Both the position numbers and the translations under genes were made by a program. This document shows, in pieces, positions 1 through 64,000 of a DNA stretch of 64,000 nucleotides. The notes beneath the pieces were generated by a model that saw nothing but the letters and a program-made list of their open reading frames with translations, was not told the origin of the DNA and did no database searches. The DNA lies in NCBI RefSeq assembly GCF_020026305.1, contig NZ_CP075691.1:434001-498000 (forward strand), in the 5' to 3' direction. Origin of the DNA: Streptomyces sp. 135 (GTDB lineage: Bacteria; Actinomycetota; Actinomycetes; Streptomycetales; Streptomycetaceae). How positions within the stretch are numbered: the stretch's first letter is position 1; the number at the start of each line of letters is the position of its first letter.

Positions 1-12
1 GAGCCAGTCCAT
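1..12 (-). CDS. PTS transporter subunit IIC (ascorbate type), first codons only
   Basis: A minus-strand ATG at 12-10 opens a reading frame that leaves the window after M-D-W-L. It is preceded by AAGGAG with an 8-nt spacer, a strong ribosome binding site. It lies directly downstream of the IIA/IIB gene, and ascorbate-type PTS IIC proteins often begin Met-Asp-Trp-Leu, so the membrane subunit of the same system is the likely product. Four codons are seen; the rest is inference from context. Confidence 0.5.
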
Positions 13-36
13 GGTGGGTACTCCTTGCCCGGGTCG

Positions 37-804
37 TCAGACGTCATAGGTGTCGCGAAGGACGCGGTCGGCCTCGGCCGGGCTGGTGAAGTCCTCGACG
101 ACCTTCACCGGGATGCCGACATCGCCGAGCGTCCTGGCGATCTCCCGCGAGGTGAGGATGGCGACGGCCTCGTTCGCCTTGCCCTTGGCCGAGATGGTGT
201 CCGTCGCCTCGACGGTGACGTACGCGCTCCACCCCCAGCGGTCCAGGACGCCTTCGAGGGCCTGTTTGAGGAACAGACTCGTGCCGACGCCGTTGCCGCA
301 CACGGTCAGGATCTTGTGCGGCTCTCCGCCGCCGCGCGCCGCGGCCGGCTCTCCGCTCGCCAGAAGGGCGTGCACGGCCTGCGGCGTGGGGGCCTCGCGC
401 AGGGCGCGCGCGGTGCCGGGGTCCGCGAGCAGCCGGGCGAGCGCGCCCATCGCCAAGGTGTGTTCGGAGGCGTCCTCGGCGGCGAGGCCGACGACCAGTT
501 CGACGGGGTCGTTGCTCTCGTGCCCGAACTCCACGGGCTCGGCGAGCCGCACCCAGGACATGCCGGTGCCGAGCACCGCGGGTGAGGGCCGGGCGTGGGC
601 GAAGGCGAGGCCGGGGGCGACGACGATGTACGGCCCGTTCCGCTCGACGTTCTCGATCATCTCGGCCGTGTACGTGTCCGTGGCGGCTCCGGTCGCGACC
701 ATGAGGTCACCGGCACGCCGGACGGCTTCGCGCCAGTCGGCCGCCGGGGCGTCGAGGAGGACGGCTTCCACGGGGAGGATCTCGTTCAGCGCTGCCATGC
801 ACAT
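37..804 (-). CDS. PTS sugar transporter IIA-IIB fusion, ascorbate/UlaC-UlaB type
   Basis: Cytoplasmic phosphotransfer protein of about 255 residues that would relay phosphate from HPr to a sugar entering through IIC. Residues 1-150 form a IIA domain with the phospho-histidine in GLAFAHARPS (His70). After an Ala/Gly-rich linker (150-162) comes a IIB domain with its phospho-cysteine in ILTVCGNGVGTS (Cys169). The frame stays open upstream, but the ATG at 804 (or 798) is preferred because GGCGAG precedes it and the extra residues have no family similarity. It sits 24 nt before the IIC start, so the two form an operon. IIA-IIB fusions are common in actinobacteria. The substrate (ascorbate or a pentitol-like sugar) is inferred from family only. 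Confidence 0.85.
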   Translation of the reverse strand: MCMAALNEILPVEAVLLDAPAADWREAVRRAGDLMVATGAATDTYTAEMIENVERNGPYIVVAPGLAFAHARPSPAVLGTGMSWVRLAEPVEFGHESNDPVELVVGLAAEDASEHTLAMGALARLLADPGTARALREAPTPQAVHALLASGEPAAARGGGEPHKILTVCGNGVGTSLFLKQALEGVLDRWGWSAYVTVEATDTISAKGKANEAVAILTSREIARTLGDVGIPVKVVEDFTSPAEADRVLRDTYDV

Positions 805-909
805 GATTCTCGCCGACGCGCGCGGGCCGCCTGTCACGTCGACGGCACATGCCGGGACCCGGCCGGGGCGGATGTCGCCGCTCCCGGCCGGGTCCGTGGG
901 GCGCACTGC

Positions 910-2943
910 TCAGCGCGTGGTGTCGACGACCTGCCAGCGCTGGTTGGCACCGGAGTTCGGTGTCCAGGTCGTCACGGCGGCTCCGTCGTGCGTGGCCTGC
1001 CCGCCGACTTCGAGGAGGCGTCCGGTGGCGGCGTTGAGGAGGGTCCATGTCCCGTCGCCGGTCGTCGACATCAGCCACTGGGCGGATGTCCGCGCCTGGC
1101 CCCGGTCGGGCTCCAGCACGGGGGCGCCGTCCCGGACGGCCAGGCGCTTGCCGTCCGCCTGGGAGGTGACGACGTGACGCTGCCTGCTGCCGGTGTCGCC
1201 GCCGGTCGGGCGCAGCTGCCAGCGCTGCGCGGTGTCGCCCTCCTTCGCGGCCTCGATGACGAGGCCGGTGCCGTCGGCGGCGGTGGTGAGGTCCTTGCCG
1301 CTCTGCACACCGGTCAGCTGGTAGCTGTGGCCCTGCTGCGGCAGGGCCGCGTCCTTGGCGACGCCGGACACGCCGTCGATGACAAAGGAGGTCACCGACT
1401 CCGCGGGCACGGTGAAGGTGGCCTTCCGGTCGGTGACCTCGACCGCCTCGTGCCGTTCGAGCTTGCCCCCGGCGCTGGTCACCACCGGGGTGACCGTGGC
1501 ACCGCGGCTGACCCGGCCGAACTTGGACAGGTCGACGGTGACCGCGCGGTCCGCGGTGGTGCGGTTGACGTGGACGACGGTGGCCCCCCTGCCGTTCTTG
1601 GCGACGGCGGCGGCGCTGGAGGTGTCGTCGACCTTGATGAGACGGTCGCCGGGCTTGATGTAGTGCGTGAAGTTGCGGGCCGTGTCGAACTTCGTGTTCG
1701 TACGGATGGGGCAGGTCGCGAGCGTGTCCTTGGCGGTGCAGCTGAACGGCAGTTGGATGCTGCCCCAGTTGCCGCCCTTCACGGACTCCCCGCCGGGCTT
1801 CATGTTGTCGTAGTCCTCCACGGGCTGCCAGAAGATCCAGCCGCGGGGCTCCAGTTCGCGCAGGTCGTCGACCATGTGCTGGGCGAGGCCGAGGCCGGGT
1901 GACATGTCGTCGAAGTCCTGGCCGTCGCCCCAGTCGCCTTCGACCTCGCTCATCCACAGCGGTTTGTCCGCCGCCTTCGCCAGGTCGCGTACGGTCGTCC
2001 GGCCGCCGGTGCCGTAGGTGTGCACGTTCATCCGGGCGACCAGGGAGCGGACCTGGTCGGGGTAGGTGTTCCAGTTCTGGGCGAAGACGCCGGGGTTGGT
2101 CTCGTCCATCGCGGAGATCTTCGCGTCCGTGCCGGACTCCTTCAGCGCGGGCGCGAGGGAACGGATGACCTTCTGCTGGAGCTCGGGGCCGATGTGGGCC
2201 CCCTCCTGGCGGCCGCCCACCGGCTGTCCGTCGGGGCCGAGGCGGGTGCTCCAGTAGGTCGTGTTCGGCTCGTTGAACGGGTCGAGGGTGTCGACCTTGA
2301 TGCCGTGCGCCTTCTCCAGGCGCTCGGTGGCGCCCGCGAGGTAGGCGGCGAAGTCGTCGACCGATTCGGTCCTGAGCTGGTCGTCCGCGGCGTTGAAGCC
2401 ACCGGAGACGTAGCCGCTCTTGGTCATGAACCAGGGCGGGGAGTTGCTGAAGGTCTCCCAGTGGTCGATGTCGTTCTTGATCCGGTCGACCCACCAGCGC
2501 TGGGCGGTGTCGGCGCCGGGCTTCCAGTGCGCCGGGTCGTCGGCGTCCCACCAGTCGGTGTCCTCGCGGGTGGTGCCCTCGGGGGCCTTCCACCAGCCCT
2601 CGACCGCTCCCCCGGCGCGCAGGTAGTCCTTGACGTCCGGGGCGTTGCCGCCTCCGATGTTGTAGCGGGCGATGTTCAGGGCGAGGCCGTCGTCGTCGAA
2701 GAGGAGGCTCGCCAGCTTCTGGCGTATCTCCTCGGGGTAGCCGCCCGTGGCGTTGGCGAACCAGACGAGGCTGGTCCCCCAGCCCTGGAACTTCTGCTGC
2801 TGGTAGGAGGGGTCGGGCCGGACGGTGACGGCGGCGGCTGCCGCGGCCGTCGGCTGCGGGACGGTGACCAGGGCGGCCCCGGTGGCGAGTGCGGTGACGC
2901 CGACGGCCCCGATGAGGCGTCGCGTGCGGTTACGGCGTGCCAA
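910..2943 (-). CDS. Secreted GH30 glycoside hydrolase with C-terminal ricin-type lectin domain (probable endo-beta-1,6-galactanase)
   Basis: Predicted secreted enzyme of 677 residues. A twin-Arg-like N-terminus (ARRNRTRRLIGAVG) and hydrophobic stretch to about residue 35 form the signal peptide. The GH30 (beta/alpha)8 domain spans about 45-520, with the acid/base Glu225 in DPFNEPNTTYW and the likely nucleophile Glu333 in LWMSEVEGDWG. A ricin-type beta-trefoil (about 545-677, with the QRWQL and NQRWQV repeats) should bind carbohydrate. The TTG at 2943 is chosen because GGGAG lies 6 nt upstream and the signal peptide starts there; the longer frame to 3087 adds a low-complexity tail. It is the last gene after the GH42 gene, 70 bp apart. 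Beta-1,6-galactan cleavage is known for similar Streptomyces GH30 enzymes; the substrate here is inferred. Confidence 0.85.
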   Translation of the reverse strand: MARRNRTRRLIGAVGVTALATGAALVTVPQPTAAAAAAVTVRPDPSYQQQKFQGWGTSLVWFANATGGYPEEIRQKLASLLFDDDGLALNIARYNIGGGNAPDVKDYLRAGGAVEGWWKAPEGTTREDTDWWDADDPAHWKPGADTAQRWWVDRIKNDIDHWETFSNSPPWFMTKSGYVSGGFNAADDQLRTESVDDFAAYLAGATERLEKAHGIKVDTLDPFNEPNTTYWSTRLGPDGQPVGGRQEGAHIGPELQQKVIRSLAPALKESGTDAKISAMDETNPGVFAQNWNTYPDQVRSLVARMNVHTYGTGGRTTVRDLAKAADKPLWMSEVEGDWGDGQDFDDMSPGLGLAQHMVDDLRELEPRGWIFWQPVEDYDNMKPGGESVKGGNWGSIQLPFSCTAKDTLATCPIRTNTKFDTARNFTHYIKPGDRLIKVDDTSSAAAVAKNGRGATVVHVNRTTADRAVTVDLSKFGRVSRGATVTPVVTSAGGKLERHEAVEVTDRKATFTVPAESVTSFVIDGVSGVAKDAALPQQGHSYQLTGVQSGKDLTTAADGTGLVIEAAKEGDTAQRWQLRPTGGDTGSRQRHVVTSQADGKRLAVRDGAPVLEPDRGQARTSAQWLMSTTGDGTWTLLNAATGRLLEVGGQATHDGAAVTTWTPNSGANQRWQVVDTTR

Positions 2944-3013
2944 CGTGTGCTCCCAACTCGTGTGCGGTCGCTGCGAAGTGGCGCTGTACAGAGGTCGGGC
3001 GGCGGGGTCGTGG

Positions 3014-5068
3014 TCAGTCGGTGGGCTGTCGCAGTACGGCGACGCCCCTGGGCGGCAGGACGAGGACGCCCCCACCGCTGTCGTCACGCTTCGGCCCGAT
3101 CACGAGCTCGCCGGTCAGCCCGGGCACGGGCACCGGCTCGTCGGTCCGGTTGACGAGGAACAGATAGCGGCTGTCGTCGCCGCGCCGTACGGCGAGTTCG
3201 ACGCGGCCCCGCGCGGCCGGCGGCAGTTCGCTGTCGACACCGGCGGCGGCGAGGAGTCGCGGCAGCAGCGCGGTGAGGCCGTCGGCGCCCAGGCGGGTGG
3301 AGACGTACGAGGCCGAGCCGCGGCCCGCCGTCCGGCGCGTGACGGCGGGGCGGTCGGTGTACGCGCCGGTCCGGTACCGGGCGAGGACCTCCACCTCGGG
3401 GCCGGTGACGGTGATCCGGTCGGTCCACACGGTGCCCGTGGTGGAGTCGTCCAGCTCGACGCCGTCGTCGGCGGGCAGCGGCCCGAACTCCTCGATGCGG
3501 ATGCCGAGGAGCTCCCGCAGGGCGCCGGGGTGGCCACCGAGCCAGATGTGGTCGTTCTCGTCGACGACTCCGGAGAAGTACGTGGTGACCAGGTGGCCGC
3601 CGCTCTCGACGTAGCGCGTCAGGTCCTTGGCCAGCGTTTCGGGGATCACGTGGAGCACGGGCGCGATCAGCAGGTCGTACGTGTCGGGGTCACAGCGCGT
3701 GGTGACGACGTCGGCCCGGATGCCGAGGGCGAGGAGGGCGGAGTACCAGTCGAGGGCCTCTTGGTGGTAGTCGAGGACCGAGGTGGGGTGGGAGTCCTGT
3801 TCGCTCGCCCACCACGACTCCCAGTCGAAGAGGACGGCGACCCGAGCGGGTTCCCTGGTGGCGCCCGTGACCGGCGCGAGCGCCTCAAGGGTGCGCCCGA
3901 GGCCGGTCACCGCGCGGAAGACCTCGCTGTCCGCCCCGGCGTGCGGGACCATCGCCGAGTGGTACTTCTCGGCGCCCGCCGCCGACTGGCGCCACTGGAA
4001 GAAGCAGACGGCGTCGGCTCCGTGCGCGACGTGCAGCAGCGAGTCGCGGGCGAGGTCGCCGGGCCGCTTGGGGACGTTGACGGGCTGCCAGTTGACGGCG
4101 CTGGTGGAGTGCTCCATGAGGAACCACGGGCGGTGGCCCGCGATGCCGCTGGTGAGGTTGGCGCAGAAGGACAGCTCGTCCCGCGCCTGCGGGCCGGGCC
4201 GCACGTAGTGGTCGTTCGAGACGAAGTCGACCTCGTGCGCCCAGTCGGCGTAGTTCATGCCCTTGATGCCGCCCATCACCATGAAGTTGGTGGTGACGGG
4301 GGTGTCCGGGGTGATCTCGCGCAGGACGTCCCGCTCGGCGCGCAGGTACTCCTTCAGCGCGTCGGAGGAGAACCTCTTGAAGTCCAGCTGCTGCGTGGGG
4401 TTGGGGTGCGACGCGGCGAGGCGGGGCGGCAGGATCTGCTGCCAGTCGCTGTAGTGCTGGGACCAGAAGGCGGTGCCCCACGCGTGGTTGAGGGCGTCGA
4501 GGGTGGTGTAGCGCAGGCGCAGCCAGTCGCGGAAGGCGCGGGCGGCGTCGTCGGAGTGGTCGTACACGTTGTGGCAGCCCAGCTCGTTGGAGATGTGCCA
4601 GGCCACGAGGGCCGGGTGGCCGGCGTAGCGGCCTGCGATCTCGCGCACCAGGCGCAGCGCGTACGTCCTGAAGACGGGCGAGGTGGGCCGCCAGTGCTGG
4701 CGCGCCCCCGGCCACAGGGTCTCGCCGGAGGCGGTCACCGGCAGGATCTCCGGGTGCGCCGTGGTGAGCCAGGGCGGCGGGGAGGCCGTGGCGGTGGCCA
4801 GGTCGACGCCGATGCCGCCCTCGTGGAGCAGGTCCATGACCTCGTCGAGCCAGGTGAAGTCCCAGGTACCGGCGGTGGGCTGGAGGCGGGCCCAGGAGAA
4901 GATCCCCACGGAGACGAGGTTCACGCCCGCCTCGCGCATGAGCCGGATGTCCTCCTCCCACACCTCGCGCGGCCACTGCTCGGGGTTGTAGTCGGCGCCG
5001 TACGCGAGGCGGGGGCGCGGGGTGCCGTCCGGGCCTGCCGGGAGCCGGACGGGGAGGGGGGAGGTCAT
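3014..5068 (-). CDS. Beta-galactosidase, GH42
   Basis: Probably a cytoplasmic retaining beta-galactosidase of 684 residues that hydrolyses imported galacto-oligosaccharides. The N-terminal TIM barrel begins with RLAYGADYNPEQWP; the acid/base is Glu162 in WHISNELGCHN and the nucleophile Glu319 in WFLMEHSTS. The middle trimerisation domain (about 385-600, VAVLFDWESWWA) and the small C-terminal beta domain are present, so it is full length. No signal peptide is visible. The ATG at 5068 has GGAAGG 6 nt upstream. It follows the binding-protein gene in the same operon and precedes the secreted GH30 enzyme, so the chain would be outside cleavage, import, then inside hydrolysis. Confidence 0.93.
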   Translation of the reverse strand: MTSPLPVRLPAGPDGTPRPRLAYGADYNPEQWPREVWEEDIRLMREAGVNLVSVGIFSWARLQPTAGTWDFTWLDEVMDLLHEGGIGVDLATATASPPPWLTTAHPEILPVTASGETLWPGARQHWRPTSPVFRTYALRLVREIAGRYAGHPALVAWHISNELGCHNVYDHSDDAARAFRDWLRLRYTTLDALNHAWGTAFWSQHYSDWQQILPPRLAASHPNPTQQLDFKRFSSDALKEYLRAERDVLREITPDTPVTTNFMVMGGIKGMNYADWAHEVDFVSNDHYVRPGPQARDELSFCANLTSGIAGHRPWFLMEHSTSAVNWQPVNVPKRPGDLARDSLLHVAHGADAVCFFQWRQSAAGAEKYHSAMVPHAGADSEVFRAVTGLGRTLEALAPVTGATREPARVAVLFDWESWWASEQDSHPTSVLDYHQEALDWYSALLALGIRADVVTTRCDPDTYDLLIAPVLHVIPETLAKDLTRYVESGGHLVTTYFSGVVDENDHIWLGGHPGALRELLGIRIEEFGPLPADDGVELDDSTTGTVWTDRITVTGPEVEVLARYRTGAYTDRPAVTRRTAGRGSASYVSTRLGADGLTALLPRLLAAAGVDSELPPAARGRVELAVRRGDDSRYLFLVNRTDEPVPVPGLTGELVIGPKRDDSGGGVLVLPPRGVAVLRQPTD

Positions 5069-5119
5069 GGTGGTCCTTCCGGTGCGCCGCCGCTCGCGGG
5101 CGGCGCGGGGTACGGGTGG

Positions 5120-5140
5120 CCCGGCCGCGGGGTGGCCGGG
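5120..5140 (-). terminator. Intercistronic hairpin after the binding-protein gene
   Basis: The 89-bp gap between the lipoprotein gene and the GH42 gene holds a perfect 7-bp stem (CCCGGCC/GGCCGGG) with a 7-nt loop. Such hairpins after binding-protein genes usually stabilise the upstream message or partly terminate, giving more binding protein than downstream enzyme. No T-run follows, so attenuation is inferred. Confidence 0.45.
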
Positions 5141-5157
5141 CGGGGAGTTGCCGTCGG

Positions 5158-6498
5158 CTACTTCTCGACCGTGAAGCCCTGCTCGGTGCCGTACTCGACC
5201 GAGGCTTCCTGCCAGGACTCGATGCCCTTGGCCAGGGGCGTCCGGGAGACGTAGGCCTTGCCGACGGTGTCGTTGAAGATCGAGTTGGCGTAGACCTGGT
5301 AGGGCAGGTACTTCCAGTCGGCGGGGACGTTCGCCGCGGACTCGGCGAAGATCTTGTTGGCCTTCTGGCCGCCGAAGTACGGGAACTCCGTGTCCTGGAA
5401 CGCCTTGGACTTGAGGTCCTTGGTGGTCGCCGGGAAGGCGCCGCCCTTGATGCGGGTCCGTACGCCGTCGCCGGAGTTGGCGTACTCGATGAAGGCGTAG
5501 GCGAGTTCCTTGTTCTTGCCGAGCGCGGGCAGCGCCAGGGAGCTGCCGCCGTTCTCTGCGCTCGCCCCGGCTCCCTTCGTCCACTGCGGCAGGGGCGCGA
5601 CGCGCCAGTCGCCCGCGGCGCCCTTGACTCCGGAGGCGAAGTTGGCGGGCATCCACGCGCCGATGGGCAGGGTGGCGATGGTGCCGTCGCCGAGGCCCTT
5701 GTACCAGTCGTCGCTCCAGCCCACGACGGGCGCGACGAGCTTCTCGTCGATGAGCTTCTGCCACGTGTGGGTGTACTTCCTGGCGCCGGTGTCGGTGAAG
5801 TCGATGCCGACCTTGGTGCCGTCGACCTCGTACGGGCGCGAACCGGCCTGCCACAGGAGGCTGGTGGTCAGGCCCGCGTCCCCGACGTCGCTGGTGATGT
5901 ACGCCTTGGGGTTCGCCTCGTGCAGTTTGCGGCCGGCTTCGACGTACTCGTCCCACGTCGTCGGCACGGCGATCTCGTACTTGTCGAAGACCTTCTTGTT
6001 GTAGAAGAGTGCCATGGGGCCGGAGTCCATGGGCAGGCCGTAGATGCCGTCGCCGGACTTCACGGAGTTCCACGGGCCCGGCGAGTAGGAGTCGCCGAGC
6101 TTGTCCGCGCCGAAGGGCGTCAGGTCGGTGACGGACTCCGTCAGGGCGTACTGGCCGAGTGCGTAGTACTCGATCTGGGCGACGTCGGGGACGCCCTTCT
6201 TCGCGGAGATGGCGTTCTGAAGGGCCTTGTACTGGTCGTTGTTGGTGCCCGCGTTGACCAGCTTGACGTCGACCTTCGGGTACTTCTTCTCGAAGTCGGC
6301 CTCAACCTGCTTGAGGGTGGGTTCCCACGCCCAGACCGTGACGGTGCCGCCCTTCTTGAGGGCGGCCTGGAGGTCGCCCGACCCCACCGGCTTCCGGCTT
6401 GAGTTGTCGTCGTCGGAGCCGCCGCAGGCACTCGCCCCGAGGACGAGGGCGCAGAGGAGACCTGTGCCGCGCAGCAGGCGGCGGGAGCGCTTGGGCAT
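5158..6498 (-). CDS. Sugar ABC transporter substrate-binding lipoprotein (CUT1)
   Basis: Extracellular solute-binding lipoprotein of 446 residues. The lipobox LGASAC places the lipidated cysteine at residue 25, followed by a flexible GGSDDDNSS linker. The mature part has the family 1 extracellular binding fold (GGTVTVWAWEPTLKQVEADF and the MDSGPMALFYNKKVFDKY segment). It lies third in an operon after two permeases, an order less common than binding protein first, and directly before the beta-galactosidase. A galactose-containing oligosaccharide is the likely ligand because of the flanking GH42 and GH30 genes. Confidence 0.93.
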   Translation of the reverse strand: MPKRSRRLLRGTGLLCALVLGASACGGSDDDNSSRKPVGSGDLQAALKKGGTVTVWAWEPTLKQVEADFEKKYPKVDVKLVNAGTNNDQYKALQNAISAKKGVPDVAQIEYYALGQYALTESVTDLTPFGADKLGDSYSPGPWNSVKSGDGIYGLPMDSGPMALFYNKKVFDKYEIAVPTTWDEYVEAGRKLHEANPKAYITSDVGDAGLTTSLLWQAGSRPYEVDGTKVGIDFTDTGARKYTHTWQKLIDEKLVAPVVGWSDDWYKGLGDGTIATLPIGAWMPANFASGVKGAAGDWRVAPLPQWTKGAGASAENGGSSLALPALGKNKELAYAFIEYANSGDGVRTRIKGGAFPATTKDLKSKAFQDTEFPYFGGQKANKIFAESAANVPADWKYLPYQVYANSIFNDTVGKAYVSRTPLAKGIESWQEASVEYGTEQGFTVEK

Positions 6499-6541
6499 GG
6501 CGATGCTTCCACTTCTTGGGGGGCGTGCGGAAAAGGGAGGA

Positions 6542-7480
6542 CTACTCCTTGACGCTTCCTGCGGCGAGGCCGGACTGCCAGTACTTCTGGAGCAGCAGGA
6601 AGGCCGCGATCAGCGGCACGATCGTCAGCAGGGAGCCGGTGATGACGAGGTTGAAGACGGCTTCGCCGCCGGCCGTGGACGCCTGTTTGTTCCAGGCGTC
6701 GAGGCCGAGGGTCAGCGGGTACCAGTCGGGGTCCTTCAGCATGATCAGCGGCAGGAAGTAGTTGTTCCAGGTCGCGACGGTGGTGAAGAGAAGCACGGTG
6801 ACGGTGCCGGGCGCGAGCAGCGGCAGGGCGACCTGGAAGAAGGTGCGCAGCTCGCCGGCTCCGTCGATGCGGGCGGCCTCCATCAGTTCCTTCGGGATCG
6901 CCTCGGTCGCGAACACCCACATCAGGTAGAGGCCGAACGGCGAGATCAGGGAGGGCACGATGACGGCCCAGGGCGTGTCGGTCAGGCCCAGTTCGCTGAA
7001 CATGAGGAACGTCGGGACCGCGAGCGCCGTGGTGGGCACCGCGACCGCCCCGATGACGACCGCGAACACGCCGCGTCTGCCGGGGAAGTCGAACTTGGCG
7101 AGCGCGTACCCGCCGAGGACCGCGAGGAAGGTGGCGCCGCCGGCGCCCAGCACCACGTACAGCAGGGTGTTGAGGAGCCAGCGGAGGAAGACGCCGTCCT
7201 GGTACGTGACGGTCTCGCGGATGTTGTCCCACAGTGCGAAGTCCCCGTCGACCCACAGCCCGAACGAGCCGGCGAGGCCCTCTTGCGTCTTGGTGGCGCT
7301 CAGCAGCAGCCACACGAGCGGTACGAGGCTGTAGAGCAGGACGACACCGGTGAGGACGGTCAGCAGGACGCTGCGCCCGGGGCGGCGCGTGGTGCGGCGG
7401 CTCTGGACGCGCAGCCGCGGGGCGACGGCGGGCCGCTTCGTCGTGGGCCGGGAGACGGGGGTGGTGCTCAGGCCGGTCAT
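6542..7480 (-). CDS. Sugar ABC transporter permease, MalG-like (CUT1)
   Basis: Inner-membrane permease of about 312 residues with six predicted membrane segments after a basic N-terminus. The EAA loop that contacts the ATPase is clear: EAARIDGAGELRTFFQ. The ATG at 7480 is chosen because GGGAG precedes it and it follows the stop of the upstream permease by only 4 bp; the longer frame runs into that gene. No ATPase gene is present in this locus; in Streptomyces such importers commonly share the ATPase MsiK encoded elsewhere. It pairs with the MalF-like protein. Confidence 0.93.
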   Translation of the reverse strand: MTGLSTTPVSRPTTKRPAVAPRLRVQSRRTTRRPGRSVLLTVLTGVVLLYSLVPLVWLLLSATKTQEGLAGSFGLWVDGDFALWDNIRETVTYQDGVFLRWLLNTLLYVVLGAGGATFLAVLGGYALAKFDFPGRRGVFAVVIGAVAVPTTALAVPTFLMFSELGLTDTPWAVIVPSLISPFGLYLMWVFATEAIPKELMEAARIDGAGELRTFFQVALPLLAPGTVTVLLFTTVATWNNYFLPLIMLKDPDWYPLTLGLDAWNKQASTAGGEAVFNLVITGSLLTIVPLIAAFLLLQKYWQSGLAAGSVKE

Positions 7481-7484
7481 GGGC

Positions 7485-8411
7485 TCACGCTCCCTTGCGC
7501 ATGCCGCGCAGCTGGACGGCATAGGCGACGACCATGGTGATCAGGCCCATGACGATGGCGACCGTCGCGGAGTAGTTGTGCTGCTGGCCGGAGAAGGACA
7601 GCGAGTACGTGTAGTAGTTGGGGGTGTAGTCGGTCGTGATCGCGTTGGGCGCGAGCTTCTGGAGGATGGCGGGCTCGTTGAAGAGCTGGAAGCTGCCGAT
7701 GATCGAGAAGATGGTGGCGATGACCAGGGCGCCACGGATCGCCGGCAGCTTGATCGCCGCTATGACGCGCCACTGTCCGGCCCCGTCGATCTGTGCCGCC
7801 TCGTACAGGGAGTGCGGGATGACGCGGAGCGCGGAGTAGAAGATCAGCATGTTGTAGCCGACGAACTCCCAGGTGACGATGTTGCCGATCGAGGCGAGCA
7901 CCAGGCCCGGGGAGAGCGGGTCGGGCAGGGAGACGCCGAGGGCGGCGTTGATGTCGCCGACGAGCCCGAAGCGGCTGCCGTACATGAAGCCCCACATCAG
8001 TGAGGCCACCACGGCCGGCACCGCGTAGGGCAGGAAGACCGAGATCCTGAAGAAGTCCTTGCCGTACAGGCGGCCGCTGTCCAGGGCCAGGGCGACCAGC
8101 AGGGCGATACCGAGCATGATCGGCACCTGGACCGCGAGGAAGAGCGAGACGCGCGCCAAGGCCGCCCAGAACTGTTCGTCCCGCAGGGCCTGTTGATAGT
8201 TGTCGAGGCCCACGAACGTGGTACCGCCGATGAGTTGCTCCCGGAAGAGGCTGAGATAGATGGAGTACGCGAGGGGCGCCAGGAAGACCAGGGCGAAGAC
8301 GGTCACGAAGGGGCCGATGAACCCCCATCCCGCCCATGAGCGGCGGGAGCGCCGCGAGGGGGGCCGGGACGGACGCCGTCCTGCGGCCACCGGCGGTTGA
8401 AGCGTCGTCAT
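7485..8411 (-). CDS. Sugar ABC transporter permease, MalF-like (CUT1)
   Basis: First gene of the galactan operon: a 308-residue permease with a basic, proline/arginine-rich N-terminus, about six membrane segments starting at WGFIGPFVTVFALVFLAPLA, and the EAA motif EAAQIDGAGQWRVIAAIKLP. Its start at 8411 lies 50 bp from a perfect 20-bp palindromic operator, so the divergent LacI protein probably represses the whole operon from here. Confidence 0.93.
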   Translation of the reverse strand: MTTLQPPVAAGRRPSRPPSRRSRRSWAGWGFIGPFVTVFALVFLAPLAYSIYLSLFREQLIGGTTFVGLDNYQQALRDEQFWAALARVSLFLAVQVPIMLGIALLVALALDSGRLYGKDFFRISVFLPYAVPAVVASLMWGFMYGSRFGLVGDINAALGVSLPDPLSPGLVLASIGNIVTWEFVGYNMLIFYSALRVIPHSLYEAAQIDGAGQWRVIAAIKLPAIRGALVIATIFSIIGSFQLFNEPAILQKLAPNAITTDYTPNYYTYSLSFSGQQHNYSATVAIVMGLITMVVAYAVQLRGMRKGA

Positions 8412-8460
8412 GTCGTCGTTCCTCGCTCGTCCATCTCGGAACCGGCGTAGCCCACCACCG

Positions 8461-8480
8461 CGATGTTTACGTAAACATCG
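8461..8480. promoter_or_regulatory. LacI-type operator, transporter side
   Basis: Perfect 20-bp palindrome CGATGTTTACGTAAACATCG with the central CG dyad typical of LacI-family sites. It lies 50 bp upstream of the first transporter gene. Its 16-bp core recurs 56 bp away in front of the lacI-type gene (centre to centre). Confidence 0.85.
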
Positions 8481-8518
8481 CGTTCCGAAGGGGACAGCCG
8501 AGTAGGACGCGGAGTGAT

Positions 8519-8534
8519 ATGTTTACGTAAACAT
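8519..8534. promoter_or_regulatory. LacI-type operator, regulator side
   Basis: Perfect 16-bp palindrome ATGTTTACGTAAACAT, identical to the core of the first operator, ending 50 bp before the regulator's GTG. The symmetric layout suggests that one repressor controls both the transporter operon and its own gene, possibly with looping across the 56 bp. Confidence 0.85.
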
Positions 8535-8584
8535 CTGGTGGCGGCATGTCTACACCGCCCCGCTGACGGGGGTCAAGGGAGAGC

Positions 8585-9661
8585 GTGGAAGCAGCGGACA
8601 GCACCTCGACGCGGAGTGCGGCACGGGCGCGGGAGAGCGGCCGGCCCCCGACCGGCAGGCGCACGAGCGCTTCCATGGCGGATGTCGCCCGTCTCGCGGG
8701 CGTCTCCTCCCAGACCGTCTCCCGCGTCTCCAACGGCTACGCGGGCGTGACCGAGGAGACCCGGCACGAGGTCCTCGCCGCCATGAAGAAGCTCGGGTAC
8801 CGGCCCAACAGCGCCGCCCGCGCCCTCAAGCGCGGCGAGTTCCGCACCATCGGCGTCATCACCTTCACGCTCTCCACCACCGGGAACGTCCGCACGCTGG
8901 AGGCGATCGCGACCTCGGCGGCCGAGGAGGGCTACGCCGTCACCCTGCTCCCGGTCGCCGTGCCCACCCAGGACGAGGTCCGCGGCGCGTTCTCCCGGCT
9001 CGGTGAACTCGCCGTCGACGCGGTCATCGTCATCATGGAGGTGCACCTGCTCGACGCGGCGACCATCGACCTGCCGCCGCACGTGCAGGTCGTCGTGGCG
9101 GACTCGGACGCCGGTGACCGCTACACCGTGGTCGACACCGACCAGGCCGGCGGGACCCGCGCCGCCGTACGGCACTTGCTCGGCCTCGGCCACCGCACGG
9201 TGTGGCACCTGGCGGGGCCCGAGGAGTCGTACGCCGCGCAGCGCCGCGCCGACGCCTGGCGGGCGGCGCTCGCCGAGGAGGGGCGCTTCGCACCGCCGCC
9301 GGTGCGGGGCGACTGGTCGGCGGAGTCCGGCTACCGCGCGGGCCTCCAGATCGCCGAACGGGACGACTGCACGGCGGTGTTCGCCGCCAACGACCAGATG
9401 GCGCTCGGTCTGCTGCGGGCCCTGCACGAGCGGGGTCGCAAGGTGCCGGACGACGTCAGCGTGATCGGCTTCGACGACATCCCCGAGTCGGGGTCGTTCC
9501 TGCCGCCCCTGACCACCGTCCACCAGGACTTCGCCGAGGTCGGGCGGCGCTGCGTGGCAGGAGTGCTGCGCCAGGTCCGGCAGGGCGAGGCCGAGCGCGG
9601 CACCACGCTGGTGCCCACGCGGCTGGTCCTGCGCGACAGTACGGCGGCGCCTGCCGGGTAG
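8585..9661 (+). CDS. LacI family transcriptional repressor of the galactan locus
   Basis: DNA-binding repressor of 358 residues. After a basic/Ser-rich tail of about 30 residues, the LacI helix-turn-helix reads MADVARLAGVSSQTVSRVSN and the hinge helix RPNSAARALKRG. A periplasmic-binding-protein-like effector domain follows (FRTIGVITF to the end, with GHRTVWHLAGP and SVIGFDDIPES). The GTG at 8585 has AAGGGAGA just upstream. The effector is probably galactose or a galacto-oligosaccharide, judged from the enzymes it would control. It is divergent from the transporter genes with two operators between them. Confidence 0.92.
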   Translation: MEAADSTSTRSAARARESGRPPTGRRTSASMADVARLAGVSSQTVSRVSNGYAGVTEETRHEVLAAMKKLGYRPNSAARALKRGEFRTIGVITFTLSTTGNVRTLEAIATSAAEEGYAVTLLPVAVPTQDEVRGAFSRLGELAVDAVIVIMEVHLLDAATIDLPPHVQVVVADSDAGDRYTVVDTDQAGGTRAAVRHLLGLGHRTVWHLAGPEESYAAQRRADAWRAALAEEGRFAPPPVRGDWSAESGYRAGLQIAERDDCTAVFAANDQMALGLLRALHERGRKVPDDVSVIGFDDIPESGSFLPPLTTVHQDFAEVGRRCVAGVLRQVRQGEAERGTTLVPTRLVLRDSTAAPAG

Positions 9662-9690
9662 GGCGCCGCCCGCTGGACAGGCGGCCCGGC
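9653..9690. terminator. Hairpin between convergent lacI-type and PGRP genes
   Basis: The 28-bp gap and gene ends can fold into an imperfect stem, with outer arms GCCGGG/CCCGGC and inner arms GCCGCC/GGCGGC. The position between convergent genes suits a two-way terminator. There is no T-run, as is normal in Streptomyces. Confidence 0.45.
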
Positions 9691-10538
9691 TAGCGTCCCT
9701 GGAGGCGGGCCGCCGCCTCCCTGATCGCGGGCAGCCGGGCGGTCAGCGCGGCGCCGGGGCAGTGCGTGGGGTAACCGTCCGTGTGGCCCGCGACCGCGGG
9801 GAGGACCGCGTCGGTGCCCTCGGGGAAGCGGCTCATGCTGTGGCTGGAGACCAGCAGCGCGGTGCCGCGCGGATCGATGCCCGCGAGGCCGAGCTTCCAG
9901 GCGGCCAGGGCCGCGAGGGCGTCGGCCATGGCCCCCGGCATCGGCGTCCCGGCGGTGAAGGTGCCGATCGCCGCGACGCCCGCCGAGCGCTGGTTGAACC
10001 CCTGCGTGTGCGCGCCGACCACCGGCCGTTCGGCGCCGCCCGCGCGCCCCTCGTACAGCGTGCCGCAGCGGTCCACCAGGAAGTTGTAGCCGATGTCGTC
10101 CCACTTCCGGCTGCCTGCCTGTCCCGCGTACAGCGAGCGGATGATGCGCGGCGCGTCGGCGCAGGCGTAGCGGTTCGGGGAGTCGGTGTGGTGGACGAAG
10201 AGCGCCTCGACCCGGTCGGCGTAGCGGGCGCGCGGCGGCTCGGGGGTGCCGGGGGCCAGCCAGGCCTCGCGCGGCACGATGCGGGGTCGCGCCGCCCGGA
10301 ACTCCGTGGCCGCCCGGCGCGCCGGGATCGCGGCGGCGGGCATCACGGATCGGCGCCCGGAGACGACCGTCGGCGTGGACGCCCCGCCGTCACCGGCCGA
10401 GGCGGCGGACGTGGCGGGATCGATGCCCGCCGCGCACGCCAGCAGGAGCGCGAGGGCCGCCGTGCCCGGTATCCAGCACAGCACGACGCGCACGGCGCTG
10501 GGGACGCGGTGCGCGGCGGGCGCGGGGAAGGCACGCAT
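9690..10538 (-). CDS. Secreted peptidoglycan recognition protein / N-acetylmuramoyl-L-alanine amidase
   Basis: Predicted exported protein of 282 residues. A hydrophobic segment (about 17-40) acts as signal or anchor, then a Ser/Ala-rich linker leads to the PGRP/amidase_2 domain (about 85-280). Zinc-ligand motifs are visible: VEALFVHHTDSPN, VVGAHTQGFN (typical of actinobacterial PGRP-type proteins) and PTHCPGAAL. These enzymes cut the bond between N-acetylmuramic acid and the stem peptide. The ATG at 10538 follows GGGGAG. It is monocistronic and separates two carbohydrate loci, so it need not belong to either. Confidence 0.88.
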   Translation of the reverse strand: MRAFPAPAAHRVPSAVRVVLCWIPGTAALALLLACAAGIDPATSAASAGDGGASTPTVVSGRRSVMPAAAIPARRAATEFRAARPRIVPREAWLAPGTPEPPRARYADRVEALFVHHTDSPNRYACADAPRIIRSLYAGQAGSRKWDDIGYNFLVDRCGTLYEGRAGGAERPVVGAHTQGFNQRSAGVAAIGTFTAGTPMPGAMADALAALAAWKLGLAGIDPRGTALLVSSHSMSRFPEGTDAVLPAVAGHTDGYPTHCPGAALTARLPAIREAAARLQGR

Positions 10539-10619
10539 GGCACGACGCTCCCCCGGGACCGGCGCGGGCGCCCCTCGGGATACGCCACATGGGGGAACGG
10601 GCGACCGGGCCCGGGTGGC

Positions 10620-11270
10620 TCACGCCGAGGCGGCGGGGCGGTCGGACGGGGGCAGCACGGCGGTGAGCCACGCCCCGGCGAGCAGCTCGTGCCCGAGCAC
10701 GCTCGGATGGACCCCGTCGGGGGCCAGCGCCGCCGCCCCGTGCTTCTCGGCCGCGCGGGCCATGACCAGGTCCGCGCGCACCACCGTCGCCTCGTTGGCA
10801 CGCGCCGCGCGCAGGACCGCTTCGGTGCGGGGGGCCAAGTCCTCGTGCCAGCGCTGCTGGTGCGGGCCGGCCGGGAGCAGGAAGGGGGTGATGACGACGA
10901 GGCGGGCGGCGAGCTTCTGCGCGGTGTACGCGAGGAGGCGGTCGAGGCACGCCTCGAACCGGGCGACGGGGCTGGCCAGTCCCCGGTCGTAGCGCCGCCA
11001 GGTGTCGTTGATGCCGATCTTGACCGTGACGAGGGTGGGCCGCGGGGCGATGACGTCGGTGGCCCAGCGGGCTTCGAGGTCGTATACGCGGTTGCCGTTG
11101 AGGCCCTTGTTGATGACGGCGGCGGGTGCGGCACCCGCTCGGGCGCGCAGGGCTCGCGCGATCCGGTCGACGTAGCCGTCACCGAGCGAGGTGCCGTCCG
11201 CGCGGTCGCGGCCCGCGTCGGTGATGGAGTCGCCGATGAACAGGAGTCTGTCGGCTGCCGTGACGTGCAT
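10620..11270 (-). CDS. SGNH/GDSL family esterase
   Basis: Hydrolase of 216 residues, no signal peptide. The SGNH blocks are complete: block I FIGDSITDAG with Ser15, block II glycine in NKGLNGNRV, block III TVKIGINDTW with Asn88, and block V DGVHPS with Asp185 and His188. Such proteins remove acetyl or other acyl groups from sugars or lipids. The ATG at 11270 is preceded by AAGGAAGAGG, chosen over a long upstream frame with no similarity. Its proximity to the PL6/GH29 locus on the same strand suggests, but does not prove, deacetylation of a glycan breakdown product. Confidence 0.88.
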   Translation of the reverse strand: MHVTAADRLLFIGDSITDAGRDRADGTSLGDGYVDRIARALRARAGAAPAAVINKGLNGNRVYDLEARWATDVIAPRPTLVTVKIGINDTWRRYDRGLASPVARFEACLDRLLAYTAQKLAARLVVITPFLLPAGPHQQRWHEDLAPRTEAVLRAARANEATVVRADLVMARAAEKHGAAALAPDGVHPSVLGHELLAGAWLTAVLPPSDRPAASA

Positions 11271-11280
11271 GTCCTCTTCC

Positions 11281-11310
11281 TTGGTGTTCCTTGGTGTTCC
11301 TTGGCGTTCC
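11281..11310. repeat. Three 10-bp tandem repeats in the SGNH gene leader
   Basis: Three consecutive units, TTGGTGTTCC twice and TTGGCGTTCC once, followed by a partial TTGC. On the coding (minus) strand each unit reads GGAACACCAA and adds an AAGGAA-like pseudo-ribosome-binding motif just 5' of the real site. The array begins 11 bp before the start codon, so copy number could change leader structure or ribosome loading. Confidence 0.8.
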
Positions 11311-11523
11311 TTGCGCGCTCCGCCAGCGTGGAGGCGGTGGTGTCCGTGAGGGTGCCCGTGTGGAATTCCAGGACGAGGACGCCGCCCGCCCACACCCGCA
11401 CCCGCGGCGCTCCGAGGAGCACCGCGGCGCGGGCGAGCGCGGGGAATGCGCCGTGTCACCGGGACCGGTTCCGGAGGGTGACGGAGCACAGGCCCGCTCT
11501 TCTCGTCGTCGGGGCGCCCGCGC

Positions 11524-12966
11524 TCATGAGGCGTTCGGGCCCACGTCCGCCGCCGTGAGGGGGCGGCGCAGCGGTGCCGCCGTCGTGTACTCGTCGGCGC
11601 CGATGTCCCGTGCGCTGCCGCGCGGGTGGCCGTCGATGTCGTCGGTGACGGCCGGACTCGTCAGCGTCGCCTTGCCGATCGCCGGGCTGCCCGCCGTCAG
11701 CCGGGAGATCCCGTCGGCGTCCTGGCGCAGGCCGGGGTCGCGCCGGCTGTAGCCGCCCGCGGGGATGTTCCCGTCGGCGGCCGCGCCCCAGAGCATGTTG
11801 CCCTGCCAGGTGAAGCCGGTGGTCGCGCCCATGTCGACCAGCTTGCCGGAGTCGCTCACCAGCAGGTTGTCGGCGACGACGACCTGCTGCGGCTCGTAGG
11901 TCCTGGACTCGCCGAGGAGCGTCTCGGCGTTGCGCACCAGGGTGTTGTGGACGATCACCGCGCGGTCGCAGGCGTCGTTGCCGCGCCGCTCCTCCGCGCT
12001 CTCGCCGCTGTGGTGGTCGCGGGTGCTGCCGCTGCCGATCACCAGGGCCCGGCCGGTCAGGCCCGCCAGGTAGTTGTTGACGATGAGGTGATCGTTGCCG
12101 TAGACGCGCAGGCCGTCCTTGCCGTCGAGCAGGTAGTTGCTCTCCACGCGGGTGCGGTTGCCGTGGCGCAGGACGATGCCGCCGGCGCTGTCGCGGATCG
12201 TGTTGTACCGGACGGTGTTGTCCGAGGACTTCACGGAGATGGCCTCGGGGTCTCCGTCGCAGCGTTCGAAGAGGTTGTACTCCACGGTGGCGTGGGCGGC
12301 GGACAGGGCCCGGGGGCTGACGCCGAGCCGGATCGGTTCTCCTCCGTTGTCTCCGGCGAAGGTGTGGTCGGAGAAGTGGTTCCTGAGGATGTGCACGCGC
12401 TGGGCCATGGCCGTGCCGCCCGCGCCTTCGACGCAGAGGTAGACGCCGAGCGTGCTCTTGCCGTGGAAGTGGTTGCGGTCGACCTTGGTGTCGTCGGCGC
12501 GCACCATCACCCAGTGCAGGCCCTCGACGTCGGCGAGCTGGAAGTCGTTGCGGGTGAGGCGGATCCGCGAGCAGGTCGCCGGGATCTCCAGGGTCGTGCT
12601 CTGGCGGAACGAGAAGCCGGTGACGGTGATGTTGCTCGACTTGTCGAAGACGAAGCCGCGCTCGCCGCGGAGTACGACGCCGCCTCGGGACGCGGCGGTG
12701 ATGGTGATGGGCGCGGTCTGGGTGCCGTTCTTGCCCGAGATCTTGACGGAGCTGCCGGACGGCACGGTGTAGGTGCCGTCGGCCAGGACGATCCGCGCGC
12801 CGGGTGCCGCGCCGTCGATCGCCTTCTGGAGGTCGTTCAGGGAGCGAGCCGTCGCCGTGACGGCCGGCTCGGCCTGCGCTGCGCCGGCCGTGCGCGGGGC
12901 GCCGAGCGGCACGGCGGCGAGCGCCGCTCCGAGGGCCGTGCCGGTGAGGAACGTGCGGCGTTGCAT
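11524..12966 (-). CDS. Secreted polysaccharide lyase family 6 (alginate lyase/chondroitinase B fold)
   Basis: Exported lyase of 480 residues. A Tat-like signal (MQRRTFLTGTALGAALA) is followed by a right-handed parallel beta-helix with repeated N-x-I and V-x-N rungs. The PL6 catalytic pair is recognisable: Lys246 in EAISVKSSDN and Arg267-His268 in IVLRHGNRT; Glu210 (NGGEPIRLG) and Glu241 are the likely calcium ligands. PL6 enzymes split uronic-acid linkages in alginate or dermatan sulfate by beta-elimination. It ends the operon-like group that includes the GH29 fucosidase and an ABC importer, so a fucose- and uronate-containing polymer is possible. The specificity cannot be read from the sequence. 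Confidence 0.88.
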   Translation of the reverse strand: MQRRTFLTGTALGAALAAVPLGAPRTAGAAQAEPAVTATARSLNDLQKAIDGAAPGARIVLADGTYTVPSGSSVKISGKNGTQTAPITITAASRGGVVLRGERGFVFDKSSNITVTGFSFRQSTTLEIPATCSRIRLTRNDFQLADVEGLHWVMVRADDTKVDRNHFHGKSTLGVYLCVEGAGGTAMAQRVHILRNHFSDHTFAGDNGGEPIRLGVSPRALSAAHATVEYNLFERCDGDPEAISVKSSDNTVRYNTIRDSAGGIVLRHGNRTRVESNYLLDGKDGLRVYGNDHLIVNNYLAGLTGRALVIGSGSTRDHHSGESAEERRGNDACDRAVIVHNTLVRNAETLLGESRTYEPQQVVVADNLLVSDSGKLVDMGATTGFTWQGNMLWGAAADGNIPAGGYSRRDPGLRQDADGISRLTAGSPAIGKATLTSPAVTDDIDGHPRGSARDIGADEYTTAAPLRRPLTAADVGPNAS

Positions 12967-13015
12967 GATGCCTCCGTGGGGGGGTCGGGTTCGGGGGTCG
13001 GGGCGGTACGTGATG

Positions 13016-14305
13016 TCAGCTGTCCGCCGGGGTGTCGAGGAACAGCTCGATGACGGGGACGGGGGTGTCGGGGCGCCGGACGGGGAGCTGGAGGGTGAGC
13101 GTTCCGGCGGGCTGGCCGCCCACCTCGGTGTTGAGCGCGGGCCGGCCGGGGGCGAGTTCGACGCGGGTGATCTCGGACGCGTCGTTGAGGAGCTGGGCGT
13201 AGCGCACCCGGCCTGCGAGGCCCGGCAGGTGCAGGTGGCGCAGCGGCCAGGAGAAGAGGTGGAGGTAGAGCCGGTCGCCGCGCCGGGTGTAGCGGCAGTC
13301 GGCGGGGGCGGTGAAGGACGAGGGGCCGCAGCCTCGGATCGACCGCTCGTGCAGGTCCGTCCACCGGCCCAGCTCGCCGAGGACGGCGACGTCGCGCGGG
13401 TCGAGGTCGCCGCGGCCGGTGGGGCCGACGTTGAGCAGGAGGTTGCCGCCCTTGGAGACGCCGTCGACGAGCATGCGGATCAACAGGTCGGCGCTCTTGT
13501 GGTCGAGGTTGTCGCGGTCGTAGCCCCAGCTTCCGTTGAGCGTCTGGCACGCCTCCCAGACCACGGGCCGGCCCTCGTCGTCGTACATCGGGCCGGCGGG
13601 CTGGTACTGCTCGGGGGTGACGAAGTCGCCGGGGAGGCCGGTGCGGTCGTTGACGAGAATGTGCGGCTGGAGTCCGCGGACCGTCTCCAGCAGCGTCGGC
13701 GCGTCCCAGTCGTCGGCGCCCTTGCCGCCCCACCAGTGGCGTCCGGCGTAGGAGAAGTCGAAGAAGAGGTAGTCGACGCGTCCGAAGCGCGTCAACAACT
13801 CCCTTACCTGGCCGTGCAGATAGCGCCGGTAGTCGCGGATGTCCCGGTCCGCGGCGGCGGCCTTGAACTCCGCGTCGTCGCGCTGCGGGTGGGTGCCGTC
13901 CACGGGGAAGGAGGGGTGGTGCCAGTCGATGAGGGAGTAGTAGAAGCCGACCTTGAGTCCCTCGGCGCGGCACGCCTCGACGAAGGGTGCGACGAGGTCG
14001 CGGCCGCAGGGCGTGTTGGTCGCCTTGTAGTCGGTGAGGTCGCTGTCCCAGAGGCAGAAGCCGTCGTGGTGCTTGGTGGTCAGTACGACGTACCGCATGC
14101 CGGCGGCCTTGGCGGTCCTCGCCCACCGGATGGGGTCGTAGCGGTCGGGGTCGAAGTGGTCGAAGTAGACCTGGTACTGCTCGTCGGTGAGCTTCTCGCG
14201 GTTCTTGACCCACTCGTGGCGGGCGGCGAGGGAGTACAGGCCCCAGTGGACGAACATCCCGAACCGGTCGTGGGTGAACCAGGTCGTGTCAGCGCTCTGC
14301 GTCAC
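13016..14305 (-). CDS. Alpha-L-fucosidase, GH29
   Basis: Glycosidase of 429 residues without a signal peptide. The N-terminal GH29 barrel shows WFTHDRFGMFVHWGLYS, the substrate-binding pair in LTTKHHDGFCLWDS and the nucleophile Asp183 in YLFFDFSYAGRHW; a C-terminal beta-sandwich ends the protein. The start is the GTG at 14305, 10 nt after an AAGGA motif; the open frame upstream overlaps the permease gene and has no similarity. It is placed between the PL6 lyase and the permeases on one strand. It would release alpha-linked fucose from imported oligosaccharides. Confidence 0.92.
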   Translation of the reverse strand: MTQSADTTWFTHDRFGMFVHWGLYSLAARHEWVKNREKLTDEQYQVYFDHFDPDRYDPIRWARTAKAAGMRYVVLTTKHHDGFCLWDSDLTDYKATNTPCGRDLVAPFVEACRAEGLKVGFYYSLIDWHHPSFPVDGTHPQRDDAEFKAAAADRDIRDYRRYLHGQVRELLTRFGRVDYLFFDFSYAGRHWWGGKGADDWDAPTLLETVRGLQPHILVNDRTGLPGDFVTPEQYQPAGPMYDDEGRPVVWEACQTLNGSWGYDRDNLDHKSADLLIRMLVDGVSKGGNLLLNVGPTGRGDLDPRDVAVLGELGRWTDLHERSIRGCGPSSFTAPADCRYTRRGDRLYLHLFSWPLRHLHLPGLAGRVRYAQLLNDASEITRVELAPGRPALNTEVGGQPAGTLTLQLPVRRPDTPVPVIELFLDTPADS

Positions 14306-14361
14306 GGGAGGGGGGTCCTTTCGAGGTGGCGCCGCGTGGATCTCGTACGGCCGTGCCGCGT

Positions 14362-15228
14362 TCAGCCCTTGAGGGCGCCGGACGACAGGCCGTGCACGAA
14401 GGAGCGCTGGAAGAAGAGGAAGACGATCACGGAGGGGAGAAGTGCCAGCAGGGAGGCCGCGAGGACCACGCCCGGGGTGACGTCGGGGTCGATGCGCAGG
14501 GTGCGCAGCGCCAGCGGCAGGGTGTAGGACGAGGAGTCGGTGGCGACGAGGAGCGGCAGCAGGTACTGGTCCCAGATCATCGTGAAACCGAAGACCCCGA
14601 TGACGCCCAGCGCCGGTTTGCACATCGGCAGGATGATCTGGGCGAAGATACGCAGGTCACCGGCGCCGTCGATGCGGGCGGCCTCTTCGAGTTCCTTGGG
14701 TACGTCCTTCATGAACTCGGTCATCACCAGGATGGAGAACCCCCAGGCGCCGAGGGGGACGATCATGCCGGCGAGGGTGCCGATGAGGTTGAAGTGGACG
14801 ACCGGCAGATCGGCGAGGATCAGGGACAGCGGGAGGGCGAGGATCTCCTCGGGCAGCATCAGGGTCGCCAGGATCGCGACGAGGACCAGCGTCATGCCGG
14901 GGAAGACCTTGCGGGCCAGCGCGTACCCGGCCAGGACGGAGACGGCCACTTGGAGCAGCAGGCCGAAGCCGACGACGAAGAAGGAGTTCAGCAGGTACGC
15001 GAGCACGCCCTGGTCGAAGGCGATCCTGAAGTTGTCCAGAGTGGCGGCCGAGGGGATGACGCTCAGCTGGGTGGGGTCCTTGACCTTGCTGAAGGCGCTG
15101 ACCAGCAGGGCGAGCAGCGGTCCGGCGAAGACGACGAGGACCAGCAGGTACGTGAGGGCCTTCAGGAGCCGCCCGCCGGGGCTCCTGCTCTCGGTCAGGC
15201 CGAGCGCGGTCTCGGTGGGGGCGTTCAT
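14362..15228 (-). CDS. Sugar ABC transporter permease, MalG-like (second importer)
   Basis: Permease of 288 residues with six predicted membrane helices and the EAA loop EAARIDGAGDLRIFAQ. Its ATG at 15228 overlaps the TGA of the upstream permease as ATGA, which implies translational coupling, and GGGAGAG precedes it. It forms a CUT1 importer with the next two genes; no ATPase gene is present, so a shared one such as MsiK is expected. Confidence 0.93.
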   Translation of the reverse strand: MNAPTETALGLTESRSPGGRLLKALTYLLVLVVFAGPLLALLVSAFSKVKDPTQLSVIPSAATLDNFRIAFDQGVLAYLLNSFFVVGFGLLLQVAVSVLAGYALARKVFPGMTLVLVAILATLMLPEEILALPLSLILADLPVVHFNLIGTLAGMIVPLGAWGFSILVMTEFMKDVPKELEEAARIDGAGDLRIFAQIILPMCKPALGVIGVFGFTMIWDQYLLPLLVATDSSSYTLPLALRTLRIDPDVTPGVVLAASLLALLPSVIVFLFFQRSFVHGLSSGALKG

Positions 15229-16205
15229 TTGCTCTCCCTGCGGCGCACCAGGTGGACGGCGATCGTGAGGATCAGCGTCATGAGGAACAGCAGGACGGCT
15301 CCCGCCGCTCCGACGCCGAGCCGGTTCTGTTCGAGGCCCAGCTTGTAGATCAGGGTCATCACGACCTCGGTGGAGCCGTCGGGGCCGCCGTTGGTGAGCA
15401 GGAACACCTCGGTGAACACCCGCAGTCCGCGGATCGCGGCGAGGATGAAGAGGATCGAGAACACTGACCGCAGCCCGGGCACCGTCACGTGCCGCACGCG
15501 CTGGAACCGGGAGGCGCCGTCGACCTTCGCGGCCTCGTACAGCCCCCGGTCCACGCTCGCGAGTCCGGCGAGGAAGATCATCATGTCGTAGGGAGCGCCC
15601 CGCCAGATGCCGGTGACCATGATGGAGACGAGCGAGGAGTCGGGGTCGTTGATGAACCCCGAGGGGCCGAACCCCACCAGTCCGAGGAGGGAGTTGACCA
15701 TGCCGTCCTCGGTCGGGTGGTACATGATGCGCCACAGTTCGGCGACGACGGCGATGGGCACGACGACCGGCAGGAACGCGGCGGAGCGCACGAATCCCAG
15801 GCGGCGGCCCTGGCCCTCCATGAGCAGGGCGAGCGCCAGGCCGAGGAGCATGGAGCCGGCGGTCTGCCCGGCGGCGAGGACGACGGTGTGCCAGGCGGCG
15901 TCGCGGAAGCCGTCGGAGCCGAGGACGGTGGCGTAGTTCTCGGTGCCGACCCACCGGTTCCCGAGGTAGGGCTGGACCTCCTGGAAGGACATGGTCAGCG
16001 CGTTGGCCATGGGGATGAACTTGAAGTACAAAAAGAGGAGCAGCGCCGGTGCCAGGAACAGCCAGGGCGTCCACCACCGGCCGGCCCGACGGTCGCGTCG
16101 GCGGTGGCCTGCCGCGGCCCCGTCGGCCCCGTCGGCCCCCCGTCCCGCGGCGCGGTGGGCGCGCCGCTCGGGGAGCGGGGCCCGCTTCACCTGGTCGAGG
16201 CTCAT
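15225..16205 (-). CDS. Sugar ABC transporter permease, MalF-like (second importer)
   Basis: Permease of 326 residues. A charged, Arg/Ala/Gly-rich cytoplasmic N-terminus (about 45 residues) precedes six membrane helices from WWTPWLFLAPALLLFLYFKF. The EAA motif is EAAKVDGASRFQRVRHVTVP. It overlaps both neighbours by 4 bp (16202-16205 with the binding protein, 15225-15228 with the MalG-like gene), so the three are translated as a tight unit. Confidence 0.93.
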   Translation of the reverse strand: MSLDQVKRAPLPERRAHRAAGRGADGADGAAAGHRRRDRRAGRWWTPWLFLAPALLLFLYFKFIPMANALTMSFQEVQPYLGNRWVGTENYATVLGSDGFRDAAWHTVVLAAGQTAGSMLLGLALALLMEGQGRRLGFVRSAAFLPVVVPIAVVAELWRIMYHPTEDGMVNSLLGLVGFGPSGFINDPDSSLVSIMVTGIWRGAPYDMMIFLAGLASVDRGLYEAAKVDGASRFQRVRHVTVPGLRSVFSILFILAAIRGLRVFTEVFLLTNGGPDGSTEVVMTLIYKLGLEQNRLGVGAAGAVLLFLMTLILTIAVHLVRRRESK

Positions 16206-17533
16206 GACGCGGCGATTCCCTGTTCCTCGAGGATGTCGGCGAGCTTCTTGTCGAGGTCGCGGAGTTCACCGCGGGTGTCCAGGTCGCAGTCGGCCATCAG
16301 CGCGTTGACGGTCTCCGCGGTGGTCTGCCGCACGGCGGACCAGTTCGGGATGGAGGGGGCGTAGCGTCCGGAGGAGCGGTAGACCTCGGCGTAGGTCTTC
16401 CAGCGGGGGTCGGGGCGGACCTCGGAGATGTCGACCGTCTTGTTGACGGGCAGTTGCACGGTGAAGCCGGTCTCTCCGCGCATCCCGGTCCGCTGGCCCT
16501 CGGCGGAGACGGCGAAGTCGGCGAAGGCGTCCTGGCCCGCCTGGTTCTCGGAGCCCGCCATCAGGTAGATCGTGCCGCCCTCGGCGAGCACGGTCGCGTC
16601 CTTCGGGCCCTTGGGCATCGGGACGACCTCGTACTTGTCCTTGCCGAGCACCTCGTCGAAGCGGGGCAGCAGGTAGGGGCCGACGGCGAACATGCCGGTG
16701 CGTCCCGACTCGAAGGTCTCGTTGGTGGGCGGGGTGTCCATGGTGACCGCGCCCGGCTGGATGGCCTTGTCCTCGCAGCCGAGGTCGCGGAACCACTGCA
16801 CTGCCTTCACCGACTTCTCGGTGGTCATGGCGGGCTCGTACGTGCCGTCCCCGGCCTCGGTGATGAAGTCGCCGCCCGCGGCCCAGAGGAAGTTGGAGAA
16901 GTACCAGGAGGCGTAACCGCGTTTGGTGGAGAGCGGGGCGGCGAGGCCGAAGGTGTTCTTCTTGCCGTCGCCGTCGGGGTCCTCGGTGGTGAAGGCCTCG
17001 GCCATCGCCGTGAAGTCGTCCCAGTTCCGGGGGGTGTCGAGCCTCAGTTTCTCCCGCCAGTCCTTGCGGATGAGCAGCGCGGTGGCCTGCGCCGAGTAGG
17101 GCAGGCCGAACTGCTTGCCGTCCAGGCTCTTTCCGGAGCCGAGCCCCTGGGCGATGAGCTGCTTGCTGTGCTTGATCTTGTCGAGGTCGATCTCGCGGAG
17201 CAGGCCCTGCTCGTGCATGGCGCCGAGTTGGGTCACGTCGTTCATGACGATGTCGGGGAGGTCCCGCTGCGCGGCCCGCTGCTGAAGCTTCGTCTCGAAG
17301 TCGTCGAAGATGGCGGTGACCTCGACCTTGTGGCCGGTGGCCTTCTCGAAGGCGGCGGCGAGCGCGAGCGTGCCCTTCTCCCCCGGGCCGCCGGGGGTGG
17401 TCCTGGTCCACAACTGGAGCGTCGCCTTGGAGTCCTGCTCGACGTCCGCTCCCGCGGGGCCTGATGTACAGCTGGTGAGGATCAGTGCCGATGCGAGGAA
17501 ACCCGCACCGATCCACCGCGATCTCCGCATCAC
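16202..17533 (-). CDS. Sugar ABC transporter substrate-binding lipoprotein (second importer)
   Basis: Lipoprotein of 443 residues; lipobox LILTSC with Cys22. The mature protein has the CUT1 binding fold (ATLQLWTRTTPGGPGEKGTL, then GLPYSAQATALLIRKDW). First gene of the second importer operon. A sigma70-like promoter and a LacI-type box lie upstream. The ligand is unknown; the GH29 and PL6 genes downstream suggest a fucosylated or uronate oligosaccharide. Confidence 0.93.
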   Translation of the reverse strand: MMRRSRWIGAGFLASALILTSCTSGPAGADVEQDSKATLQLWTRTTPGGPGEKGTLALAAAFEKATGHKVEVTAIFDDFETKLQQRAAQRDLPDIVMNDVTQLGAMHEQGLLREIDLDKIKHSKQLIAQGLGSGKSLDGKQFGLPYSAQATALLIRKDWREKLRLDTPRNWDDFTAMAEAFTTEDPDGDGKKNTFGLAAPLSTKRGYASWYFSNFLWAAGGDFITEAGDGTYEPAMTTEKSVKAVQWFRDLGCEDKAIQPGAVTMDTPPTNETFESGRTGMFAVGPYLLPRFDEVLGKDKYEVVPMPKGPKDATVLAEGGTIYLMAGSENQAGQDAFADFAVSAEGQRTGMRGETGFTVQLPVNKTVDISEVRPDPRWKTYAEVYRSSGRYAPSIPNWSAVRQTTAETVNALMADCDLDTRGELRDLDKKLADILEEQGIAAS

Positions 17534-17565
17534 AACTCCCGTTTCGCCGCATCACGGTTGGCTCT

Positions 17566-17613
17566 GGTAAGCGCTTGCCGGGGACGGTAACGGGCTGTAA
17601 ATCCCAGGGTCAA
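17566..17613 (-). promoter_or_regulatory. Promoter and LacI-type box of the second importer operon
   Basis: On the minus strand, TTGACC (17613-17608) and TTACCG (17590-17585) are separated by 17 bp, a reasonable sigma70-type pair. Immediately downstream, GGTAAGCGCTTGCC (17566-17579) is a near-perfect dyad with the AAGCGCTT core common to LacI-family operators, well placed to block initiation. The cognate repressor gene is not in the neighbourhood. The region to 17640 is AT-rich for this genome. Confidence 0.65.
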
Positions 17614-17891
17614 TACTCCGATGAATACAAAATTTTTCCTGGCGAGCCGGAAGGACCGACGCACACTTCCCTGTGCACCCCTCCCCCACGCGCCGCACCC
17701 GCCGAAGGGGCGCCAATACGCGCGACCCGTCTTCCTGGACACGGTTCTGGCTGTACAGGGCAGTGATCGCCCGCGTTCACGTGGATCGCGTACGATGCCG
17801 CCGCCCCGCCGGGCCAAGATCGGTCGACGGCAACTCCCCACCCCTTGCGGCTTCTTCAGTCATCCGATGTATGGTCCACTGCGGACGGTTC

Positions 17892-17907
17892 GTCCGAAAT
17901 TTCGGAC
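17892..17907. promoter_or_regulatory. Perfect 16-bp palindrome in the 500-bp gap before the hydroxyacid dehydrogenase
   Basis: GTCCGAAATTTCGGAC is its own reverse complement and stands 126 bp upstream of the dehydrogenase ATG. A second, shorter GTCC...GGAC pair lies just left of it (17874-17886). Nothing else coding is seen between 17534 and 18033. The site looks like an operator for a dimeric regulator; which family binds is unknown. Confidence 0.55.
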
Positions 17908-18033
17908 AGGCCGCGCCAAGCTTCGACATCCAGCCGGACTTTTCCGCACACACCCGATCGGCGCCCGGCCGCGGGCCATACCGCTGACAGGGCGTCAGCG
18001 GTGTCAGCACAGCAGCCGAGGAGAGGAATCGAC

Positions 18034-19044
18034 ATGGCCGAGACGGCACCCCGAGCCACCGCACTGCTCGTCATGGAGGAGGCACGCAGGCCGGACGTCT
18101 ATCCGCCCGAGGTACTCGCCGGCATCGACCGGCTCGTGGACCGGCAGGGCCCGCCCCTCACCAGGGAGCGACTCGACGACCACCCCGAGGCGCTGCGCCG
18201 TGCCGAGATCCTGCTCACCGGCTGGGGCGCTCCCGTCCTCGACGAGGCCTTCCTCGCCCGGGCGCCCGCGCTGCGCGCCGTGCTCATCGCGGCGGGCTCC
18301 GTGCGGCACGTGACCACGCCCGCCTTCTGGGCGCGCGGCATCCCTATCGTCTCCGCGGCGGCGGCCAACGCGATCCCGGTGGCGGAATTCGCTCTCGCGC
18401 AGATCCTCCTCGGACTGAAGCAGGTGCACCGCGTCAGCCGCGAAGCGGCAGTCGGCCGCCGGTTCCCGCGCGACGTCGAGGTCCCGGGCGCCTACCGCTC
18501 ACGCGTGGGGCTGCTGGGGCTCGGCCACATCGGGCGGCTCGTCGCGGCGCACCTCGGCCGCTTCGACGTCGAGGTCCTCGCCACCGATCCCCTCACCGGC
18601 GCGGACACCGCCCGGGAGATGGGCGTACGGCTCGTCGGCATCGAGGAGCTCTTCGCCACCTCCCACGTGGTCAGCCTCCACGCGCCGCTCCTGCCGGAGA
18701 CGCGCGGCGCGGTCGGGGCGCGGCTGCTGAACTCCCTGGCGCCGGGCGCGACGCTGGTCAACACGGCCCGGGGCGCGCTCATCGACGAGGAGGCGCTGAC
18801 GGAGGTCCTGCGGGCCAGGCAGGACCTGACCGCCGTCCTGGATGTCACGCACCCGGAGCCACCGGCGCCCGATTCACCACTGTTCACGCTCCCCAACGTC
18901 GTCCTGACCCCCCACGTGGCCGGCGCCCTGGGCGCCGAATGCCACCGCCTCGGACACCTCGTACGCGACGAACTGGAACGTTTCCTGGGGGGCCGCCCCC
19001 TCCAGCACGCCATCGATCCGGGCCGGGCGGCGTCCTTGGCGTGA
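18034..19044 (+). CDS. D-isomer-specific 2-hydroxyacid dehydrogenase
   Basis: Cytoplasmic NAD(P)-dependent dehydrogenase of 336 residues that interconverts a D-2-hydroxyacid and its 2-oxoacid. The inserted Rossmann domain begins VGLLGLGHIGRL (GxGxxG), and the catalytic residues are Arg246 (NTARGALID), Glu275 (HPEPPAP) and His294 (TPHVAGAL). The ATG at 18034 follows GAGGAGAGGAA. It is transcribed away from the PL6/GH29 operon across a 500-bp gap with a palindrome. Members near sugar loci often act on sugar acids; a link to uronate breakdown is possible but not shown. Confidence 0.9.
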   Translation: MAETAPRATALLVMEEARRPDVYPPEVLAGIDRLVDRQGPPLTRERLDDHPEALRRAEILLTGWGAPVLDEAFLARAPALRAVLIAAGSVRHVTTPAFWARGIPIVSAAAANAIPVAEFALAQILLGLKQVHRVSREAAVGRRFPRDVEVPGAYRSRVGLLGLGHIGRLVAAHLGRFDVEVLATDPLTGADTAREMGVRLVGIEELFATSHVVSLHAPLLPETRGAVGARLLNSLAPGATLVNTARGALIDEEALTEVLRARQDLTAVLDVTHPEPPAPDSPLFTLPNVVLTPHVAGALGAECHRLGHLVRDELERFLGGRPLQHAIDPGRAASLA

Positions 19045-19236
19045 GGGGCGGCCCCGTCCCCGGCTCCGCGCTTACGCCCCCGGGCGGATGGACGCGGCAC
19101 CGGCCTCGGCCCTGTACCGGGCCCCGGCCGCGGGGACGTGGGGCCCACGGCCCCGCAGCGCATCCCGGGCGGATGGTCCCGGCTCCACCCTCACTCCCAA
19201 CACACCGCCCCCCACCGACCAAACCCCACCCCAACC

Positions 19237-20055
19237 TCAACCCCGTACCGCCCTCACATACGCCTCGATCGCCGGACGCGGCTCGCGGCCGAGCAAGGGG
19301 TGCAGGTCGTTACGGCCGATCGACGTGCCGTCCAGGAAGCCTGCGGTGATCGCCGCGTACGTGCTCAGCAGCATCGGCACCTGGAAGGGCAGGGCCTGGC
19401 CCGCCTCGATGACGGCGGTGCGGGTGGCGGCCAGGGTGTCCGGTTCGTAGGAGCCGCCGAGGGCCGCGGCCAAGTCGGCGCCGCCCAGGGGGCGTTCGCC
19501 GACCAGTTCATAGGTACGGCCCACATGCTCGGCGGGGGCGAGCGCGACGCGTGCCGCGACCTCCGCGAGGTCCTCACGGGCCACGGCGGCCAGACGGCCG
19601 CTCCCCAGTGGCGCGGCGATCGTGCCGTCGGGGCCGGGCGCGGCGACGGCGGCGAGGAACTCCGCGTACAGGCCGTTGCGCAGCACCGTCCACTCCAGCG
19701 AGGAGGCGCGCAGTCTGCGCTCGGTCCAACGATGGGCCAGCGCGTAGGTGAGGTGGTCGCCGTCGCCGCTGAGGCTGGTGTAGACGAGGTGGCGCACGCC
19801 CGCCTTCTCGGCGGCGGATATCGCGGCGTCGTGACGGGCGATGACGACGTCGTCCTCGGCAGCCCCCGCGGAGATCATCAGGAGGGTGTCGACACCGGAG
19901 AAGTCCAGCGACGCCGGGTCGTCGAAGTCGATGCGGCGCTCGCCGGGCGCCGGGGCCCGGGTACCGACGACGAGATCATCACGGCCGACGGCGCGGGCGA
20001 GGCGGGCGGTGACGAGCTTGCCGAGGGCACCCGTGGCGCCGGTGATCATGAGCAT
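19237..20055 (-). CDS. NmrA/QorB-like NAD(P)H-binding oxidoreductase (atypical SDR)
   Basis: Protein of 272 residues. An N-terminal Rossmann motif MLMITGATGALGKLV is followed by the features of QorB-type quinone reductases: no Tyr-x3-Lys pair, and a C-terminal helical lid ending RNDLHPLLGREPRPAIEAY. Such enzymes reduce quinones with NADPH. It is divergent from an HxlR-type regulator, the same arrangement as qor2/qorR pairs in other actinobacteria, so control by that regulator is likely. Confidence 0.85.
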   Translation of the reverse strand: MLMITGATGALGKLVTARLARAVGRDDLVVGTRAPAPGERRIDFDDPASLDFSGVDTLLMISAGAAEDDVVIARHDAAISAAEKAGVRHLVYTSLSGDGDHLTYALAHRWTERRLRASSLEWTVLRNGLYAEFLAAVAAPGPDGTIAAPLGSGRLAAVAREDLAEVAARVALAPAEHVGRTYELVGERPLGGADLAAALGGSYEPDTLAATRTAVIEAGQALPFQVPMLLSTYAAITAGFLDGTSIGRNDLHPLLGREPRPAIEAYVRAVRG

Positions 20056-20160
20056 GGGATGGTTCCCCCGTCGAGAGTGGTTCCTCTTGGTGGAGCCGCT
20101 GGTCAGCGGCCCGGGACCATCTTCATCGGCGGCAACCCGGCCGCGTAAGGAGGCACTTGA

Positions 20161-20583
20161 ATGTCAGCAGGGCACACCGCGGTAACCACTCCCGCGGCCG
20201 GGGAGCCGGTGATCACCTGCGAGACGCCGCAGGACGAGTGCGGGGTCCGGGACGTCCTCGACCGGCTCGGTGACAAATGGTCGGTGTACGTGGTCGTCGA
20301 ACTCGCCGCGGGCGTCCTGCGGTTCAAGGAGCTGCAGCGCAGGATCCACGGCGGCATCTCGCAGCGGATGCTCACCGTCACGGTGCGCCGCCTGGAGCGT
20401 GACGGCCTGGTGAAGCGCACCGTGTATCCGACGATCCCGCCCCAGGTCGAGTACGAGCTGACCGAGATGGGCCACAGCTTCACGCACCTCGTCAAGGCGC
20501 TCGCCGACTGGTCCATCGACCACCGGCCCGCCATCGCCGCCGCCCGCGCCGACTACGACTCGGCGCAGGGGGACGACGTCTGA
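20161..20583 (+). CDS. HxlR family transcriptional regulator
   Basis: Winged-helix regulator of 140 residues. The DUF24/HxlR domain runs about 25-125: RDVLDRLGDKWSVYVVVEL, then RFKELQRRIHGGISQRMLT as recognition region. Two cysteines (20 and 27, in VITCETPQDECGV) sit just before the domain; in related regulators such cysteines sense quinones or oxidants. Its start is 105 bp from the divergent reductase. It probably represses that gene and its own. Confidence 0.9.
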   Translation: MSAGHTAVTTPAAGEPVITCETPQDECGVRDVLDRLGDKWSVYVVVELAAGVLRFKELQRRIHGGISQRMLTVTVRRLERDGLVKRTVYPTIPPQVEYELTEMGHSFTHLVKALADWSIDHRPAIAAARADYDSAQGDDV

Positions 20584-20640
20584 CGCGCCGAAGCCGGGCA
20601 GAAAACCGTGCGGCCGACAGAGCCGTGCCTGCCGGAATTC

Positions 20641-20728
20641 CCGTGCGGACCGGAAAACGACCGTGCGGGCCGGAAAAGACCGAGCGGGCCGGAAAGACCG
20701 AGCGGGCCGGAAAGACCGAGCGGGCCGG
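20641..20728. repeat. Tandem array of 18-20-bp units feeding a terminator arm
   Basis: Five units in a row: 20641-20660, 20661-20679, 20680-20697, 20698-20715 and 20716-20728 (truncated). The consensus is CCGAGCGGGCCGGAAAGA; the first two carry T for A and extra A residues, and a weaker copy lies at 20623-20640. The last unit is also the left arm of the terminator that follows. The array lies between the HxlR stop and the convergent MMPL gene. Confidence 0.9.
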
Positions 20729-20772
20729 TCGGGACGCTCCCCCGAAGGGGACGCCCCGACCGGCCCGCTCGG
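20716..20772. terminator. Very strong bidirectional terminator hairpin
   Basis: A perfect 18-bp outer stem (20716-20733 with 20755-20772) encloses a second, imperfect stem around a CGAA loop (TCCCC/GGGGA), so almost the whole 57 bp is paired. It separates the HxlR gene (plus) from the MMPL gene (minus), 17 bp from the latter's stop. The upstream repeat units carry the same 13-nt arm (CCGAGCGGGCCGG) and could pair with the right arm instead. Confidence 0.88.
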
Positions 20773-20788
20773 CGCGAACCGCCGCGTG

Positions 20789-23008
20789 TCACCTGCCGAC
20801 AGGCTGAAGCTCCCGGTCGGTCTCGGCCTCGGGCGAGGCCGTGTCGCCGAGGGCCTTGTGCAGCTTCTCGCCCTCCACGTCGACGTTCGGCAGCGCCTTG
20901 TCCAGCCAGCGCGGCAGCCACCAGGCGGACTTGCCGAGCAGCGCGAGCACGGCGGGGACGATCGCCATGCGGACGACGAACGCGTCGAACAGGACGGCGA
21001 CGGCCAGACCGAAGCCCATCATCTTGATCATGTCGTCGTTCTCCATGATGAAGCCGGAGAAGACGCTGATCATGATGATCGCGGCCGCGGCCACGACCCG
21101 TCCGCCGTGGGTGAAGCCGGTCACGACCGACTCGCCGGGGCTCGCCCCGTGGACGTACGCCTCCCGCATCCGGGTCACGAGGAAGACCTCGTAGTCCATC
21201 GCGAGACCGAAGACCACGCCGATCATGAAGATCGGCATCATGCTCATGATCGGGCCCGGCTGGTCGACGCCCACGATGTCCGCGAGCCAGCCCCACTGGA
21301 AGACGGCGACGACTGCGCCGAGCGCGGCGGCCACCGAGAGCAGGAAGCCGAGCGCGGCCTTGAGCGGGACCAGGATCGAACGGAAGACCAGCATCAGCAG
21401 CAGGAACGCGAGGCCGACGACCAGGCCCAGGTAGGGCAGGAGCGCGTCGTCCAGGGTCTGCGAGAAGTCGATGGTCATCGCGGTCTGGCCGGTGACCAGG
21501 ATCTCGGAGCCGGTGTCGGGCCCGATGTCCTGGGCGCTGGAACGGATCGACTTGACCAGTTCCTCGGTCTCGTGATCGCTCGGCCCCGTCTCGGGGACGA
21601 TGTTCATGATCGCGGTGTTGTCGGCCTTGTTGGGCGTGGGGGGTGTCACGGCGGCCACGCCGTCGACCTCGGCGAGCTTGTCGCCGACGGTCTTGGCGGC
21701 GTCGGCGGCCCCGGAGTCCTTGCTGACGGTGACCATCAGCGGGCCGTTGAAGCCCGCGCCGAAGGACTCGGACAGCATGTCGTACGCCTTGCGCTGGGTG
21801 CTGTCCGGCGCGGCCGTGCCCTCGTCGGGCAGGCCGAGTTCGAGGCTGGCGGCCGGGACCGCCACCGCACCGAGGCCGACGACCGCGACGAGCAGCACGG
21901 CGAGCGGGCGGCGCAGCACGAAGCGGGCCCAGCGGGTGCCGAGCTTGGGCTTGGCGTTCGGGTCCTGGAGTTCGCTGGTGGACTTCTTGCGGTCCTTGCG
22001 GCGCAGCACCTTGCGGCCGGCGAAGCCGAGCAGCGCGGGGATCATGGTGAGCGCGATGAGGACGGCGACGACCACGGTGCCCGCCGCGGCCAGGCCCATC
22101 TTGGTGAGGATCGGGATGTTGACGACGGCGAGGCCGGAGAGGGCGACGACGACGGTGAGTCCGGCGAACACCACGGCGGAGCCCGCGGTTCCGGTGGCGC
22201 GGCCCGCCGCGTCCTCGGGGGTGCGGCCCTCGGCTATCTCCGCGCGGAAGCGGGAGACGATGAAGAGGGCGTAGTCGATGCCGACGGCGAGGCCGATCAT
22301 CATCGCAAGCGTGGTGGTCGTGGCGGAGAGGTCGAGGACGCTGCCGAGCGCGCCGATGCTCAGCGTGCCGATGCCGACGCCGATGATCGCGGTGAGCAGC
22401 GGCATGCCCGCGGCGACCAGCGAGCCGAAGGTGAGGATCAGGACGACGGCGGAGATCGCGATGCCGATGAGTTCGGCGCTGCCGCCCATCTCCTGCTCGG
22501 CCATGACGGCGTCGCCGCCGGTCTCGACGGTCAGGCCCGCGTCACGGGTCTGGTCGGTGGCCTTGGTGAGGGCGTCACGCGACTTGTCGGTGAGCTCGGG
22601 GGCGGGGACCTTGTACGTCACCGAGGTGTAGGCCGTGGTGCCGTCCTTGCTGACGGTCTTCGCCTTGTACGGGTCTTCCACGCCCGCCACCTGCGAGCCC
22701 TTGCCGATGGCCGCGACCATCTTCGCGACCTCGGCCTTCGAGTCGGCGGAGGTGATCTTCTCGCCCTTGGGGGCACGTATGACGACGCGGGCGCTCGCGC
22801 CGTCGGCGCCGGAGTCGGGGAAGCGCTTCTCCAGGACGTCGAAGGCCTTCTGCGACTCGGTCCCCGGCATGGAGAAGGAGTCCTCGGGCGGTGCGGGAGC
22901 GGTCGAGGCAGCGACGCCCGCACCGACGAGGAGCGCCACCCAGAGCAGCGCCACATAACGGCGTCGCCGGAAGGCGAGGCGGCCTAGTTTGTACAGGAAC
23001 GTAGCCAC
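20789..23008 (-). CDS. MMPL family RND-type transporter
   Basis: Membrane exporter of 739 residues with 12 predicted helices in two repeated halves. Each half has an extracytoplasmic loop after the first helix and a proton-relay Asp-Tyr pair (GLAVGIDYALFIVSR and GLAMDYEVFLVTR). MMPL proteins of actinobacteria export lipids, pigments or drugs using the proton gradient. It lies 340 bp downstream of a UvrA-like resistance ATPase on the same strand, which hints at a drug-resistance role. The C-terminus ends in a charged cytoplasmic tail. Confidence 0.92.
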   Translation of the reverse strand: MATFLYKLGRLAFRRRRYVALLWVALLVGAGVAASTAPAPPEDSFSMPGTESQKAFDVLEKRFPDSGADGASARVVIRAPKGEKITSADSKAEVAKMVAAIGKGSQVAGVEDPYKAKTVSKDGTTAYTSVTYKVPAPELTDKSRDALTKATDQTRDAGLTVETGGDAVMAEQEMGGSAELIGIAISAVVLILTFGSLVAAGMPLLTAIIGVGIGTLSIGALGSVLDLSATTTTLAMMIGLAVGIDYALFIVSRFRAEIAEGRTPEDAAGRATGTAGSAVVFAGLTVVVALSGLAVVNIPILTKMGLAAAGTVVVAVLIALTMIPALLGFAGRKVLRRKDRKKSTSELQDPNAKPKLGTRWARFVLRRPLAVLLVAVVGLGAVAVPAASLELGLPDEGTAAPDSTQRKAYDMLSESFGAGFNGPLMVTVSKDSGAADAAKTVGDKLAEVDGVAAVTPPTPNKADNTAIMNIVPETGPSDHETEELVKSIRSSAQDIGPDTGSEILVTGQTAMTIDFSQTLDDALLPYLGLVVGLAFLLLMLVFRSILVPLKAALGFLLSVAAALGAVVAVFQWGWLADIVGVDQPGPIMSMMPIFMIGVVFGLAMDYEVFLVTRMREAYVHGASPGESVVTGFTHGGRVVAAAAIIMISVFSGFIMENDDMIKMMGFGLAVAVLFDAFVVRMAIVPAVLALLGKSAWWLPRWLDKALPNVDVEGEKLHKALGDTASPEAETDRELQPVGR

Positions 23009-23348
23009 GGCGAAAGGGACTCCCGTCGGGTTGGGCAGGCAGGAAACGACCCTCCTTCCGCACGATCACCGCACGTCAGGGGGTCCAGCAGGATGCCTCT
23101 CCATCCTCACTGCCGATCCGGGGGCGGGAGTCCGCCTGCGAGCCGGACTATCGGCCCACGGTCGCTGTACTGCGTGCGGTGGAGTGTCATCCCCTGGGAG
23201 GAGGGCCGAGGGCTCCGTCTAGGCCACAGGGTGCAGTCACGTGTCAACAGTTTCGTCGTCATTGGCGCGGAACATTCGGCTCCCCTTCACCGCGTACCTG
23301 CATGATGTCCCGTTTCGCCCGGTGGCCCGGATGTCTCGCGCCTCCGCG
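23009..23348. other. 340-bp intergenic region before the MMPL gene
   Basis: No supported gene. It would hold the MMPL promoter on the minus strand. An inverted repeat AGTCCG-N9-CGGACT (23129-23149) is the only clear dyad and could be an operator. The frames open here are shadows without ribosome binding sites. Confidence 0.5.
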
Positions 23349-25613
23349 TCAGCCGACCACGTACTCCCGGAGATGCCGCGCCGTCACGGTCTCTCCCCGC
23401 ATGACGAGTTCGGCCGGGGTGCCGGTGAAGACCACGCGTCCGCCGTCGTGACCGCCGCCGGGCCCCAGGTCGACGAGCCAGTCGGCGTGTGCCATGACCG
23501 CCTGGTGGTGCTCGATGACGATCACGGAGTTCCCGTCGTCGACCAGGCGGTCGAGCAGGGCGAGGAGCTTGTCGACGTCGGCCAGGTGCAGTCCGGTGGT
23601 CGGCTCGTCGAGGATGTATGTAGACGACTTCTCTGCCATGTGGATGGCGAGTTTCAGCCGCTGGCGCTCGCCGCCGGAGAGCGTGTTGAGCGGCTGTCCG
23701 AGCCGCAGATAGCCGAGGCCGACGTCGGAGAGGCGGCCGAGGATGGTGTGGGCCTGCCCCGCCGGGAAGAAGTCGTGGGCCTCGGCGACCGACATCCCGA
23801 GGACCTCGCTGATGTTCTTGCCGCGCAGCCGGTAGGTGAGCACCTCGGCGGTGAAACGCTTGCCGTCGCACTCCTCGCACACGGACGCCACCCCGGCCAT
23901 CATCGCGAGGTCGGTGTAGAGGAGCCCGAGGCCGTTGCACTTGGGGCAGGCGCCCTCGGAGTTGGCGCTGAACAGCGCGGCCTTGACGCCGTTGGCCTTG
24001 GCGAAGGCGGTGCGGATCGGGCCGAGGAGTCCGATGTACGTCGCCGGGTTCGAGCGGCGCGAGCCGCGGATGGGCGACTGGTCGGCGACCACCACGCCCT
24101 CGCGGCCCGAGAGGTAGCCGTGGATGAGGGAGCTCTTGCCGGAACCCGCGACGCCGGTGACGACGGTGAGCACGCCGAGGGGGATGTCGACCTCGACGTC
24201 CTTGAGGTTGTGCAGGTCGGCGCCCTTGATGGAGAGCCGCCCCTTGGGGGTGCGTACGGTCTCGCGCAGCCGGGCACGGTGGCCCAGGTGGCGTCCGGTC
24301 AGGGTGCCGGACGCGCGCAGGCCCGCCACGTCGCCGCTGTAACAGATCTCGCCGCCCGCCTCGCCGGCGCCGGGGCCGAGGTCCACGACGTGGTCGGCGA
24401 TCTCGATGACCTCGGGCTTGTGCTCGACCACCAGCACCGTGTTGCCCTTGTCGCGCAGCCGCAGGAGCAGGTCGTTCATGCGGCGGATGTCGTGCGGGTG
24501 CAGACCGATGGTCGGTTCGTCGAAGACGTACGTCACGTCGGTGATGCTGGAGCCGAGGTGGCGGACCATCTTGACCCGCTGCGCCTCGCCGCCGGAGAGC
24601 GAGCCCGAGGTGCGGTCGAGGCTGAGATAGCCGAGCCCGATCTCGGTCAGCGACTCCAGAAGCTCGCTCAGCCCGGCGATGAGGGGCGCGACACCGGGAT
24701 CGTCGAGCCCGCGCACGAATGTGGCCAGGTCGCTGATCTGCATCGACGAGCACTCGGCGATGTTGAGCCCGTCGATCTTCGAGGAGAGCGCGGCGGCGGA
24801 GAGGCGGGTGCCCTCGCAGACGGCGCAGCGGGCGAAGACCACGGCGCGGTCGACGAAGGCCTTGATGTGGGGCTGCAGGGAGTCGCGGTCCTTGGCGAGC
24901 CAGGTCCGCTGCATCTTGGTGACGAGGCCTTCGTACGTGAAGCCGTTGGAGCCCGCCTTCACCTTGACCGGCTCCTTGTGGAGGAGGTCGGCCCACTCCT
25001 GCTCGGTGAAGTCCTTGAGCTTCTTGTCGGGGTCGTAGAAGCCCGAGTTGACCAGGATCTGCCAGCTCCAGGAGTCGACGGCGTAGTACGGGACGGTGAT
25101 CGCGCCCTCGTTCAGCGAGAGTTCGCGGTCCAGGAGCTGGTCGACGTCGACCGTGGAGACCTCGCCGGTGCCCTCGCACTCGGGGCACATGCCTTCGGGC
25201 AGATTGAAGCTGAAGGCGCCCGAGGTGCCTATGTGGGGGACGCCCAGGCGGCTGAAGATGATCCGCAGCATCGTGTACGCGTCCGTGGCGGTGCCCACGG
25301 TGGAGCGGGAGTTGGCGCCCATCCGCTCCTGGTCGACGACGATCGCCGCGCTGAGGTTGCGCAGCGCGTCGACGTCGGGGCGGCCGAGGCTCGGCATGAA
25401 GGACTGGATGAACGCCGTGTACGTCTCGTTGATCAGGCGCTGCGACTCGGCGGCGATGGTGCCGAAGACCAGCGAGGACTTTCCGGAGCCGGAGACCCCG
25501 GTGAAGACGGTGAGCCGCCGTTTGGGGAGGTCGACGGAGACGTCCCGCAGATTGTTCTCGCGGGCTCCGCGGACCTGGATGACGTTGTGGCTGTCGGCGG
25601 GGCTGGTCTTCAC
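23349..25613 (-). CDS. UvrA-like ABC-F/excinuclease paralogue, DrrC-type drug resistance ATPase
   Basis: Soluble tandem ABC ATPase of 754 residues. Walker A motifs GVSGSGKSS and GVAGSGKSS, signatures SGSLSGGEAQR and LNTLSGGERQR, and zinc-finger cysteines (CPECEGTG; CPKCNGLG; CEECDGKRF) match UvrA. It is about 200 residues shorter than true UvrA and lacks the UvrB-binding insertion, as in DrrC and related self-resistance proteins that strip DNA-binding drugs from DNA. The GTG at 25613 follows AAGGAG by 6 nt. The housekeeping repair function is unlikely; the drug is unknown. Confidence 0.9.
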   Translation of the reverse strand: MKTSPADSHNVIQVRGARENNLRDVSVDLPKRRLTVFTGVSGSGKSSLVFGTIAAESQRLINETYTAFIQSFMPSLGRPDVDALRNLSAAIVVDQERMGANSRSTVGTATDAYTMLRIIFSRLGVPHIGTSGAFSFNLPEGMCPECEGTGEVSTVDVDQLLDRELSLNEGAITVPYYAVDSWSWQILVNSGFYDPDKKLKDFTEQEWADLLHKEPVKVKAGSNGFTYEGLVTKMQRTWLAKDRDSLQPHIKAFVDRAVVFARCAVCEGTRLSAAALSSKIDGLNIAECSSMQISDLATFVRGLDDPGVAPLIAGLSELLESLTEIGLGYLSLDRTSGSLSGGEAQRVKMVRHLGSSITDVTYVFDEPTIGLHPHDIRRMNDLLLRLRDKGNTVLVVEHKPEVIEIADHVVDLGPGAGEAGGEICYSGDVAGLRASGTLTGRHLGHRARLRETVRTPKGRLSIKGADLHNLKDVEVDIPLGVLTVVTGVAGSGKSSLIHGYLSGREGVVVADQSPIRGSRRSNPATYIGLLGPIRTAFAKANGVKAALFSANSEGACPKCNGLGLLYTDLAMMAGVASVCEECDGKRFTAEVLTYRLRGKNISEVLGMSVAEAHDFFPAGQAHTILGRLSDVGLGYLRLGQPLNTLSGGERQRLKLAIHMAEKSSTYILDEPTTGLHLADVDKLLALLDRLVDDGNSVIVIEHHQAVMAHADWLVDLGPGGGHDGGRVVFTGTPAELVMRGETVTARHLREYVVG

Positions 25614-25716
25614 TGAGCACTCCTTGGCAAGGACGGAGAGGGAGAGTAAGAGAGAGGGAGACTGCAAAAGCGTACACCGTACCCAGTAAGCGTGCGGGGC
25701 TCTTTCGGAACGCGGA

Positions 25717-25745
25717 CGCCCCCGCGGTCGGTGACCACGGGGGCG
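25717..25745. terminator. Terminator after the epoxide hydrolase gene
   Basis: An 8-bp stem CGCCCCCG/CGGGGGCG with an inner GGTC/GACC pair lies 21 bp beyond the epoxide hydrolase stop, towards the upstream region of the UvrA-like gene. Confidence 0.7.
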
Positions 25746-25766
25746 CTGGAGTCGACTCCGCCGAGG

Positions 25767-26954
25767 TCAGCCCGTGGCGCCGGGCGTCCTCAACGGGCGG
25801 AAGAACTCCCGAAGTTCACGCGCGACCTGCTCGGGCTCCTCGTACGCCATGAAGTGGCCGCCGTTGCGCGGGGTGCTCCAGTGGCGCAGATCGGTGAAGA
25901 CGCGCTCGGCGAGGCTCTTGGGGTAGTTCAGGTTGGCCGGTTCATGGCTGAGGGTGACGGCGCCGGGGACGGAGACGGGCGGCACCGGCTTGTTGTGCCG
26001 TACGTAGTCGTAGTACTGCCGGAAGGACGAGCCGATGCTGCCGGTGGCCCAGTAGAGGGTGGCGACCGTGAGCAGGGTGTCCCTGTCCCAGCGGGCCTCC
26101 AGGTCGCCGTCGCAGTCGCTCCAGTCGCGGTACTTGTCGATGATCCAGGCGAGCAGGCCCGCCGGGGAGTCCCGCAGCGCGGCGGCGATCGTGTCGGGCC
26201 GGGTGCACATGATCTCGCTGTAACCCTGGTCGTCGAGGTCGTACGCGGCGAGGTGGTCGAGGTAGGCCTGCTCCTCGGCGGTCGGCGGGTCCGCGTCGAA
26301 GTCGGCGGAGACCACCGCGGAGGTGATGTGCACGCCGGCGACCTCCCCGGGGAAGCGGGCGCCGAGCCACTGTGTCACCCCTCCCCCGATGTCGCCGCCG
26401 AAGGCACCGAAGCGCCGGTAGCCGAGGGCCTCGGTCATCAGCGTGTGCCAGATCCCGGCGACGCCCTCGCGGGTGAACGTCCCCGGGGGCGGCCCGGAGT
26501 GGAGGAAGCCGGGCAGCGAGGGCACGACCACGTCGAAGGCGTCGGCGGGGTCGCCGCCGTGACCGCCGGGGTCGGCGAGCCGCCGGGCGAGGTCCAGCAT
26601 CTCGACGTAGCTGCTCGGCCAGCCGTGGGTGAGGACCAGCGGCAGCGGGGCGGGGCCGCCGTCGGGGCGCGCCGCGCGCAGGTGCACGAAGTGGACGGAG
26701 GCGCCCGCGACTTCGGCGATGTGGTGCGGGTGGGCGTTGAGCGCGGCTTCCGCGGCACGCCAGTCGAAGCCGTCCGCCCAGTGGGCGACGAGGTCGCGCA
26801 GGTAGTCCGGGTCGGTGCCCGCCGCCCAGTACGTCGGGTCGGTGGCCGTGGTGAAGAGGGTGCGTCGAAGACGGTTTCGCAGGTCGTCCAGGACGTCGTC
26901 GGAGACGCTGACCCGGAAGTCTCGGACAGGGGCCTGCAAAGACGTGGTGTTCAC
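25767..26954 (-). CDS. Epoxide hydrolase (alpha/beta hydrolase, microsomal-type N-terminal domain)
   Basis: Enzyme of 395 residues. The N-terminal epoxide hydrolase domain (about 8-115, VRDFRVSVSDDVLDDLRNRL) is followed by the alpha/beta fold with oxyanion motif HGWPSS (110-115), nucleophile Asp188 in FGGDIGGGV, and His367 in NGGHFMAYEEPE. It opens epoxides to diols. The GTG at 26954 is the best start, with AAGGAA 11 nt upstream. A leader of about 200 nt holds a 16-codon ORF with a much stronger ribosome binding site, so translation-linked control is possible. Related genes are usually annotated simply as epoxide hydrolases; the substrate is unknown. Confidence 0.88.
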   Translation of the reverse strand: MNTTSLQAPVRDFRVSVSDDVLDDLRNRLRRTLFTTATDPTYWAAGTDPDYLRDLVAHWADGFDWRAAEAALNAHPHHIAEVAGASVHFVHLRAARPDGGPAPLPLVLTHGWPSSYVEMLDLARRLADPGGHGGDPADAFDVVVPSLPGFLHSGPPPGTFTREGVAGIWHTLMTEALGYRRFGAFGGDIGGGVTQWLGARFPGEVAGVHITSAVVSADFDADPPTAEEQAYLDHLAAYDLDDQGYSEIMCTRPDTIAAALRDSPAGLLAWIIDKYRDWSDCDGDLEARWDRDTLLTVATLYWATGSIGSSFRQYYDYVRHNKPVPPVSVPGAVTLSHEPANLNYPKSLAERVFTDLRHWSTPRNGGHFMAYEEPEQVARELREFFRPLRTPGATG

Positions 26955-27049
26955 GGGTGTTTCGGTTCCTTCGCTCAGGAGTGTTCGATCGCGGTGCGCG
27001 CGGTTGCTCCTGGGCGGCGCGGCCTGTCGGTGTTCGGGAGGAACGGGCG

Positions 27050-27100
27050 TCAGGCGCGGACTGCGGTCAGGAGGGCCCGGCAAGAGTGCTGCGTGGTCAT
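27050..27100 (-). CDS. Possible 16-residue leader peptide of the epoxide hydrolase
   Basis: An ATG at 27100 follows AGGAGG with 8-nt spacing, the best ribosome binding site in this locus, and encodes MTTQHSCRALLTAVRA before TGA. It ends 95 nt before the hydrolase GTG. Between them, CAGGAG (26976-26981) can pair with CTCCTG (27007-27012) on either side of a GC-rich segment. This layout resembles an attenuator, but the peptide has no assigned family and might be untranslated. Confidence 0.45.
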   Translation of the reverse strand: MTTQHSCRALLTAVRA

Positions 27101-27152
27101 CGGGCTCACCTCCTGGGTCTCGCGTCGTGGCGCGTCCCGGCGGGACGCGTGC

Positions 27153-27187
27153 GTCACCGGTGACTATACACACGTACTGGCGTGCGT
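27153..27187 (-). promoter_or_regulatory. Putative promoter/operator of the epoxide hydrolase
   Basis: On the minus strand ATGACG and TATAGT are 16 bp apart. Two dyads overlap them: ACACACG-N6-CGTGCGT (27168-27187, 6 of 7 bases match) in the spacer and the perfect GTCACCGGTGAC (27153-27164) at the expected start of transcription. A dedicated regulator is not adjacent. Confidence 0.45.
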
Positions 27188-27325
27188 CATCCGGGAATTG
27201 ACGCGCGCGGGCGCGGGGGACGCAGAGGGTGAGGCGGGTCGTACGGAGGTCTTAAGGCCGAGGTCGGGGCGGGGTGCGTCCGGTGGTCCCTGGCCCGGCC
27301 GTCGCCTGCCCACCACACTGGCCCC

Positions 27326-28132
27326 ATGGACACCGAACAGACCGACGCCTACTTGCGGCGCATCGGCGCCGTGCGCCCCGCCGCCCCCACCACGCAGGCC
27401 TTGCGCGACCTGCACCTGGCGCATCTGCGCGCCATTCCCTTCGAGAACCTGTCGGTCCACCTCGGCGAGGAGATCGAACTCACCGCCGGGGCGCTGGTGA
27501 CGAAGATCGTGGACGCGCGCCGCGGCGGCTTCTGTTACGAGCTCAACGGCGCCTTCGCCGCCCTCCTGACGGCTCTCGGCTTCGACGTCACGCTGCTACA
27601 GGCGCGGGTGTACGACGACACGGGGCGGCTCGGCATCCCGTACGACCACCTGGCGCTGCGCGTGGGCACGCGGGACGGCGGCGACTGGCTCGCGGACGTC
27701 GGCTTCGGCGCCCACAGCCACCTGCCGCTCGCCTTCGGTGAGCGGGGCGAGCAGAGCGACCCCGGCGGCACGTTCCGTCTCGTGGAGTCCGCGGAGGGTG
27801 ATCCGGCGAGTGGTCCGTCGGGTGACCTGGAGGTCCTCAAGGACGGCAAGCGGCAGTACCTGCTCGAACCGCGCCCGCGCGCGCTGGCCGATTTCACGGT
27901 CGGCGCCTGGTACCACCGCACCTCACCCGCCTCCCACTTCGCCCGCTCCCTCGTCTGCTCGATCGTCACGGACGACGGACGGCTCACCCTCAGCGGTCGC
28001 ACCCTCACCGCCACCGTGGACGGCGAGCGGCAGGTCACCGAACTGTCCTCGGAGGCGGAGGTGCTCGCGGCGTACGAGCGGCATTTCGGCATCCGCCTGG
28101 AGCGGGAGCCGAGCCTACGGAAAACCGGGTGA
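27326..28132 (+). CDS. nat: Arylamine N-acetyltransferase
   Basis: Cytoplasmic enzyme of 268 residues that transfers acetyl from acetyl-CoA to arylamines. The Cys-His-Asp triad is intact: Cys70 in RRGGFCYELNGAF, His108 in IPYDHLALRV and Asp124 in WLADVGFG. N-terminal motif IPFENLSVHLG is also typical. Length is normal for bacterial NATs. It is transcribed divergently from the epoxide hydrolase; both act on xenobiotic-like substrates or on aromatic amine intermediates of secondary metabolism. Confidence 0.94.
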   Translation: MDTEQTDAYLRRIGAVRPAAPTTQALRDLHLAHLRAIPFENLSVHLGEEIELTAGALVTKIVDARRGGFCYELNGAFAALLTALGFDVTLLQARVYDDTGRLGIPYDHLALRVGTRDGGDWLADVGFGAHSHLPLAFGERGEQSDPGGTFRLVESAEGDPASGPSGDLEVLKDGKRQYLLEPRPRALADFTVGAWYHRTSPASHFARSLVCSIVTDDGRLTLSGRTLTATVDGERQVTELSSEAEVLAAYERHFGIRLEREPSLRKTG

Positions 28133-28235
28133 CCGTGTGGCGATGAGTTCCGGTCGGTGCGACGGTCCCCCTAGAGACAGCGCATAGGAGAGACGCGCAT
28201 AGGCAGAGACAGCTCGTACGCGACAGGAGAGTGCC

Positions 28236-28712
28236 ATGCCCACGATCACACCGTGCCTCTGGTTCGACACCGAGGGCCAGGAGGCGGCGGAGTTCTACGT
28301 CTCGGTCTTCCCGAACTCGGAGATCAAGAACATCTCGTACTACGGAGAGAGCGCACCGCGCCCGGCCGGCACCGTGCTGACCGTGGAGTTCGGCCTGGAC
28401 GGCAAGCCGTTCATGGCGCTCAACGGCGGCCCGGAGTTCACCTTCAGCGAGGCCATCTCCTTCACGATCGACTGCGCGGACCAGGAGGAGGTCGACCACT
28501 ACTGGGCGAAGCTCTCCGAAGGGGGCTCGGAGGGGCCCTGCGGGTGGCTCAAGGACAAGTACGGCGTGTCCTGGCAGGTCGTGCCGGCCGCTCTCGTCGA
28601 GCTCCTGTCCGACCCGGACGCCGAGCGGGCCCAGCGCGCCATGCAGGCCATGCTCGGCATGAAGAAGCTCGACGTGGCGGCGTTGCGGGCGGCGGCCGAC
28701 GGCAAGGCGTAA
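28236..28712 (+). CDS. VOC family protein (PhnB-like)
   Basis: Protein of 158 residues with the PhnB/3-demethylubiquinone-methyltransferase-like vicinal oxygen chelate fold: TPCLWFDTEGQEAAEFYVS at the start, a FPNSEI motif, and GWLKDKYGVSWQVVP near the end. Function in this subfamily is not established despite the old methyltransferase name. The upstream 60 bp hold two imperfect copies of GCGCATAGG (28180 and 28195). Confidence 0.88.
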   Translation: MPTITPCLWFDTEGQEAAEFYVSVFPNSEIKNISYYGESAPRPAGTVLTVEFGLDGKPFMALNGGPEFTFSEAISFTIDCADQEEVDHYWAKLSEGGSEGPCGWLKDKYGVSWQVVPAALVELLSDPDAERAQRAMQAMLGMKKLDVAALRAAADGKA

Positions 28713-28748
28713 GGCACACGGACGCGGGCCACCAATCCCTGCGGGTCC

Positions 28749-29480
28749 TCACCCCTTGCGGGCCACCACCAGGCGCCACCGGGGGCTGCCGTCCGCGCGG
28801 CGGCCGAACTCCTCCAGGGGCCGCAGCGACACGTCGAACCCGGCGTCGACCAGGTCCTTTCGTACGTCGCCCAGGGCGAAGGTGCGGTAGTACATGACGA
28901 ACCGGGGCCGCCGCAGGAGGTTCCGCACGCGCATCATCGCGTCGAAGCCGAGCAGGGCCCAGTGCCACGGGGAGGTGACGGGCTGCGGCGCGCCGATCGG
29001 GAAGGCGAAGAGACCGCCGGGGCGCAGCGCCCGGTGGACGCCGCCGAACAGGGCGGGCCGCTCGGCGGGCAGGAAGTGGCCGAACGCCCCGAAGCTGACC
29101 GCGAGGTCGAAGCCCTCGGTGAAGGGCAGCGCCCGGGCGTCGGCGCGCACCCACTGGACCCTCGGGCCGCTCCCGCCCGGCCGCGGGACCGCCCGGTCGG
29201 CGGCGGCCAGCATCCCCGCGCTGAAATCCACGCCGCAGACCCGCTCCCGGCACAGCGGCAGCAGCGTCCGGACGCCGGCGCCGGTCCCGCAGCACACGTC
29301 GAGGCCGGCGTCGAAGGGGCCGAGCGGGCGCAGGGCCTCGGCGGTCGCCGCCAGAAACCGGTCAGGGGTGCGGAACGGCGTGTGGTCGAACTTCGGGGCG
29401 AGCAGGTCGTAACCGCGCTCGGTGGAGGAGAGCGCCTGGACGGCCAGCTCGCGCAGCGTGGGACCCTGGGAGGAGAACAT
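28749..29480 (-). CDS. Class I SAM-dependent methyltransferase
   Basis: Enzyme of 243 residues. SAM motif I LDVCCGTGAGVRTLLPL, motif II VCGVDFSAGMLAAAD, and the post-II segment FDLAVSFGAFGHFLP match the Methyltransf_11/25 group. The ATG at 29480 follows CTGGAG by 6 nt; an upstream extension lacks family similarity. The acceptor is unknown. It converges with the VOC gene and is divergent from a broken methyltransferase-like gene. Confidence 0.87.
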   Translation of the reverse strand: MFSSQGPTLRELAVQALSSTERGYDLLAPKFDHTPFRTPDRFLAATAEALRPLGPFDAGLDVCCGTGAGVRTLLPLCRERVCGVDFSAGMLAAADRAVPRPGGSGPRVQWVRADARALPFTEGFDLAVSFGAFGHFLPAERPALFGGVHRALRPGGLFAFPIGAPQPVTSPWHWALLGFDAMMRVRNLLRRPRFVMYYRTFALGDVRKDLVDAGFDVSLRPLEEFGRRADGSPRWRLVVARKG

Positions 29481-29640
29481 CGGCTCCAGGGTAGCCAGGG
29501 AGGCGGCCCCCACACGACGCCGCCGACACGGCCGGACGGCGCCGTGGCCGGTTACCGCCAGGAGGCCTACCGGGGGGGACACGGGTCGGGTAGAGGTGCA
29601 CGTCCGTCCCAGATCCGTCCCTCGTTCCCGGAGGTGCTCC

Positions 29641-30435
29641 ATGGCCACAGATCGGCACAGGACAGCGACCCCGTCGGGCAAGACCCGGTTCGACGACATC
29701 TACGACCAGCCGGACCCGCGCGCCTACTTCCGGACGCTGGCGCCCTACGAGTACGAGATCCCGCACCACGCCCAGGCCGTCTTCCGCCGCACGCGCGAAC
29801 TGCGCTCCCGGATGCCGGGCGACGAGGGTCCCGTGACGGTCCTCGACGTGTGCTGCTCCTACGGCATCAACGCGGCGCTGCTCAACCACGACCTCACGCT
29901 CGCCGACCTGTACGCGCACTACACCTCCGCCGCGCTCACGCCGCAGGAACTCATCGAGTGCGACAAGGAGTTCTACGCCACGCGGCGGCGCCCGGACGCC
30001 ACGCCGATGATCGGGCTCGACGCCGCGGCGAACGCCACCCGGTACGCGCTGGACGCGGGCCTGCTGCGAGGCGTATGCGGAGGATCTCGAACGGCATCCG
30101 CCCAGCTCCGGGCTGCGCCGCGCGGTCGCCCGCGTCGGTCTGATCACCGTCACCGGGGGTATCGGATACATCTCCCACCGTACGTTCGACGCGCTGCTCG
30201 ACTGTGCCCGGAACGCCGGTGTGGGTGAGCGTTCGCGCTGCGGACCGTGCCGTACCGGCGCATCGCCGCCACGCTGGCAGCGCACGGCCTGGCCACGGTC
30301 ATGGGCAGCTCGCGGACGTGTCCGCAGCGGCTCTTCACCAGCGAGCGGGAGCGGCGGGACGCCGTGCGGGAGGTGATCCTGGCCGGTGAGGACCCGACAG
30401 GGCTCGACCAAAGGGCATATACCGGCATATCGTGA
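29641..30435 (+). pseudogene. Frameshifted SAM-methyltransferase-like gene
   Basis: The ATG at 29641 (GGAGGTGC upstream) starts a good frame, TRFDDIYDQPDPRAYFRTL, with a SAM-binding-like VLDVCCSYGINAALL. Near 30067 the meaningful sequence moves by one base (removing one C gives GLLEAYAEDLERH) and continues through LITVTGGIGYISHRTF. Between about 30215 and 30232 it shifts back, after which TVPYRRIAATLAAHGLATV runs to the TGA at 30433-30435. One inserted base and a later net loss explain it. The rejoined product would be about 260 residues. Sequencing error is the alternative to true decay. Confidence 0.75.
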
Positions 30436-30470
30436 CATCAATGGCCGACTCGGACGTCAGGGGGGTCGCC

Positions 30471-31346
30471 ATGGTTCAGGAGCTGCTGACAGCAGGCGCC
30501 GCGGCCGCCTCGGGCTGCCTCATGTACGCGATGGCGGCGGCCCGTGTGATCAAGCAGTACGAGCGCGGGGTGGTCTTCCGCCTGGGCCGGCTCTCGGGCC
30601 AGGTGCGCGGCCCCGGCTTCACCATGATCATCCCGGGCATCGACCGGCTCCGTAAGGTCAACATGCAGATCGTGACGTTGCCCGTGCCCGCGCAGGACGG
30701 CATCACGCGGGACAACGTCACGGTCCGCGTGGACGCCGTCATCTACTTCAAGGTCGTCGACGCGGCGAACGCCGTCGTACAGGTGGAGGACTACCGGTTC
30801 GCGGTCTCGCAGATGGCGCAGACGTCCCTGCGGTCGATCATCGGCAAGAGCGACCTGGACGATCTGCTCTCCAACCGCGAGAAGCTCAACCAGGGCCTGG
30901 AGCTGATGATCGACAGCCCGGCCATCGGCTGGGGCGTGCAGATCGACCGGGTCGAGATCAAGGACGTGTCGCTGCCGGAGACCATGAAGCGGTCGATGGC
31001 CCGCCAGGCCGAGGCGGACCGCGAGCGGCGGGCCCGCGTCATCAACGCCGACGCCGAACTCCAGGCGTCCAAGAAGCTCGCCGAGGCGGCGAAGGAGATG
31101 TCCGCACAGCCCGCCGCGCTCCAACTGCGCCTGTTGCAGACCGTGGTGGCCGTCGCCGCCGAGAAGAACTCCACCCTCGTCCTGCCCTTCCCGGTGGAGC
31201 TGCTGCGCTTCCTGGAGCGGGCCCAGCAGCAGTCCGCACCAAAGGCGCAGGTGTCAGAGGCTCAGTACGTAGCTGGTCCCCGGGCGGCCGTCGAGCCGGA
31301 TGCCGCCGGTGGCCACGAACCCGGAGCGGGCGAGCACGGCCTGTGA
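30471..31346 (+). CDS. SPFH/slipin family membrane protein
   Basis: Stomatin-like protein of 291 residues: one N-terminal membrane segment (about 8-25), the SPFH domain (IKQYERGVVFRLGRLSGQVR through YFKVVDAANAVVQVEDYR), then a charged helical region QAEADRERRARVINADAELQ. Slipins organise membrane microdomains, often with an NfeD partner, not seen here. The ATG at 30471 has AGGGGGG upstream; ATG at 30441 is possible. The last ~30 residues (after QQQSAPKAQ) are encoded antisense to the end of the GNAT gene and look unlike slipin tails, so an original stop may have been lost. Confidence 0.9.
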   Translation: MVQELLTAGAAAASGCLMYAMAAARVIKQYERGVVFRLGRLSGQVRGPGFTMIIPGIDRLRKVNMQIVTLPVPAQDGITRDNVTVRVDAVIYFKVVDAANAVVQVEDYRFAVSQMAQTSLRSIIGKSDLDDLLSNREKLNQGLELMIDSPAIGWGVQIDRVEIKDVSLPETMKRSMARQAEADRERRARVINADAELQASKKLAEAAKEMSAQPAALQLRLLQTVVAVAAEKNSTLVLPFPVELLRFLERAQQQSAPKAQVSEAQYVAGPRAAVEPDAAGGHEPGAGEHGL

Positions 31347-31854
31347 GGCCGGGTTGTCGCACGTCGTCACGGCACGCAGTTCGGTGAGGCCGTACGCGGT
31401 GGCGGCCAGGTCGCGGGCCTGCCGGACGGCCCGGGTGGCGAGGCCCTGCCCGGTGGCGCGCTGCGCGATGCGGTAGCCGAGTTCGGCGCCGCCGTCCGCC
31501 ACGTCGATCAGGTTGACCCGCCCGAGCACCTCGCCCGCGTCATCCACCAGTACGTGGAAGAAGCAGAGCCCGGCCGCCTGCTCGGCGAGCAGGGCGCTGT
31601 GCCGGGCCGCGAAGTCGCGGAAGTAGGCGTCGCCCCGGTCCGGGACGGACGCGGCGAAGTAGGCGCGGTTCTCCTCCTCGAAGGCGAGCAGGGCGGGCGC
31701 GTGGTCGGGGCGCGAAGTCGCGGAAGTAGGCGTCGCCCCGGTCCGGGACGGACGCGGCGAAGTAGGCGCGGTTCTCCTCCTCGAAGGCGAGCAGGGCGGG
31801 CGCGTGGTCGGGGCGCAGGAGTTGCAGTTCGGCGTTGGTCACGTCTCTGGGCAT
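31254..31854 (-). pseudogene. GNAT (RimJ/RimL-type) acetyltransferase broken by a 103-bp duplication
   Basis: The ATG at 31854 starts MPRDVTNAELQLLRPDHAP; the 3' half, in another frame, has the acetyl-CoA-binding region GYRIAQRATGQGLATRAVR and ends TSYVLSL. A perfect 103-bp tandem duplication (31608-31813) is not a multiple of three and causes the shift. Removing one copy gives exactly 166 codons and one continuous GNAT protein that alkylates no frame further. As it stands, only a truncated N-terminal product with a nonsense tail could be made. Confidence 0.88.
31608..31813. repeat. Perfect 103-bp tandem duplication
   Basis: 31608-31710 and 31711-31813 are identical base for base. CGC occurs at both unit starts and again right after the second unit (31814-31816), so 3-bp microhomology could have guided slippage. 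The lack of any mismatch means the event is recent, or is an assembly artefact. Confidence 0.95.
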
Positions 31855-31904
31855 GGCTGCACCCTACGTATGCCGTCAGCGGCTGTCGGCCCAAAAACGC
31901 GGGA

Positions 31905-31943
31905 GGCGGTCAACCCGGCGTCACTCCCGCCGAGTTGACCGCC
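31905..31943. terminator. Terminator of the large secreted hydrolase gene
   Basis: Perfect 10-bp arms GGCGGTCAAC/GTTGACCGCC enclose a further CGGCG/CGCCG stem with a 7-nt loop. It lies 44 bp past the hydrolase stop on the minus strand and before the GNAT gene start. Two copies of GCTTCGTGCTA (from 31962 and 31979) sit between the gene end and the hairpin. Confidence 0.8.
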
Positions 31944-31986
31944 CGTCCCGTACTACCGGTTGCTTCGTGCTACTCGTCGCTTCGTG

Positions 31987-34779
31987 CTATTGGCCGTCCC
32001 GGACCGTGCCGGTGAACACCGGGCCCTCCTGCGGTTCCCAGTTCTGGTCGTAGACGAACAACTGGGCTTTCAGGGACTCGTCCGGTTCGCGCGCGGTGTC
32101 CTTGATGGTGGGGACGCGCACATCGACGCTCTTCTTGCCGGCGGGCAGGGTGAGGTACAGGGACTCACCGTCCGCCATCTTGGAGAGCGCGCGCCCGGGC
32201 CGGGGCGACTGCCCGGCTTCGTCCTCCAGCCAGCGCGGGTCCACGTCGAGCGTGGAGAGCTCGGCGCCCCTGTCGACCGGCAGGAAGGCAATGCCGGCAC
32301 TGATGTCCACGTCGACGGGTTCCGCGAGCGTCATCCGCCACTTCAGCGGCTTGCCCTCGGTGACGCGGTCGGCGACGGGCTCAAGGGTGAGCTCGGGCAT
32401 CGGGTCGTCGTTGCGTGCCGTCACGCCACCGTGGTGGGAGCCGACGACGGCACCGCGCACCGCCTTGGCGAACGCGTCCTGCGCGAGGTCGTAGCCATAG
32501 CGGGTGTCGCCCTTGACCTCCACCGGTACGTCGATGTCATGGCCGCCGGGGCGGACCGTCACCAGCCGGGACGTGACCTCGTCGGAGCCGGGCCTGGGCG
32601 CGAAGAGCCGGACCTGGCCGCTGCCCTTGCCCGAGACGCGTACCGGGACGTGGTAGGTCCGCACCCCGGAGTTTCCTTCGTCGACGGTCAGCCGGCCGAT
32701 GTCGACGCGGGGCATGGCGGCCGCCTTGACGGCGGGGGTGCCGGGGCGCCAGCCCCAGGCGTCCATCAGCCAGGCCTTGCCGGAGCGGCTGCGCGGGGTG
32801 AGCTCCAGGGTCTTCACCCGCTTCAGGTCCAGCTTGTCCTTCGCCTGTGCCGTCAGCGGCACGCGGACCTCGCGACCCCAGTACGAGGCGGTCCGGTCGC
32901 TGCCCGGCAGCCCGTCGACGCGGGCGGTGCCGAGCTTCGCGCGGTGGCCCGCCTTGTCGACGAGCGTCACGTCGAGCCGGGTGCCCTTGCTGTTGGGCGG
33001 CACGATCACCCGCAGCGCCACGTCCTTGGCGCCGGCCAGGGACACCGGGCGGGCGGGGCTCAGCCGGGCCGGGGAACCCGGCCGGGTCCAGCGCATCGCC
33101 ACCGCGTCACGGCCGGGCTCCGGGGAGACGCCCCAGCCGGCGAAGTGCGGTGACGCGCCCGCCGTGGCGGGCGACAGGCAGGCGCGGGCGGCGTCGGGGG
33201 ACACCTGTGCGCAGAGCCGGGCACCCTTGACCGTGGCGGAGGAGTCCGGCAGGAAGGCCTCCGTGCGGCGGGCGCCGACGGCGTGGGTCAGGACCCGCGC
33301 GGGGTCCGCCGAGGGAGCGCGCCGGTTCGAGCCGTCGAGGAGGGGGCGCACCCGGTCGTCGCCCGCGACGAACAGCCGGGCCGCCGCGGCTATGTACGTG
33401 GCACCCGCGGCCTGCTGCTGCTTGGCGGTCAGGCGGGTCTTCTTGCCCGGGGAGCACACGGGGTCGTCGCCGGAGTGGAAGTCGTCCTCGGCGGGCGCCT
33501 TCGCCTGCCCCGGAGTCCATTCGCTGTTGAAGAAGTTGTGGTTGGCGCCGACCATGTACACCGCGCTGTGCAGGGCGGTGCCGCTGCCGACACGGCGCGT
33601 CCCGTCGACGTGGATCTCGCCCTGGAGGTCGGAGACGTCTCCGTCGCAGCCGGGCAGGATCGTCGCCGAGGGGACGTCCGGGACCGGGTTCTGCCCGAAG
33701 ATGGTGGGGCCTATCAGGACGTTGCCGCGTATCTTCCAGCGGACCGGGCCGTGGTAGCCGTCCTGGTCGGCGGGCGGCGCGTAGAGGCTGTCGAGCGCGG
33801 CCCTGTTGACGCCCTCGCCGCCGCGCGAGTGACCGACGAGGAGGACGCGTGACAGGTCGGCGGAGGCGACGGCGCGCACGGCCGCGGGGGCGTCGGCCGG
33901 CTTCTGCGTCCAGTCCGCCCAGTGGGCGAGGTGCAGCCGCACGAGCGAGGAGCGCGCCTGGGCACCGGCGTCCTCGGCGAGGTGGTCCTGGCCGTTGATG
34001 CCGTTGGCGGCGATGGACACGGTGACGTAGCCCTGGGAGGCGAGGAGCTTCTGGGCCCGCTGGTAGCCGTCCTGGCTCGGGATCGGCTTCATGCCGGCCT
34101 GGCAGGGCCAGTCCCCGCTCGCCTGGTCCCCGGTGCCGTAGCAGGTGTAGTGACGGCCGTGCAGGAACAGAGCGAGCGGCCGTTTCCCCGGCGCGTCGGC
34201 GGGCCCGACCACGTCGGCCCGCATCTCCACCGGCTCCGGGAAGCCGGGCAGCCGCACGGACTTGAGGGCGTACGCGCCTCTGACGGTGCGGTAGCGGCCG
34301 GGCTTGCCGGGGTCGACCGCGCCCGCGGGCGGAAGGGCCCCGGGGGAAGCGGCGGGCGGGGCAGTCGACTTCTGGCCGCGGCCCGCCTCGTCCAGCCGGC
34401 GCCCGCCGGCCAGCACGCGCAGCTTCTTCGCCGGGCCGACACGCGCGCCGTTGAGCGGCAACCGGAACGAGCGGCCGTCCTGGGCGGCCACGGGCCTGCC
34501 GAGGAGCTTGTCGCCGGAGTAGAACTCGACCCGGGCGTCCCCCATCGGCACCGGCTTCGGCGAGGCCCACACCAGTTCCTCGCCGCTTCCCTCACCGGCC
34601 AGTCGCCAGCCTTCGGGCAGGTCCTCGTCGCTGCCGGGCCGGCCGGACGACGCGGGTGGCGGGGCGTCGGTGGGCGGCAGCGCGTGGGCCGCCCCCGGGG
34701 CCGCCGCCGCGATCGCGAGTACCGCGAGCGCCGTGGTCGCCACTCGTGAGACGCGTCTCGAAGTGGTCCTCCTCCTCAT
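31987..34779 (-). CDS. Large secreted alpha/beta hydrolase with C-terminal beta-rich region
   Basis: Predicted secreted protein of 930 residues. A Tat-like signal (MRRRTTSRRVSRVATTALAV to about 35, ALA-type cleavage region) is followed by a hydrolase domain (about 170-480) with LALFLHGRHYTCYGTG and the nucleophile elbow LLVGHSRGGEGVNRAAL; a late His in GANHNFFNSEW may complete a triad. The C-terminal half (about 600-930) is beta-rich with Calx-beta-like wording (VADRVTEGKPLKWRMTLAEP). Cysteines are placed as in exported proteins. ATG at 34779 is preferred to TTG at 34800. The substrate is unknown. Confidence 0.82.
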   Translation of the reverse strand: MRRRTTSRRVSRVATTALAVLAIAAAAPGAAHALPPTDAPPPASSGRPGSDEDLPEGWRLAGEGSGEELVWASPKPVPMGDARVEFYSGDKLLGRPVAAQDGRSFRLPLNGARVGPAKKLRVLAGGRRLDEAGRGQKSTAPPAASPGALPPAGAVDPGKPGRYRTVRGAYALKSVRLPGFPEPVEMRADVVGPADAPGKRPLALFLHGRHYTCYGTGDQASGDWPCQAGMKPIPSQDGYQRAQKLLASQGYVTVSIAANGINGQDHLAEDAGAQARSSLVRLHLAHWADWTQKPADAPAAVRAVASADLSRVLLVGHSRGGEGVNRAALDSLYAPPADQDGYHGPVRWKIRGNVLIGPTIFGQNPVPDVPSATILPGCDGDVSDLQGEIHVDGTRRVGSGTALHSAVYMVGANHNFFNSEWTPGQAKAPAEDDFHSGDDPVCSPGKKTRLTAKQQQAAGATYIAAAARLFVAGDDRVRPLLDGSNRRAPSADPARVLTHAVGARRTEAFLPDSSATVKGARLCAQVSPDAARACLSPATAGASPHFAGWGVSPEPGRDAVAMRWTRPGSPARLSPARPVSLAGAKDVALRVIVPPNSKGTRLDVTLVDKAGHRAKLGTARVDGLPGSDRTASYWGREVRVPLTAQAKDKLDLKRVKTLELTPRSRSGKAWLMDAWGWRPGTPAVKAAAMPRVDIGRLTVDEGNSGVRTYHVPVRVSGKGSGQVRLFAPRPGSDEVTSRLVTVRPGGHDIDVPVEVKGDTRYGYDLAQDAFAKAVRGAVVGSHHGGVTARNDDPMPELTLEPVADRVTEGKPLKWRMTLAEPVDVDISAGIAFLPVDRGAELSTLDVDPRWLEDEAGQSPRPGRALSKMADGESLYLTLPAGKKSVDVRVPTIKDTAREPDESLKAQLFVYDQNWEPQEGPVFTGTVRDGQ

Positions 34780-34910
34780 CACACTTCTCAGGACACGCAA
34801 GCGAACTCATGTGCCCCTCTTGTCTCTTGGAGGACGGCAATCGGAGGCATCGCGTTGCCTCACGACGGACCCTCTGTCGCCGGCGGCGGACGACCTGCCA
34901 GGATTCGGTC

Positions 34911-35354
34911 ATGCACATCTACGAAGAGCGGCTGAGCGTCCCCCGCTCCTGGTGGGCCCTGGTCGCGCTGGGCGGATTCGGACTGGGGCTCGGGGCCATT
35001 CCCTTCGGCGTGATGGCCGCGGTGATCACGGCCACGGCCGGCATCGCGGTGGCCGCCGCGATCGTGCACGCGCACGGCAGCGTGCGCATCCTCGTGACGC
35101 CGGGCTCGCTCGTCGTCGGCGGGCGGACCATCCCGATCGAGGCGCTCGGGGCCACCGAGATCCTCGACGAGCGGGAGGCCTTCGAGTGGCGCACGGTCAG
35201 GGCGAATCCGTACGCGCTGCTGCTCTTGCGTTCCTACGTCCCCACGGCCCTGCGCATCGAGTTGAGGAACTCCTACGGCGGCGCGCCGTACGTGTACGTG
35301 TCGACGCGGCAGCCGATGAACCTCGCGGCGGTGCTGGCCTTCTCCCGGAGCTGA
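34911..35354 (+). CDS. DUF3093-like small membrane protein
   Basis: Protein of 147 residues: a short N-terminus MHIYEERLSVPRSWW, two adjacent hydrophobic segments (about 15-55), then a PH-like soluble part (VRILVTPGSLVVGG, ending YVYVSTRQPMNLAAVLAF). This matches the actinobacterial DUF3093 pattern, whose function is unknown. The start at 34911 has AGGA upstream and is divergent from the secreted hydrolase, 131 bp apart. Confidence 0.75.
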   Translation: MHIYEERLSVPRSWWALVALGGFGLGLGAIPFGVMAAVITATAGIAVAAAIVHAHGSVRILVTPGSLVVGGRTIPIEALGATEILDEREAFEWRTVRANPYALLLLRSYVPTALRIELRNSYGGAPYVYVSTRQPMNLAAVLAFSRS

Positions 35355-35369
35355 CCCCGCGACGCCCCG

Positions 35370-36293
35370 TCAGCCGGCGGGCATGTCGGCCGCCTGACGG
35401 AGCGCCTGGCGGCAGGCGAGGACCGCCGGGTGGGTGCTGCGGCCCGCGCGGACGGCGGTGAACAGGCGACGGGCCCGCTGCCCCCGGGGCAGCGGCACCA
35501 GCCGCACCGCCGGTCGGCGCCCGCCCCACACCAGGTCGGGCAGGAGCGCCACGGCGTGTCCCTGCTCGACCAGGCGCAGATGCAGCAGGAGATCGGTGGA
35601 CTCGAAGCGCACGTCGGGCTCGAACCCGGCGGTGCGGCACAGCGTGGTCGCCCAGCGCCGGGCCGCGCTGCCGTGCGGTTCCATGACCCAGGGCCGCTCG
35701 GCGCAGGCGAGCAGCGCGGACCGTGCGCCACTCATGTGCGGCGGCGCGGCCTCGTCCGGCGGGGCGGGCAGGGCAAGGCGCAGGGGGTCCTGGCGGAGGT
35801 CTTCCTGGTGGAGCTCGGCGGGGCGGGGGCCGGGGTCGCCGGGATACTCCTCGGCGACGACGAGGTCGAAGTCGCGGGCGAGCAGCGCGGGCAGCGCGGC
35901 CTCCGGTTCGGCCTGGGTGACGTGGACGCGCAGGGCGGGGTGCTCCTCGCGCAGCAGGGTGAGCGCGGTCGGCACCAGGGCGAGGGCCGCGGTCTGGAAC
36001 GAGGCGATCCGCAGGGTTCCGGTCAGCCCCGAGAGCGAGGTGGCGATGTCCGCCTCGGCACGTTCCAGACGGGCGAGGACCGCCTCGGTGTGAGCGACGA
36101 GGATCTCGGCCTGCGGGGTCAGGCGCACGCGTCGGCCGATCGGTTCCAGCAGCGGGACGCCCACCTCCGTCTCCAGCTGGGAGAGCTGTTGGGAGACCGA
36201 GGACGGGCTGTAGGAGAGAGCCGTGGCGACGGCGGCGAGTGTGCCGCGGTGCTTCAGTTCGCGCAGCAGTCGCAGCCGGTGCAGATCGAACAC
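35370..36293 (-). CDS. LysR family transcriptional regulator
   Basis: Regulator of 307 residues. The N-terminal helix-turn-helix is FDLHRLRLLRELKHRGTLAA then SYSPSSVSQQLSQLE; the effector-binding domain follows from about residue 90 (GTLRIASFQTAALALVP). The GTG at 36293 is preferred because GGAGG lies 7 nt upstream; an ATG at 36308 is also in frame. It is divergent from the PLP-dependent lyase with one LysR-like dyad between them, so it probably controls that gene. Confidence 0.9.
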   Translation of the reverse strand: MFDLHRLRLLRELKHRGTLAAVATALSYSPSSVSQQLSQLETEVGVPLLEPIGRRVRLTPQAEILVAHTEAVLARLERAEADIATSLSGLTGTLRIASFQTAALALVPTALTLLREEHPALRVHVTQAEPEAALPALLARDFDLVVAEEYPGDPGPRPAELHQEDLRQDPLRLALPAPPDEAAPPHMSGARSALLACAERPWVMEPHGSAARRWATTLCRTAGFEPDVRFESTDLLLHLRLVEQGHAVALLPDLVWGGRRPAVRLVPLPRGQRARRLFTAVRAGRSTHPAVLACRQALRQAADMPAG

Positions 36294-36319
36294 CCCCGGG
36301 CCTCCCATTCATCGGCTTC

Positions 36320-36339
36320 TCCGACCATTATCGGTCGGA
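36320..36339. promoter_or_regulatory. LysR-type inverted repeat between regulator and lyase
   Basis: TCCGACC-ATTATC-GGTCGGA has perfect 7-bp arms and an AT-rich centre, in the 91-bp gap between the two divergent starts. It extends to TTC...GAA-like flanks and fits the T-N11-A form of LysR sites. Confidence 0.7.
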
Positions 36340-36384
36340 AAGAATCGCTGGACCGAAGGGAGGGCGGCGCCGCAGGCTGTTCTC

Positions 36385-37578
36385 ATGATGGAACACGAGA
36401 CCTCCCCCGTGGCCGAATCCCCCGCCTTCCCTTCGTCATCGTCCGCCCGCTCTCCCCTCCCCCGGCTCCCCTGGTTCGCGCGACCCGCCGCACGGTCCTG
36501 GACCTGCGCCCCGCCTCCGGCGGACGCCCACGCGTTCCATGCCGCGCTGCCCGGTTACACACCGACCGCCTTGCATGAACTGCCCGCACTGGCCGCGGAG
36601 TTGGGGGTCGCACGGGTCTTCGTCAAGGACGAGTCGGAGCGGCTCGGCCTGCCCGCGTTCAAGGCGCTCGGCGCGTCGTGGGCGATCCATCGGGTCCTGG
36701 CGGCGGCCTCGGACGACCGGCGGCTGTGCCTGGTCACCGCCACCGACGGCAACCACGGGCGGGCCGTGGCCAAAATGGCGCGGCAACTCGGTCTGCGCGC
36801 GCACGTCTTCGTCCCCGAGGGCGTCCACCCGGCGGCCGTGGCCGCCATCGGCGGCGAGGGCGCCGAGGTCACCACCGTGGCCGGGTCCTACGACGCGGCG
36901 GTGCGCAGGGCGGCGGACGCGGCCGGGGCGCCTGGCGCGGTGCTCATCCAGGACATGGCGTGGGACGGCTACGAGGAGGTTCCGGCGCTGATCGTCGAGG
37001 GGTACGCGACGCTGTTCTCGGAGGTGGACGCCCAACTGGCCGCGGCGGGCGCGCCGTCGCCGTCCCTGGTCGCGGTCCCGGTGGGCGTGGGGTCTCTGGC
37101 CCAGGCGGCCGTGGCGCATTACCGGAGCCGGCGGTCCGTCACGACGGCCGCCGGTGAGGCGCCCGCCGCGCTCCTTTCCGTGGAGCCGGAGGTGGCCGCG
37201 TGCGTCCTCGCGAGCCTCCGGGCGGGGCGGCCGACCAGCGTGGAGACCGGCGTGACCACGATGGCGGGGCTCAACTGCGGCACGCCTTCGACGCTCGCAT
37301 GGCCCGCGTTGCGCGACGGCCTGGACGCGGCGATCACCGTCCGCGACGCCGACAGTGCGGCGGCCATGCGCGACCTGGCGGACCTGGGCGTCTCGTCCGG
37401 GCCGTGCGGCGCCGCCTCCCTCGCGGGGGCGCGTGCCGCCCTCACGGGTGAGGGAAGTGCCGCGCGCCGGGCCGCTCTGGGCATCGGAGCCGCGTCGACG
37501 GTGGTGTTGATCAGCACCGAGGGGGCGGCCGCCACACCCCCGTCACAAGCTCCGCAAGCTCGCAAGGACCCCGTTTAA
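36385..37578 (+). CDS. Diaminopropionate ammonia-lyase-like PLP enzyme
   Basis: Fold-type II PLP enzyme of 397 residues. The cofactor lysine is Lys93 in GLPAFKALGASWA, the substrate-binding motif is TATDGNHGRAVA, and the C-terminal SSGPCGAASLAG loop matches the phosphate/SGPCG region of diaminopropionate ammonia-lyase and related threonine-dehydratase-like enzymes. It would release ammonia from a small amino acid to give a 2-oxoacid. ATG at 36385 or 36388. The N-terminus is Ser/Pro-rich. Control by the divergent LysR protein is likely. Confidence 0.87.
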   Translation: MMEHETSPVAESPAFPSSSSARSPLPRLPWFARPAARSWTCAPPPADAHAFHAALPGYTPTALHELPALAAELGVARVFVKDESERLGLPAFKALGASWAIHRVLAAASDDRRLCLVTATDGNHGRAVAKMARQLGLRAHVFVPEGVHPAAVAAIGGEGAEVTTVAGSYDAAVRRAADAAGAPGAVLIQDMAWDGYEEVPALIVEGYATLFSEVDAQLAAAGAPSPSLVAVPVGVGSLAQAAVAHYRSRRSVTTAAGEAPAALLSVEPEVAACVLASLRAGRPTSVETGVTTMAGLNCGTPSTLAWPALRDGLDAAITVRDADSAAAMRDLADLGVSSGPCGAASLAGARAALTGEGSAARRAALGIGAASTVVLISTEGAAATPPSQAPQARKDPV

Positions 37579-37680
37579 CCACGCCTGAGCGATGATTTCC
37601 GGTCGATACAGGTGGTCGAAAAAAGAACCAATTTCACATAGCTGCAGGTCGGGACGTAGTTAGCGTTTATACCAATGCCG

Positions 37681-37701
37681 CTTGTCCATATGCTGGACAA
37701 G
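37681..37701. promoter_or_regulatory. Inverted repeat and promoter region of the protease inhibitor gene
   Basis: CTTGTCC-N7-GGACAAG (perfect 7-bp arms) lies 167 bp before the inhibitor ATG. Just upstream, TTTATACC (from 37665) in an unusually AT-rich stretch offers a -10-like element, so the dyad would sit at the start of the transcript as operator or 5' hairpin. No gene is seen between 37579 and 37867. Confidence 0.5.
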
Positions 37702-37867
37702 CGCCGCGCGACCGGGCCACCGCTCCTGAGCTGCCCGAACCCTCGTACGGGAACCGTCCACCGGACGCACACATCCGGAAATCGACCATCCGCCTGGCAC
37801 TCACTCTCCGCACCGGCAAGACTCCCCACCGCAGTCACCAACCGCAACCAGCGAAGGAGAGTCCACC

Positions 37868-38308
37868 ATGCGTCGCACCCTCAGGACGATAGGAGCAACC
37901 GCCGCGGCGGCCACCTGCGTCCTCGCCGCGACATCAGGCACCGCGCAGGCCGAGGCACCGAAGCCGACGAGCCTCTACGCGCCCTCTGCCCTGGTGCTCA
38001 CGGTCGGCCAGGGCGAGGACGCCACCTCCGCGGCAGTCGAGCGTGCCGTGACACTGACCTGTGCGCCGCGCCCCGCCGGGACCCACCCGACGCCGGCCGC
38101 GGCGTGCGCCGAGCTCGCCGAGGTGGGGGGCCAGCCGACCCACCTGGTGCGCGACACGTCCAACGTCATGTGTACCAAGGAGTGGCAGCCGGTCACGGTG
38201 ACCGTCGCCGGTGTGTGGAACGGCAAGCATGTCGGCTGGTCCACCACCTTCGCCAACCGGTGCATGATGAAGGCGGGTCTCGGGGAGGGTGCCGCATTGA
38301 CCTTCTGA
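37868..38308 (+). CDS. Subtilisin-inhibitor-like secreted protease inhibitor (SSI family)
   Basis: Secreted inhibitor of 146 residues; signal peptide about 1-28 with cleavage after TAQA. The mature start SLYAPSALVLTVGQGEDA is typical of SSI. Four cysteines form the two conserved disulfides (65-80 and 102-132). The reactive loop reads NVMCTKEWQPV, which by SSI alignment places Lys104 at P1 and Glu105 at P1', so trypsin-like proteases rather than subtilisin would be the best targets. GAAGGAGA lies just upstream and a 12-bp terminator follows. SSI proteins control extracellular proteases during development. Confidence 0.95.
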   Translation: MRRTLRTIGATAAAATCVLAATSGTAQAEAPKPTSLYAPSALVLTVGQGEDATSAAVERAVTLTCAPRPAGTHPTPAAACAELAEVGGQPTHLVRDTSNVMCTKEWQPVTVTVAGVWNGKHVGWSTTFANRCMMKAGLGEGAALTF

Positions 38309-38382
38309 CGAGATCTCACCCTGATCCACACTCAGGGGAGTCCCGGTGACCTTTCGTGGGGGAAGGCTGCCGGGATGCGGGG

Positions 38383-38414
38383 CGGCCCCCGGTGTCCTCG
38401 GGCACCGGGGGCCG
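38383..38414 (+). terminator. Terminator of the protease inhibitor gene
   Basis: A perfect 12-bp stem CGGCCCCCGGTG/CACCGGGGGCCG with an 8-nt loop, 75 bp after the stop codon. It fits a highly expressed single gene. Confidence 0.88.
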
Positions 38415-38524
38415 TAGTGTTTCCCGCAGCCGCCGCCCGGCGAGGAGCCCGAGGAATCCGAGGAGTCCATGGTGAACCGTCCGACGCGCCCGCACCGTAC
38501 GCAGGACTGCCCGGCGGCGTCGGA

Positions 38525-38994
38525 GTGTCACGGCTGAGGGTGTACGACTGGCCGGCCGCCGATGGGCGGCAAGGCGGAACTCCCCATGTGCACCCGACCT
38601 GTTCGGAGGGGTACGCGGTGACCGGCGGCCGCGGCGCCGTGCAGACCCTGACCGCTGCCGGCTTCCAGGAGACGCCCCTGTCGCCCGGGGCCCTGGTGTG
38701 GTTCACGCCCGGGACCATCCACCGCCTGGTCAACGACGGCGACCTGACCCTCCACGTCCTCATGCAGAACTGCGGGTTGCCCGAGGCGGGCGACGCCGTC
38801 CTGACCCCGCTCGGTGGCGTGAGCGCTGGCGGGCCGGGGCCGCCGCCGCGGCCGAGGTGACCGCCACGCAGCTGGACCGGCTCGAACGCGGCGAGGCCGA
38901 CTATCTGGCGCACGCCGTCGTGCGGGCCGAACAGCCGTCAGAACGCGGAAAGTTCGGCATGTGTGGACGGCTGGACGTCTACGACGTGGCGTGA
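38525..38994 (+). pseudogene. Cupin-domain protein gene with a frameshift
   Basis: From a GTG at 38525 the frame encodes a cupin: RLRVYDWPAADG, metal-site-like TPHVHPTCSEGYAVTGG and TIHRLVNDGDLTLHVLMQN. It meets TGA at 38858-38860. At about 38806 the meaningful frame moves by one base and continues as DPARWRERWRAGAAAAAEV to the TGA at 38992-38994. One lost base restores a single protein of about 156 residues. The ribosome binding site is weak. A sequencing error is possible. The end overlaps the convergent YunG-like gene by 16 bp. Confidence 0.7.
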
Positions 38995-39401
38995 ACGGCC
39001 GCCGTGGCACGCTCACGCGCCACCTCGTCGAGCCTGCTCGACACGCGTGTGCGCAGCAGCTCGTACTCCTCCCGGCAGTGGCGGATCTCCGGCGGTCTGA
39101 CGACGGCGACGCCCTCCGTCACGGTCTCGCCCGGCAGGAACTGGCCCCGGGTGAGGTCGATCTCCACCCCCGAGGCGAGGCGGTTCCACCAGTGGTATCC
39201 CGTCCGCTCGCCCGCGACGTGGACCTCGCCGAGTATCAACTCGCCGCCCAGCAGGTCGTTCACGACGAGCGCGGTGACGCCGCACTGGTCCCGCGCCGGA
39301 TTGTCCGGCGGCCAGGTCTCACCGGAACGCGGGTCGGCCGTGTCCGCGCCCCAACTGTCGCGCAACGCCGCCTCGATGTCGCTCAAGAGCAGTGGTGTCA
39401 T
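38979..39401 (-). CDS. YunG-like hypothetical protein
   Basis: Protein of 140 residues: DIEAALRDSWGADTADP, then the conserved-looking RDQCGVTALVVNDLLGGELI and GYHWWNRLASGVEIDLTRGQF. The Cys, His and Asp in these segments resemble the YunG group, a small cysteine-peptidase-like fold with unproven activity. ATG at 39401 chosen for the match to the family start; the sequence upstream (GAGAGTGAACGGC) gives only a modest ribosome binding site. Confidence 0.72.
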   Translation of the reverse strand: MTPLLLSDIEAALRDSWGADTADPRSGETWPPDNPARDQCGVTALVVNDLLGGELILGEVHVAGERTGYHWWNRLASGVEIDLTRGQFLPGETVTEGVAVVRPPEIRHCREEYELLRTRVSSRLDEVARERATAAVHATS

Positions 39402-39534
39402 GCCGTTCACTCTCGCACCGACCACTGACAATCATGCGTCGTCGCAGCTCAGGGGTGCCTCGTCGGCATGCGAACTCACCCACCGCACACCGCCCACCTG
39501 TCTGGCGCCCACACGCCTGGCGCACAATGTGCCC

Positions 39535-40068
39535 ATGCCCCCTCAGATCACCGCCGACGAGATCCGCACCGCCCGACTCGACCTCGTACCGCTGCGCGTC
39601 GAGCACGCCGCCGAGATGGCCGTCGTGCTCGGCGACCCCGCGCTGCACACCTTCATCGGCGGCTCCCCCGACGACGCCGAGGCGCTGCGGAACCGCTACC
39701 GGCGGATGCTCGCGGGCTCCTCCGACCCCGGTGTCTCCTGGTGCAACTGGGTCGTCGGCTTCCGGGAGGGCTCTCGGGAGGGCGAGCCCGCGCCCCTGGT
39801 CGGGACGGTGCAGGCCACTGTCGTGCCCGGCGCACAAGGCGCCCTCGCGGAGATCGCCTGGGTGATCGGAACGCCCTGGCAGGGGCGCGGCTTCGCCTCG
39901 GAGGCGGCCCGGGGCCTGGTGGACTGGCTGGCGGGACAGGGCGTACGGACGCTGGTCGCGCACGTCCACCCGGACCACGGCGCGTCCGCGGCCGTCGCGG
40001 CGGCGGCCGGTCTCGCCGCCACGGACGAGGTCCACGACGGCGAGATCCGCTGGGAGGCGTCCCTGTAG
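39535..40068 (+). CDS. GNAT family N-acetyltransferase
   Basis: Acetyltransferase of 177 residues of the RimJ/RimL type: TARLDLVPLRVEHAAEMAVV at the start and acetyl-CoA motif A EIAWVIGTPWQGRGFASEAA near 120. The substrate is unknown. ATG at 39535 gives the usual length; the preceding 130 bp are free of other genes. Confidence 0.88.
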   Translation: MPPQITADEIRTARLDLVPLRVEHAAEMAVVLGDPALHTFIGGSPDDAEALRNRYRRMLAGSSDPGVSWCNWVVGFREGSREGEPAPLVGTVQATVVPGAQGALAEIAWVIGTPWQGRGFASEAARGLVDWLAGQGVRTLVAHVHPDHGASAAVAAAAGLAATDEVHDGEIRWEASL

Positions 40069-40093
40069 GGGCGGAAGTCGGCAGGGGCGGAAG

Positions 40094-41041
40094 TCAGTAG
40101 GGGCGGTCGCCCGCTATCGCGACCCGTTCCGCCACGCGGCGGTGGGGGGCGTAGTCGTCGACGGCGTAGTGCTGGGTGGCGCGGTTGTCCCAGAAGGCGA
40201 CGTCGCCCGCCTGCCAGTGGAACCGCACCTGGTACTCCGGCACATGGGCCTGGCGCACGAGGAGGCTCAGCAGGCGGTCGCTCTCCTCCCGCTCCATGCC
40301 GACGATGTGCGTGGTGAAGGAGGTGTTGACGAAGAGCATCCGGCGCCCGGTCTCCGGATGCGTGCGCACCACGGGGTGGGTGACGGGCGGGAAGCGGTCC
40401 TGGAGCGGGGCGAGCCGGTCGGGCCCGTAGAAGCGGGCGAAGCCGGGGATGAAGTCGTGCACGGCCCGCGCGCCCTCGACGCGCTCCTTCACGGCGTCGG
40501 GGAGGTTGTCGTACGCGGCGGCCATGTCGGCCCACAGCGTGTCTCCGCCGTACGGCGGCACCTCGCGCAGCTGCAACACGGCGCCGAGAGCGGGGCGTTC
40601 GCGGAAGGTGACGTCCGCGTGCCAGACGTTCTCGTACGTCGGGGTGGCGCTGCCCCCCTTGTCGAAACGGACGACGTCGTCGGCGGAGCCGCGGGCGAGC
40701 AGCGGATTGGTCTCCAGCTCACCCCAGTTGAGGGCGAAGGCGCGCTGCTGCTCGGCCGTGATGGCCGCGCCGCGGAAGAACAGCACCTTCCACTCCAGCA
40801 GCGCGCGGTTCAGCTCCTCGTGCAGGGCGGGCGTGAGGGGCCGCGCGAGATCGACGCCGCGGATCTCGGCGCCGATGAGGCGGCCCTGGGGCACGACGTC
40901 GATCAGTTCGTACGGCCGCTCCTGCCACCCCTCGGGCAGCCGGCGCAGGGTGCGGCGGCCTTCGTACATGCCGTCGGCGGGGACGCGGGCTTCCCGCAGA
41001 GGGGCGTGGGGCAGGGCTGTGGTGCGGTCCGTGGCAGTCAT
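40094..41041 (-). CDS. TauD/TfdA family 2-oxoglutarate dioxygenase
   Basis: Non-haem iron dioxygenase of 315 residues. The iron triad is His141-x-Asp143 in VWHADVTFRERP and His291 in TQHYAVDDYAPH; Arg302 in HRRVAER should bind 2-oxoglutarate. Taurine dioxygenases release sulfite from sulfonates, and sulfate-ester members also exist; which applies here is unknown. AAGGATC precedes the ATG. A 209-bp inverted-repeat element starts 60 bp upstream and separates the gene from whatever promoter lay to its right. Confidence 0.93.
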   Translation of the reverse strand: MTATDRTTALPHAPLREARVPADGMYEGRRTLRRLPEGWQERPYELIDVVPQGRLIGAEIRGVDLARPLTPALHEELNRALLEWKVLFFRGAAITAEQQRAFALNWGELETNPLLARGSADDVVRFDKGGSATPTYENVWHADVTFRERPALGAVLQLREVPPYGGDTLWADMAAAYDNLPDAVKERVEGARAVHDFIPGFARFYGPDRLAPLQDRFPPVTHPVVRTHPETGRRMLFVNTSFTTHIVGMEREESDRLLSLLVRQAHVPEYQVRFHWQAGDVAFWDNRATQHYAVDDYAPHRRVAERVAIAGDRPY

Positions 41042-41100
41042 GGGGAGATGATCCTTCGGGTGCGGAAGCGGGCGGGCCGGGCGGAGCGGACTCCGTACGG

Positions 41101-41309
41101 CTAGGGCCTGTCTGACGATTCCCGTCGTCGCCCGGAGGGCGGCCTCGCGGCGTCAGGTGCGTGCTCTCGGCGTGCCGGGCGTAGGGCCTCGTACTGGATG
41201 TACTTGGCCCTGCGCCCGGTGCGGCGAGTGGGGGCACCCCCTGCTCGAAGAGCTCGGGGGAGCGTGCATGGCGTCGCGAGGCAGGCGGGAACTGTCAGAC
41301 AGGCCCTAG
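41101..41309. mobile_element. Miniature inverted-repeat element, long form (209 bp)
   Basis: Perfect 16-bp terminal repeats CTAGGGCCTGTCTGAC (41101-41116) and GTCAGACAGGCCCTAG (41294-41309) bound a non-coding, structured interior, including GGGGGCACCCCC (41231-41242) and a GGGCC...GGCCC dyad around TACTGGATGTAC. The terminal CTAG could be a duplicated 4-bp target, which would fit the YTAR preference of the IS5 family. A second copy at 62651-62727 has the same ends in inverted order. No transposase is encoded, so it would need one in trans. Confidence 0.88.
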
Positions 41310-41383
41310 CGGCCCGATCGCTCGCACCCGCGCCGCCACGGGACGCCGAACGTCCGTACGGCGGCGGTCAGGTGCTGGATCAT
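41306..41383 (-). CDS. Leader-like 25-codon ORF running into the element, doubtful
   Basis: ATG at 41383 encodes MIQHLTAAVRTFGVPWRRGC and five more residues, then TAG supplied by the element's CTAG end. No clear ribosome binding site precedes it. Its position upstream of the TauD gene would suit a leader peptide interrupted by the insertion; it may equally be chance. Confidence 0.25.
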   Translation of the reverse strand: MIQHLTAAVRTFGVPWRRGCERSGR

Positions 41384-41395
41384 GGTCGTCAGTGT

Positions 41396-41433
41396 GGGGC
41401 GCCACGCGCCCCAGGTCAACCGCCCCCGGGCGG
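41396..41433 (-). terminator. Hairpins after the DUF574 methyltransferase gene
   Basis: Two small stems follow the DUF574 stop on the minus strand: CCGCCcccGGGCGG-type (41420-41433) and GGGGCG-N5-CGCCCC (41396-41412). Together they make a plausible terminator. Confidence 0.55.
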
Positions 41434-41434
41434 C

Positions 41435-42307
41435 TCAGCCCTCCTGGGGCCGCACCCGCAGCACTCCCCCGTACTCGTAGATGCCCTTGTTGAGTTCGGT
41501 GGCGCCGAGGTAGGGCACCAGGTCGGGGTCGACGGGGGCGAGCGGCGGCTGCTGGGGGTCGGGGCGCCAGTCGACGAGGTTCACGAGGCCCGGCTCCAGC
41601 GGTTCGAAGCCGGCGAAGAGGGCGTCGACCTCGGCGGGGGTGCGGGTCTGCCACGGGACGCCGCCGCCGGAGATGTGCGCGGTCATGGCCGCGCCCCGGG
41701 CGGGATCGTCGGCGACGACCTGCGAGAAGCCGAGGAGGCTGCCGGGCGCGGCCCGGTCGATGACGGTCCGCAGGATGCGGCCCGGCCCGTCGGCGTCGGT
41801 GAGGTGGTGCCCCACGGAGAGGAAGAGCACGGCGAGCGGCTCGTCGAAGTCGATGAGTCGCACCAGGTCGGGGTGGTCCAGGATCGCCTTCTGGTCGCGC
41901 ATGTCGCCGGTGATCACGGTGGTGGAGGCGTCGTCGGCGAGCAGCGCGCGGCCGTGCGCGAGGACGATCGGGTCGATGTCGACGTAGACGACGCGGGCGT
42001 CCGGGACGAAGCGCCGCGCGACCTGGTGGACGTTGTCGTCGGTGGGCAGGCCGCAGCCCATGTCGATGAACTGGCGGATGCCCGCCTCGCGCGTCAGGTA
42101 CCGCACCGCGCGGAAGAGGAATTCGCGGTTCTGCCGGGCGATGTCGACGCACTCCGGGAACGACGGCAGAGTGGAGAGCAGGAAGCTGCGGTCGACCTCG
42201 TAGTTGTCCTTGCCGCCCAGCATCCAGCCGTAGGCGCGTGCGGAGGTCGGGATGTCGTACGGAATCGAGGGACGGGACTCCGTCTCGGACCGGTTCTCGC
42301 TGTCCAC
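41435..42307 (-). CDS. DUF574 SAM-dependent methyltransferase
   Basis: Protein of 290 residues of the large actinomycete DUF574 group: SARAYGWMLGGKDNYEVDR at the start, then SAM-site segments RQFIDMGCGLPTDDNVHQVA and ARVVYVDIDPIVLAHGRALL. Streptomyces genomes carry many paralogues, often beside regulatory cvn-type genes, with unknown substrates. GTG at 42307 follows GGAGAG by 6 nt. The reading frame stays open for thousands of bases upstream only because of GC-rich codon bias. Divergent from lpdA. Confidence 0.9.
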   Translation of the reverse strand: MDSENRSETESRPSIPYDIPTSARAYGWMLGGKDNYEVDRSFLLSTLPSFPECVDIARQNREFLFRAVRYLTREAGIRQFIDMGCGLPTDDNVHQVARRFVPDARVVYVDIDPIVLAHGRALLADDASTTVITGDMRDQKAILDHPDLVRLIDFDEPLAVLFLSVGHHLTDADGPGRILRTVIDRAAPGSLLGFSQVVADDPARGAAMTAHISGGGVPWQTRTPAEVDALFAGFEPLEPGLVNLVDWRPDPQQPPLAPVDPDLVPYLGATELNKGIYEYGGVLRVRPQEG

Positions 42308-42565
42308 AGTGCGCTCTCCACCTCTCCCGTGGGGTGCACGGAATGTGTGCCGTCGGAGTGACACTATCCGGTGATCCACGTTCGGGTGAGCGGAAGGCGG
42401 GAACCGCAACAGGCGTGTGCCAGGGGGCGGTTGAGGCGCCGACGGGGCGTGTGGGCGCCGGGATCCGCCGGGGCGGGCAGTGGTGTGCGCCACCCGCCCG
42501 CCATCCCGGCCGCCGCATGGCGCATGATCGTGGCCAGAGCCATCCGCACCCAGAGAGGACCTTCC

Positions 42566-43969
42566 ATGGAAGACCGCTTCGACGTCGTCGTGCTCGGAGC
42601 AGGACCCGGCGGCTACGTGGCCGCCGTCCGCGCCGCCCAGCTGGGCAAGCGGGTCGCGGTCGTCGAGGAGAAGTACTGGGGCGGTGTCTGCCTCAACGTC
42701 GGCTGCATCCCGACGAAGGCGCTGCTGCGCAACGCCGAGCTGGCCCATCTCTTCACGCACGAGCAGAAGACGTACGGCATCAAGGTCGACGGGCAGGTGT
42801 CCTTCGACTACGGCGAGGCGTTCAGCCGCAGCCGCACGGTAGCGGACGGCCGGGTCAAGGGCGTCCACTTCCTGATGAAGAAGAACGGCATCACGGAGTT
42901 CGACGGCCGGGGCACGTTCCTGGACGCGAACACCCTTCAGGTGGCGAAGTCCGACGGCACGACCACCACGATCGGCTTCGAGAACTGCATCATCGCCACC
43001 GGCGCCACGCCCCGGCTGCTGCCCGGCACGAGCCGCAGCGAGCGCGTGGTCACGTACGAGGAGCAGATCCTCGCCGATTCCCTGCCGCGCTCCATCGTGA
43101 TCGCGGGCGCGGGCGCGATCGGCATCGAGTTCGCCTACGTCCTGCACAACTACGGCGTGAAGGTGACGATCGTCGAGTTCCTCGACCGCGTCGCGCCGCT
43201 GGAGGACGCGGATGTGTCGAAGGAGCTCGCGAAGCAGTACCGCAAGCTCGGCATCGACGTGATGACCTCGACGCGCGTGGAGTCGATCGACGAATCGGGC
43301 GAGCAGGTCCGGGTGACCGTCACGGGCAAGGACGGCAAGCAGCAGACCCTGGAGGCCGACAAGGTCCTCCAGGCCATCGGTTTCGCGCCGAACGTCACCG
43401 GTTTCGGCCTGGAGGCGACGGGCGTGGCGCTCACCGAGCGCGGCGCGATCGATGTCGACGGCCGCTGCCGTACGAGCGTCCCGCACATCTACGCCATCGG
43501 TGACGTCACGGCGAAGCTGATGCTGGCGCACACCGCCGAGGCCATGGGCGTCGTCGCCGCCGAGACCCTCGCGGACGCCGAGACGATGGAGCTCGACTAC
43601 CCGATGATCCCGCGCGCCACCTACTCGCAGCCGCAGATCGCGAGCTTCGGCTGGACGGAGGCGCAGGCCAAGGAGAAGGGCTTCGACGTCAAGGTCGCGA
43701 AGTTCCCCTTCCAGGCGAACGGCAAGGCGCACGGCCTCGGCGACACCGTCGGCTTCGTGAAGATCATCAGCGACGCGAAGTACGGCGAGATCATCGGCGC
43801 CCACCTGATCGGCCCGGACGTGACCGAGCTGCTGCCCGAGCTGACCCTGGCGCAGCAGTGGGACCTCACCGTCCATGAGGTGGCGCGCAACGTCCACGCG
43901 CACCCGACGCTGGGCGAGGCCGTCAAGGAAGCGGTGCACGGCCTGGCCGGACACATGATCAACTTCTGA
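42566..43969 (+). CDS. lpdA: Dihydrolipoyl dehydrogenase
   Basis: FAD-dependent E3 component of 2-oxoacid dehydrogenase complexes, 467 residues, which reoxidises dihydrolipoamide with NAD+. FAD-binding [14 protein letters not shown], redox disulfide [19 protein letters not shown]-binding [17 protein letters not shown] and the C-terminal His-Glu pair in [16 protein letters not shown] are all present. ATG at 42566 follows AGAGAGGA. It stands alone with no E1/E2 genes, as is common in Streptomyces. A GC-rich hairpin follows. Confidence 0.95.
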
Positions 43970-44003
43970 CGGCGCCGGAAACGGGCCGCGGGAGACCGGG
44001 GGC

Positions 44004-44053
44004 GCCCCGCCGCGACGCGAGTGACTCAAATCGAGTGGCTCGAGTGGCGGGGC
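44004..44053 (+). terminator. Putative terminator after lpdA
   Basis: GCCCCGCC (44004-44011) pairs with GGCGGGGC (44046-44053) around a loop with three GAGTG repeats. It begins 34 bp after the lpdA stop and ends 69 bp before the next gene. Confidence 0.5.
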
Positions 44054-44122
44054 CGCCCGGACCGGCCGATGCTGGTCGGAACACGACTGTGATGCCTCGG
44101 GGGCGAGGAGAGGCAGTAGCCG

Positions 44123-46291
44123 ATGTTCTCTGGTCTGGGCCGTTTCGTGGTCCGCCGTCCTTGGTGGATCATCCTGGCGTGGGTGGTGGTGGCCGGCGCG
44201 GTGATCTCGCTGGCGCCCAAGCTCACCTCCAGCAGCGACGAGGCGAGTTTCCTTCCCGACCATTACGAGTCGATCCGCGCGACAGACGTACAGGAGAAGG
44301 AGTTCCCGAAGCAGCAGAACGTGGGCGCCATCATCGTCTTCGAGCGGTCCGACGGCGGGAAGCTGACGGCCGCCGACTCCGCCGACGTGGTCCGCGTCTC
44401 CAAGGATCTCCAGGCGAAGAAGATCGGGGAAGTACAGGGCGTCGTGCCCGGCGAGGTCTCGCCCAACAAGCTGGTGCAGACGTCGGTCGTCGCGATGCCG
44501 AAGATCACCGACCCCGAGGACACCTCGCAGCAGGACGCGGTCGAGCAGCTGCGCGAGGACCTCAAACCCGAGCTGAGCGGCACGGACCTGTCGGCCGGGA
44601 TCACCGGTTCCGCGGCCCAGGCCCTCGACGAGCGGGACGCCTCCGAGCGCGCCGGCATGCTCGTGGGGGTCGGCACGATCGCGATCATCATCGTGCTGCT
44701 CCTGGTCATCTTCCGCAGCCCCATCATCGCGCTGCTGCCCGTCGTGCTCATCGGTCTCATCTCGCCGATGGCGACCGGGCTGATCGCCTCCGCCAACAAG
44801 GCCTTCGACATGAAGGCGGACTCCTCCATCCAGGAGCTGCTGACCGTCGTCCTGTTCGGTGTCGGCACGGACTACATCCTGTTCCTGCTCTTCCGCTACC
44901 GGGAGGCGCTGCGGGCGGGCGAGGATCCGAAGGGCGCCATGGTGCATGCCGTGGAGCGGGTCGGTGAGGCCATCACGTCGGCGGCGGGCGCCGTCATCGT
45001 CGCCTTCGCCGCGCTCACGCTCTCCTCGCTCGGCATGCTGCGCTCGATGGGTCCCGCGCTCGCCATCGCCGTCTTCGTGACGCTGCTGGCCGGTCTCACG
45101 CTCGTACCGGCAGTGGTGTCGCTGCTCGGCACGAAGGTGTTCTGGCCGTCGAAGTCCTGGCAGCGGGAGCCGCACGGCAGCGGTTTCGCCCGGCTCGGCG
45201 CGTCGATCGCCCGCAAGCCCGCCGTGTGGGCGGTGGTCTCGGCGCTGTTCATGGGCGCGTTGACGCTCGGCGCGCTCGGCTACAAGGCCAATTTCGACCT
45301 CGCCGGGTCCTCGCTGCCGAAGGACAAGGAGTCGATGGTCGCGATGCGGGACCTGGAGAAGGGCTTCCCCGCCGGTTCCACCGACCCCACCTCCGTCTAC
45401 CTCTCCTCGACGGACGACGAGCCGCTGACCAAGGCGCAGGCCGCCGGCTTCCGCGAGCGGCTCGGCGATGTCCCGGGCGTGGGCGAGGTCGCGGCGCCGC
45501 GCATGAGCCCGGACGGTACGACGGCGTCGTACTCGGTGATCCTCTCGGACCCGCCCGCCTCCGACAAGGCGCTCGCCACCCTCAAGGACCGGCTGCGCCC
45601 CACCGCCCACGAGGAGGCGCCGGCCGGCTCCGAGGCGCTGGTCGGCGGTGTCACGGCGGTCTACGTCGACATCAACAAGGCGGTGGACCGCGACTATTCG
45701 GTCGTCTTCCCCGTGGCGGCCCTCGCCATCATGGTGATCCTGGGCCTGCTGCTGCGCAGCCTCGTGGCGCCGTGGTACCTGATGCTGTCGGTCGCGCTCG
45801 GTTTCGGCGCGACGCTCGGCGCGACCTCGCTGCTCTTCCAGCAGCTCGGCGACCAGCCGGGGCTGATGTTCATGCTGCCGGTGATCATGTACTTGTTCGT
45901 GGTCGCGCTCGGCACCGACTACAACATCCTCATGGTGTCGCGCCTGCGCGAGGAGGCCCGTGAGGGCCGCGGTCCGCACGACGCGGCCGGCACGGCGGTG
46001 CGGCACTCGGGCCCGACGATCGGCTCTGCGGGCGTGATCCTCGCCGGAACGTTCGCGACGCTGATGCTGGCGGGCAACTCGACGCTCTCCCAGATGGGTT
46101 TCTCGCTCTCCTTCGGCATCGTCATCGCCGCCTTCGTCATGGCGGCGGTCTTCACGCCCGCTCTGACGGCCCTCATCGGGCACGCGGCCTGGTGGCCCGG
46201 CCACGGGGACGAGAAACGGGACGGAGGCGGCGGGGCGGCCCCGCCCGGCCCGGAGGAGGAGCGGGTGGGGGACGCGTCGCGGACGGGGTGA
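44123..46291 (+). CDS. MMPL family RND-type transporter (second)
   Basis: Membrane protein of 722 residues with two six-helix halves. The first helix follows FVVRRPWWIILAWVVVAG; the proton-relay Asp-Tyr pairs are FGVGTDYILFLLFRYR and VALGTDYNILMVSRLRE. Extracytoplasmic loops follow helices 1 and 7. It is of the YdfJ type found in many actinobacteria, with lipid or drug export as likely roles. GAGGAGAGG precedes the ATG. The C-terminal tail is Gly/Pro/Glu-rich. No regulator is adjacent. Confidence 0.93.
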   Translation: MFSGLGRFVVRRPWWIILAWVVVAGAVISLAPKLTSSSDEASFLPDHYESIRATDVQEKEFPKQQNVGAIIVFERSDGGKLTAADSADVVRVSKDLQAKKIGEVQGVVPGEVSPNKLVQTSVVAMPKITDPEDTSQQDAVEQLREDLKPELSGTDLSAGITGSAAQALDERDASERAGMLVGVGTIAIIIVLLLVIFRSPIIALLPVVLIGLISPMATGLIASANKAFDMKADSSIQELLTVVLFGVGTDYILFLLFRYREALRAGEDPKGAMVHAVERVGEAITSAAGAVIVAFAALTLSSLGMLRSMGPALAIAVFVTLLAGLTLVPAVVSLLGTKVFWPSKSWQREPHGSGFARLGASIARKPAVWAVVSALFMGALTLGALGYKANFDLAGSSLPKDKESMVAMRDLEKGFPAGSTDPTSVYLSSTDDEPLTKAQAAGFRERLGDVPGVGEVAAPRMSPDGTTASYSVILSDPPASDKALATLKDRLRPTAHEEAPAGSEALVGGVTAVYVDINKAVDRDYSVVFPVAALAIMVILGLLLRSLVAPWYLMLSVALGFGATLGATSLLFQQLGDQPGLMFMLPVIMYLFVVALGTDYNILMVSRLREEAREGRGPHDAAGTAVRHSGPTIGSAGVILAGTFATLMLAGNSTLSQMGFSLSFGIVIAAFVMAAVFTPALTALIGHAAWWPGHGDEKRDGGGGAAPPGPEEERVGDASRTG

Positions 46292-46305
46292 GCGAGCGGA
46301 ATCCG

Positions 46306-46333
46306 GGCGGGCGCTCCACCGCCGGCGCCCGCC
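46306..46333. terminator. Bidirectional terminator between MMPL and MFS genes
   Basis: A perfect 9-bp stem GGCGGGCGC/GCGCCCGCC with a 10-nt loop fills the 42-bp gap between the two convergent stop codons. Confidence 0.85.
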
Positions 46334-47581
46334 TCAGCCGCGCGCGACCCCCGTGAGCGTCCCGCTCAGCGCCACGCACACCACACCGGCCCCCACCACC
46401 ATGCAGACCTCCGCGACCCCGAACCCCGCCGCCGCCGCGGTGACGGCGGCGGCGCCCAGCGGGCCGAGGGAGTAGTGCGTGGTCCAGAACGCCGCGGTGA
46501 CCCGGCCCAGCAGGTGACTGGGCGTCACTTCCTGGCGCAGGGACATCGAGCAGATGCCCGCGACACCGGTGGCGAGCAGCATGCCTGCCGAGAGGGCGCC
46601 GATGACCGGCACGTTCTCGGTCAGCCCGAAGCAGGCGACGGCCACCCCGCCGAGCGCGGTGGCGCCGATCCAACTGGGGCCGAAACCAAGGCTCTTGCGT
46701 ACGCGGGTGACCACGAAGGAGGCGAGGAAGGTGCCGATGGTCCCCGCGCTCAGCACATAGCCCACGGTGTCGTCCCCGTGGCCGAGGTCCTCCTTCACGC
46801 GGAAGATGATGACGTCGGTCATGCCGTGCGTGAGGAAGATGAAGAGGGACAGCAGCACGGTCAGCGGTCGCAGGACGGGGTGCGCCCACAGGAAGCGGAT
46901 TCCGGCGAGGAACTCCCCTCGGACACCGCCTCGTTGGCCCTTGCCGCCCTCCTCGCCCGCTCCTTGCTCGTCGGTGGGCGGCGTCGGCATCGGCCGCAAC
47001 TTGACCAGCAGGAGCCCCGCGGCGGAGAGGGCGAACGTCGCGGCGTCGACCCCGATGGCCGCGACCGGCCCGGACGCGGCGGTGACGAAGCCCGCGAGGG
47101 TCGGTCCGCCGACCGTGGCGATGGCGTACGACCCGAAGAGATGGGCGTTGGCCCTGGTGATCTGGTCGGGTTCGACGATCGCGGGCACCACCGTCACGTA
47201 CGCGACCCGGAAGAGCATCGCGAAGCCGCCGGCCAGCGGGACGACCGTGTAGATCAGCCACATCGGCGTCGCGAAGAGCCAGACCAGCGGGATCGTCGCG
47301 TACAGCAGACATCGCGCCACGTCGGTGACCATGAGGAGTGCGCGCCGGTCCACGCGGTCGGCGATCACCCCGGCGAAGAGCCCGGTGACGATGGAGGCGA
47401 CGCCCGTCAGGCCGGTGACCAGGCCCATCTGCACGATCGAGCCGGTGCTGTGCAGCACGAGCAGCGGTATCGCCACGAACGAGAAGGAGTCCCCGAGGGC
47501 GGAGAGGGTCTGGATGGCCAGGAACGCGCGGTAGTTGGGGTTGGCCCAGAGGGAGGCCGTCGGCTGGTCGCGGCCCGTCAT
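46334..47581 (-). CDS. Major facilitator superfamily exporter
   Basis: Membrane protein of 415 residues with about 12 helices; the first begins NYRAFLAIQTLSALGDSFSF, and the loop 2-3 motif reads GVIADRVDRRALLMVTD. It matches the enterobactin-exporter/MFS_3-like group of drug or siderophore exporters. Its ATG at 47581 overlaps the TGA of a small upstream gene as ATGA, so the two are translated together. A central cytoplasmic loop (TPPTDEQGAGEEGGKG) separates the halves. The substrate is unknown. Confidence 0.9.
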   Translation of the reverse strand: MTGRDQPTASLWANPNYRAFLAIQTLSALGDSFSFVAIPLLVLHSTGSIVQMGLVTGLTGVASIVTGLFAGVIADRVDRRALLMVTDVARCLLYATIPLVWLFATPMWLIYTVVPLAGGFAMLFRVAYVTVVPAIVEPDQITRANAHLFGSYAIATVGGPTLAGFVTAASGPVAAIGVDAATFALSAAGLLLVKLRPMPTPPTDEQGAGEEGGKGQRGGVRGEFLAGIRFLWAHPVLRPLTVLLSLFIFLTHGMTDVIIFRVKEDLGHGDDTVGYVLSAGTIGTFLASFVVTRVRKSLGFGPSWIGATALGGVAVACFGLTENVPVIGALSAGMLLATGVAGICSMSLRQEVTPSHLLGRVTAAFWTTHYSLGPLGAAAVTAAAAGFGVAEVCMVVGAGVVCVALSGTLTGVARG

Positions 47582-47763
47582 CGAGCCGCGGCCTCGGCAC
47601 GCTCGGCGGCCAGCGCCTCGGTGACCGCCTTGCGGCCCGTTTCCCGGAACACACTTAGGTGCGCGTCGACTTCGTGCACCCACGCGCGACGCACCCGCTC
47701 CGCGGCCTGTCCCTTCCCGTCCCCGTGCAGCATCGGCAGGAACACCCCGACGTCGACAGCCAC
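47578..47763 (-). CDS. Small hypothetical protein coupled to the MFS exporter
   Basis: From a GTG at 47763 the frame gives 61 residues, VAVDVGVFLPMLHGDGKGQA and a charged helical tail ending ALAAERAEAAAR. It ends in an ATGA overlap with the exporter, typical of a real coupled gene. It could be a remnant of a larger regulatory protein, since the tail resembles a helical C-terminus, but no family is recognised. Confidence 0.5.
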   Translation of the reverse strand: MAVDVGVFLPMLHGDGKGQAAERVRRAWVHEVDAHLSVFRETGRKAVTEALAAERAEAAAR

Positions 47764-47793
47764 TGCCGCCCCCACTCCCCCATCGGCCCCGAG

Positions 47794-47818
47794 GTGCCCG
47801 CGGGGCGTCCGCGGGCAC
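47794..47818. terminator. Terminator of the pectate lyase gene
   Basis: A perfect 10-bp stem GTGCCCGCGG/CCGCGGGCAC with a 5-nt loop, 62 bp beyond the pectate lyase stop on the minus strand and before the small hypothetical gene. Confidence 0.85.
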
Positions 47819-47879
47819 GGGATCACGCTAGTTCAGGGGGAACGGTCGGGGCGAGGCGGGCGTCAGATGCCGGAGGTGT

Positions 47880-49946
47880 TCACGGGGCCGGCTTCCAGTC
47901 GCCGAGCCAGTCCGCCGTCTCCTGGGCGGTGGCCTGGGCGTCCGTCAGGTGCGGGCGGTCGCCGCCGGCGGGTCCGGCGCCCGGGCCGCTGTTCTCGTAC
48001 TCGGCGAACCGGTCGTCCTTCCAGGAGAAGCCGCCCATGTCGGTCCACGGGGCCGCCTTGACGGCCGCGCCGAGGGTGGAGTCACGGACGGTGGTCTGCG
48101 GGTCGAGGCTCGCGTCACCGCCCGCGTGCCAGGGGCGGCCGAGGTGGAAGCTCCGGGCGGAGACATCGCCGTCGACGGTCGAGCGGGTGATGAGGAAGCC
48201 CTTGCGTCCGGCCGGGGTGCTGGGCGCGGCGACGTAGCCGGCCGAGGTGCCGTTCCACCGCTTCTTGAGGGTGAGGACGGACCTGTCGATCACGGCGGTG
48301 GCGCGGCCGAAGACGAAGTCGGTGTTGCCGATCACGTAGGAGTCGGTGAGGTACACGCGGCCCGACTTCTCCTTGGCGGCCGTGTCCAGGAGCAGCGTGT
48401 CCTGGTCGCCGCTGATGATGAGGTCGTCCAGGCGGACCCGGTCGGCGGCGGTGCGCAGCGCGACCGCCTGCTGGCCGTTGAGCTGCTGGTTCCTCGCCTC
48501 GTCGAAGTCGTTGGAGAAGGTGAGGTGGCGGGCCTGGAAGTCGTCCGCCTCCACGGCGACGGTCGCGCTGCCGCCGGTGCCGTACGTTCCCGAGCCGTCC
48601 GGCTTCGTCATGCCGGCGGCATGGCCCTCGACGATGACGGTGTCCTTGCGGCTGCGGCCCGTGCCCTCGAACGTGACGTGGGGCTTGTTCGCCGGGACCT
48701 TGACCGTCTCGCGGTAGGTGCCGGGGGCGATCCGGATCACCACGCGCGAGGTGTTGCCCGCCGGGACGGCGTCGACGGCCTTCTGCACGCTGGTGAACCG
48801 TCCGCCGCCGTCCTTCGCCACCGTGAGGGTGGTACTCGCGGCGGCCGGGGCACCGGTTGTCGTGCCGATCGAACCGCGCGGTCCCGCACCGGACTTGAGG
48901 AGCGCGGGAACGTCTGCCGCCTTGTCCAGGCTGTACTTGTAGTACGCCTTGGGGTCGAACGCCGTGCCGCCGCTCTCGTTGCGGCCGCTGGTGCGGGAGA
49001 AGACGTTGCCGCGCTGGACCAGGGCGGCGGTGGCGTCCTTGATGACGGGGTTCTTCATGCCGTCGAAGTAGCTGTTCTCCAGGACCATCTTCGTCCTGCC
49101 GCGCGCGTAGTTGCCGTACGACGAGGTGATGTCCGTGCCCGGGGCGTCCTGGAGGTAGTTGTTGTAGAGGTGGGCGTGGGCGACGTTGTCGGTCGACGGG
49201 TTGCGCTGTTCCGTCTCGCGGAACCAGTTGTGATGGATCGTCAGGTCGGCGGTGGCGTTCTCGGTCCAGCCGATGCCGAACGTCTTGTTGTTGTCGCTGA
49301 GCCTGTTCCAGGACACGGTCACGCAGGTGGTGTCCTTGCGGCTGTCGATCAGGCCGTCGGCCATGTGCCGCAGGTCGTTGTGGTCGATCCAGACGTGGTG
49401 CGCGCCGTCCATCTGGATGGCGTCCCAGTCGTGCTCCTTGTCGTTCCAGGTGCCGTGGTACGAGTCCCGGATCGTGAGGTTCCGAATGATCACGTTGTGC
49501 ACGCCCTGGCCGAGGAAGAACCCGCCGCCGACGATTTGTCCCGAGGTGCCCGCGCCCACGATCGTCTTGTCGGAGGCGACCTTGATCTCCTTGCCCTTGG
49601 GGTCCATCGAGATCGTCCCGGCCACCACGATGACGTACGGCTCAGGGGCGGTCGCGTACTTCTCCAGGTCGGCGAGGGTCCGTACGGTGACCGTCTTCCC
49701 GTCCCGCCCGCCGTACGTCCCCTTCTGGCCGAGCGCGTGGACCGAGGCGAAGCCGTCGGCGGTGTCCTTCGCCCATGACGGCGCGGCGGCGGCCGCGGCC
49801 CTCGGCTGCGCGTCCTCGCCGAACACCCCGAAGACCGTGCCGTAGGCCATGACCCCCGCGGCGGCCAGCGCCAGCGGGACACCTGCCAGCAGGGCCCTCT
49901 TCCTTCTGCGGTGCCGCGCCTTGCCGTGGCCGTGCAGCTCACTCAT
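47880..49946 (-). CDS. Secreted bifunctional pectate lyase (PL1) - pectin methylesterase (CE8)
   Basis: Exported protein of 688 residues with two catalytic domains. After a basic N-terminus and one hydrophobic signal segment (about 17-40), a PL1 beta-helix spans about 60-350 (TIVGAGTSGQIVGGG, calcium-site DWDAIQMDG, WIDHNDLRHMADGLID, and the likely catalytic Arg248 in TEQRNPS). A short Thr/Ala linker leads to CE8 (about 373-688): APGTYRE, acid Asp516 in GDQDTLLLD, nucleophile Asp543 in GNTDFVFGR, and Arg604 in HLGRPW. The esterase would remove methyl groups and the lyase cut the resulting polygalacturonate. It is monocistronic with its own terminator. Confidence 0.92.
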   Translation of the reverse strand: MSELHGHGKARHRRRKRALLAGVPLALAAAGVMAYGTVFGVFGEDAQPRAAAAAAPSWAKDTADGFASVHALGQKGTYGGRDGKTVTVRTLADLEKYATAPEPYVIVVAGTISMDPKGKEIKVASDKTIVGAGTSGQIVGGGFFLGQGVHNVIIRNLTIRDSYHGTWNDKEHDWDAIQMDGAHHVWIDHNDLRHMADGLIDSRKDTTCVTVSWNRLSDNNKTFGIGWTENATADLTIHHNWFRETEQRNPSTDNVAHAHLYNNYLQDAPGTDITSSYGNYARGRTKMVLENSYFDGMKNPVIKDATAALVQRGNVFSRTSGRNESGGTAFDPKAYYKYSLDKAADVPALLKSGAGPRGSIGTTTGAPAAASTTLTVAKDGGGRFTSVQKAVDAVPAGNTSRVVIRIAPGTYRETVKVPANKPHVTFEGTGRSRKDTVIVEGHAAGMTKPDGSGTYGTGGSATVAVEADDFQARHLTFSNDFDEARNQQLNGQQAVALRTAADRVRLDDLIISGDQDTLLLDTAAKEKSGRVYLTDSYVIGNTDFVFGRATAVIDRSVLTLKKRWNGTSAGYVAAPSTPAGRKGFLITRSTVDGDVSARSFHLGRPWHAGGDASLDPQTTVRDSTLGAAVKAAPWTDMGGFSWKDDRFAEYENSGPGAGPAGGDRPHLTDAQATAQETADWLGDWKPAP

Positions 49947-50235
49947 GCGTCGCTTCCCATCTGTACGTACGTGGGGGGCGCCCGTGGATCACGGGCCGCT
50001 GAGCAGTCGCCGCACGGCCCGAAAAGGTTGCCGCCCCTCTTCGATACGTCTCGCCAGGAAGTCGTCGCCGTCCCCCGATAGCATGCTGGGGCGGCCGGTT
50101 CCGCCGCTGCCGCAGAGAACCCGCCGGGTGCCGGGAAAAACTCTTTCCGCGAGTCGTAGAGAACGCGCCGCCCGCTCCGACGTCCCCTGTGAGAGTCGCC
50201 CACGAGGGGTGACGGCGCAGCCGAGGAGCGAAGTC

Positions 50236-50649
50236 ATGAAGTATCTGGTGATGGTCCAGGGCTCACAGGCCGACTACGAGGCGATGGCGGGCAAGCCCTC
50301 CGAGAACAGCCCCGTCTGGAGCGAGCAGGAACTCCAGGCGATGTTCGCCTTCATGAACGAGATCAACAACGATCTCGCCGAGTCCGGGGAGCTCATCGAC
50401 GCCCAGGGCCTGACCGAGCCCGCGCAGGCCCGCTTCGTCAGCGCGGGCAAGGACGGCCGCCCGGTGATCACGGACGGGCCCTACGGCGAGACGAAGGAGG
50501 TCCTCGCCGGGTACTGGCTGCTCGACTGCGAGAGCCTGGAGCGGGTGACCGAGATCGCCGAGCGCATCATCCGGTGCCCCGGCCCCGAGGGGCTGGTCGA
50601 GCCGCCCGTCGTCATCCGGCCCGTGCAGGAAGCGGGAGGCGGTTGTTGA
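50236..50649 (+). CDS. YCII/DGPF-domain protein, partner of the ECF42 sigma factor
   Basis: Protein of 137 residues: MKYLVMVQGSQADYEAMAGK at the start and the family DGPF-type motif as VITDGPYGETKEVLAGYWLL. DGPF proteins are encoded next to ECF42 sigma factors and probably act in the same stress response. Its TGA overlaps the TTG start of the sigma gene, giving translational coupling. The 289 bp upstream, shared with the divergent pectate lyase, hold no other gene. Confidence 0.9.
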   Translation: MKYLVMVQGSQADYEAMAGKPSENSPVWSEQELQAMFAFMNEINNDLAESGELIDAQGLTEPAQARFVSAGKDGRPVITDGPYGETKEVLAGYWLLDCESLERVTEIAERIIRCPGPEGLVEPPVVIRPVQEAGGGC

Positions 50650-51887
50650 GACGTACCACCGGTGGGACCGGAGTCGAGGACCTGCTGCGCCGGCACGCGC
50701 CGCAGGTCCTCGGCGCGCTCGTACGCCGGTACGGACACTTCGACGCCGCCGAGGACGCCGTGCAGGAGGCGCTGCTCGCGGCGGCCCGGCAGTGGCCGGA
50801 GCAGGGCGTCCCGGACAATCCGCGGGGCTGGCTGATCAGGGTGGCCTCGCGCCGCCTGATGGACCAGCTGCGCGCGGACGAGGCGCGGCGGCGGCGCGAG
50901 GAGGACGCCGCGCTGCTCACGCCCCGTGACGCCTTCACCGCTCCGCCGCCGGGCGAGAGCCGCGCCCCCTCGGACGACGACACGCTCACGCTGCTGTTCC
51001 TGTGCTGCCACCCGGCGCTGCCCCCGGCCGGTCAGGTCGCCCTCACGCTGCGCGCCGTCGGCGGCCTGACCACGGCCGAGATCGCCCGCGCACACCTGGT
51101 GCCGGAGGCGACCATGGCCCAGCGGATCAGCCGGGCGAAGGCGAAGGTCAAAGGTGCGCTGTTCCGGCAGCCGGGGCCCGAGGACCGTGACGCGCGGCTC
51201 GCGGTGGTCCTCCAGGTGCTGTACCTGATCTTCAACGAGGGCTATACGGCGACGTCAGGGGACGCCCTGCACCGCGCGGACCTGGCGCGGGAGGCGATCC
51301 GGCTGACGCGTTCCGTGCGCCGGCTGCTGCCCCGAGACGGCGCGGTGACGGGCCTGTTGGCGCTGATGCTGCTCACCGAGGCGCGCAGCGCGGCCAGGAC
51401 GGGGCCGCACGGCGAGCTGATCCCGCTCGACGAGCAGGACCGCGCCCTGTGGGACCGCCGTGCGATCGCCGAAGGCACCGCGCTCGTCGAGGAGGCGCTC
51501 GGCCAGGGCCCGGCGGGCGCCTACCAGTTGCAGGCGGCGATCGCGGCGCTGCACGACGAGGCGGAGAGCGCCGACGCCACCGACTGGCCGCAGATCCTCG
51601 CCCTCTACGACGTCCTCGTACGCCGCGCTCCGGAGCCCATGGCCGAACTGGGGCGGGTCGTGGCGTACGCGATGGTGCACGGCCCGCAGGCCGCGCTGGA
51701 GGAACTCGCCGCGCTGGAGGGCAGGTTGCGGGGGCACTACCGCCTCGACGCCGTACGGGCGCACCTGCTGGAGAAGGCGGGCGACCTCGAAGGAGCCCTC
51801 GACGCCTACCGGTTGGCGGCCAAGGGCACGTTGAGCCGCCCTGAGGCCCGCTACCTTCAGATGCGCGCCGCCAGGCTGCTGCCCTGA
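50646..51887 (+). CDS. ECF42-type RNA polymerase sigma factor with C-terminal TPR-like extension
   Basis: Alternative sigma factor of 413 residues. Sigma region 2 spans about 10-80 (VLGALVRRYGHFDAAEDAVQ; NPRGWLIRVASRRLMDQLR) and region 4 about 110-165 (TTAEIARAHLVPEATMAQRI). A long extension from NEGYTATSGDALHRADLARE to the end has helical repeat character and is diagnostic of ECF42, where it is needed for activity. No anti-sigma gene is present, as expected for this group. TTG at 50646 follows GGGAGG by 6 nt and overlaps the DGPF stop. Downstream a diverged copy of its last 51 codons is found. Confidence 0.93.
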   Translation: MRRTTGGTGVEDLLRRHAPQVLGALVRRYGHFDAAEDAVQEALLAAARQWPEQGVPDNPRGWLIRVASRRLMDQLRADEARRRREEDAALLTPRDAFTAPPPGESRAPSDDDTLTLLFLCCHPALPPAGQVALTLRAVGGLTTAEIARAHLVPEATMAQRISRAKAKVKGALFRQPGPEDRDARLAVVLQVLYLIFNEGYTATSGDALHRADLAREAIRLTRSVRRLLPRDGAVTGLLALMLLTEARSAARTGPHGELIPLDEQDRALWDRRAIAEGTALVEEALGQGPAGAYQLQAAIAALHDEAESADATDWPQILALYDVLVRRAPEPMAELGRVVAYAMVHGPQAALEELAALEGRLRGHYRLDAVRAHLLEKAGDLEGALDAYRLAAKGTLSRPEARYLQMRAARLLP

Positions 51888-52152
51888 TCCTGCGGCGGGC
51901 CGAGCGGCGCGCAGCGCAGGACCGAAAGACCCGGGACGCGAACTGGGTGCCCCGAGCAGTCACTTGCCGGGCCATCACCGCCTCCAGGCCATATGGGCGC
52001 ATCCACTGGAGCGGGCAAACGACACCACAAAGGCACTCACCGCCTACCGGCACGCCACCAAAGACACCCTCAGCCACCCAGAAGCCCACCACCTTCAGAC
52101 GCGCGCCGCCAGGCTGCTGCCCTGATCCTGCGGCGGGCCGAGCGGCGCGCAG
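51863..52152. repeat. Identical 52-bp direct repeat, 238 bp apart, at the sigma-factor end
   Basis: 51863-51914 and 52101-52152 are identical. Each contains the last ten sense codons of a sigma gene (RAARLLP at its core), the TGA and 24 further bases. The first copy ends the intact ECF42 gene; the second ends the diverged remnant and merges with the C-terminal codons of the convergent LysR gene. Confidence 0.92.
51970..52125 (+). pseudogene. Remnant of a second ECF42 sigma-factor 3' end
   Basis: One frame reads GHHRLQAIWAHPLERANDTT, then KALTAYRHATKDTLSHPEAH and HLQTRAARLLP, against GHYRLDAVRAHLLEKAGDLE and so on in the intact sigma factor just upstream. The match covers 51 residues with no gap. 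Its codons are noticeably less GC-rich than the intact gene. Upstream similarity stops at 51970 and no start is present, so it is a dead fragment from a paralogue or a related strain. Confidence 0.85.
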
Positions 52153-53027
52153 TGTTCGGCCACCGTGTCGGCGAAGGCGCGGGCCAGCGGGCTGAGCGCG
52201 TCCCAGCGGCGCACCGCCCAGCCGACCGACAGCGGCGGCAGCCGCGGGATCGGGACCATGCGGAGCCCGGCGGGAGCGTCGCCGCGCCCGGCCGGCAGCG
52301 CGGGGACGACGGCCTGGCCGAGGCCCAGCTCCGTGAGGAGGACGGCCGTGTCCCAGTCGGCGACGCTCGTTCCGGCGGGCAGCGTCACGCCCAGCTCTCC
52401 GAGATGGGCGTCGAGGTGGGCGCGGGAGGTCGAGTTCGCCGGTGGCGTGATGATCTGCCCGGCGGCGAGTTCGGCGGGCTCGACGCACGGCCGGTCGGCG
52501 AGCGGGTCGTCGGCGCGGACCGCGAGGACCCACGGCAGGGCCAGGACGGTCCGCTGCTCGATGCCGCGCACGGGCTCGCCGAGGGTGATCCAGGCGAGGT
52601 CGAGGTCGTTGGCGGCGAGGGCGTCGAAGCAGCCGCTGCTGGAGGCCACGGTCTGGAACTCCAGGCTGACGCGCGGATAGCGCTGCCGGAAGCCGACGAC
52701 GGCCTCGGCCATGAAGTGCCGCACGGTGGTGGCACCGGTGGTGATCCGCACCGCGCCGGCGTCCCCGCGCGCCTGCTCCCGCAGGCGCCGCACCGCGAGG
52801 TCGATGCCGCCGATGCCGTCGGCCGCGGCGGCGTGCAGGATGCGTCCGGCCGAGGTGGGCACGACGCCGCGCGCGTGCCGTTCCAGGAGGCTCACGCCGA
52901 GCTCCCTTTCCAGCCGTTTGACGTGCTGGCTCACGGCCGACTGCGTACAGGTGAGGTCGCGGGCCACCGCGCTGAGGCTGCCCGCGCGGCACACGGCCAC
53001 GAAGACACGGAGATCGTCCAGGGTCAC
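52095..53027 (-). CDS. LysR family transcriptional regulator (second)
   Basis: Regulator of 310 residues: helix-turn-helix LDDLRVFVAVCRAGSLSAVA then TCTQSAVSQHVKRLERELG, followed by a periplasmic-binding-like effector domain (AVRITTGATTVRHFMAEAVV). GTG at 53027 is used, with no clear ribosome binding site; translation may be leaderless. Its last residues (PPQDQGSSLAARV) are encoded by DNA shared with the sigma-factor remnant on the other strand. Divergent from a TauE-type exporter with an inverted repeat between. Confidence 0.88.
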   Translation of the reverse strand: MTLDDLRVFVAVCRAGSLSAVARDLTCTQSAVSQHVKRLERELGVSLLERHARGVVPTSAGRILHAAAADGIGGIDLAVRRLREQARGDAGAVRITTGATTVRHFMAEAVVGFRQRYPRVSLEFQTVASSSGCFDALAANDLDLAWITLGEPVRGIEQRTVLALPWVLAVRADDPLADRPCVEPAELAAGQIITPPANSTSRAHLDAHLGELGVTLPAGTSVADWDTAVLLTELGLGQAVVPALPAGRGDAPAGLRMVPIPRLPPLSVGWAVRRWDALSPLARAFADTVAEHCAPLGPPQDQGSSLAARV

Positions 53028-53061
53028 GAGGGGTGAAGGTATCGCTTGGGGAGATACAAGG

Positions 53062-53085
53062 AAACCCGAGGATTGACTTGGGTTT
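53062..53085. promoter_or_regulatory. LysR-type inverted repeat before the TauE-like gene
   Basis: AAACCC-N12-GGGTTT, extendable to GGAAACCC/GGGTTTTCC, lies 35 bp upstream of the LysR start and 114 bp before the exporter start. TTGACT within the spacer could be a -35 element for the exporter. Confidence 0.6.
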
Positions 53086-53198
53086 TCCCTGTGCCTCAAG
53101 ATCGTTGTCGGCCCCGGGCGGCGACCCGGTGACGGGCGCCGACCCGGGGTGCGACCGCACCCCGAGGGCGGGCCACGACCGTGTGGGAAAGGTGACGT

Positions 53199-53957
53199 GT
53201 GGAAGCGCTCGAAATGGTGGCCGTCGGGGTCGCCGGTGTCGCGGCCGGCGGGCTCAACGCGGTGGTGGGGTCCGGCACCCTCATCACCTTCCCCACCCTG
53301 CTGGCCTTCGGCTTCCCGCCGGTGCTCGCCAACGTGTCGAACAACCTCGGCCTGGTGCCGGGCACCCTGAGCGCCGCGTACGGCTACCGCAGGGAGATGA
53401 AGGGCCAGGCCAAGCGCCTGGTGCGGTTCGGCACGGCCTCGCTCATCGGGGGCCTCACGGGCGCGCTGCTCCTCCTGAAGCTGCCTGCCGACGCCTTCCA
53501 GGCGGTGGTGCCCGTACTGATCCTGAGCGCGTGCACCCTGGTGCTGCTCCAGCCCTGGCTCAACCGGCGGCTCAAGGAGCGCGGGGCCCGGGGGAAGCGG
53601 GACGGCGGTGTGCCGATGTGGTGCGGCGTCCTCGCCACCGGTGTGTACGGCGGCTACTTCGGGGCGGCCCAAGGCGTGCTGCTCATGGGCCTGTTCGGCG
53701 CCTTCCTCCTCGACGACCTGCAACGGCTGAACGCCGTGAAGAACGTCCTCGCCTCGATCGTGAACGGAATCGCGGCCGTCGTCTTCATCGCGGTCGCCGA
53801 CATCGACTGGGTGGCGGCCGGGCTGATCGCCGCCGGTTCCACGGTGGGCGGACTCGTGGGCGCGCGCTACGGGCGCCGCCTTCCGCCGGTGGCGATGCGG
53901 GGCTTCATCGTCGTCGTGGGCGTCACGGCGTCGGCGGTCATGATCGCGAAGGCGTGA
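53199..53957 (+). CDS. TauE/SafE family membrane exporter
   Basis: Membrane protein of 252 residues with about eight helices in two repeats, each containing a Gly-rich opening (VAGVAAGGLNAVVGSGTLITFP and GVYGGYFGAAQGVLLMG). The family exports sulfite, sulfoacetate or other small organic anions. GTG at 53199 follows GGAAAGG. The divergent LysR gene probably controls it; no sulfonate enzyme is adjacent, so the substrate stays open. Confidence 0.9.
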   Translation: MEALEMVAVGVAGVAAGGLNAVVGSGTLITFPTLLAFGFPPVLANVSNNLGLVPGTLSAAYGYRREMKGQAKRLVRFGTASLIGGLTGALLLLKLPADAFQAVVPVLILSACTLVLLQPWLNRRLKERGARGKRDGGVPMWCGVLATGVYGGYFGAAQGVLLMGLFGAFLLDDLQRLNAVKNVLASIVNGIAAVVFIAVADIDWVAAGLIAAGSTVGGLVGARYGRRLPPVAMRGFIVVVGVTASAVMIAKA

Positions 53958-54035
53958 GCCCCCCACGCAACACGGCTCATACGAGCAGGTCCGTGGCACG
54001 GGCACACCTCACGGTGGTTTATTATTGAACATGAT

Positions 54036-54074
54036 GTGGCCCCGACCGCGATTCCCCCGTCCGGTCGGGGTCAC
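54036..54074. terminator. Hairpin after the TauE-like gene
   Basis: GTGGCCCCGACCG pairs with CGGTCGGGGTCAC (12 of 13 bases) around a 13-nt loop. It follows the exporter stop by 79 bp; an AT-rich patch (54018-54030, TTTATTATTGAAC) just before it could also be a promoter, in which case the hairpin would sit in a leader. Confidence 0.55.
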
Positions 54075-54172
54075 TTCTCGTTCACGTCGCCGCCTTCCGC
54101 GGTTTTCACGCGTTCGTGGGCGAATATGCCGAGCGCACCGCGTCACATCCGCCCGGACGGCATCATGCGTCC

Positions 54173-54445
54173 ATGGACGGTGCCCAGCCTGTGCAGGTCT
54201 TGTTCACGCCCGAGGAGTACGCCTCGGTCCTGCTCCACGCGGACCGGCTCGGGATGCCGGTGGCGGAGTTCATACGCCGCACGGTGACCGTCCGCGCCGA
54301 GGAGCGCCTCGACCCGTGCCGGATCCCCGAGGCCCGGCGCGGGGCGAGCGTGCCACCGGTCCAGCGGAGCCTCGGGACGGACGGGAAGCCCGCGCTCCGT
54401 CGCTTCCTCGACACGCTCGCCACCTCGGGTGAGCCCAAGGAGTGA
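54173..54445 (+). CDS. Small ribbon-helix-helix-like hypothetical protein
   Basis: Protein of 90 residues. VQVLFTPEEYASVLLHADRL and GMPVAEFIRRTVTVRAEERL form a strand-helix-helix pattern like CopG/MobC-type DNA-binding proteins; the C-terminal half is basic and disordered. ATG at 54173 is the best fit to this fold, though the ribosome binding site is weak; a longer start at 54116 is possible. No toxin or relaxase gene is adjacent, so a regulatory role is only suggested. Confidence 0.6.
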   Translation: MDGAQPVQVLFTPEEYASVLLHADRLGMPVAEFIRRTVTVRAEERLDPCRIPEARRGASVPPVQRSLGTDGKPALRRFLDTLATSGEPKE

Positions 54446-54474
54446 GCGGGGCCGGGGAAGACCGTGCGGCCATG

Positions 54475-56316
54475 TCAGGAGAGCGCGATGTCCGGCTGAT
54501 AGAGGTCCAGCCAGAGCGCGAGGTCCAGGGTGCGCTCCAGGCCGCGCCGTGACGCCTGGGTGATCTGCGGCGCCTCCCGCTCGGCGGCCCGCGCCGCGCA
54601 CTCCCTGTCCACCAGTTCGAAGACCGGGTGACCGGGCCGCGCGAGCAGGTCCTTGACGTGCCCCTGGAGGGCGCGGGCGTACTGGGGGTCCTGTGTGGAG
54701 GGGTAAGGGCTCTTCACCCGGTCGTACACCGACCGGGGCAGCAGATCGGCGGTCGCCTCCCGCAGCAGGCTCTTCTCCCTGCCGTCGAAGGACTTCAGCG
54801 CCCAGGGCGCGTTGTAGACGTACTCGACCAGCCGGTGGTCGCAGAACGGCACGCGCACTTCAAGGCCGACGGCCATGCTGGCGCGGTCCTTGCGGTCGAG
54901 CAGGACGCGCACGAAGCGGGTCAGGTGCAGATGGCAGATCTTGCGCATCCGGTACTCGAAGTCGCTCTCGCCGTCCAGGCGCCGGATGCCGTCGACGGCT
55001 GTCGCGTAACTCTCCTTGATGTACGCGGGCAGGTCCAGCGCGGCGGTCAGATCAGGGCGCAGGACACCGGAGTCGTCCCCGAAGTGATCGGCGAACCGCA
55101 CCAGCCAGGGGAACGTGTCGGCCGTACGCGCCTGTTCGTCGAAGAACTGGAGGTAACCGCCGAAGACCTCGTCGGCGGACTCTCCGGAGAGCGCGACCGT
55201 GGAGTGCTCGCGGATGGCCCGGAAGAGGAGGTAGAGCGAGGCGTCCATGTCGCCGAAGCCCATGGGGATGTCCCGCGCGCGGATCATCTTGGCGCGTACG
55301 TCGGGGTCGGCGAGGGCGTGCGAGTCCAGGACGATGTCGCGGTGCTCGGTGCCCGCCGCCTCCGCGACGTCGTGCACGAACGGCGTGTCGGGCGTGCCCC
55401 GCAGCGCGTCGGCGACGAAGTTGTCGGCCTGGCCGACGAAGTCGACGGCGAAGCTGCGCACCGTCTCGCCCGCCTCGGCCAGCTGTCGCGCGGCGAGGGC
55501 CGTCATCGCGGAGGAGTCGAGGCCGCCGGAGAGAAGCGTGCAGCGCGGCACGTCGGAGACGAGCTGGCGGCGCACGATGTCTTCGAGGAGTTCGCGCACC
55601 TTCGCGATGGTCGCGTCACGGTCGTCGGTGTGCGGCCTCGTCTCCAGCGACCAGTAGACGTGCCGGCGCAGCCCCGAGCGGTCCACGGTCACCACGGTGC
55701 CGGGCTCGACCTCGCGCATGCCCTCCCACACCGCGTGGCCGGGCGTCTTGACCACGGAGAACAGCTCCCGCAGTCCGTCGATGCCGACGCGGGGGCGGGC
55801 CAGCGGGTTGGCGAGGATCGCCTTGGGCTCGGAGCCGAAGAGGACGCCGTCCGGGGTCTGGTAGTAGTAGAACGGCTTGATGCCCATGCGGTCGCGGACC
55901 ATGACGAGCTTGTCGTGCCGGGCGTCCCAGAGCGCGAAGGCATACATGCCGTTGAGCCGTTCGGCGAGGGACTCGCCCCACTCCAGGTAGCCGCGCAGGA
56001 CGACCTCGGTGTCGGACTCGGTGGTGAACCGGTGGCCGCGGCCCGCGAGTTCGCGCCTGAGTTCGGTGAAGTTGTAGGTCTCCCCCGAGTAGACCAGGGC
56101 GACGGTTCCGGTCGGGGTCTCGACCGTCATGGGCTGGCGCCCACCGGGCAGATCGATGATCGCGAGTCGGCGGTGACCGAGCCCGGCGGGGCCGCCGGTC
56201 CACGTGCCGCGGTCGTCCGGACCGCGGCAGGACATCGTCTCCGTCATGGCGTCCAGGGTGGTGGACGCGGCCGTCAGGTCACGGTCGAAGGAGACCCAGC
56301 CGGTGATGCCACACAT
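54475..56316 (-). CDS. asnB: Asparagine synthetase, glutamine-hydrolysing
   Basis: Cytoplasmic amidotransferase of 613 residues that makes asparagine from aspartate, glutamine and ATP. The glutaminase domain starts with the catalytic cysteine directly after Met (MCGITGWVSF) and has RGPDDRGTW and VYSGETYNF; the last has Ser where many enzymes have Asn. The synthetase domain carries the ATP loop LLSGGLDSSAM (263-269) and LSGESADEVFGGY. ATG at 56316. The small-residue and CGI match fix the start because the Cys must be exposed. A short inverted repeat overlaps its probable promoter. Confidence 0.95.
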   Translation of the reverse strand: MCGITGWVSFDRDLTAASTTLDAMTETMSCRGPDDRGTWTGGPAGLGHRRLAIIDLPGGRQPMTVETPTGTVALVYSGETYNFTELRRELAGRGHRFTTESDTEVVLRGYLEWGESLAERLNGMYAFALWDARHDKLVMVRDRMGIKPFYYYQTPDGVLFGSEPKAILANPLARPRVGIDGLRELFSVVKTPGHAVWEGMREVEPGTVVTVDRSGLRRHVYWSLETRPHTDDRDATIAKVRELLEDIVRRQLVSDVPRCTLLSGGLDSSAMTALAARQLAEAGETVRSFAVDFVGQADNFVADALRGTPDTPFVHDVAEAAGTEHRDIVLDSHALADPDVRAKMIRARDIPMGFGDMDASLYLLFRAIREHSTVALSGESADEVFGGYLQFFDEQARTADTFPWLVRFADHFGDDSGVLRPDLTAALDLPAYIKESYATAVDGIRRLDGESDFEYRMRKICHLHLTRFVRVLLDRKDRASMAVGLEVRVPFCDHRLVEYVYNAPWALKSFDGREKSLLREATADLLPRSVYDRVKSPYPSTQDPQYARALQGHVKDLLARPGHPVFELVDRECAARAAEREAPQITQASRRGLERTLDLALWLDLYQPDIALS

Positions 56317-56339
56317 ACGCTTCCTCCCGCTCGGCGAAC

Positions 56340-56358
56340 TAGGTGTATCTAGCACCTA
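56340..56358 (-). promoter_or_regulatory. Inverted repeat overlapping the asnB promoter
   Basis: TAGGTG-N7-CACCTA lies 24 bp upstream of the asnB ATG; its centre on the minus strand contains TAGATA, a fair -10 element. A protein bound here would block transcription. The rest of 56359-56576 holds no gene, only two copies of AACATTCCGG-N2-ACCGG (56394 and 56527). Confidence 0.5.
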
Positions 56359-56576
56359 TACCGTCGATCGTGCGCCTCCGATTGCGTACGGTCAACATTC
56401 CGGAAACCGGGCGAGGGCCACCACCCCCACACTTTCGGCCGCACTTTGCCAAGGCCAGGGAGCATGCCACGCGGAGAGGCGGCTTCCGCCCCACGAAGCC
56501 GGGGCCGCCCAAGATCACAGACGGAAACATTCCGGCCACCGGCAAAGACTTGTCAAGGGTCGACGGCGCCCGGCGC

Positions 56577-57239
56577 CTAGCCGGCCGTCAGCAGCCGCTC
56601 CGCGTCGTCCCGGGCCTGCTCGACCGCGCCGGGGAAGACGTGCAGACCGTGCGCGACGAGGCCGCCCTCATGCAGCAGCATCAGGGTCCGCGCCAGGCGG
56701 TCGGCGTTCTCGGGGGCGATCTCCCGGGCCAGGCCGGTGAAGAGTGCCAGCATCCACGCCTTCTGGCCGGTGATGATCGGGTACGCGGCGTGCGAGGCGT
56801 CGCTGATCTCGGCGTGCGCGTTGACCATGCTGCACCCCTTGCCCGAGTGGTCCGCCGCCCAGTCGCGGGAGGCGTCGAAGACGGCCAGGATCCGGGCGCG
56901 CGGCGTGGGGGCCGCCGCCAGATACCCGGCGAGGAACGACCTCCAGCGCTCGTCCCGGTCGGCGAGGTACTCCACGACGATCTGCTCCTTGGAACCGAAC
57001 CGGTCATAGAGGGTCTTCTTCGTCACCCCTGCCTCGGCCGCGATCAGGTCCACGCCGACGGCGTGGATGCCGCGCTCGTAGAAGAGCCGCCCCGCGGCGT
57101 CGAGGGCGCGGCGCGCCGCCGGCGTCATGGTGACGCGCCGCGGCGCGGCGACCGCATCCTGCACCCCGTACGCCTTCTCGGTCCCGGGCGCCTTCTCGCT
57201 CCCGTACACCTTCTGGCTCTCGTACGCCTTCTCAGTCAT
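56577..57239 (-). CDS. TetR family transcriptional regulator with a repeat-built N-terminal tail
   Basis: Regulator of 220 residues. Residues 2-25 are four tandem hexapeptides (TEKAYE, SQKVYG, SEKAPG, TEKAYG). The TetR helix-turn-helix follows: RRALDAAGRLFYERGIHAVG then IAAEAGVTKKTLYDRFGSKE, and a helical ligand domain to the end. On the minus strand TACTAT ends 6 nt before the ATG at 57239, so the transcript may start at the ATG and be leaderless. Divergent from an EamA transporter with two operator-like sites between, so it probably represses both. Confidence 0.9.
   Translation of the reverse strand: MTEKAYESQKVYGSEKAPGTEKAYGVQDAVAAPRRVTMTPAARRALDAAGRLFYERGIHAVGVDLIAAEAGVTKKTLYDRFGSKEQIVVEYLADRDERWRSFLAGYLAAAPTPRARILAVFDASRDWAADHSGKGCSMVNAHAEISDASHAAYPIITGQKAWMLALFTGLAREIAPENADRLARTLMLLHEGGLVAHGLHVFPGAVEQARDDAERLLTAG
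57165..57236. repeat. Four 18-bp in-frame tandem repeats at the TetR gene start
   Basis: Units at 57165-57182, 57183-57200, 57201-57218 and 57219-57236, with consensus CCCGTACGCCTTCTCGGT on the plus strand and 3-5 differences between units. They begin right after the start codon and code for repeated hexapeptides. Confidence 0.9.
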
Positions 57240-57248
57240 GAAGCCATA

Positions 57249-57296
57249 GTAGACCGGTCTGTATACTCGGCCAGGTAAGTAAACAGATCGGTCTAC
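57249..57296. promoter_or_regulatory. TetR operator pair between regulator and EamA transporter
   Basis: Two half-palindromic sites face each other: GTAGACCGGTCTGT (57249-57262) and ACAGATCGGTCTAC (57283-57296), inverted copies with one mismatch. The first contains the perfect AGACCGGTCT dyad. TATACT at 57262-57267 could be the -10 of the EamA gene, so the first site covers both promoters. Confidence 0.78.
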
Positions 57297-57359
57297 TCTC
57301 TCGCGCCGACCCTCTCCCCCGAACCCGGGGCGGGCATCGCGCCGCGGGAAAGGAGAACC

Positions 57360-58328
57360 ATGAACGTCCTGCTCTCCATCGCCTTCGTGCTGACCTGGAG
57401 CTCCGGGTTCATCGGGGCCAAGCTCGGCGCGGGCAGCGCCTCCGCGGTGACGGTGCTCATGTGGCGGTTCCTTCCGCTGGCCCTGGTCCTCGGGACCGTC
57501 GCGCTGACGCTGACCCGCGCGTCCTGGCGCGGCCTGACGGCACGGGACGTCGGGCGGCAGGTGCTCGTGGGCGCGCTGTCGCAGAGCGGCTATCTCCTCA
57601 CCGTGTACTACGCCATCCAGCTCGGCGTCTCCAGCGGCACCACCGCGTTGATCGACGGAACCCAGCCCCTGGTGGCGGGAGCGCTCGCCGGTCCACTGCT
57701 CGGACAGTTCGTCTCCCGCACGCAGTGGATCGGCCTCGGGCTCGGCGTCGGCGGCGTCGTCATCGTGACGGCGGCCGACTTCGCGGGCAGCGGCGACACC
57801 GCGTGGTGGGCCTACCTCGTGCCGTTCCTCGGCATGCTGTCGCTGGTGGCGGCGACGTTCCTGGACCGGCGCACGACGCGCCCGGTCGGCCCGGCGGTGT
57901 CGATGACCGTCCACTGCCTCACAAGTGCCTTCGTCTTCACGGCACTCGCCGTCACGGCGCGGGCCGCGACCCCGCCGACCGAGATGTCCTTCTGGGTCGC
58001 CATCGGCTGGCTCGTGACGCTCTCCACGTTCGGCGGGTACGGCCTGTACTGGCTGATCCTGCGGCGCTCCGGGGTCACCCAGGTCAATACGCTGATGTTC
58101 CTCATGGCTCCGGTGACGGCCCTGTGGGGCGCCCTGATGTTCGGTGAACCCTTCGGCGCGCAGACGGTGCTCGGCCTGGCGGTGGGGCTCGCCGCGGTGG
58201 TCGTCGTACGGCGCGGCGAGCGCCCTCGGGCGGCCGGCGTGCCGACGGGGCGGGTCACTTGCGACGGCCGAGTTGACGGCCGAGGCCGTCGGGCACGCAC
58301 CGATGAAGTGCATGGAAATTCTCCATAG
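57360..58328 (+). CDS. EamA/DMT family transporter
   Basis: Membrane protein of 322 residues with ten predicted helices in two EamA repeats (FVLTWSSGFIGAKLGAGSAS; LIDGTQPLVAGALAGPLLG; second copy ending TLMFLMAPVTALWGALMFGE). Family members export amino acids, nucleosides or drugs. A ribosome binding site AAAGGAG precedes the ATG. The C-terminal 35 residues are polar and unlike the family. Repressed by the divergent TetR protein is the likely mode of control. Confidence 0.92.
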   Translation: MNVLLSIAFVLTWSSGFIGAKLGAGSASAVTVLMWRFLPLALVLGTVALTLTRASWRGLTARDVGRQVLVGALSQSGYLLTVYYAIQLGVSSGTTALIDGTQPLVAGALAGPLLGQFVSRTQWIGLGLGVGGVVIVTAADFAGSGDTAWWAYLVPFLGMLSLVAATFLDRRTTRPVGPAVSMTVHCLTSAFVFTALAVTARAATPPTEMSFWVAIGWLVTLSTFGGYGLYWLILRRSGVTQVNTLMFLMAPVTALWGALMFGEPFGAQTVLGLAVGLAAVVVVRRGERPRAAGVPTGRVTCDGRVDGRGRRARTDEVHGNSP

Positions 58329-58351
58329 CGGGTGAATGGGTATTCACCCGC
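58328..58351 (+). terminator. Hairpin directly after the EamA stop codon
   Basis: GCGGGTGAAT-GGGT-ATTCACCCGC is a perfect 10-bp stem with a 4-nt loop whose first base is the last base of the TAG stop. It is short but very stable and fits a terminator. Confidence 0.7.
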
Positions 58352-58484
58352 AGGAAATTGGCATGTGCCGGGGTACCTTGCCGTCATCCGGTCCGTGAAT
58401 GCGCGCCGTCGGCAACAGGCCATTGATGAGGGGGTTCCTGCCGCGAGAAGCCCCTTTCGGACCGCTTCGGTCATACTGCCGCCC

Positions 58485-59372
58485 ATGAACCGTCTCCGCA
58501 TCGGCCTCGTGGGCACGGGCCCCTGGGCCACCGCCACGCATGCCCCTGCCCTCGCCCGGCACCCGGACATCGATCTCAGCGGTGTGTGGGGCCGCCGTCC
58601 GGAGGCCGCGGCCACACTCGCCTCCGCCCACGGGACGACGGCGTACGCGGACGTCGACGAACTGTTCGCGGCCAGTGACGCCGTGGCCTTCGCGGTCCCG
58701 CCCGACGTGCAGGCGCCGCTGGCCGTGCGCGCCGCGGCGGCGGGCTGCCACCTGCTCCTCGACAAGCCGGTGGCCACGACGCCGGACGCCGCACGCGACC
58801 TGGTCCGGGCGGTCGAGCGCGCCGAAGTGGCGTCCGTGGTCTTCTTCACGCTGCGCTTCGCCACCCTCAGCTCGGCCTGGGTGGCCGAACAGGCCACCGT
58901 CGGCGGCTGGTTCACCGGCCGCGCCGACTGGTACGGCTCCTTCTACACCCCGGACGGAACCGCCCCGTTCTCCTCCCCGTGGCGCGCGAGCCGCGGTGGC
59001 CTGTGGGACGTGGGACCGCACGCCCTGTCGATGCTGCTGCCGATCCTCGGCGACGTGAGCGACGTGACGGCCGCTCCGGGGCCCGGCGACACGGCCCACC
59101 TGATCCTGCGTCACACGAGCGGCGCCTCCAGCACGGCGGCGTTGAGCCTGACGGCGCCGGCCAAGGGCTCGGGCCTGGCCGTTGAGCTGCGCGGCGAGAA
59201 CGGCATCGCCGTACTGCCGCCGTGGGAGGGCGCCGACGAGGCCTTCGACACCGCGATCGACGAACTCGTCACGGCCGTGCGCACCGGCACGGCCCACCCT
59301 TGCGACGTCCGGTTCGGGCTGCGGGTCACGGAGATCCTGGCGCGGGCCGAGGAACGGATAAGGGCCGCGTGA
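58485..59372 (+). CDS. Gfo/Idh/MocA family oxidoreductase
   Basis: NAD(P)-dependent enzyme of 295 residues. Rossmann motif LRIGLVGTGPWATATHAPAL, then the family Glu/Asp-Lys-Pro signature as LLLDKPVATTPDAARDL, with Lys as the catalytic base region; a C-terminal beta-sheet domain follows, including GGLWDVGPHALSMLLP. Such enzymes oxidise or reduce sugars, inositols or amino sugars. It is shorter than most members (about 330-390). ATG at 58485 starts exactly at the family beginning. No partner gene reveals the substrate. Confidence 0.9.
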   Translation: MNRLRIGLVGTGPWATATHAPALARHPDIDLSGVWGRRPEAAATLASAHGTTAYADVDELFAASDAVAFAVPPDVQAPLAVRAAAAGCHLLLDKPVATTPDAARDLVRAVERAEVASVVFFTLRFATLSSAWVAEQATVGGWFTGRADWYGSFYTPDGTAPFSSPWRASRGGLWDVGPHALSMLLPILGDVSDVTAAPGPGDTAHLILRHTSGASSTAALSLTAPAKGSGLAVELRGENGIAVLPPWEGADEAFDTAIDELVTAVRTGTAHPCDVRFGLRVTEILARAEERIRAA

Positions 59373-59806
59373 CGTGGCCGGGGACAACCACGGGCGGTCG
59401 GTACCGTGGCCGCTACGTAATGGCGAGTGACGGCACCGACCGCAGCCGGTGGACCCATGAAACCGGACCTGGAAGAAGGTCCACGCGGTCCGGCGTTGCC
59501 CTGTTTCCGACCACACGGATCAGAATACGAACAACCGTCCCACGCGCTTCCCACGTCGGCCCGATGGGCCTAGGGGGTACCCAATGCCGGGGAATTTCAG
59601 CCATTCTCAAGCTCCCCGGACAAGATGCCCCACAGTTGTGCCCGCGCACCCGCCGACGATCAAACTCGCAGGTCGGCGAGGTCGCGCACACCATGATGCC
59701 GCAGCGGCTGATCGTTTTCTTCGGGCAATGTTTACTACCAAAGAAGATGTGAATATTTAGACTGATCACGCTCCAACTCGGCGTGTACCAAGAGGGATTA
59801 CCCACC
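59373..59806. other. 434-bp intergenic region, promoter of the MmyB-like gene
   Basis: No supported gene. Small dyads include GGACCT/AGGTCC (59466-59482) and GGCCC-GAT-GGGCC (59560-59572). From about 59708 the sequence becomes strikingly AT-rich (ATGTTTACTACCAAAGAAG and GAATATTTAGACTG), probably the promoter of the next gene. Confidence 0.5.
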
Positions 59807-60628
59807 ATGAACAAGACGGCGCTCCGCGCTCTGCTCCGCGAACGACGCGCCCTCATTGCCCCCGAATCGCACGGCTTCTCGCGGCCGAGCGGTCAGGGAC
59901 GGCGGGCTCCCGGCCTGTCACAGCACCAGGTCGATCAGTTGCTGCACCGCACCTTCGGGACGTACCACCGTCTCGAATCCGGCAATTACCCCAATCCGCC
60001 GGCGGCATTGCTCCGTGACGTCGCGCGCCTCTTCGGGCTCAATGAGCAGGAGTGGGTCTCCCTCAATCGCTACGCGCTCTTGCAGGACCCGCCGGGACCG
60101 CTGCATCTGTCGTCCGGCAAAGAGATCCCCGGGGTGTGGCAGGAGGCAGTCGACGGCATATCCCATATGGCTTATGTCACCGACGCCTCATGGGACATGC
60201 TCGCCTACAACGAACCACTGGCCGCCATGTTCCCCGCCGGCAATGTCCCCTCCAATGTGATGCGCTGGATGGTGCTCGACCCCGACGGTCGCCGGGCGCT
60301 CATGGACTGGCACTCGGCCTGGGCGCCCATGGTCCTCCCCCAGCTGCGGGCCGCGCTCGCCTCCAGGCCCGACGACGACACCCTCCTCCAGATCGAGAAG
60401 GAGGTACTCGCGGAGCCCGACACGGCCGAGCTCTACCGCACCGGCGTCTCCTATCCCCACCCGGACGGCGACGAACGCCCCCTGATGCACCCCCAACTGG
60501 GGCCGGGCTGGGTCACCATGTGCACGGCACAGCCCATGACGGCGCCCGGGGCGCGCCTGATGATCCTGGTGTACCACCCGGGTGAGCTCCGCTCCCATGA
60601 GCGCGCGCCGATGCTCCGCGCGCTCTGA
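59807..60628 (+). CDS. XRE-type regulator with MmyB-like ligand-binding domain
   Basis: Regulator of 273 residues. An N-terminal helix-turn-helix (about 8-80: LRALLRERRALIAPESHGF, LSQHQVDQLLHRTFGTYHRL, ending LARLFGLNEQEW-like) is joined to the MmyB-like domain (about 105-265: SWDMLAYNEPLAAMF and a C-terminal PHPDGDERPLMHPQLGPGW), a PAS-like fold thought to bind fatty-acid-like ligands. Related MmyB controls methylenomycin genes. ATG at 59807 with AGAGGG upstream. It lies 114 bp before a type III polyketide synthase on the same strand, so control of that gene is plausible. Confidence 0.87.
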   Translation: MNKTALRALLRERRALIAPESHGFSRPSGQGRRAPGLSQHQVDQLLHRTFGTYHRLESGNYPNPPAALLRDVARLFGLNEQEWVSLNRYALLQDPPGPLHLSSGKEIPGVWQEAVDGISHMAYVTDASWDMLAYNEPLAAMFPAGNVPSNVMRWMVLDPDGRRALMDWHSAWAPMVLPQLRAALASRPDDDTLLQIEKEVLAEPDTAELYRTGVSYPHPDGDERPLMHPQLGPGWVTMCTAQPMTAPGARLMILVYHPGELRSHERAPMLRAL

Positions 60629-60742
60629 CGGCTCGCCCTTCCCACAGGGCTTCCACTCACGTTCGAAGGAAGACGGGTCCGTGACGGTGAAGTACGTTGT
60701 GCCGCACCCGAACGTCCTTCCGAGCCCTGTGGGAGCCGCCTC

Positions 60743-61783
60743 ATGCCCGCTCATGTCTCCAGACCCCGGACCGTCGTCGGTGACCACAAGGTCACCACGT
60801 CGGAGATCGCCGAGGACATAAGCGCTCACCACTCCGGTCATCCCCGGCTCCGCGCGATCCTCCGTGTCGTGGAGAACTGCGGGGTGCGCACCCGCAACTT
60901 CACCCGCCCTCTCGACGCCCCGACGGTGTCCGGCACGGCCGACATCGGTGAGCGCGCCCGTGCCGCGTTCGCCGACGCCCTCACCATGGCCGAACGCGCC
61001 GCCCTCGCCGCCCTGGACGGCGCGGGCCTCGACGCGCACGACATCGACGCGATCGTCACCACGCACAGCACCGGCTGGGCCGTCCCGAACCTCGACGTCC
61101 ACCTCATCGCACGGCTCGGACTGCGCCCGACGGTCCGGCGCATCGCGTTGACGACGCTGGCCTGCCCGGGCGGCACGCATTGCCTGATGCGCGCCGCCGA
61201 ACTGGTCGCCGCGCGGCCCGGCAGCAAGGTTCTCGTGGTGGCGGCGGAGGTCATCTCCAGCGTCTACCACCACTCCGACACCGGCATCGAATCGATGATC
61301 TACAAGGCCCTCTTCGGGGACTCCGCAGCCGCCGCGGTCGTCTCCGACACCCCGCTGGGCCCCGGGCTCGTGATCGACGACTCCTTCGAGTACGTGCTGC
61401 CGGACAGCCTCGACCGGCAGCGTGGCCGGATCTCTCCGGACGGGTTCCACTTCGACTCGACCAAGCAGGCCCTGACCGCGGCCGACGACGTACTGCCCGC
61501 GCTCGCCGACTGGGTCGGCCCGGAGCACGTCGACTTCGCCGTCATCCACCCCGGCAGCCTGCGCATCATCCAGGACACCGCCGCCCTCCTCGGCCTCGAC
61601 TCCCATGCGGCGCGGCACTCCACGGACACCCTCGCCGACGACGGGAATCTCGGCGGGGTGAGCATCCTGCGTGTCCTGGAGCGCACGCACGGAGGGCCAC
61701 CCGCCGACGGCGCGCGCGGCATCACCGTGGCGTTCGGGCCCGGCTTCTCCATGGCGGCGCTGCGCTGCCGCTGGCAGTCCTGA
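60743..61783 (+). CDS. Type III polyketide synthase (chalcone synthase-like)
   Basis: Condensing enzyme of 346 residues that extends an acyl-CoA with malonyl-CoA and cyclises the product to a pyrone, phenol or naphthol. The catalytic triad is Cys141 (TLACPGGTHCL), His269 (FAVIHPGSLRII) and Asn302 (DDGNLGGVS); the C-terminal GFGPG-type loop is AFGPGFSMAAL. It differs from RppA in the residues around Cys (CPGG for CAAGG) and so is probably not a plain tetrahydroxynaphthalene synthase. GGGAG precedes the ATG. No P450, methyltransferase or oxidase sits beside it, apart from the regulator upstream. Confidence 0.92.
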   Translation: MPAHVSRPRTVVGDHKVTTSEIAEDISAHHSGHPRLRAILRVVENCGVRTRNFTRPLDAPTVSGTADIGERARAAFADALTMAERAALAALDGAGLDAHDIDAIVTTHSTGWAVPNLDVHLIARLGLRPTVRRIALTTLACPGGTHCLMRAAELVAARPGSKVLVVAAEVISSVYHHSDTGIESMIYKALFGDSAAAAVVSDTPLGPGLVIDDSFEYVLPDSLDRQRGRISPDGFHFDSTKQALTAADDVLPALADWVGPEHVDFAVIHPGSLRIIQDTAALLGLDSHAARHSTDTLADDGNLGGVSILRVLERTHGGPPADGARGITVAFGPGFSMAALRCRWQS

Positions 61784-61845
61784 CCCCTGAACCGGCCCGC
61801 CGATATTCACTTGCCGCCCCGCACCGCCCCTGTTGAAGTGGCCGG

Positions 61846-62634
61846 ATGGATCACGCAGCGGTTCTGGCCGCGTACGACCAGCAGATTCGGCGCGACGCAC
61901 GGAGTGAGGGATCCGGCACGCGGCTTGAGCGGATCGGCGGCGTCGTCCGCCAGACCGGCTCGGAGCACGACTGGAACGGCGTCCTGTGGGCGGACGTCGA
62001 CGCGAGGACAGCGGACGACGTGATCGCGGAGCAGGTGCGTCACTTCACGGACGCGGGACGCGAGTTCGAGTGGAAGCTGCACTCCTACGACCGCCCCGCC
62101 GATCTGGCCGAGCGGCTCCTCGCGGCCGGCTTCGTGGCCGATCCGCTGGAGACGGTGATGGTCGCCGAGTCCGACGGCCTGCCCGCCGGGCCGGAGCTGC
62201 CCGAGGGCATCCGGCTGCTCCCGGTGACCGACGCGGCGGGCGTCGAGCTCATGGCCGAGGCGCACCTCGCGGCCTTCGGCGAGGGCGACGCCGCGCTGAG
62301 CGAGCAGCTGGCCAAGCGGGTCCTCGCCCAGCTGACGGAGACGCCGGACGAGATCGTCGCGGTCGTGGCCATGGCGGGCGAGCGCCCCGTGTGCGGCGCC
62401 CGGCTGGAGTTCCGTTCCGGCACCGACTTCGCGGGCCTGTGGGGCGGCGGCACCGCTCCCGAGTGGCGCGGCAAGGGCATCTACCGCGCCACGGTGGCCC
62501 ACCGCGCCCGGATCGCCGCCGAGCGCGGCTACCGCTACCTCCAGGTCGACGCCTCGGACGACAGCCGCCCGATCCTGGCACGGCTCGGCTTCGCCACGCT
62601 GTGCACCACGACGCCGTACGTGTACCGGCCGTGA
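61846..62634 (+). CDS. GNAT family N-acetyltransferase
   Basis: Protein of 262 residues with a divergent N-terminal half (RLERIGGVVRQTGSEHDWNG) and a C-terminal GNAT domain (about 115-260): GLWGGGTAPEWRGKGIYRAT is the acetyl-CoA motif and YRYLQVDASDDSRPILARLG the following strand and helix. The substrate is unknown. Its stop is 17 bp from the start of the short inverted-repeat element. Confidence 0.88.
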   Translation: MDHAAVLAAYDQQIRRDARSEGSGTRLERIGGVVRQTGSEHDWNGVLWADVDARTADDVIAEQVRHFTDAGREFEWKLHSYDRPADLAERLLAAGFVADPLETVMVAESDGLPAGPELPEGIRLLPVTDAAGVELMAEAHLAAFGEGDAALSEQLAKRVLAQLTETPDEIVAVVAMAGERPVCGARLEFRSGTDFAGLWGGGTAPEWRGKGIYRATVAHRARIAAERGYRYLQVDASDDSRPILARLGFATLCTTTPYVYRP

Positions 62635-62650
62635 CACGCGGGCCGGCGGC

Positions 62651-62727
62651 CTAGGGTCTGTCTGACAGTTCCCGCCTGCCTCGCGACGCCATCCGGGCGA
62701 CGACGGGAATCGTCAGACAGGCCCTAG
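62651..62727. mobile_element. Miniature inverted-repeat element, short inverted form (77 bp)
   Basis: Ends CTAGGGTCTGTCTGAC (62651-62666) and GTCAGACAGGCCCTAG (62712-62727), one mismatch. Its left 41 bp match the reverse complement of 41269-41309 (one mismatch) and its right 36 bp the reverse complement of 41101-41136, so it is the 41.1-kb element turned round and lacking 132 internal bases. The right CTAG supplies the TAG stop (62726-62724) of the acyl-CoA dehydrogenase gene. Confidence 0.9.
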
Positions 62728-63950
62728 CGGATCGGCATCCCCGACAGGGTCCTCGCGATGACCAGGCGCTGGATCTCGCTCGTGCCCTCGAAGATCGTGT
62801 AGATCGCCGCGTCCCGGTGCATCCGCTCCACCGGGTACTCACGCGTGAAGCCGTTGCCGCCGAGGATCTGCACGGCCTGGGCGGTGACCTTCTTGGCGAC
62901 CTCGCTCGCGTAGAGCTTCGACATGGAGCCCTCGGCCGACTCGAACTTCTTGCCGGTGCTCGCCATCCACGAGGCGCGCCACACCAGCAGACGCGCGGCG
63001 TCGATCTGGGTCCGCATGTCCGCCAGCTGGAAGGCGACGCCCTGGTTGTCGATGATCGGGCGGCCGAACTGCGTACGCGTCTTGGCGTACTCCAGTGCCT
63101 CCTCGTACGCGGCACGGGCCGTGCCCACCGCCATGGCACCGACCGCCGGGCGGGACGCCTCAAAGGTGGCCATCGCGGCGTTCTTCACGCGCTCGCCACC
63201 GGCCTTGGCGCGCTCCCGCGCGCGGGCGAGGCGCTCGTCGAGCTTGTCCTTGCCGCCGAGCAGGCAGTGGCCGGGGACGCGTACGTCTTCGAGGACCACC
63301 TCTGCGGTGTGCGAGGCGCGGATGCCGTGCTTCTTGAACTTCTGGCCCTGGGACAGGCCGGTCGTGTGCGGCGGGACGATGAAGGAGGCGTGCCCCTTCG
63401 AGCCGAGCTCGGGGTCGACGACCGCGACGACGACGTGGACGTTGGCTATGCCGCCATTGGTCGCCCAGGTCTTCGTGCCGTTGAGGACCCACTCGTCCTT
63501 GGCCTCGTCGTAGACGGCTCGGGTCCGCATGGCGGCCACGTCGGAGCCCGCGTCCGGCTCGGAGGAGCAGAAGGCGGCGACCTTGACGTCGTTGGCGTCG
63601 CCGTACATCTGTGGGATCCAGGTGCCGATCTGCTCCTCGGTGCCGTTGGCGAGGACGCCGACGGCGGCCAGGCCCGTGCCCATGATGGACAGGCCGATGC
63701 CCGCGTCGCCCCAGAAGATCTCCTCGGTGGCCATCGGGATGCCGAGGCCCGTGGGGTCGAAGAACTGCTGGGCGTAGAAATCGAGGGAGTAGATGCCGAG
63801 CTTGGCCGCTTCCTGGATGATGGGCCAGGGAGTCTCCTCGCGCTCGTCCCACTCCGCGGCCGCGGGACGGATCACCTCCGCGGCGAACCCGTGGAGCCAG
63901 TCCCGGACCTCCTTCTGTTCGTCGTTGAGCTCCATGGTGAACTCGGCCAT
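62724..63950 (-). CDS. Acyl-CoA dehydrogenase
   Basis: FAD enzyme of 408 residues for alpha,beta-dehydrogenation of acyl-CoA. FAD-binding VAAFCSSEPDAGSDVAAMRT and WVLNGTKTWATNGG, and the catalytic base Glu388 in YTIFEGTSEIQRLVIAR. A charged insertion (LDERLARARERAKAGGERVK, about 230-255) is seen in Streptomyces members. ATG at 63950 follows GGAGGGG. Its TAG stop is part of an inserted inverted-repeat element, so the natural C-terminus may have been a little different; the catalytic core is complete. An operator-like dyad lies upstream. Confidence 0.94.
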   Translation of the reverse strand: MAEFTMELNDEQKEVRDWLHGFAAEVIRPAAAEWDEREETPWPIIQEAAKLGIYSLDFYAQQFFDPTGLGIPMATEEIFWGDAGIGLSIMGTGLAAVGVLANGTEEQIGTWIPQMYGDANDVKVAAFCSSEPDAGSDVAAMRTRAVYDEAKDEWVLNGTKTWATNGGIANVHVVVAVVDPELGSKGHASFIVPPHTTGLSQGQKFKKHGIRASHTAEVVLEDVRVPGHCLLGGKDKLDERLARARERAKAGGERVKNAAMATFEASRPAVGAMAVGTARAAYEEALEYAKTRTQFGRPIIDNQGVAFQLADMRTQIDAARLLVWRASWMASTGKKFESAEGSMSKLYASEVAKKVTAQAVQILGGNGFTREYPVERMHRDAAIYTIFEGTSEIQRLVIARTLSGMPIR

Positions 63951-63982
63951 GACCCCTCCAGGACCTGCGATCAATTTGCGGC

Positions 63983-63997
63983 GTTACCAGCGGTAAC
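63983..63997. promoter_or_regulatory. Operator-like dyad upstream of the acyl-CoA dehydrogenase
   Basis: GTTACC-AGC-GGTAAC, with perfect 6-bp arms and a 3-bp spacer, begins 33 bp upstream of the ATG. The form is typical of TetR- or GntR-type sites and a fatty-acid-responsive regulator would make sense; none is in the window. Confidence 0.6.
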
Positions 63998-64000
63998 CAA

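Follow-up and report, generated by a model that had tools for sequence, protein, structure and literature searches.

The window, a stretch of 64,000 nucleotides from the genome of Streptomyces sp. 135 (positions 434,001 to 498,000 of NZ_CP075691.1), contains at 41101-41309, on the plus strand, a miniature element of 209 bp, counting the CTAG at either end. It sits between two minus-strand genes and adjoins no stop codon. By the product names in the annotation of Streptomyces sp. KN37, the left-hand gene (40094..41041) encodes a TauD/TfdA family dioxygenase and the right-hand gene (41435..42223) a SAM-dependent methyltransferase. The longest open reading frame of the dioxygenase gene begins 59 bp left of the element, and the KN37 start corresponds to base 40969; the methyltransferase stop lies 125 bp from the right end of the element. 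None of the 26 listed open reading frames of at least 60 aa around the element falls wholly inside the 209 bp, and the element carries no evident gene of its own.

The sequence CTAGGGCCTGTCTGAC forms the left end of the element and its reverse complement the right end. The perfect 16-bp terminal repeats of the original prediction are thus there in full (16/16), though their CTAG part is target duplication. The longer arms, 41100-41124 and 41286-41310 (25 nt each), are 92% complementary. Since the corresponding empty site (L251) has a single CTAG, the inverted repeat proper is best taken as 12 bp, with the other four terminal bases, CTAG at 41101..41104 and at 41306..41309, lying outside the element as the duplicated target. 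The 12-bp repeats, identified by the match between the arms and common to the IS5-family elements L147 and L150, are GGCCTGTCTGAC at 41105..41116 (plus strand) and its partner at 41294..41305 (minus strand).

Between the ends lies a conserved core, a predicted hairpin RNA (41147..41277, plus strand), which was delimited with a core alignment (A1) and a covariance model (R1) and is marked by covariation and G-U asymmetry in 61 non-redundant copies. It includes an optional inner hairpin (41229..41266, plus strand) that is missing in short variants of about 163-181 bp. The dyad-rich interior noticed earlier amounts to one hairpin: the 209 nt of the plus strand fold at -165.3 kcal/mol (shuffle mean -104.8, z -13.4) and those of the minus strand at -133.8 kcal/mol (z -10.3), with 0 of 200 shuffles as stable in either case. 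In Rfam 15 nothing matched window 40900-41500 above its gathering score, and the two matches at E≤1 reached 21.4 and 20.6 bits against thresholds of 61 and 85. The inner hairpin of the long variant (element positions ~129-166) is also present alone at other places in the genome, in weak matches that are not copies (L014, L015 and L016, at 4010850, 6393178 and 7018950 of G000:C1), an arrangement that looks like the insertion of a separate small palindrome.

The genome of Streptomyces sp. 135 (G000; 8.83 Mb, one contig) holds eight full-length copies of 208-209 bp with 96-100% identity, among 16 matches at E≤0.001 in total. The partial copies include two internally deleted ones (161 bp and 77 bp) and one one-ended fragment of 52 bp. 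Ten copies are two-ended, and all copies are at unrelated sites, which bears out the proposed family of miniature elements; the terminal repeats cannot be put down to chance because of the copy number. CTAG stands at both sides of seven of the eight full copies, while L007 has CAAG at one end. In a search of the genome with the end pattern, all 19 hits with 0 or 1 mismatch belong to copies; with three mismatches a reversed control gave 124 matches and the pattern itself 81, and the weaker hits mean little. The covariance model of the core gave eight full matches in this genome, one that is the 161-bp copy, and two weak ones on the opposite strands of copies.

The second copy said to share both ends is the 77-bp one, at 62651..62727 of the window on the minus strand. 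It has both ends and lacks the core; the neighbouring gene to the right of this copy is predicted to stop at the TAG of the copy's right CTAG. A 77-bp copy in another species (G216) is identical at 72 of 77 positions and has the same deletion junction at another locus with other flanks. The core is not needed for movement, because this core-less form occurs with one junction at different loci in two species.

Filled and empty sites were compared by joining 70 bp of each flank of the ten copies around one CTAG and searching 295 genomes of the genus. Among the matches listed, some spanned the junction at four of the ten sites (L001, L002, L007, L008) and none did at the other six. Thirteen candidate places were compared, and three align cleanly through a single CTAG: in G081 the empty site of the window copy (88% over 97 columns), and in G163 those of L002 and L008 (both 96%). 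The remaining ten lack the element too, and their flanks or junction have diverged; one of them, L263, keeps the CTAG at 77%. Because the clean empty sites carry one CTAG, the flanking CTAGs are read as duplicated target, a reading in which duplication of CTAG and of TA within a fixed CTAG look the same. The element is therefore short and dispersed, has 12-bp perfect repeats and no transposase gene, and shows target duplication and empty sites. By these features it classes as a MITE with IS5-type ends, its mobility being shown by the comparison of genomes and its helper presumed.

The element is widespread in the genus. Matches at E≤0.001, counting short partial ones, were found in 152 of 199 genomes (its own included). 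With the covariance model of the core at E≤1e-6, 13 of 296 genomes across the class matched, all of them among the 28 listed genomes of the window's genus; none of the genomes of the other 113 genera matched under these stricter filters, which lose weak matches. A 23-nt piece of the core occurs in at least 115 stretches of named genomes; of 80 listed core stretches, 77 are from Streptomyces, two from 'Actinobacteria bacterium OV450' and one from Kitasatospora paracochleata. Twenty plasmid records have a match, including a partial one on an Embleya plasmid. The element is not strictly confined to Streptomyces, given Kitasatospora and the partial match on the Embleya plasmid. Phage records gave no match to the element, and a 30-nt end query of the plasmid records gave nothing of use. 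The near-identical genome of KN37 carries the insertion at the window site: window 37101-45309 corresponds to NZ_CP139046.1 68039-76247 (8.2 kb, 99.87% identical). That record is labelled plasmid unnamed2 (577 kb), and here the region is on the single contig of the genome; the difference reflects either arm exchange or assembly labelling.

The ends, which the original prediction had linked to the IS5 family, were sought on longer elements. A first, tighter pattern matched in none of 61 genomes. The end pattern followed by ATG matched in 41 of 392 genomes of the genus, with several of the matches in longer elements. The 16-bp ends of L147 (1671 bp) and L150 (1670 bp) are identical to those of the miniature, perfect on both sides, and both elements have CTAG flanks. 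Two shorter elements also have both 16-bp ends perfect: L142 (1338 bp), found at the place of L121, and L152 (1291 bp), at that of L141. In L146, L143 and L155 one end is altered. One end of L150 reads CTAGGGCCTGTCTGACAATTCCCGTCGGA; its first 27 bases agree with the window copy at 26 of 27 positions and with L050 at 27 of 27, and the similarity to the miniature ends ~27 bp from the terminus. L150 encodes an IS5-family transposase in two frames, both halves of which score above the cut-off of NF033580 (NCBIfam, IS5_3). For L147 the first half is above and the second below it (85 bits against 110). The passenger of L150 is a methyltransferase (PF13649), and L147 has a similar methyltransferase open reading frame. 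The target defined for IS5-type elements is YTAR, which CTAG satisfies, and the linkage to the family thus holds for both ends and target.

Elements of this family with a methyltransferase-like passenger lie at L147 787-2457, L150 793-2462, L146 758-2433 and L121 184-1521, the last being a shortened form. They come from four Streptomyces genomes (G267, G115, G263, G120), with the family match made for the L150 open reading frame only.

In Streptomyces sp. 135 itself, no autonomous element with window-type ends was found with the end pattern at up to three mismatches or with the L121 transposase piece as query, and L153, the closest transposase piece in this genome, has no window-type ends nearby. 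The local helper therefore appears to be missing or lost. The IS5-family elements L077 and L174 of this genome bear other ends. Its IS5-type elements at L077 255-1565, L173-L176, L178 and L180 have CTAG flanks (once TTAG) and ends unlike the window type; several of them share CTAGGTTCTGTCGTCAAATG, which is close to the B-type miniatures described below. The miniature was likely moved in trans by a separate IS5-family transposase recognising its ends.

Nine of the ten two-ended copies in Streptomyces sp. 135 have a predicted gene whose TAG stop is formed by the flanking CTAG, the window copy being the exception. Genes for the analysis of siting were predicted by codon GC pattern, not taken from annotation. 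Four sets of sites gave 110 distinct ones, of which 75 were classifiable; 6 inside predicted genes and 29 unclear ones were left out. Forty-six of the 75 lie between convergent genes, 23 between tandem and 6 between divergent ones; 47 adjoin one stop, 6 adjoin two and 22 none, so that 53 of 75 are at a predicted TAG stop. Background CTAGs (58 of 104, after leaving out 23 inside genes and 23 unclear) were at a stop in 22 cases (P 2e-4) and between convergent genes in 10 (P 2e-7), a comparison in which the background comes entirely from Streptomyces sp. 135 (40 stretches, 791 kb; 855 kb with the window) and the element sites from many species. Convergent pairs make up 88 of 522 background gene pairs, and about a quarter of the CTAGs sampled in the 855 kb (35 of 129) are predicted TAG stops. 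A stricter flank test was positive at 23 of 30 miniature sites and at 4 of 11 long elements; for comparison, 12 of the 105 other CTAGs of the loci and 2 of 9 window CTAGs passed it. In this test L050 enters twice, with different ends, and L002 drops out because its right repeat has an indel. In shifted frames there were 2 matches in 60. The parent-like L147 and L150 both adjoin predicted stop codons. At L003, L048 and L127 the CTAG on either side is the predicted stop of a gene, the two genes being convergent, as if they had shared one palindromic CTAG before the insertion.

A role of the structured strand as the sense 3'-UTR of the adjoining gene was tested and found no support: this strand is sense in 14 cases, antisense in 10, both in 2 and neither in 35. 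A second set, the miniatures of genome G392, gave 6 sense, 7 antisense, 0 both and 10 none. The lack of strand bias towards the adjoining gene argues against a simple 3'-UTR or regulatory role.

When copies from different genomes are aligned, the interior is conserved and the ends differ. Of 81 core matches, 61 had ends inside the set limits and 20 did not. CTAG was found on both sides in 41 of these 61, on one side in 16 and on neither in 4, counts that are not independent evidence for CTAG since the ends were sought near it. Among 61 non-redundant copies of several origins nine end types were distinguished: B (16), F (13), A (12, the window type), C (8), D (4), E (3), I (2), H (2) and G (1), with letters and borders being our own. 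Ends like B, C and D occur on the IS5-family elements L174, L164 and L168, respectively. Altogether four end types resemble IS5-family ends and one IS630-family ends; E, G, H and I were matched to no IS.

The F-type ends (CTAGTGCCGCGGCAGGCAACG) are unlike the others. Genome G392 contains 25 two-ended F-type miniatures of 169 bp (at loci among L410-L438), one of which has CTGG for CTAG on one side. The 23 of them that were read fall into five distinct sequences and each copy has its own flanks, a pattern that points to a recent burst of activity. G392 also contains L439 432-2169, an element of 1738 bp flanked by CTAG whose two ends are F-like (CTAGTGCCGCATCAGGCAACG); it encodes an IS630-family transposase (NF033545; DDE_3) and a GNAT acetyltransferase passenger. 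Its ends differ from those of the G392 miniatures at 3 of 21 bases (left) and 2 of 21 (right), and are without difference from one end of the F-type copy L283. Because the F-type miniatures and this IS630-family element have like ends, one core appears to be borne by ends like those of two transposase families with the common target CTAG. The interior was also considered as a remnant of an IS and this was rejected, as the same core lies within other IS5-like and IS630-like ends and the L150 similarity stops ~27 bp in.

It is quite possible, if short of probable, that a single structured-RNA module is a transposon-agnostic passenger of Streptomyces, repeatedly re-capped with about nine kinds of ends from CTAG-targeting transposons of at least two families (IS5 and IS630), with selection keeping the RNA form and not the DNA ends. 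As a guess, ends could be exchanged by nested insertion at CTAG followed by copying from arm to arm. What is new is a core that stays constant while the ends change, together with its strand-specific, RNA-like evolution. Among the matches listed from the open-access PMC literature, none describes this Streptomyces element in its title or the start of its abstract.

The plus strand folds better in all 35 copies of the first set, with 7-16 G-U pairs against 0-4 on the other strand. A better plus-strand fold alone could reflect ancestry. Likewise, the greater stability of one strand in 61 of 61 copies was rejected as proof of selection, as these copies were fetched by one exact 23-nt core piece and share ancestral G-U pairs. 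In 16 copies Watson-Crick double changes occur at 25 of 83 pairs. In the alignment A1 (20 copies of the core) there is a double change at 8 of 41 pairs and the covariation term is -2.82 of -66.49 kcal/mol; in this alignment MAFFT misplaced the short variants, so that RNAalifold mispairs part of the 3' arm, and the model R1 was used for searching only. A non-redundant set was made by reducing 97 copies to 61, with 82 consensus pairs drawn from single folds. At 38 of the 82 pairs, Watson-Crick pairs have changed on both sides, and 92.6% of cells are paired, compared with at most 82.8% in 300 shuffles.

The core pairs of the 61 copies contain 568 G-U and 10 A-C cells. Because the fetched copies share ancestral G-U pairs, the test was confined to pairs with a Watson-Crick majority. 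Here 106 G-U cells stand against 10 A-C cells, and sites with at least two such copies number 15 and 0. When each site contributes one count per end type, G-U stands against A-C at 51 to 9 in the core (P 3e-8) and at 24 to 17 in the terminal arms (P 0.35), the difference between core and arms having P 0.005; these counts are not strictly independent and the P values are rough. With the poorly aligned F rows removed, the counts become 40 to 7 in the core and 17 to 11 in the arms, at P 0.025. Some of the fixed G-U pairs are accounted for by GTGCGTGC, which stands on both arms in direct orientation and could be a DNA site. Covariation and the G-U against A-C asymmetry thus strengthen the suggestion that the interior dyads act as RNA structure. 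The core is likelier a strand-specific RNA, though folding of single-stranded DNA also tolerates G-T. We infer that the core is kept because its RNA form matters and that the RNA is expressed.

With good confidence, the element can be described as a non-autonomous Streptomyces element that duplicates CTAG, probably relies for its movement on an IS5-family transposase acting in trans, and has a core predicted as a strand-specific hairpin RNA. A transposase would bind the 12-bp inverted repeats and insert the element at CTAG. Because the target is duplicated, the TAG stop would be rebuilt and the protein left unchanged. The least costly insertions would be those between convergent genes, and the hairpin left there may end transcription from both sides. 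Different transposon ends with the common CTAG target would have acquired the core on repeated occasions.

A somewhat doubtful alternative takes the element for an ordinary MITE of IS5 type: its palindromic interior would be a feature of the DNA (arm copying, protein-binding sites or a cruciform) and would play no part as RNA. This departs from the description above in the RNA part only, and the likelihoods given to the two overlap. The ends, the target and the dispersal are ordinary for such elements, the core-less copy spread too, there is no orientation bias relative to genes, and the covariation term in A1 is small. The arms of a palindrome can moreover stay matched by copying from one to the other. 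Such copying, however, gives Watson-Crick pairs and no excess of G-U on one strand, whereas the core has 51 to 9 and the ends, which act as DNA, 24 to 17.

The siting bears on an unlikely reading in which the element is a portable bidirectional terminator or insulator, kept as helpful to convergent genes. The hairpin is strong on both strands, and 46 of 75 sites are convergent while background CTAGs (10 of 58) and gene pairs (88 of 522) seldom are. But the same siting arises from selection against damage to promoters and genes, a terminator needs neither conserved sequence blocks nor G-U pairs on one strand, and the stem of the window copy has no T run after it on either side. The presence of the window-locus copy in the near-identical KN37 would suit an immobile operon leader or regulatory repeat conserved at orthologous sites. 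This reading is nonetheless given practically no weight: the ends are found on copies at unrelated loci, not only at orthologous operon leaders, and relatives have empty sites with one CTAG, which refutes it.

The hairpin-forming MITEs of bacteria include Correia/NEMIS, ERIC and Nezha, short repeats that give rise to transcripts with long hairpins, some of them cut by RNase III. The likeness to the present element lies in the hairpin; the hosts and the sequences are other ones. To our knowledge they have not been described as swapping the ends of different transposase families around a single core. REP and REPIN elements are small palindromes associated with a tyrosine transposase. REP sequences are palindromes of 20-40 bp by size, according to the available part of the source (PMC3733652), and the element, with 209 bp and a duplicated CTAG, does not belong to the REP/REPIN group. 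MITEPsy1 of Pseudomonas syringae (100 nt, 18-nt terminal inverted repeats, listed as 'IS5?') inserts at CTAG or YTAA with a 4-nt duplication, and new insertions of it were trapped in vivo (PMC3189936). It is like the window element in being short and in its inverted repeats and CTAG target; unlike it, no structured core, exchange of ends or siting at stop codons is described in the available portion of that article (PMC3189936). In the Rhodococcus equi transposon TnRErm46/ISRe46, the TAG of the duplicated CTAG serves as the stop for some target genes, so that these are uninterrupted, as reported in the accessible part of the paper (PMC6794481). CTAG target and TAG stop are thus common to TnRErm46 and the miniature, but the former is a 6.9-kb transposon with an IS481-family transposase and other ends, as that portion of the paper describes it (PMC6794481). 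Given this precedent, a gene-sparing CTAG target that doubles as a TAG stop is not new as a principle (PMC6794481).

Further comparable elements are in Streptomyces itself. L147 and L150 share with the miniature the 16 terminal bases, the CTAG flanks and the adjoining predicted stop, and differ from it in their length of 1.67 kb, two-frame transposase, methyltransferase-like open reading frame and lack of a hairpin core. L439 is like the F-type miniatures of its genome in ends and CTAG flanks, and unlike the window element in its IS630-family transposase, GNAT passenger and different ends.

The normal view of a MITE is that it derives by shrinkage from a single parent IS. In this family it is the interior that stays constant and the ends that vary, a reversal of the usual logic which suggests that the unit of replication can be an RNA hairpin that hires helpers. 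The core is a candidate structured RNA, widespread in an industrially important genus and not represented in Rfam 15. A harmless way of landing, with CTAG as a TAG stop that the duplication would rebuild, is known from one Rhodococcus transposon and would be used at scale by these miniatures. The hairpins left between convergent genes may also shape the ends of transcription.
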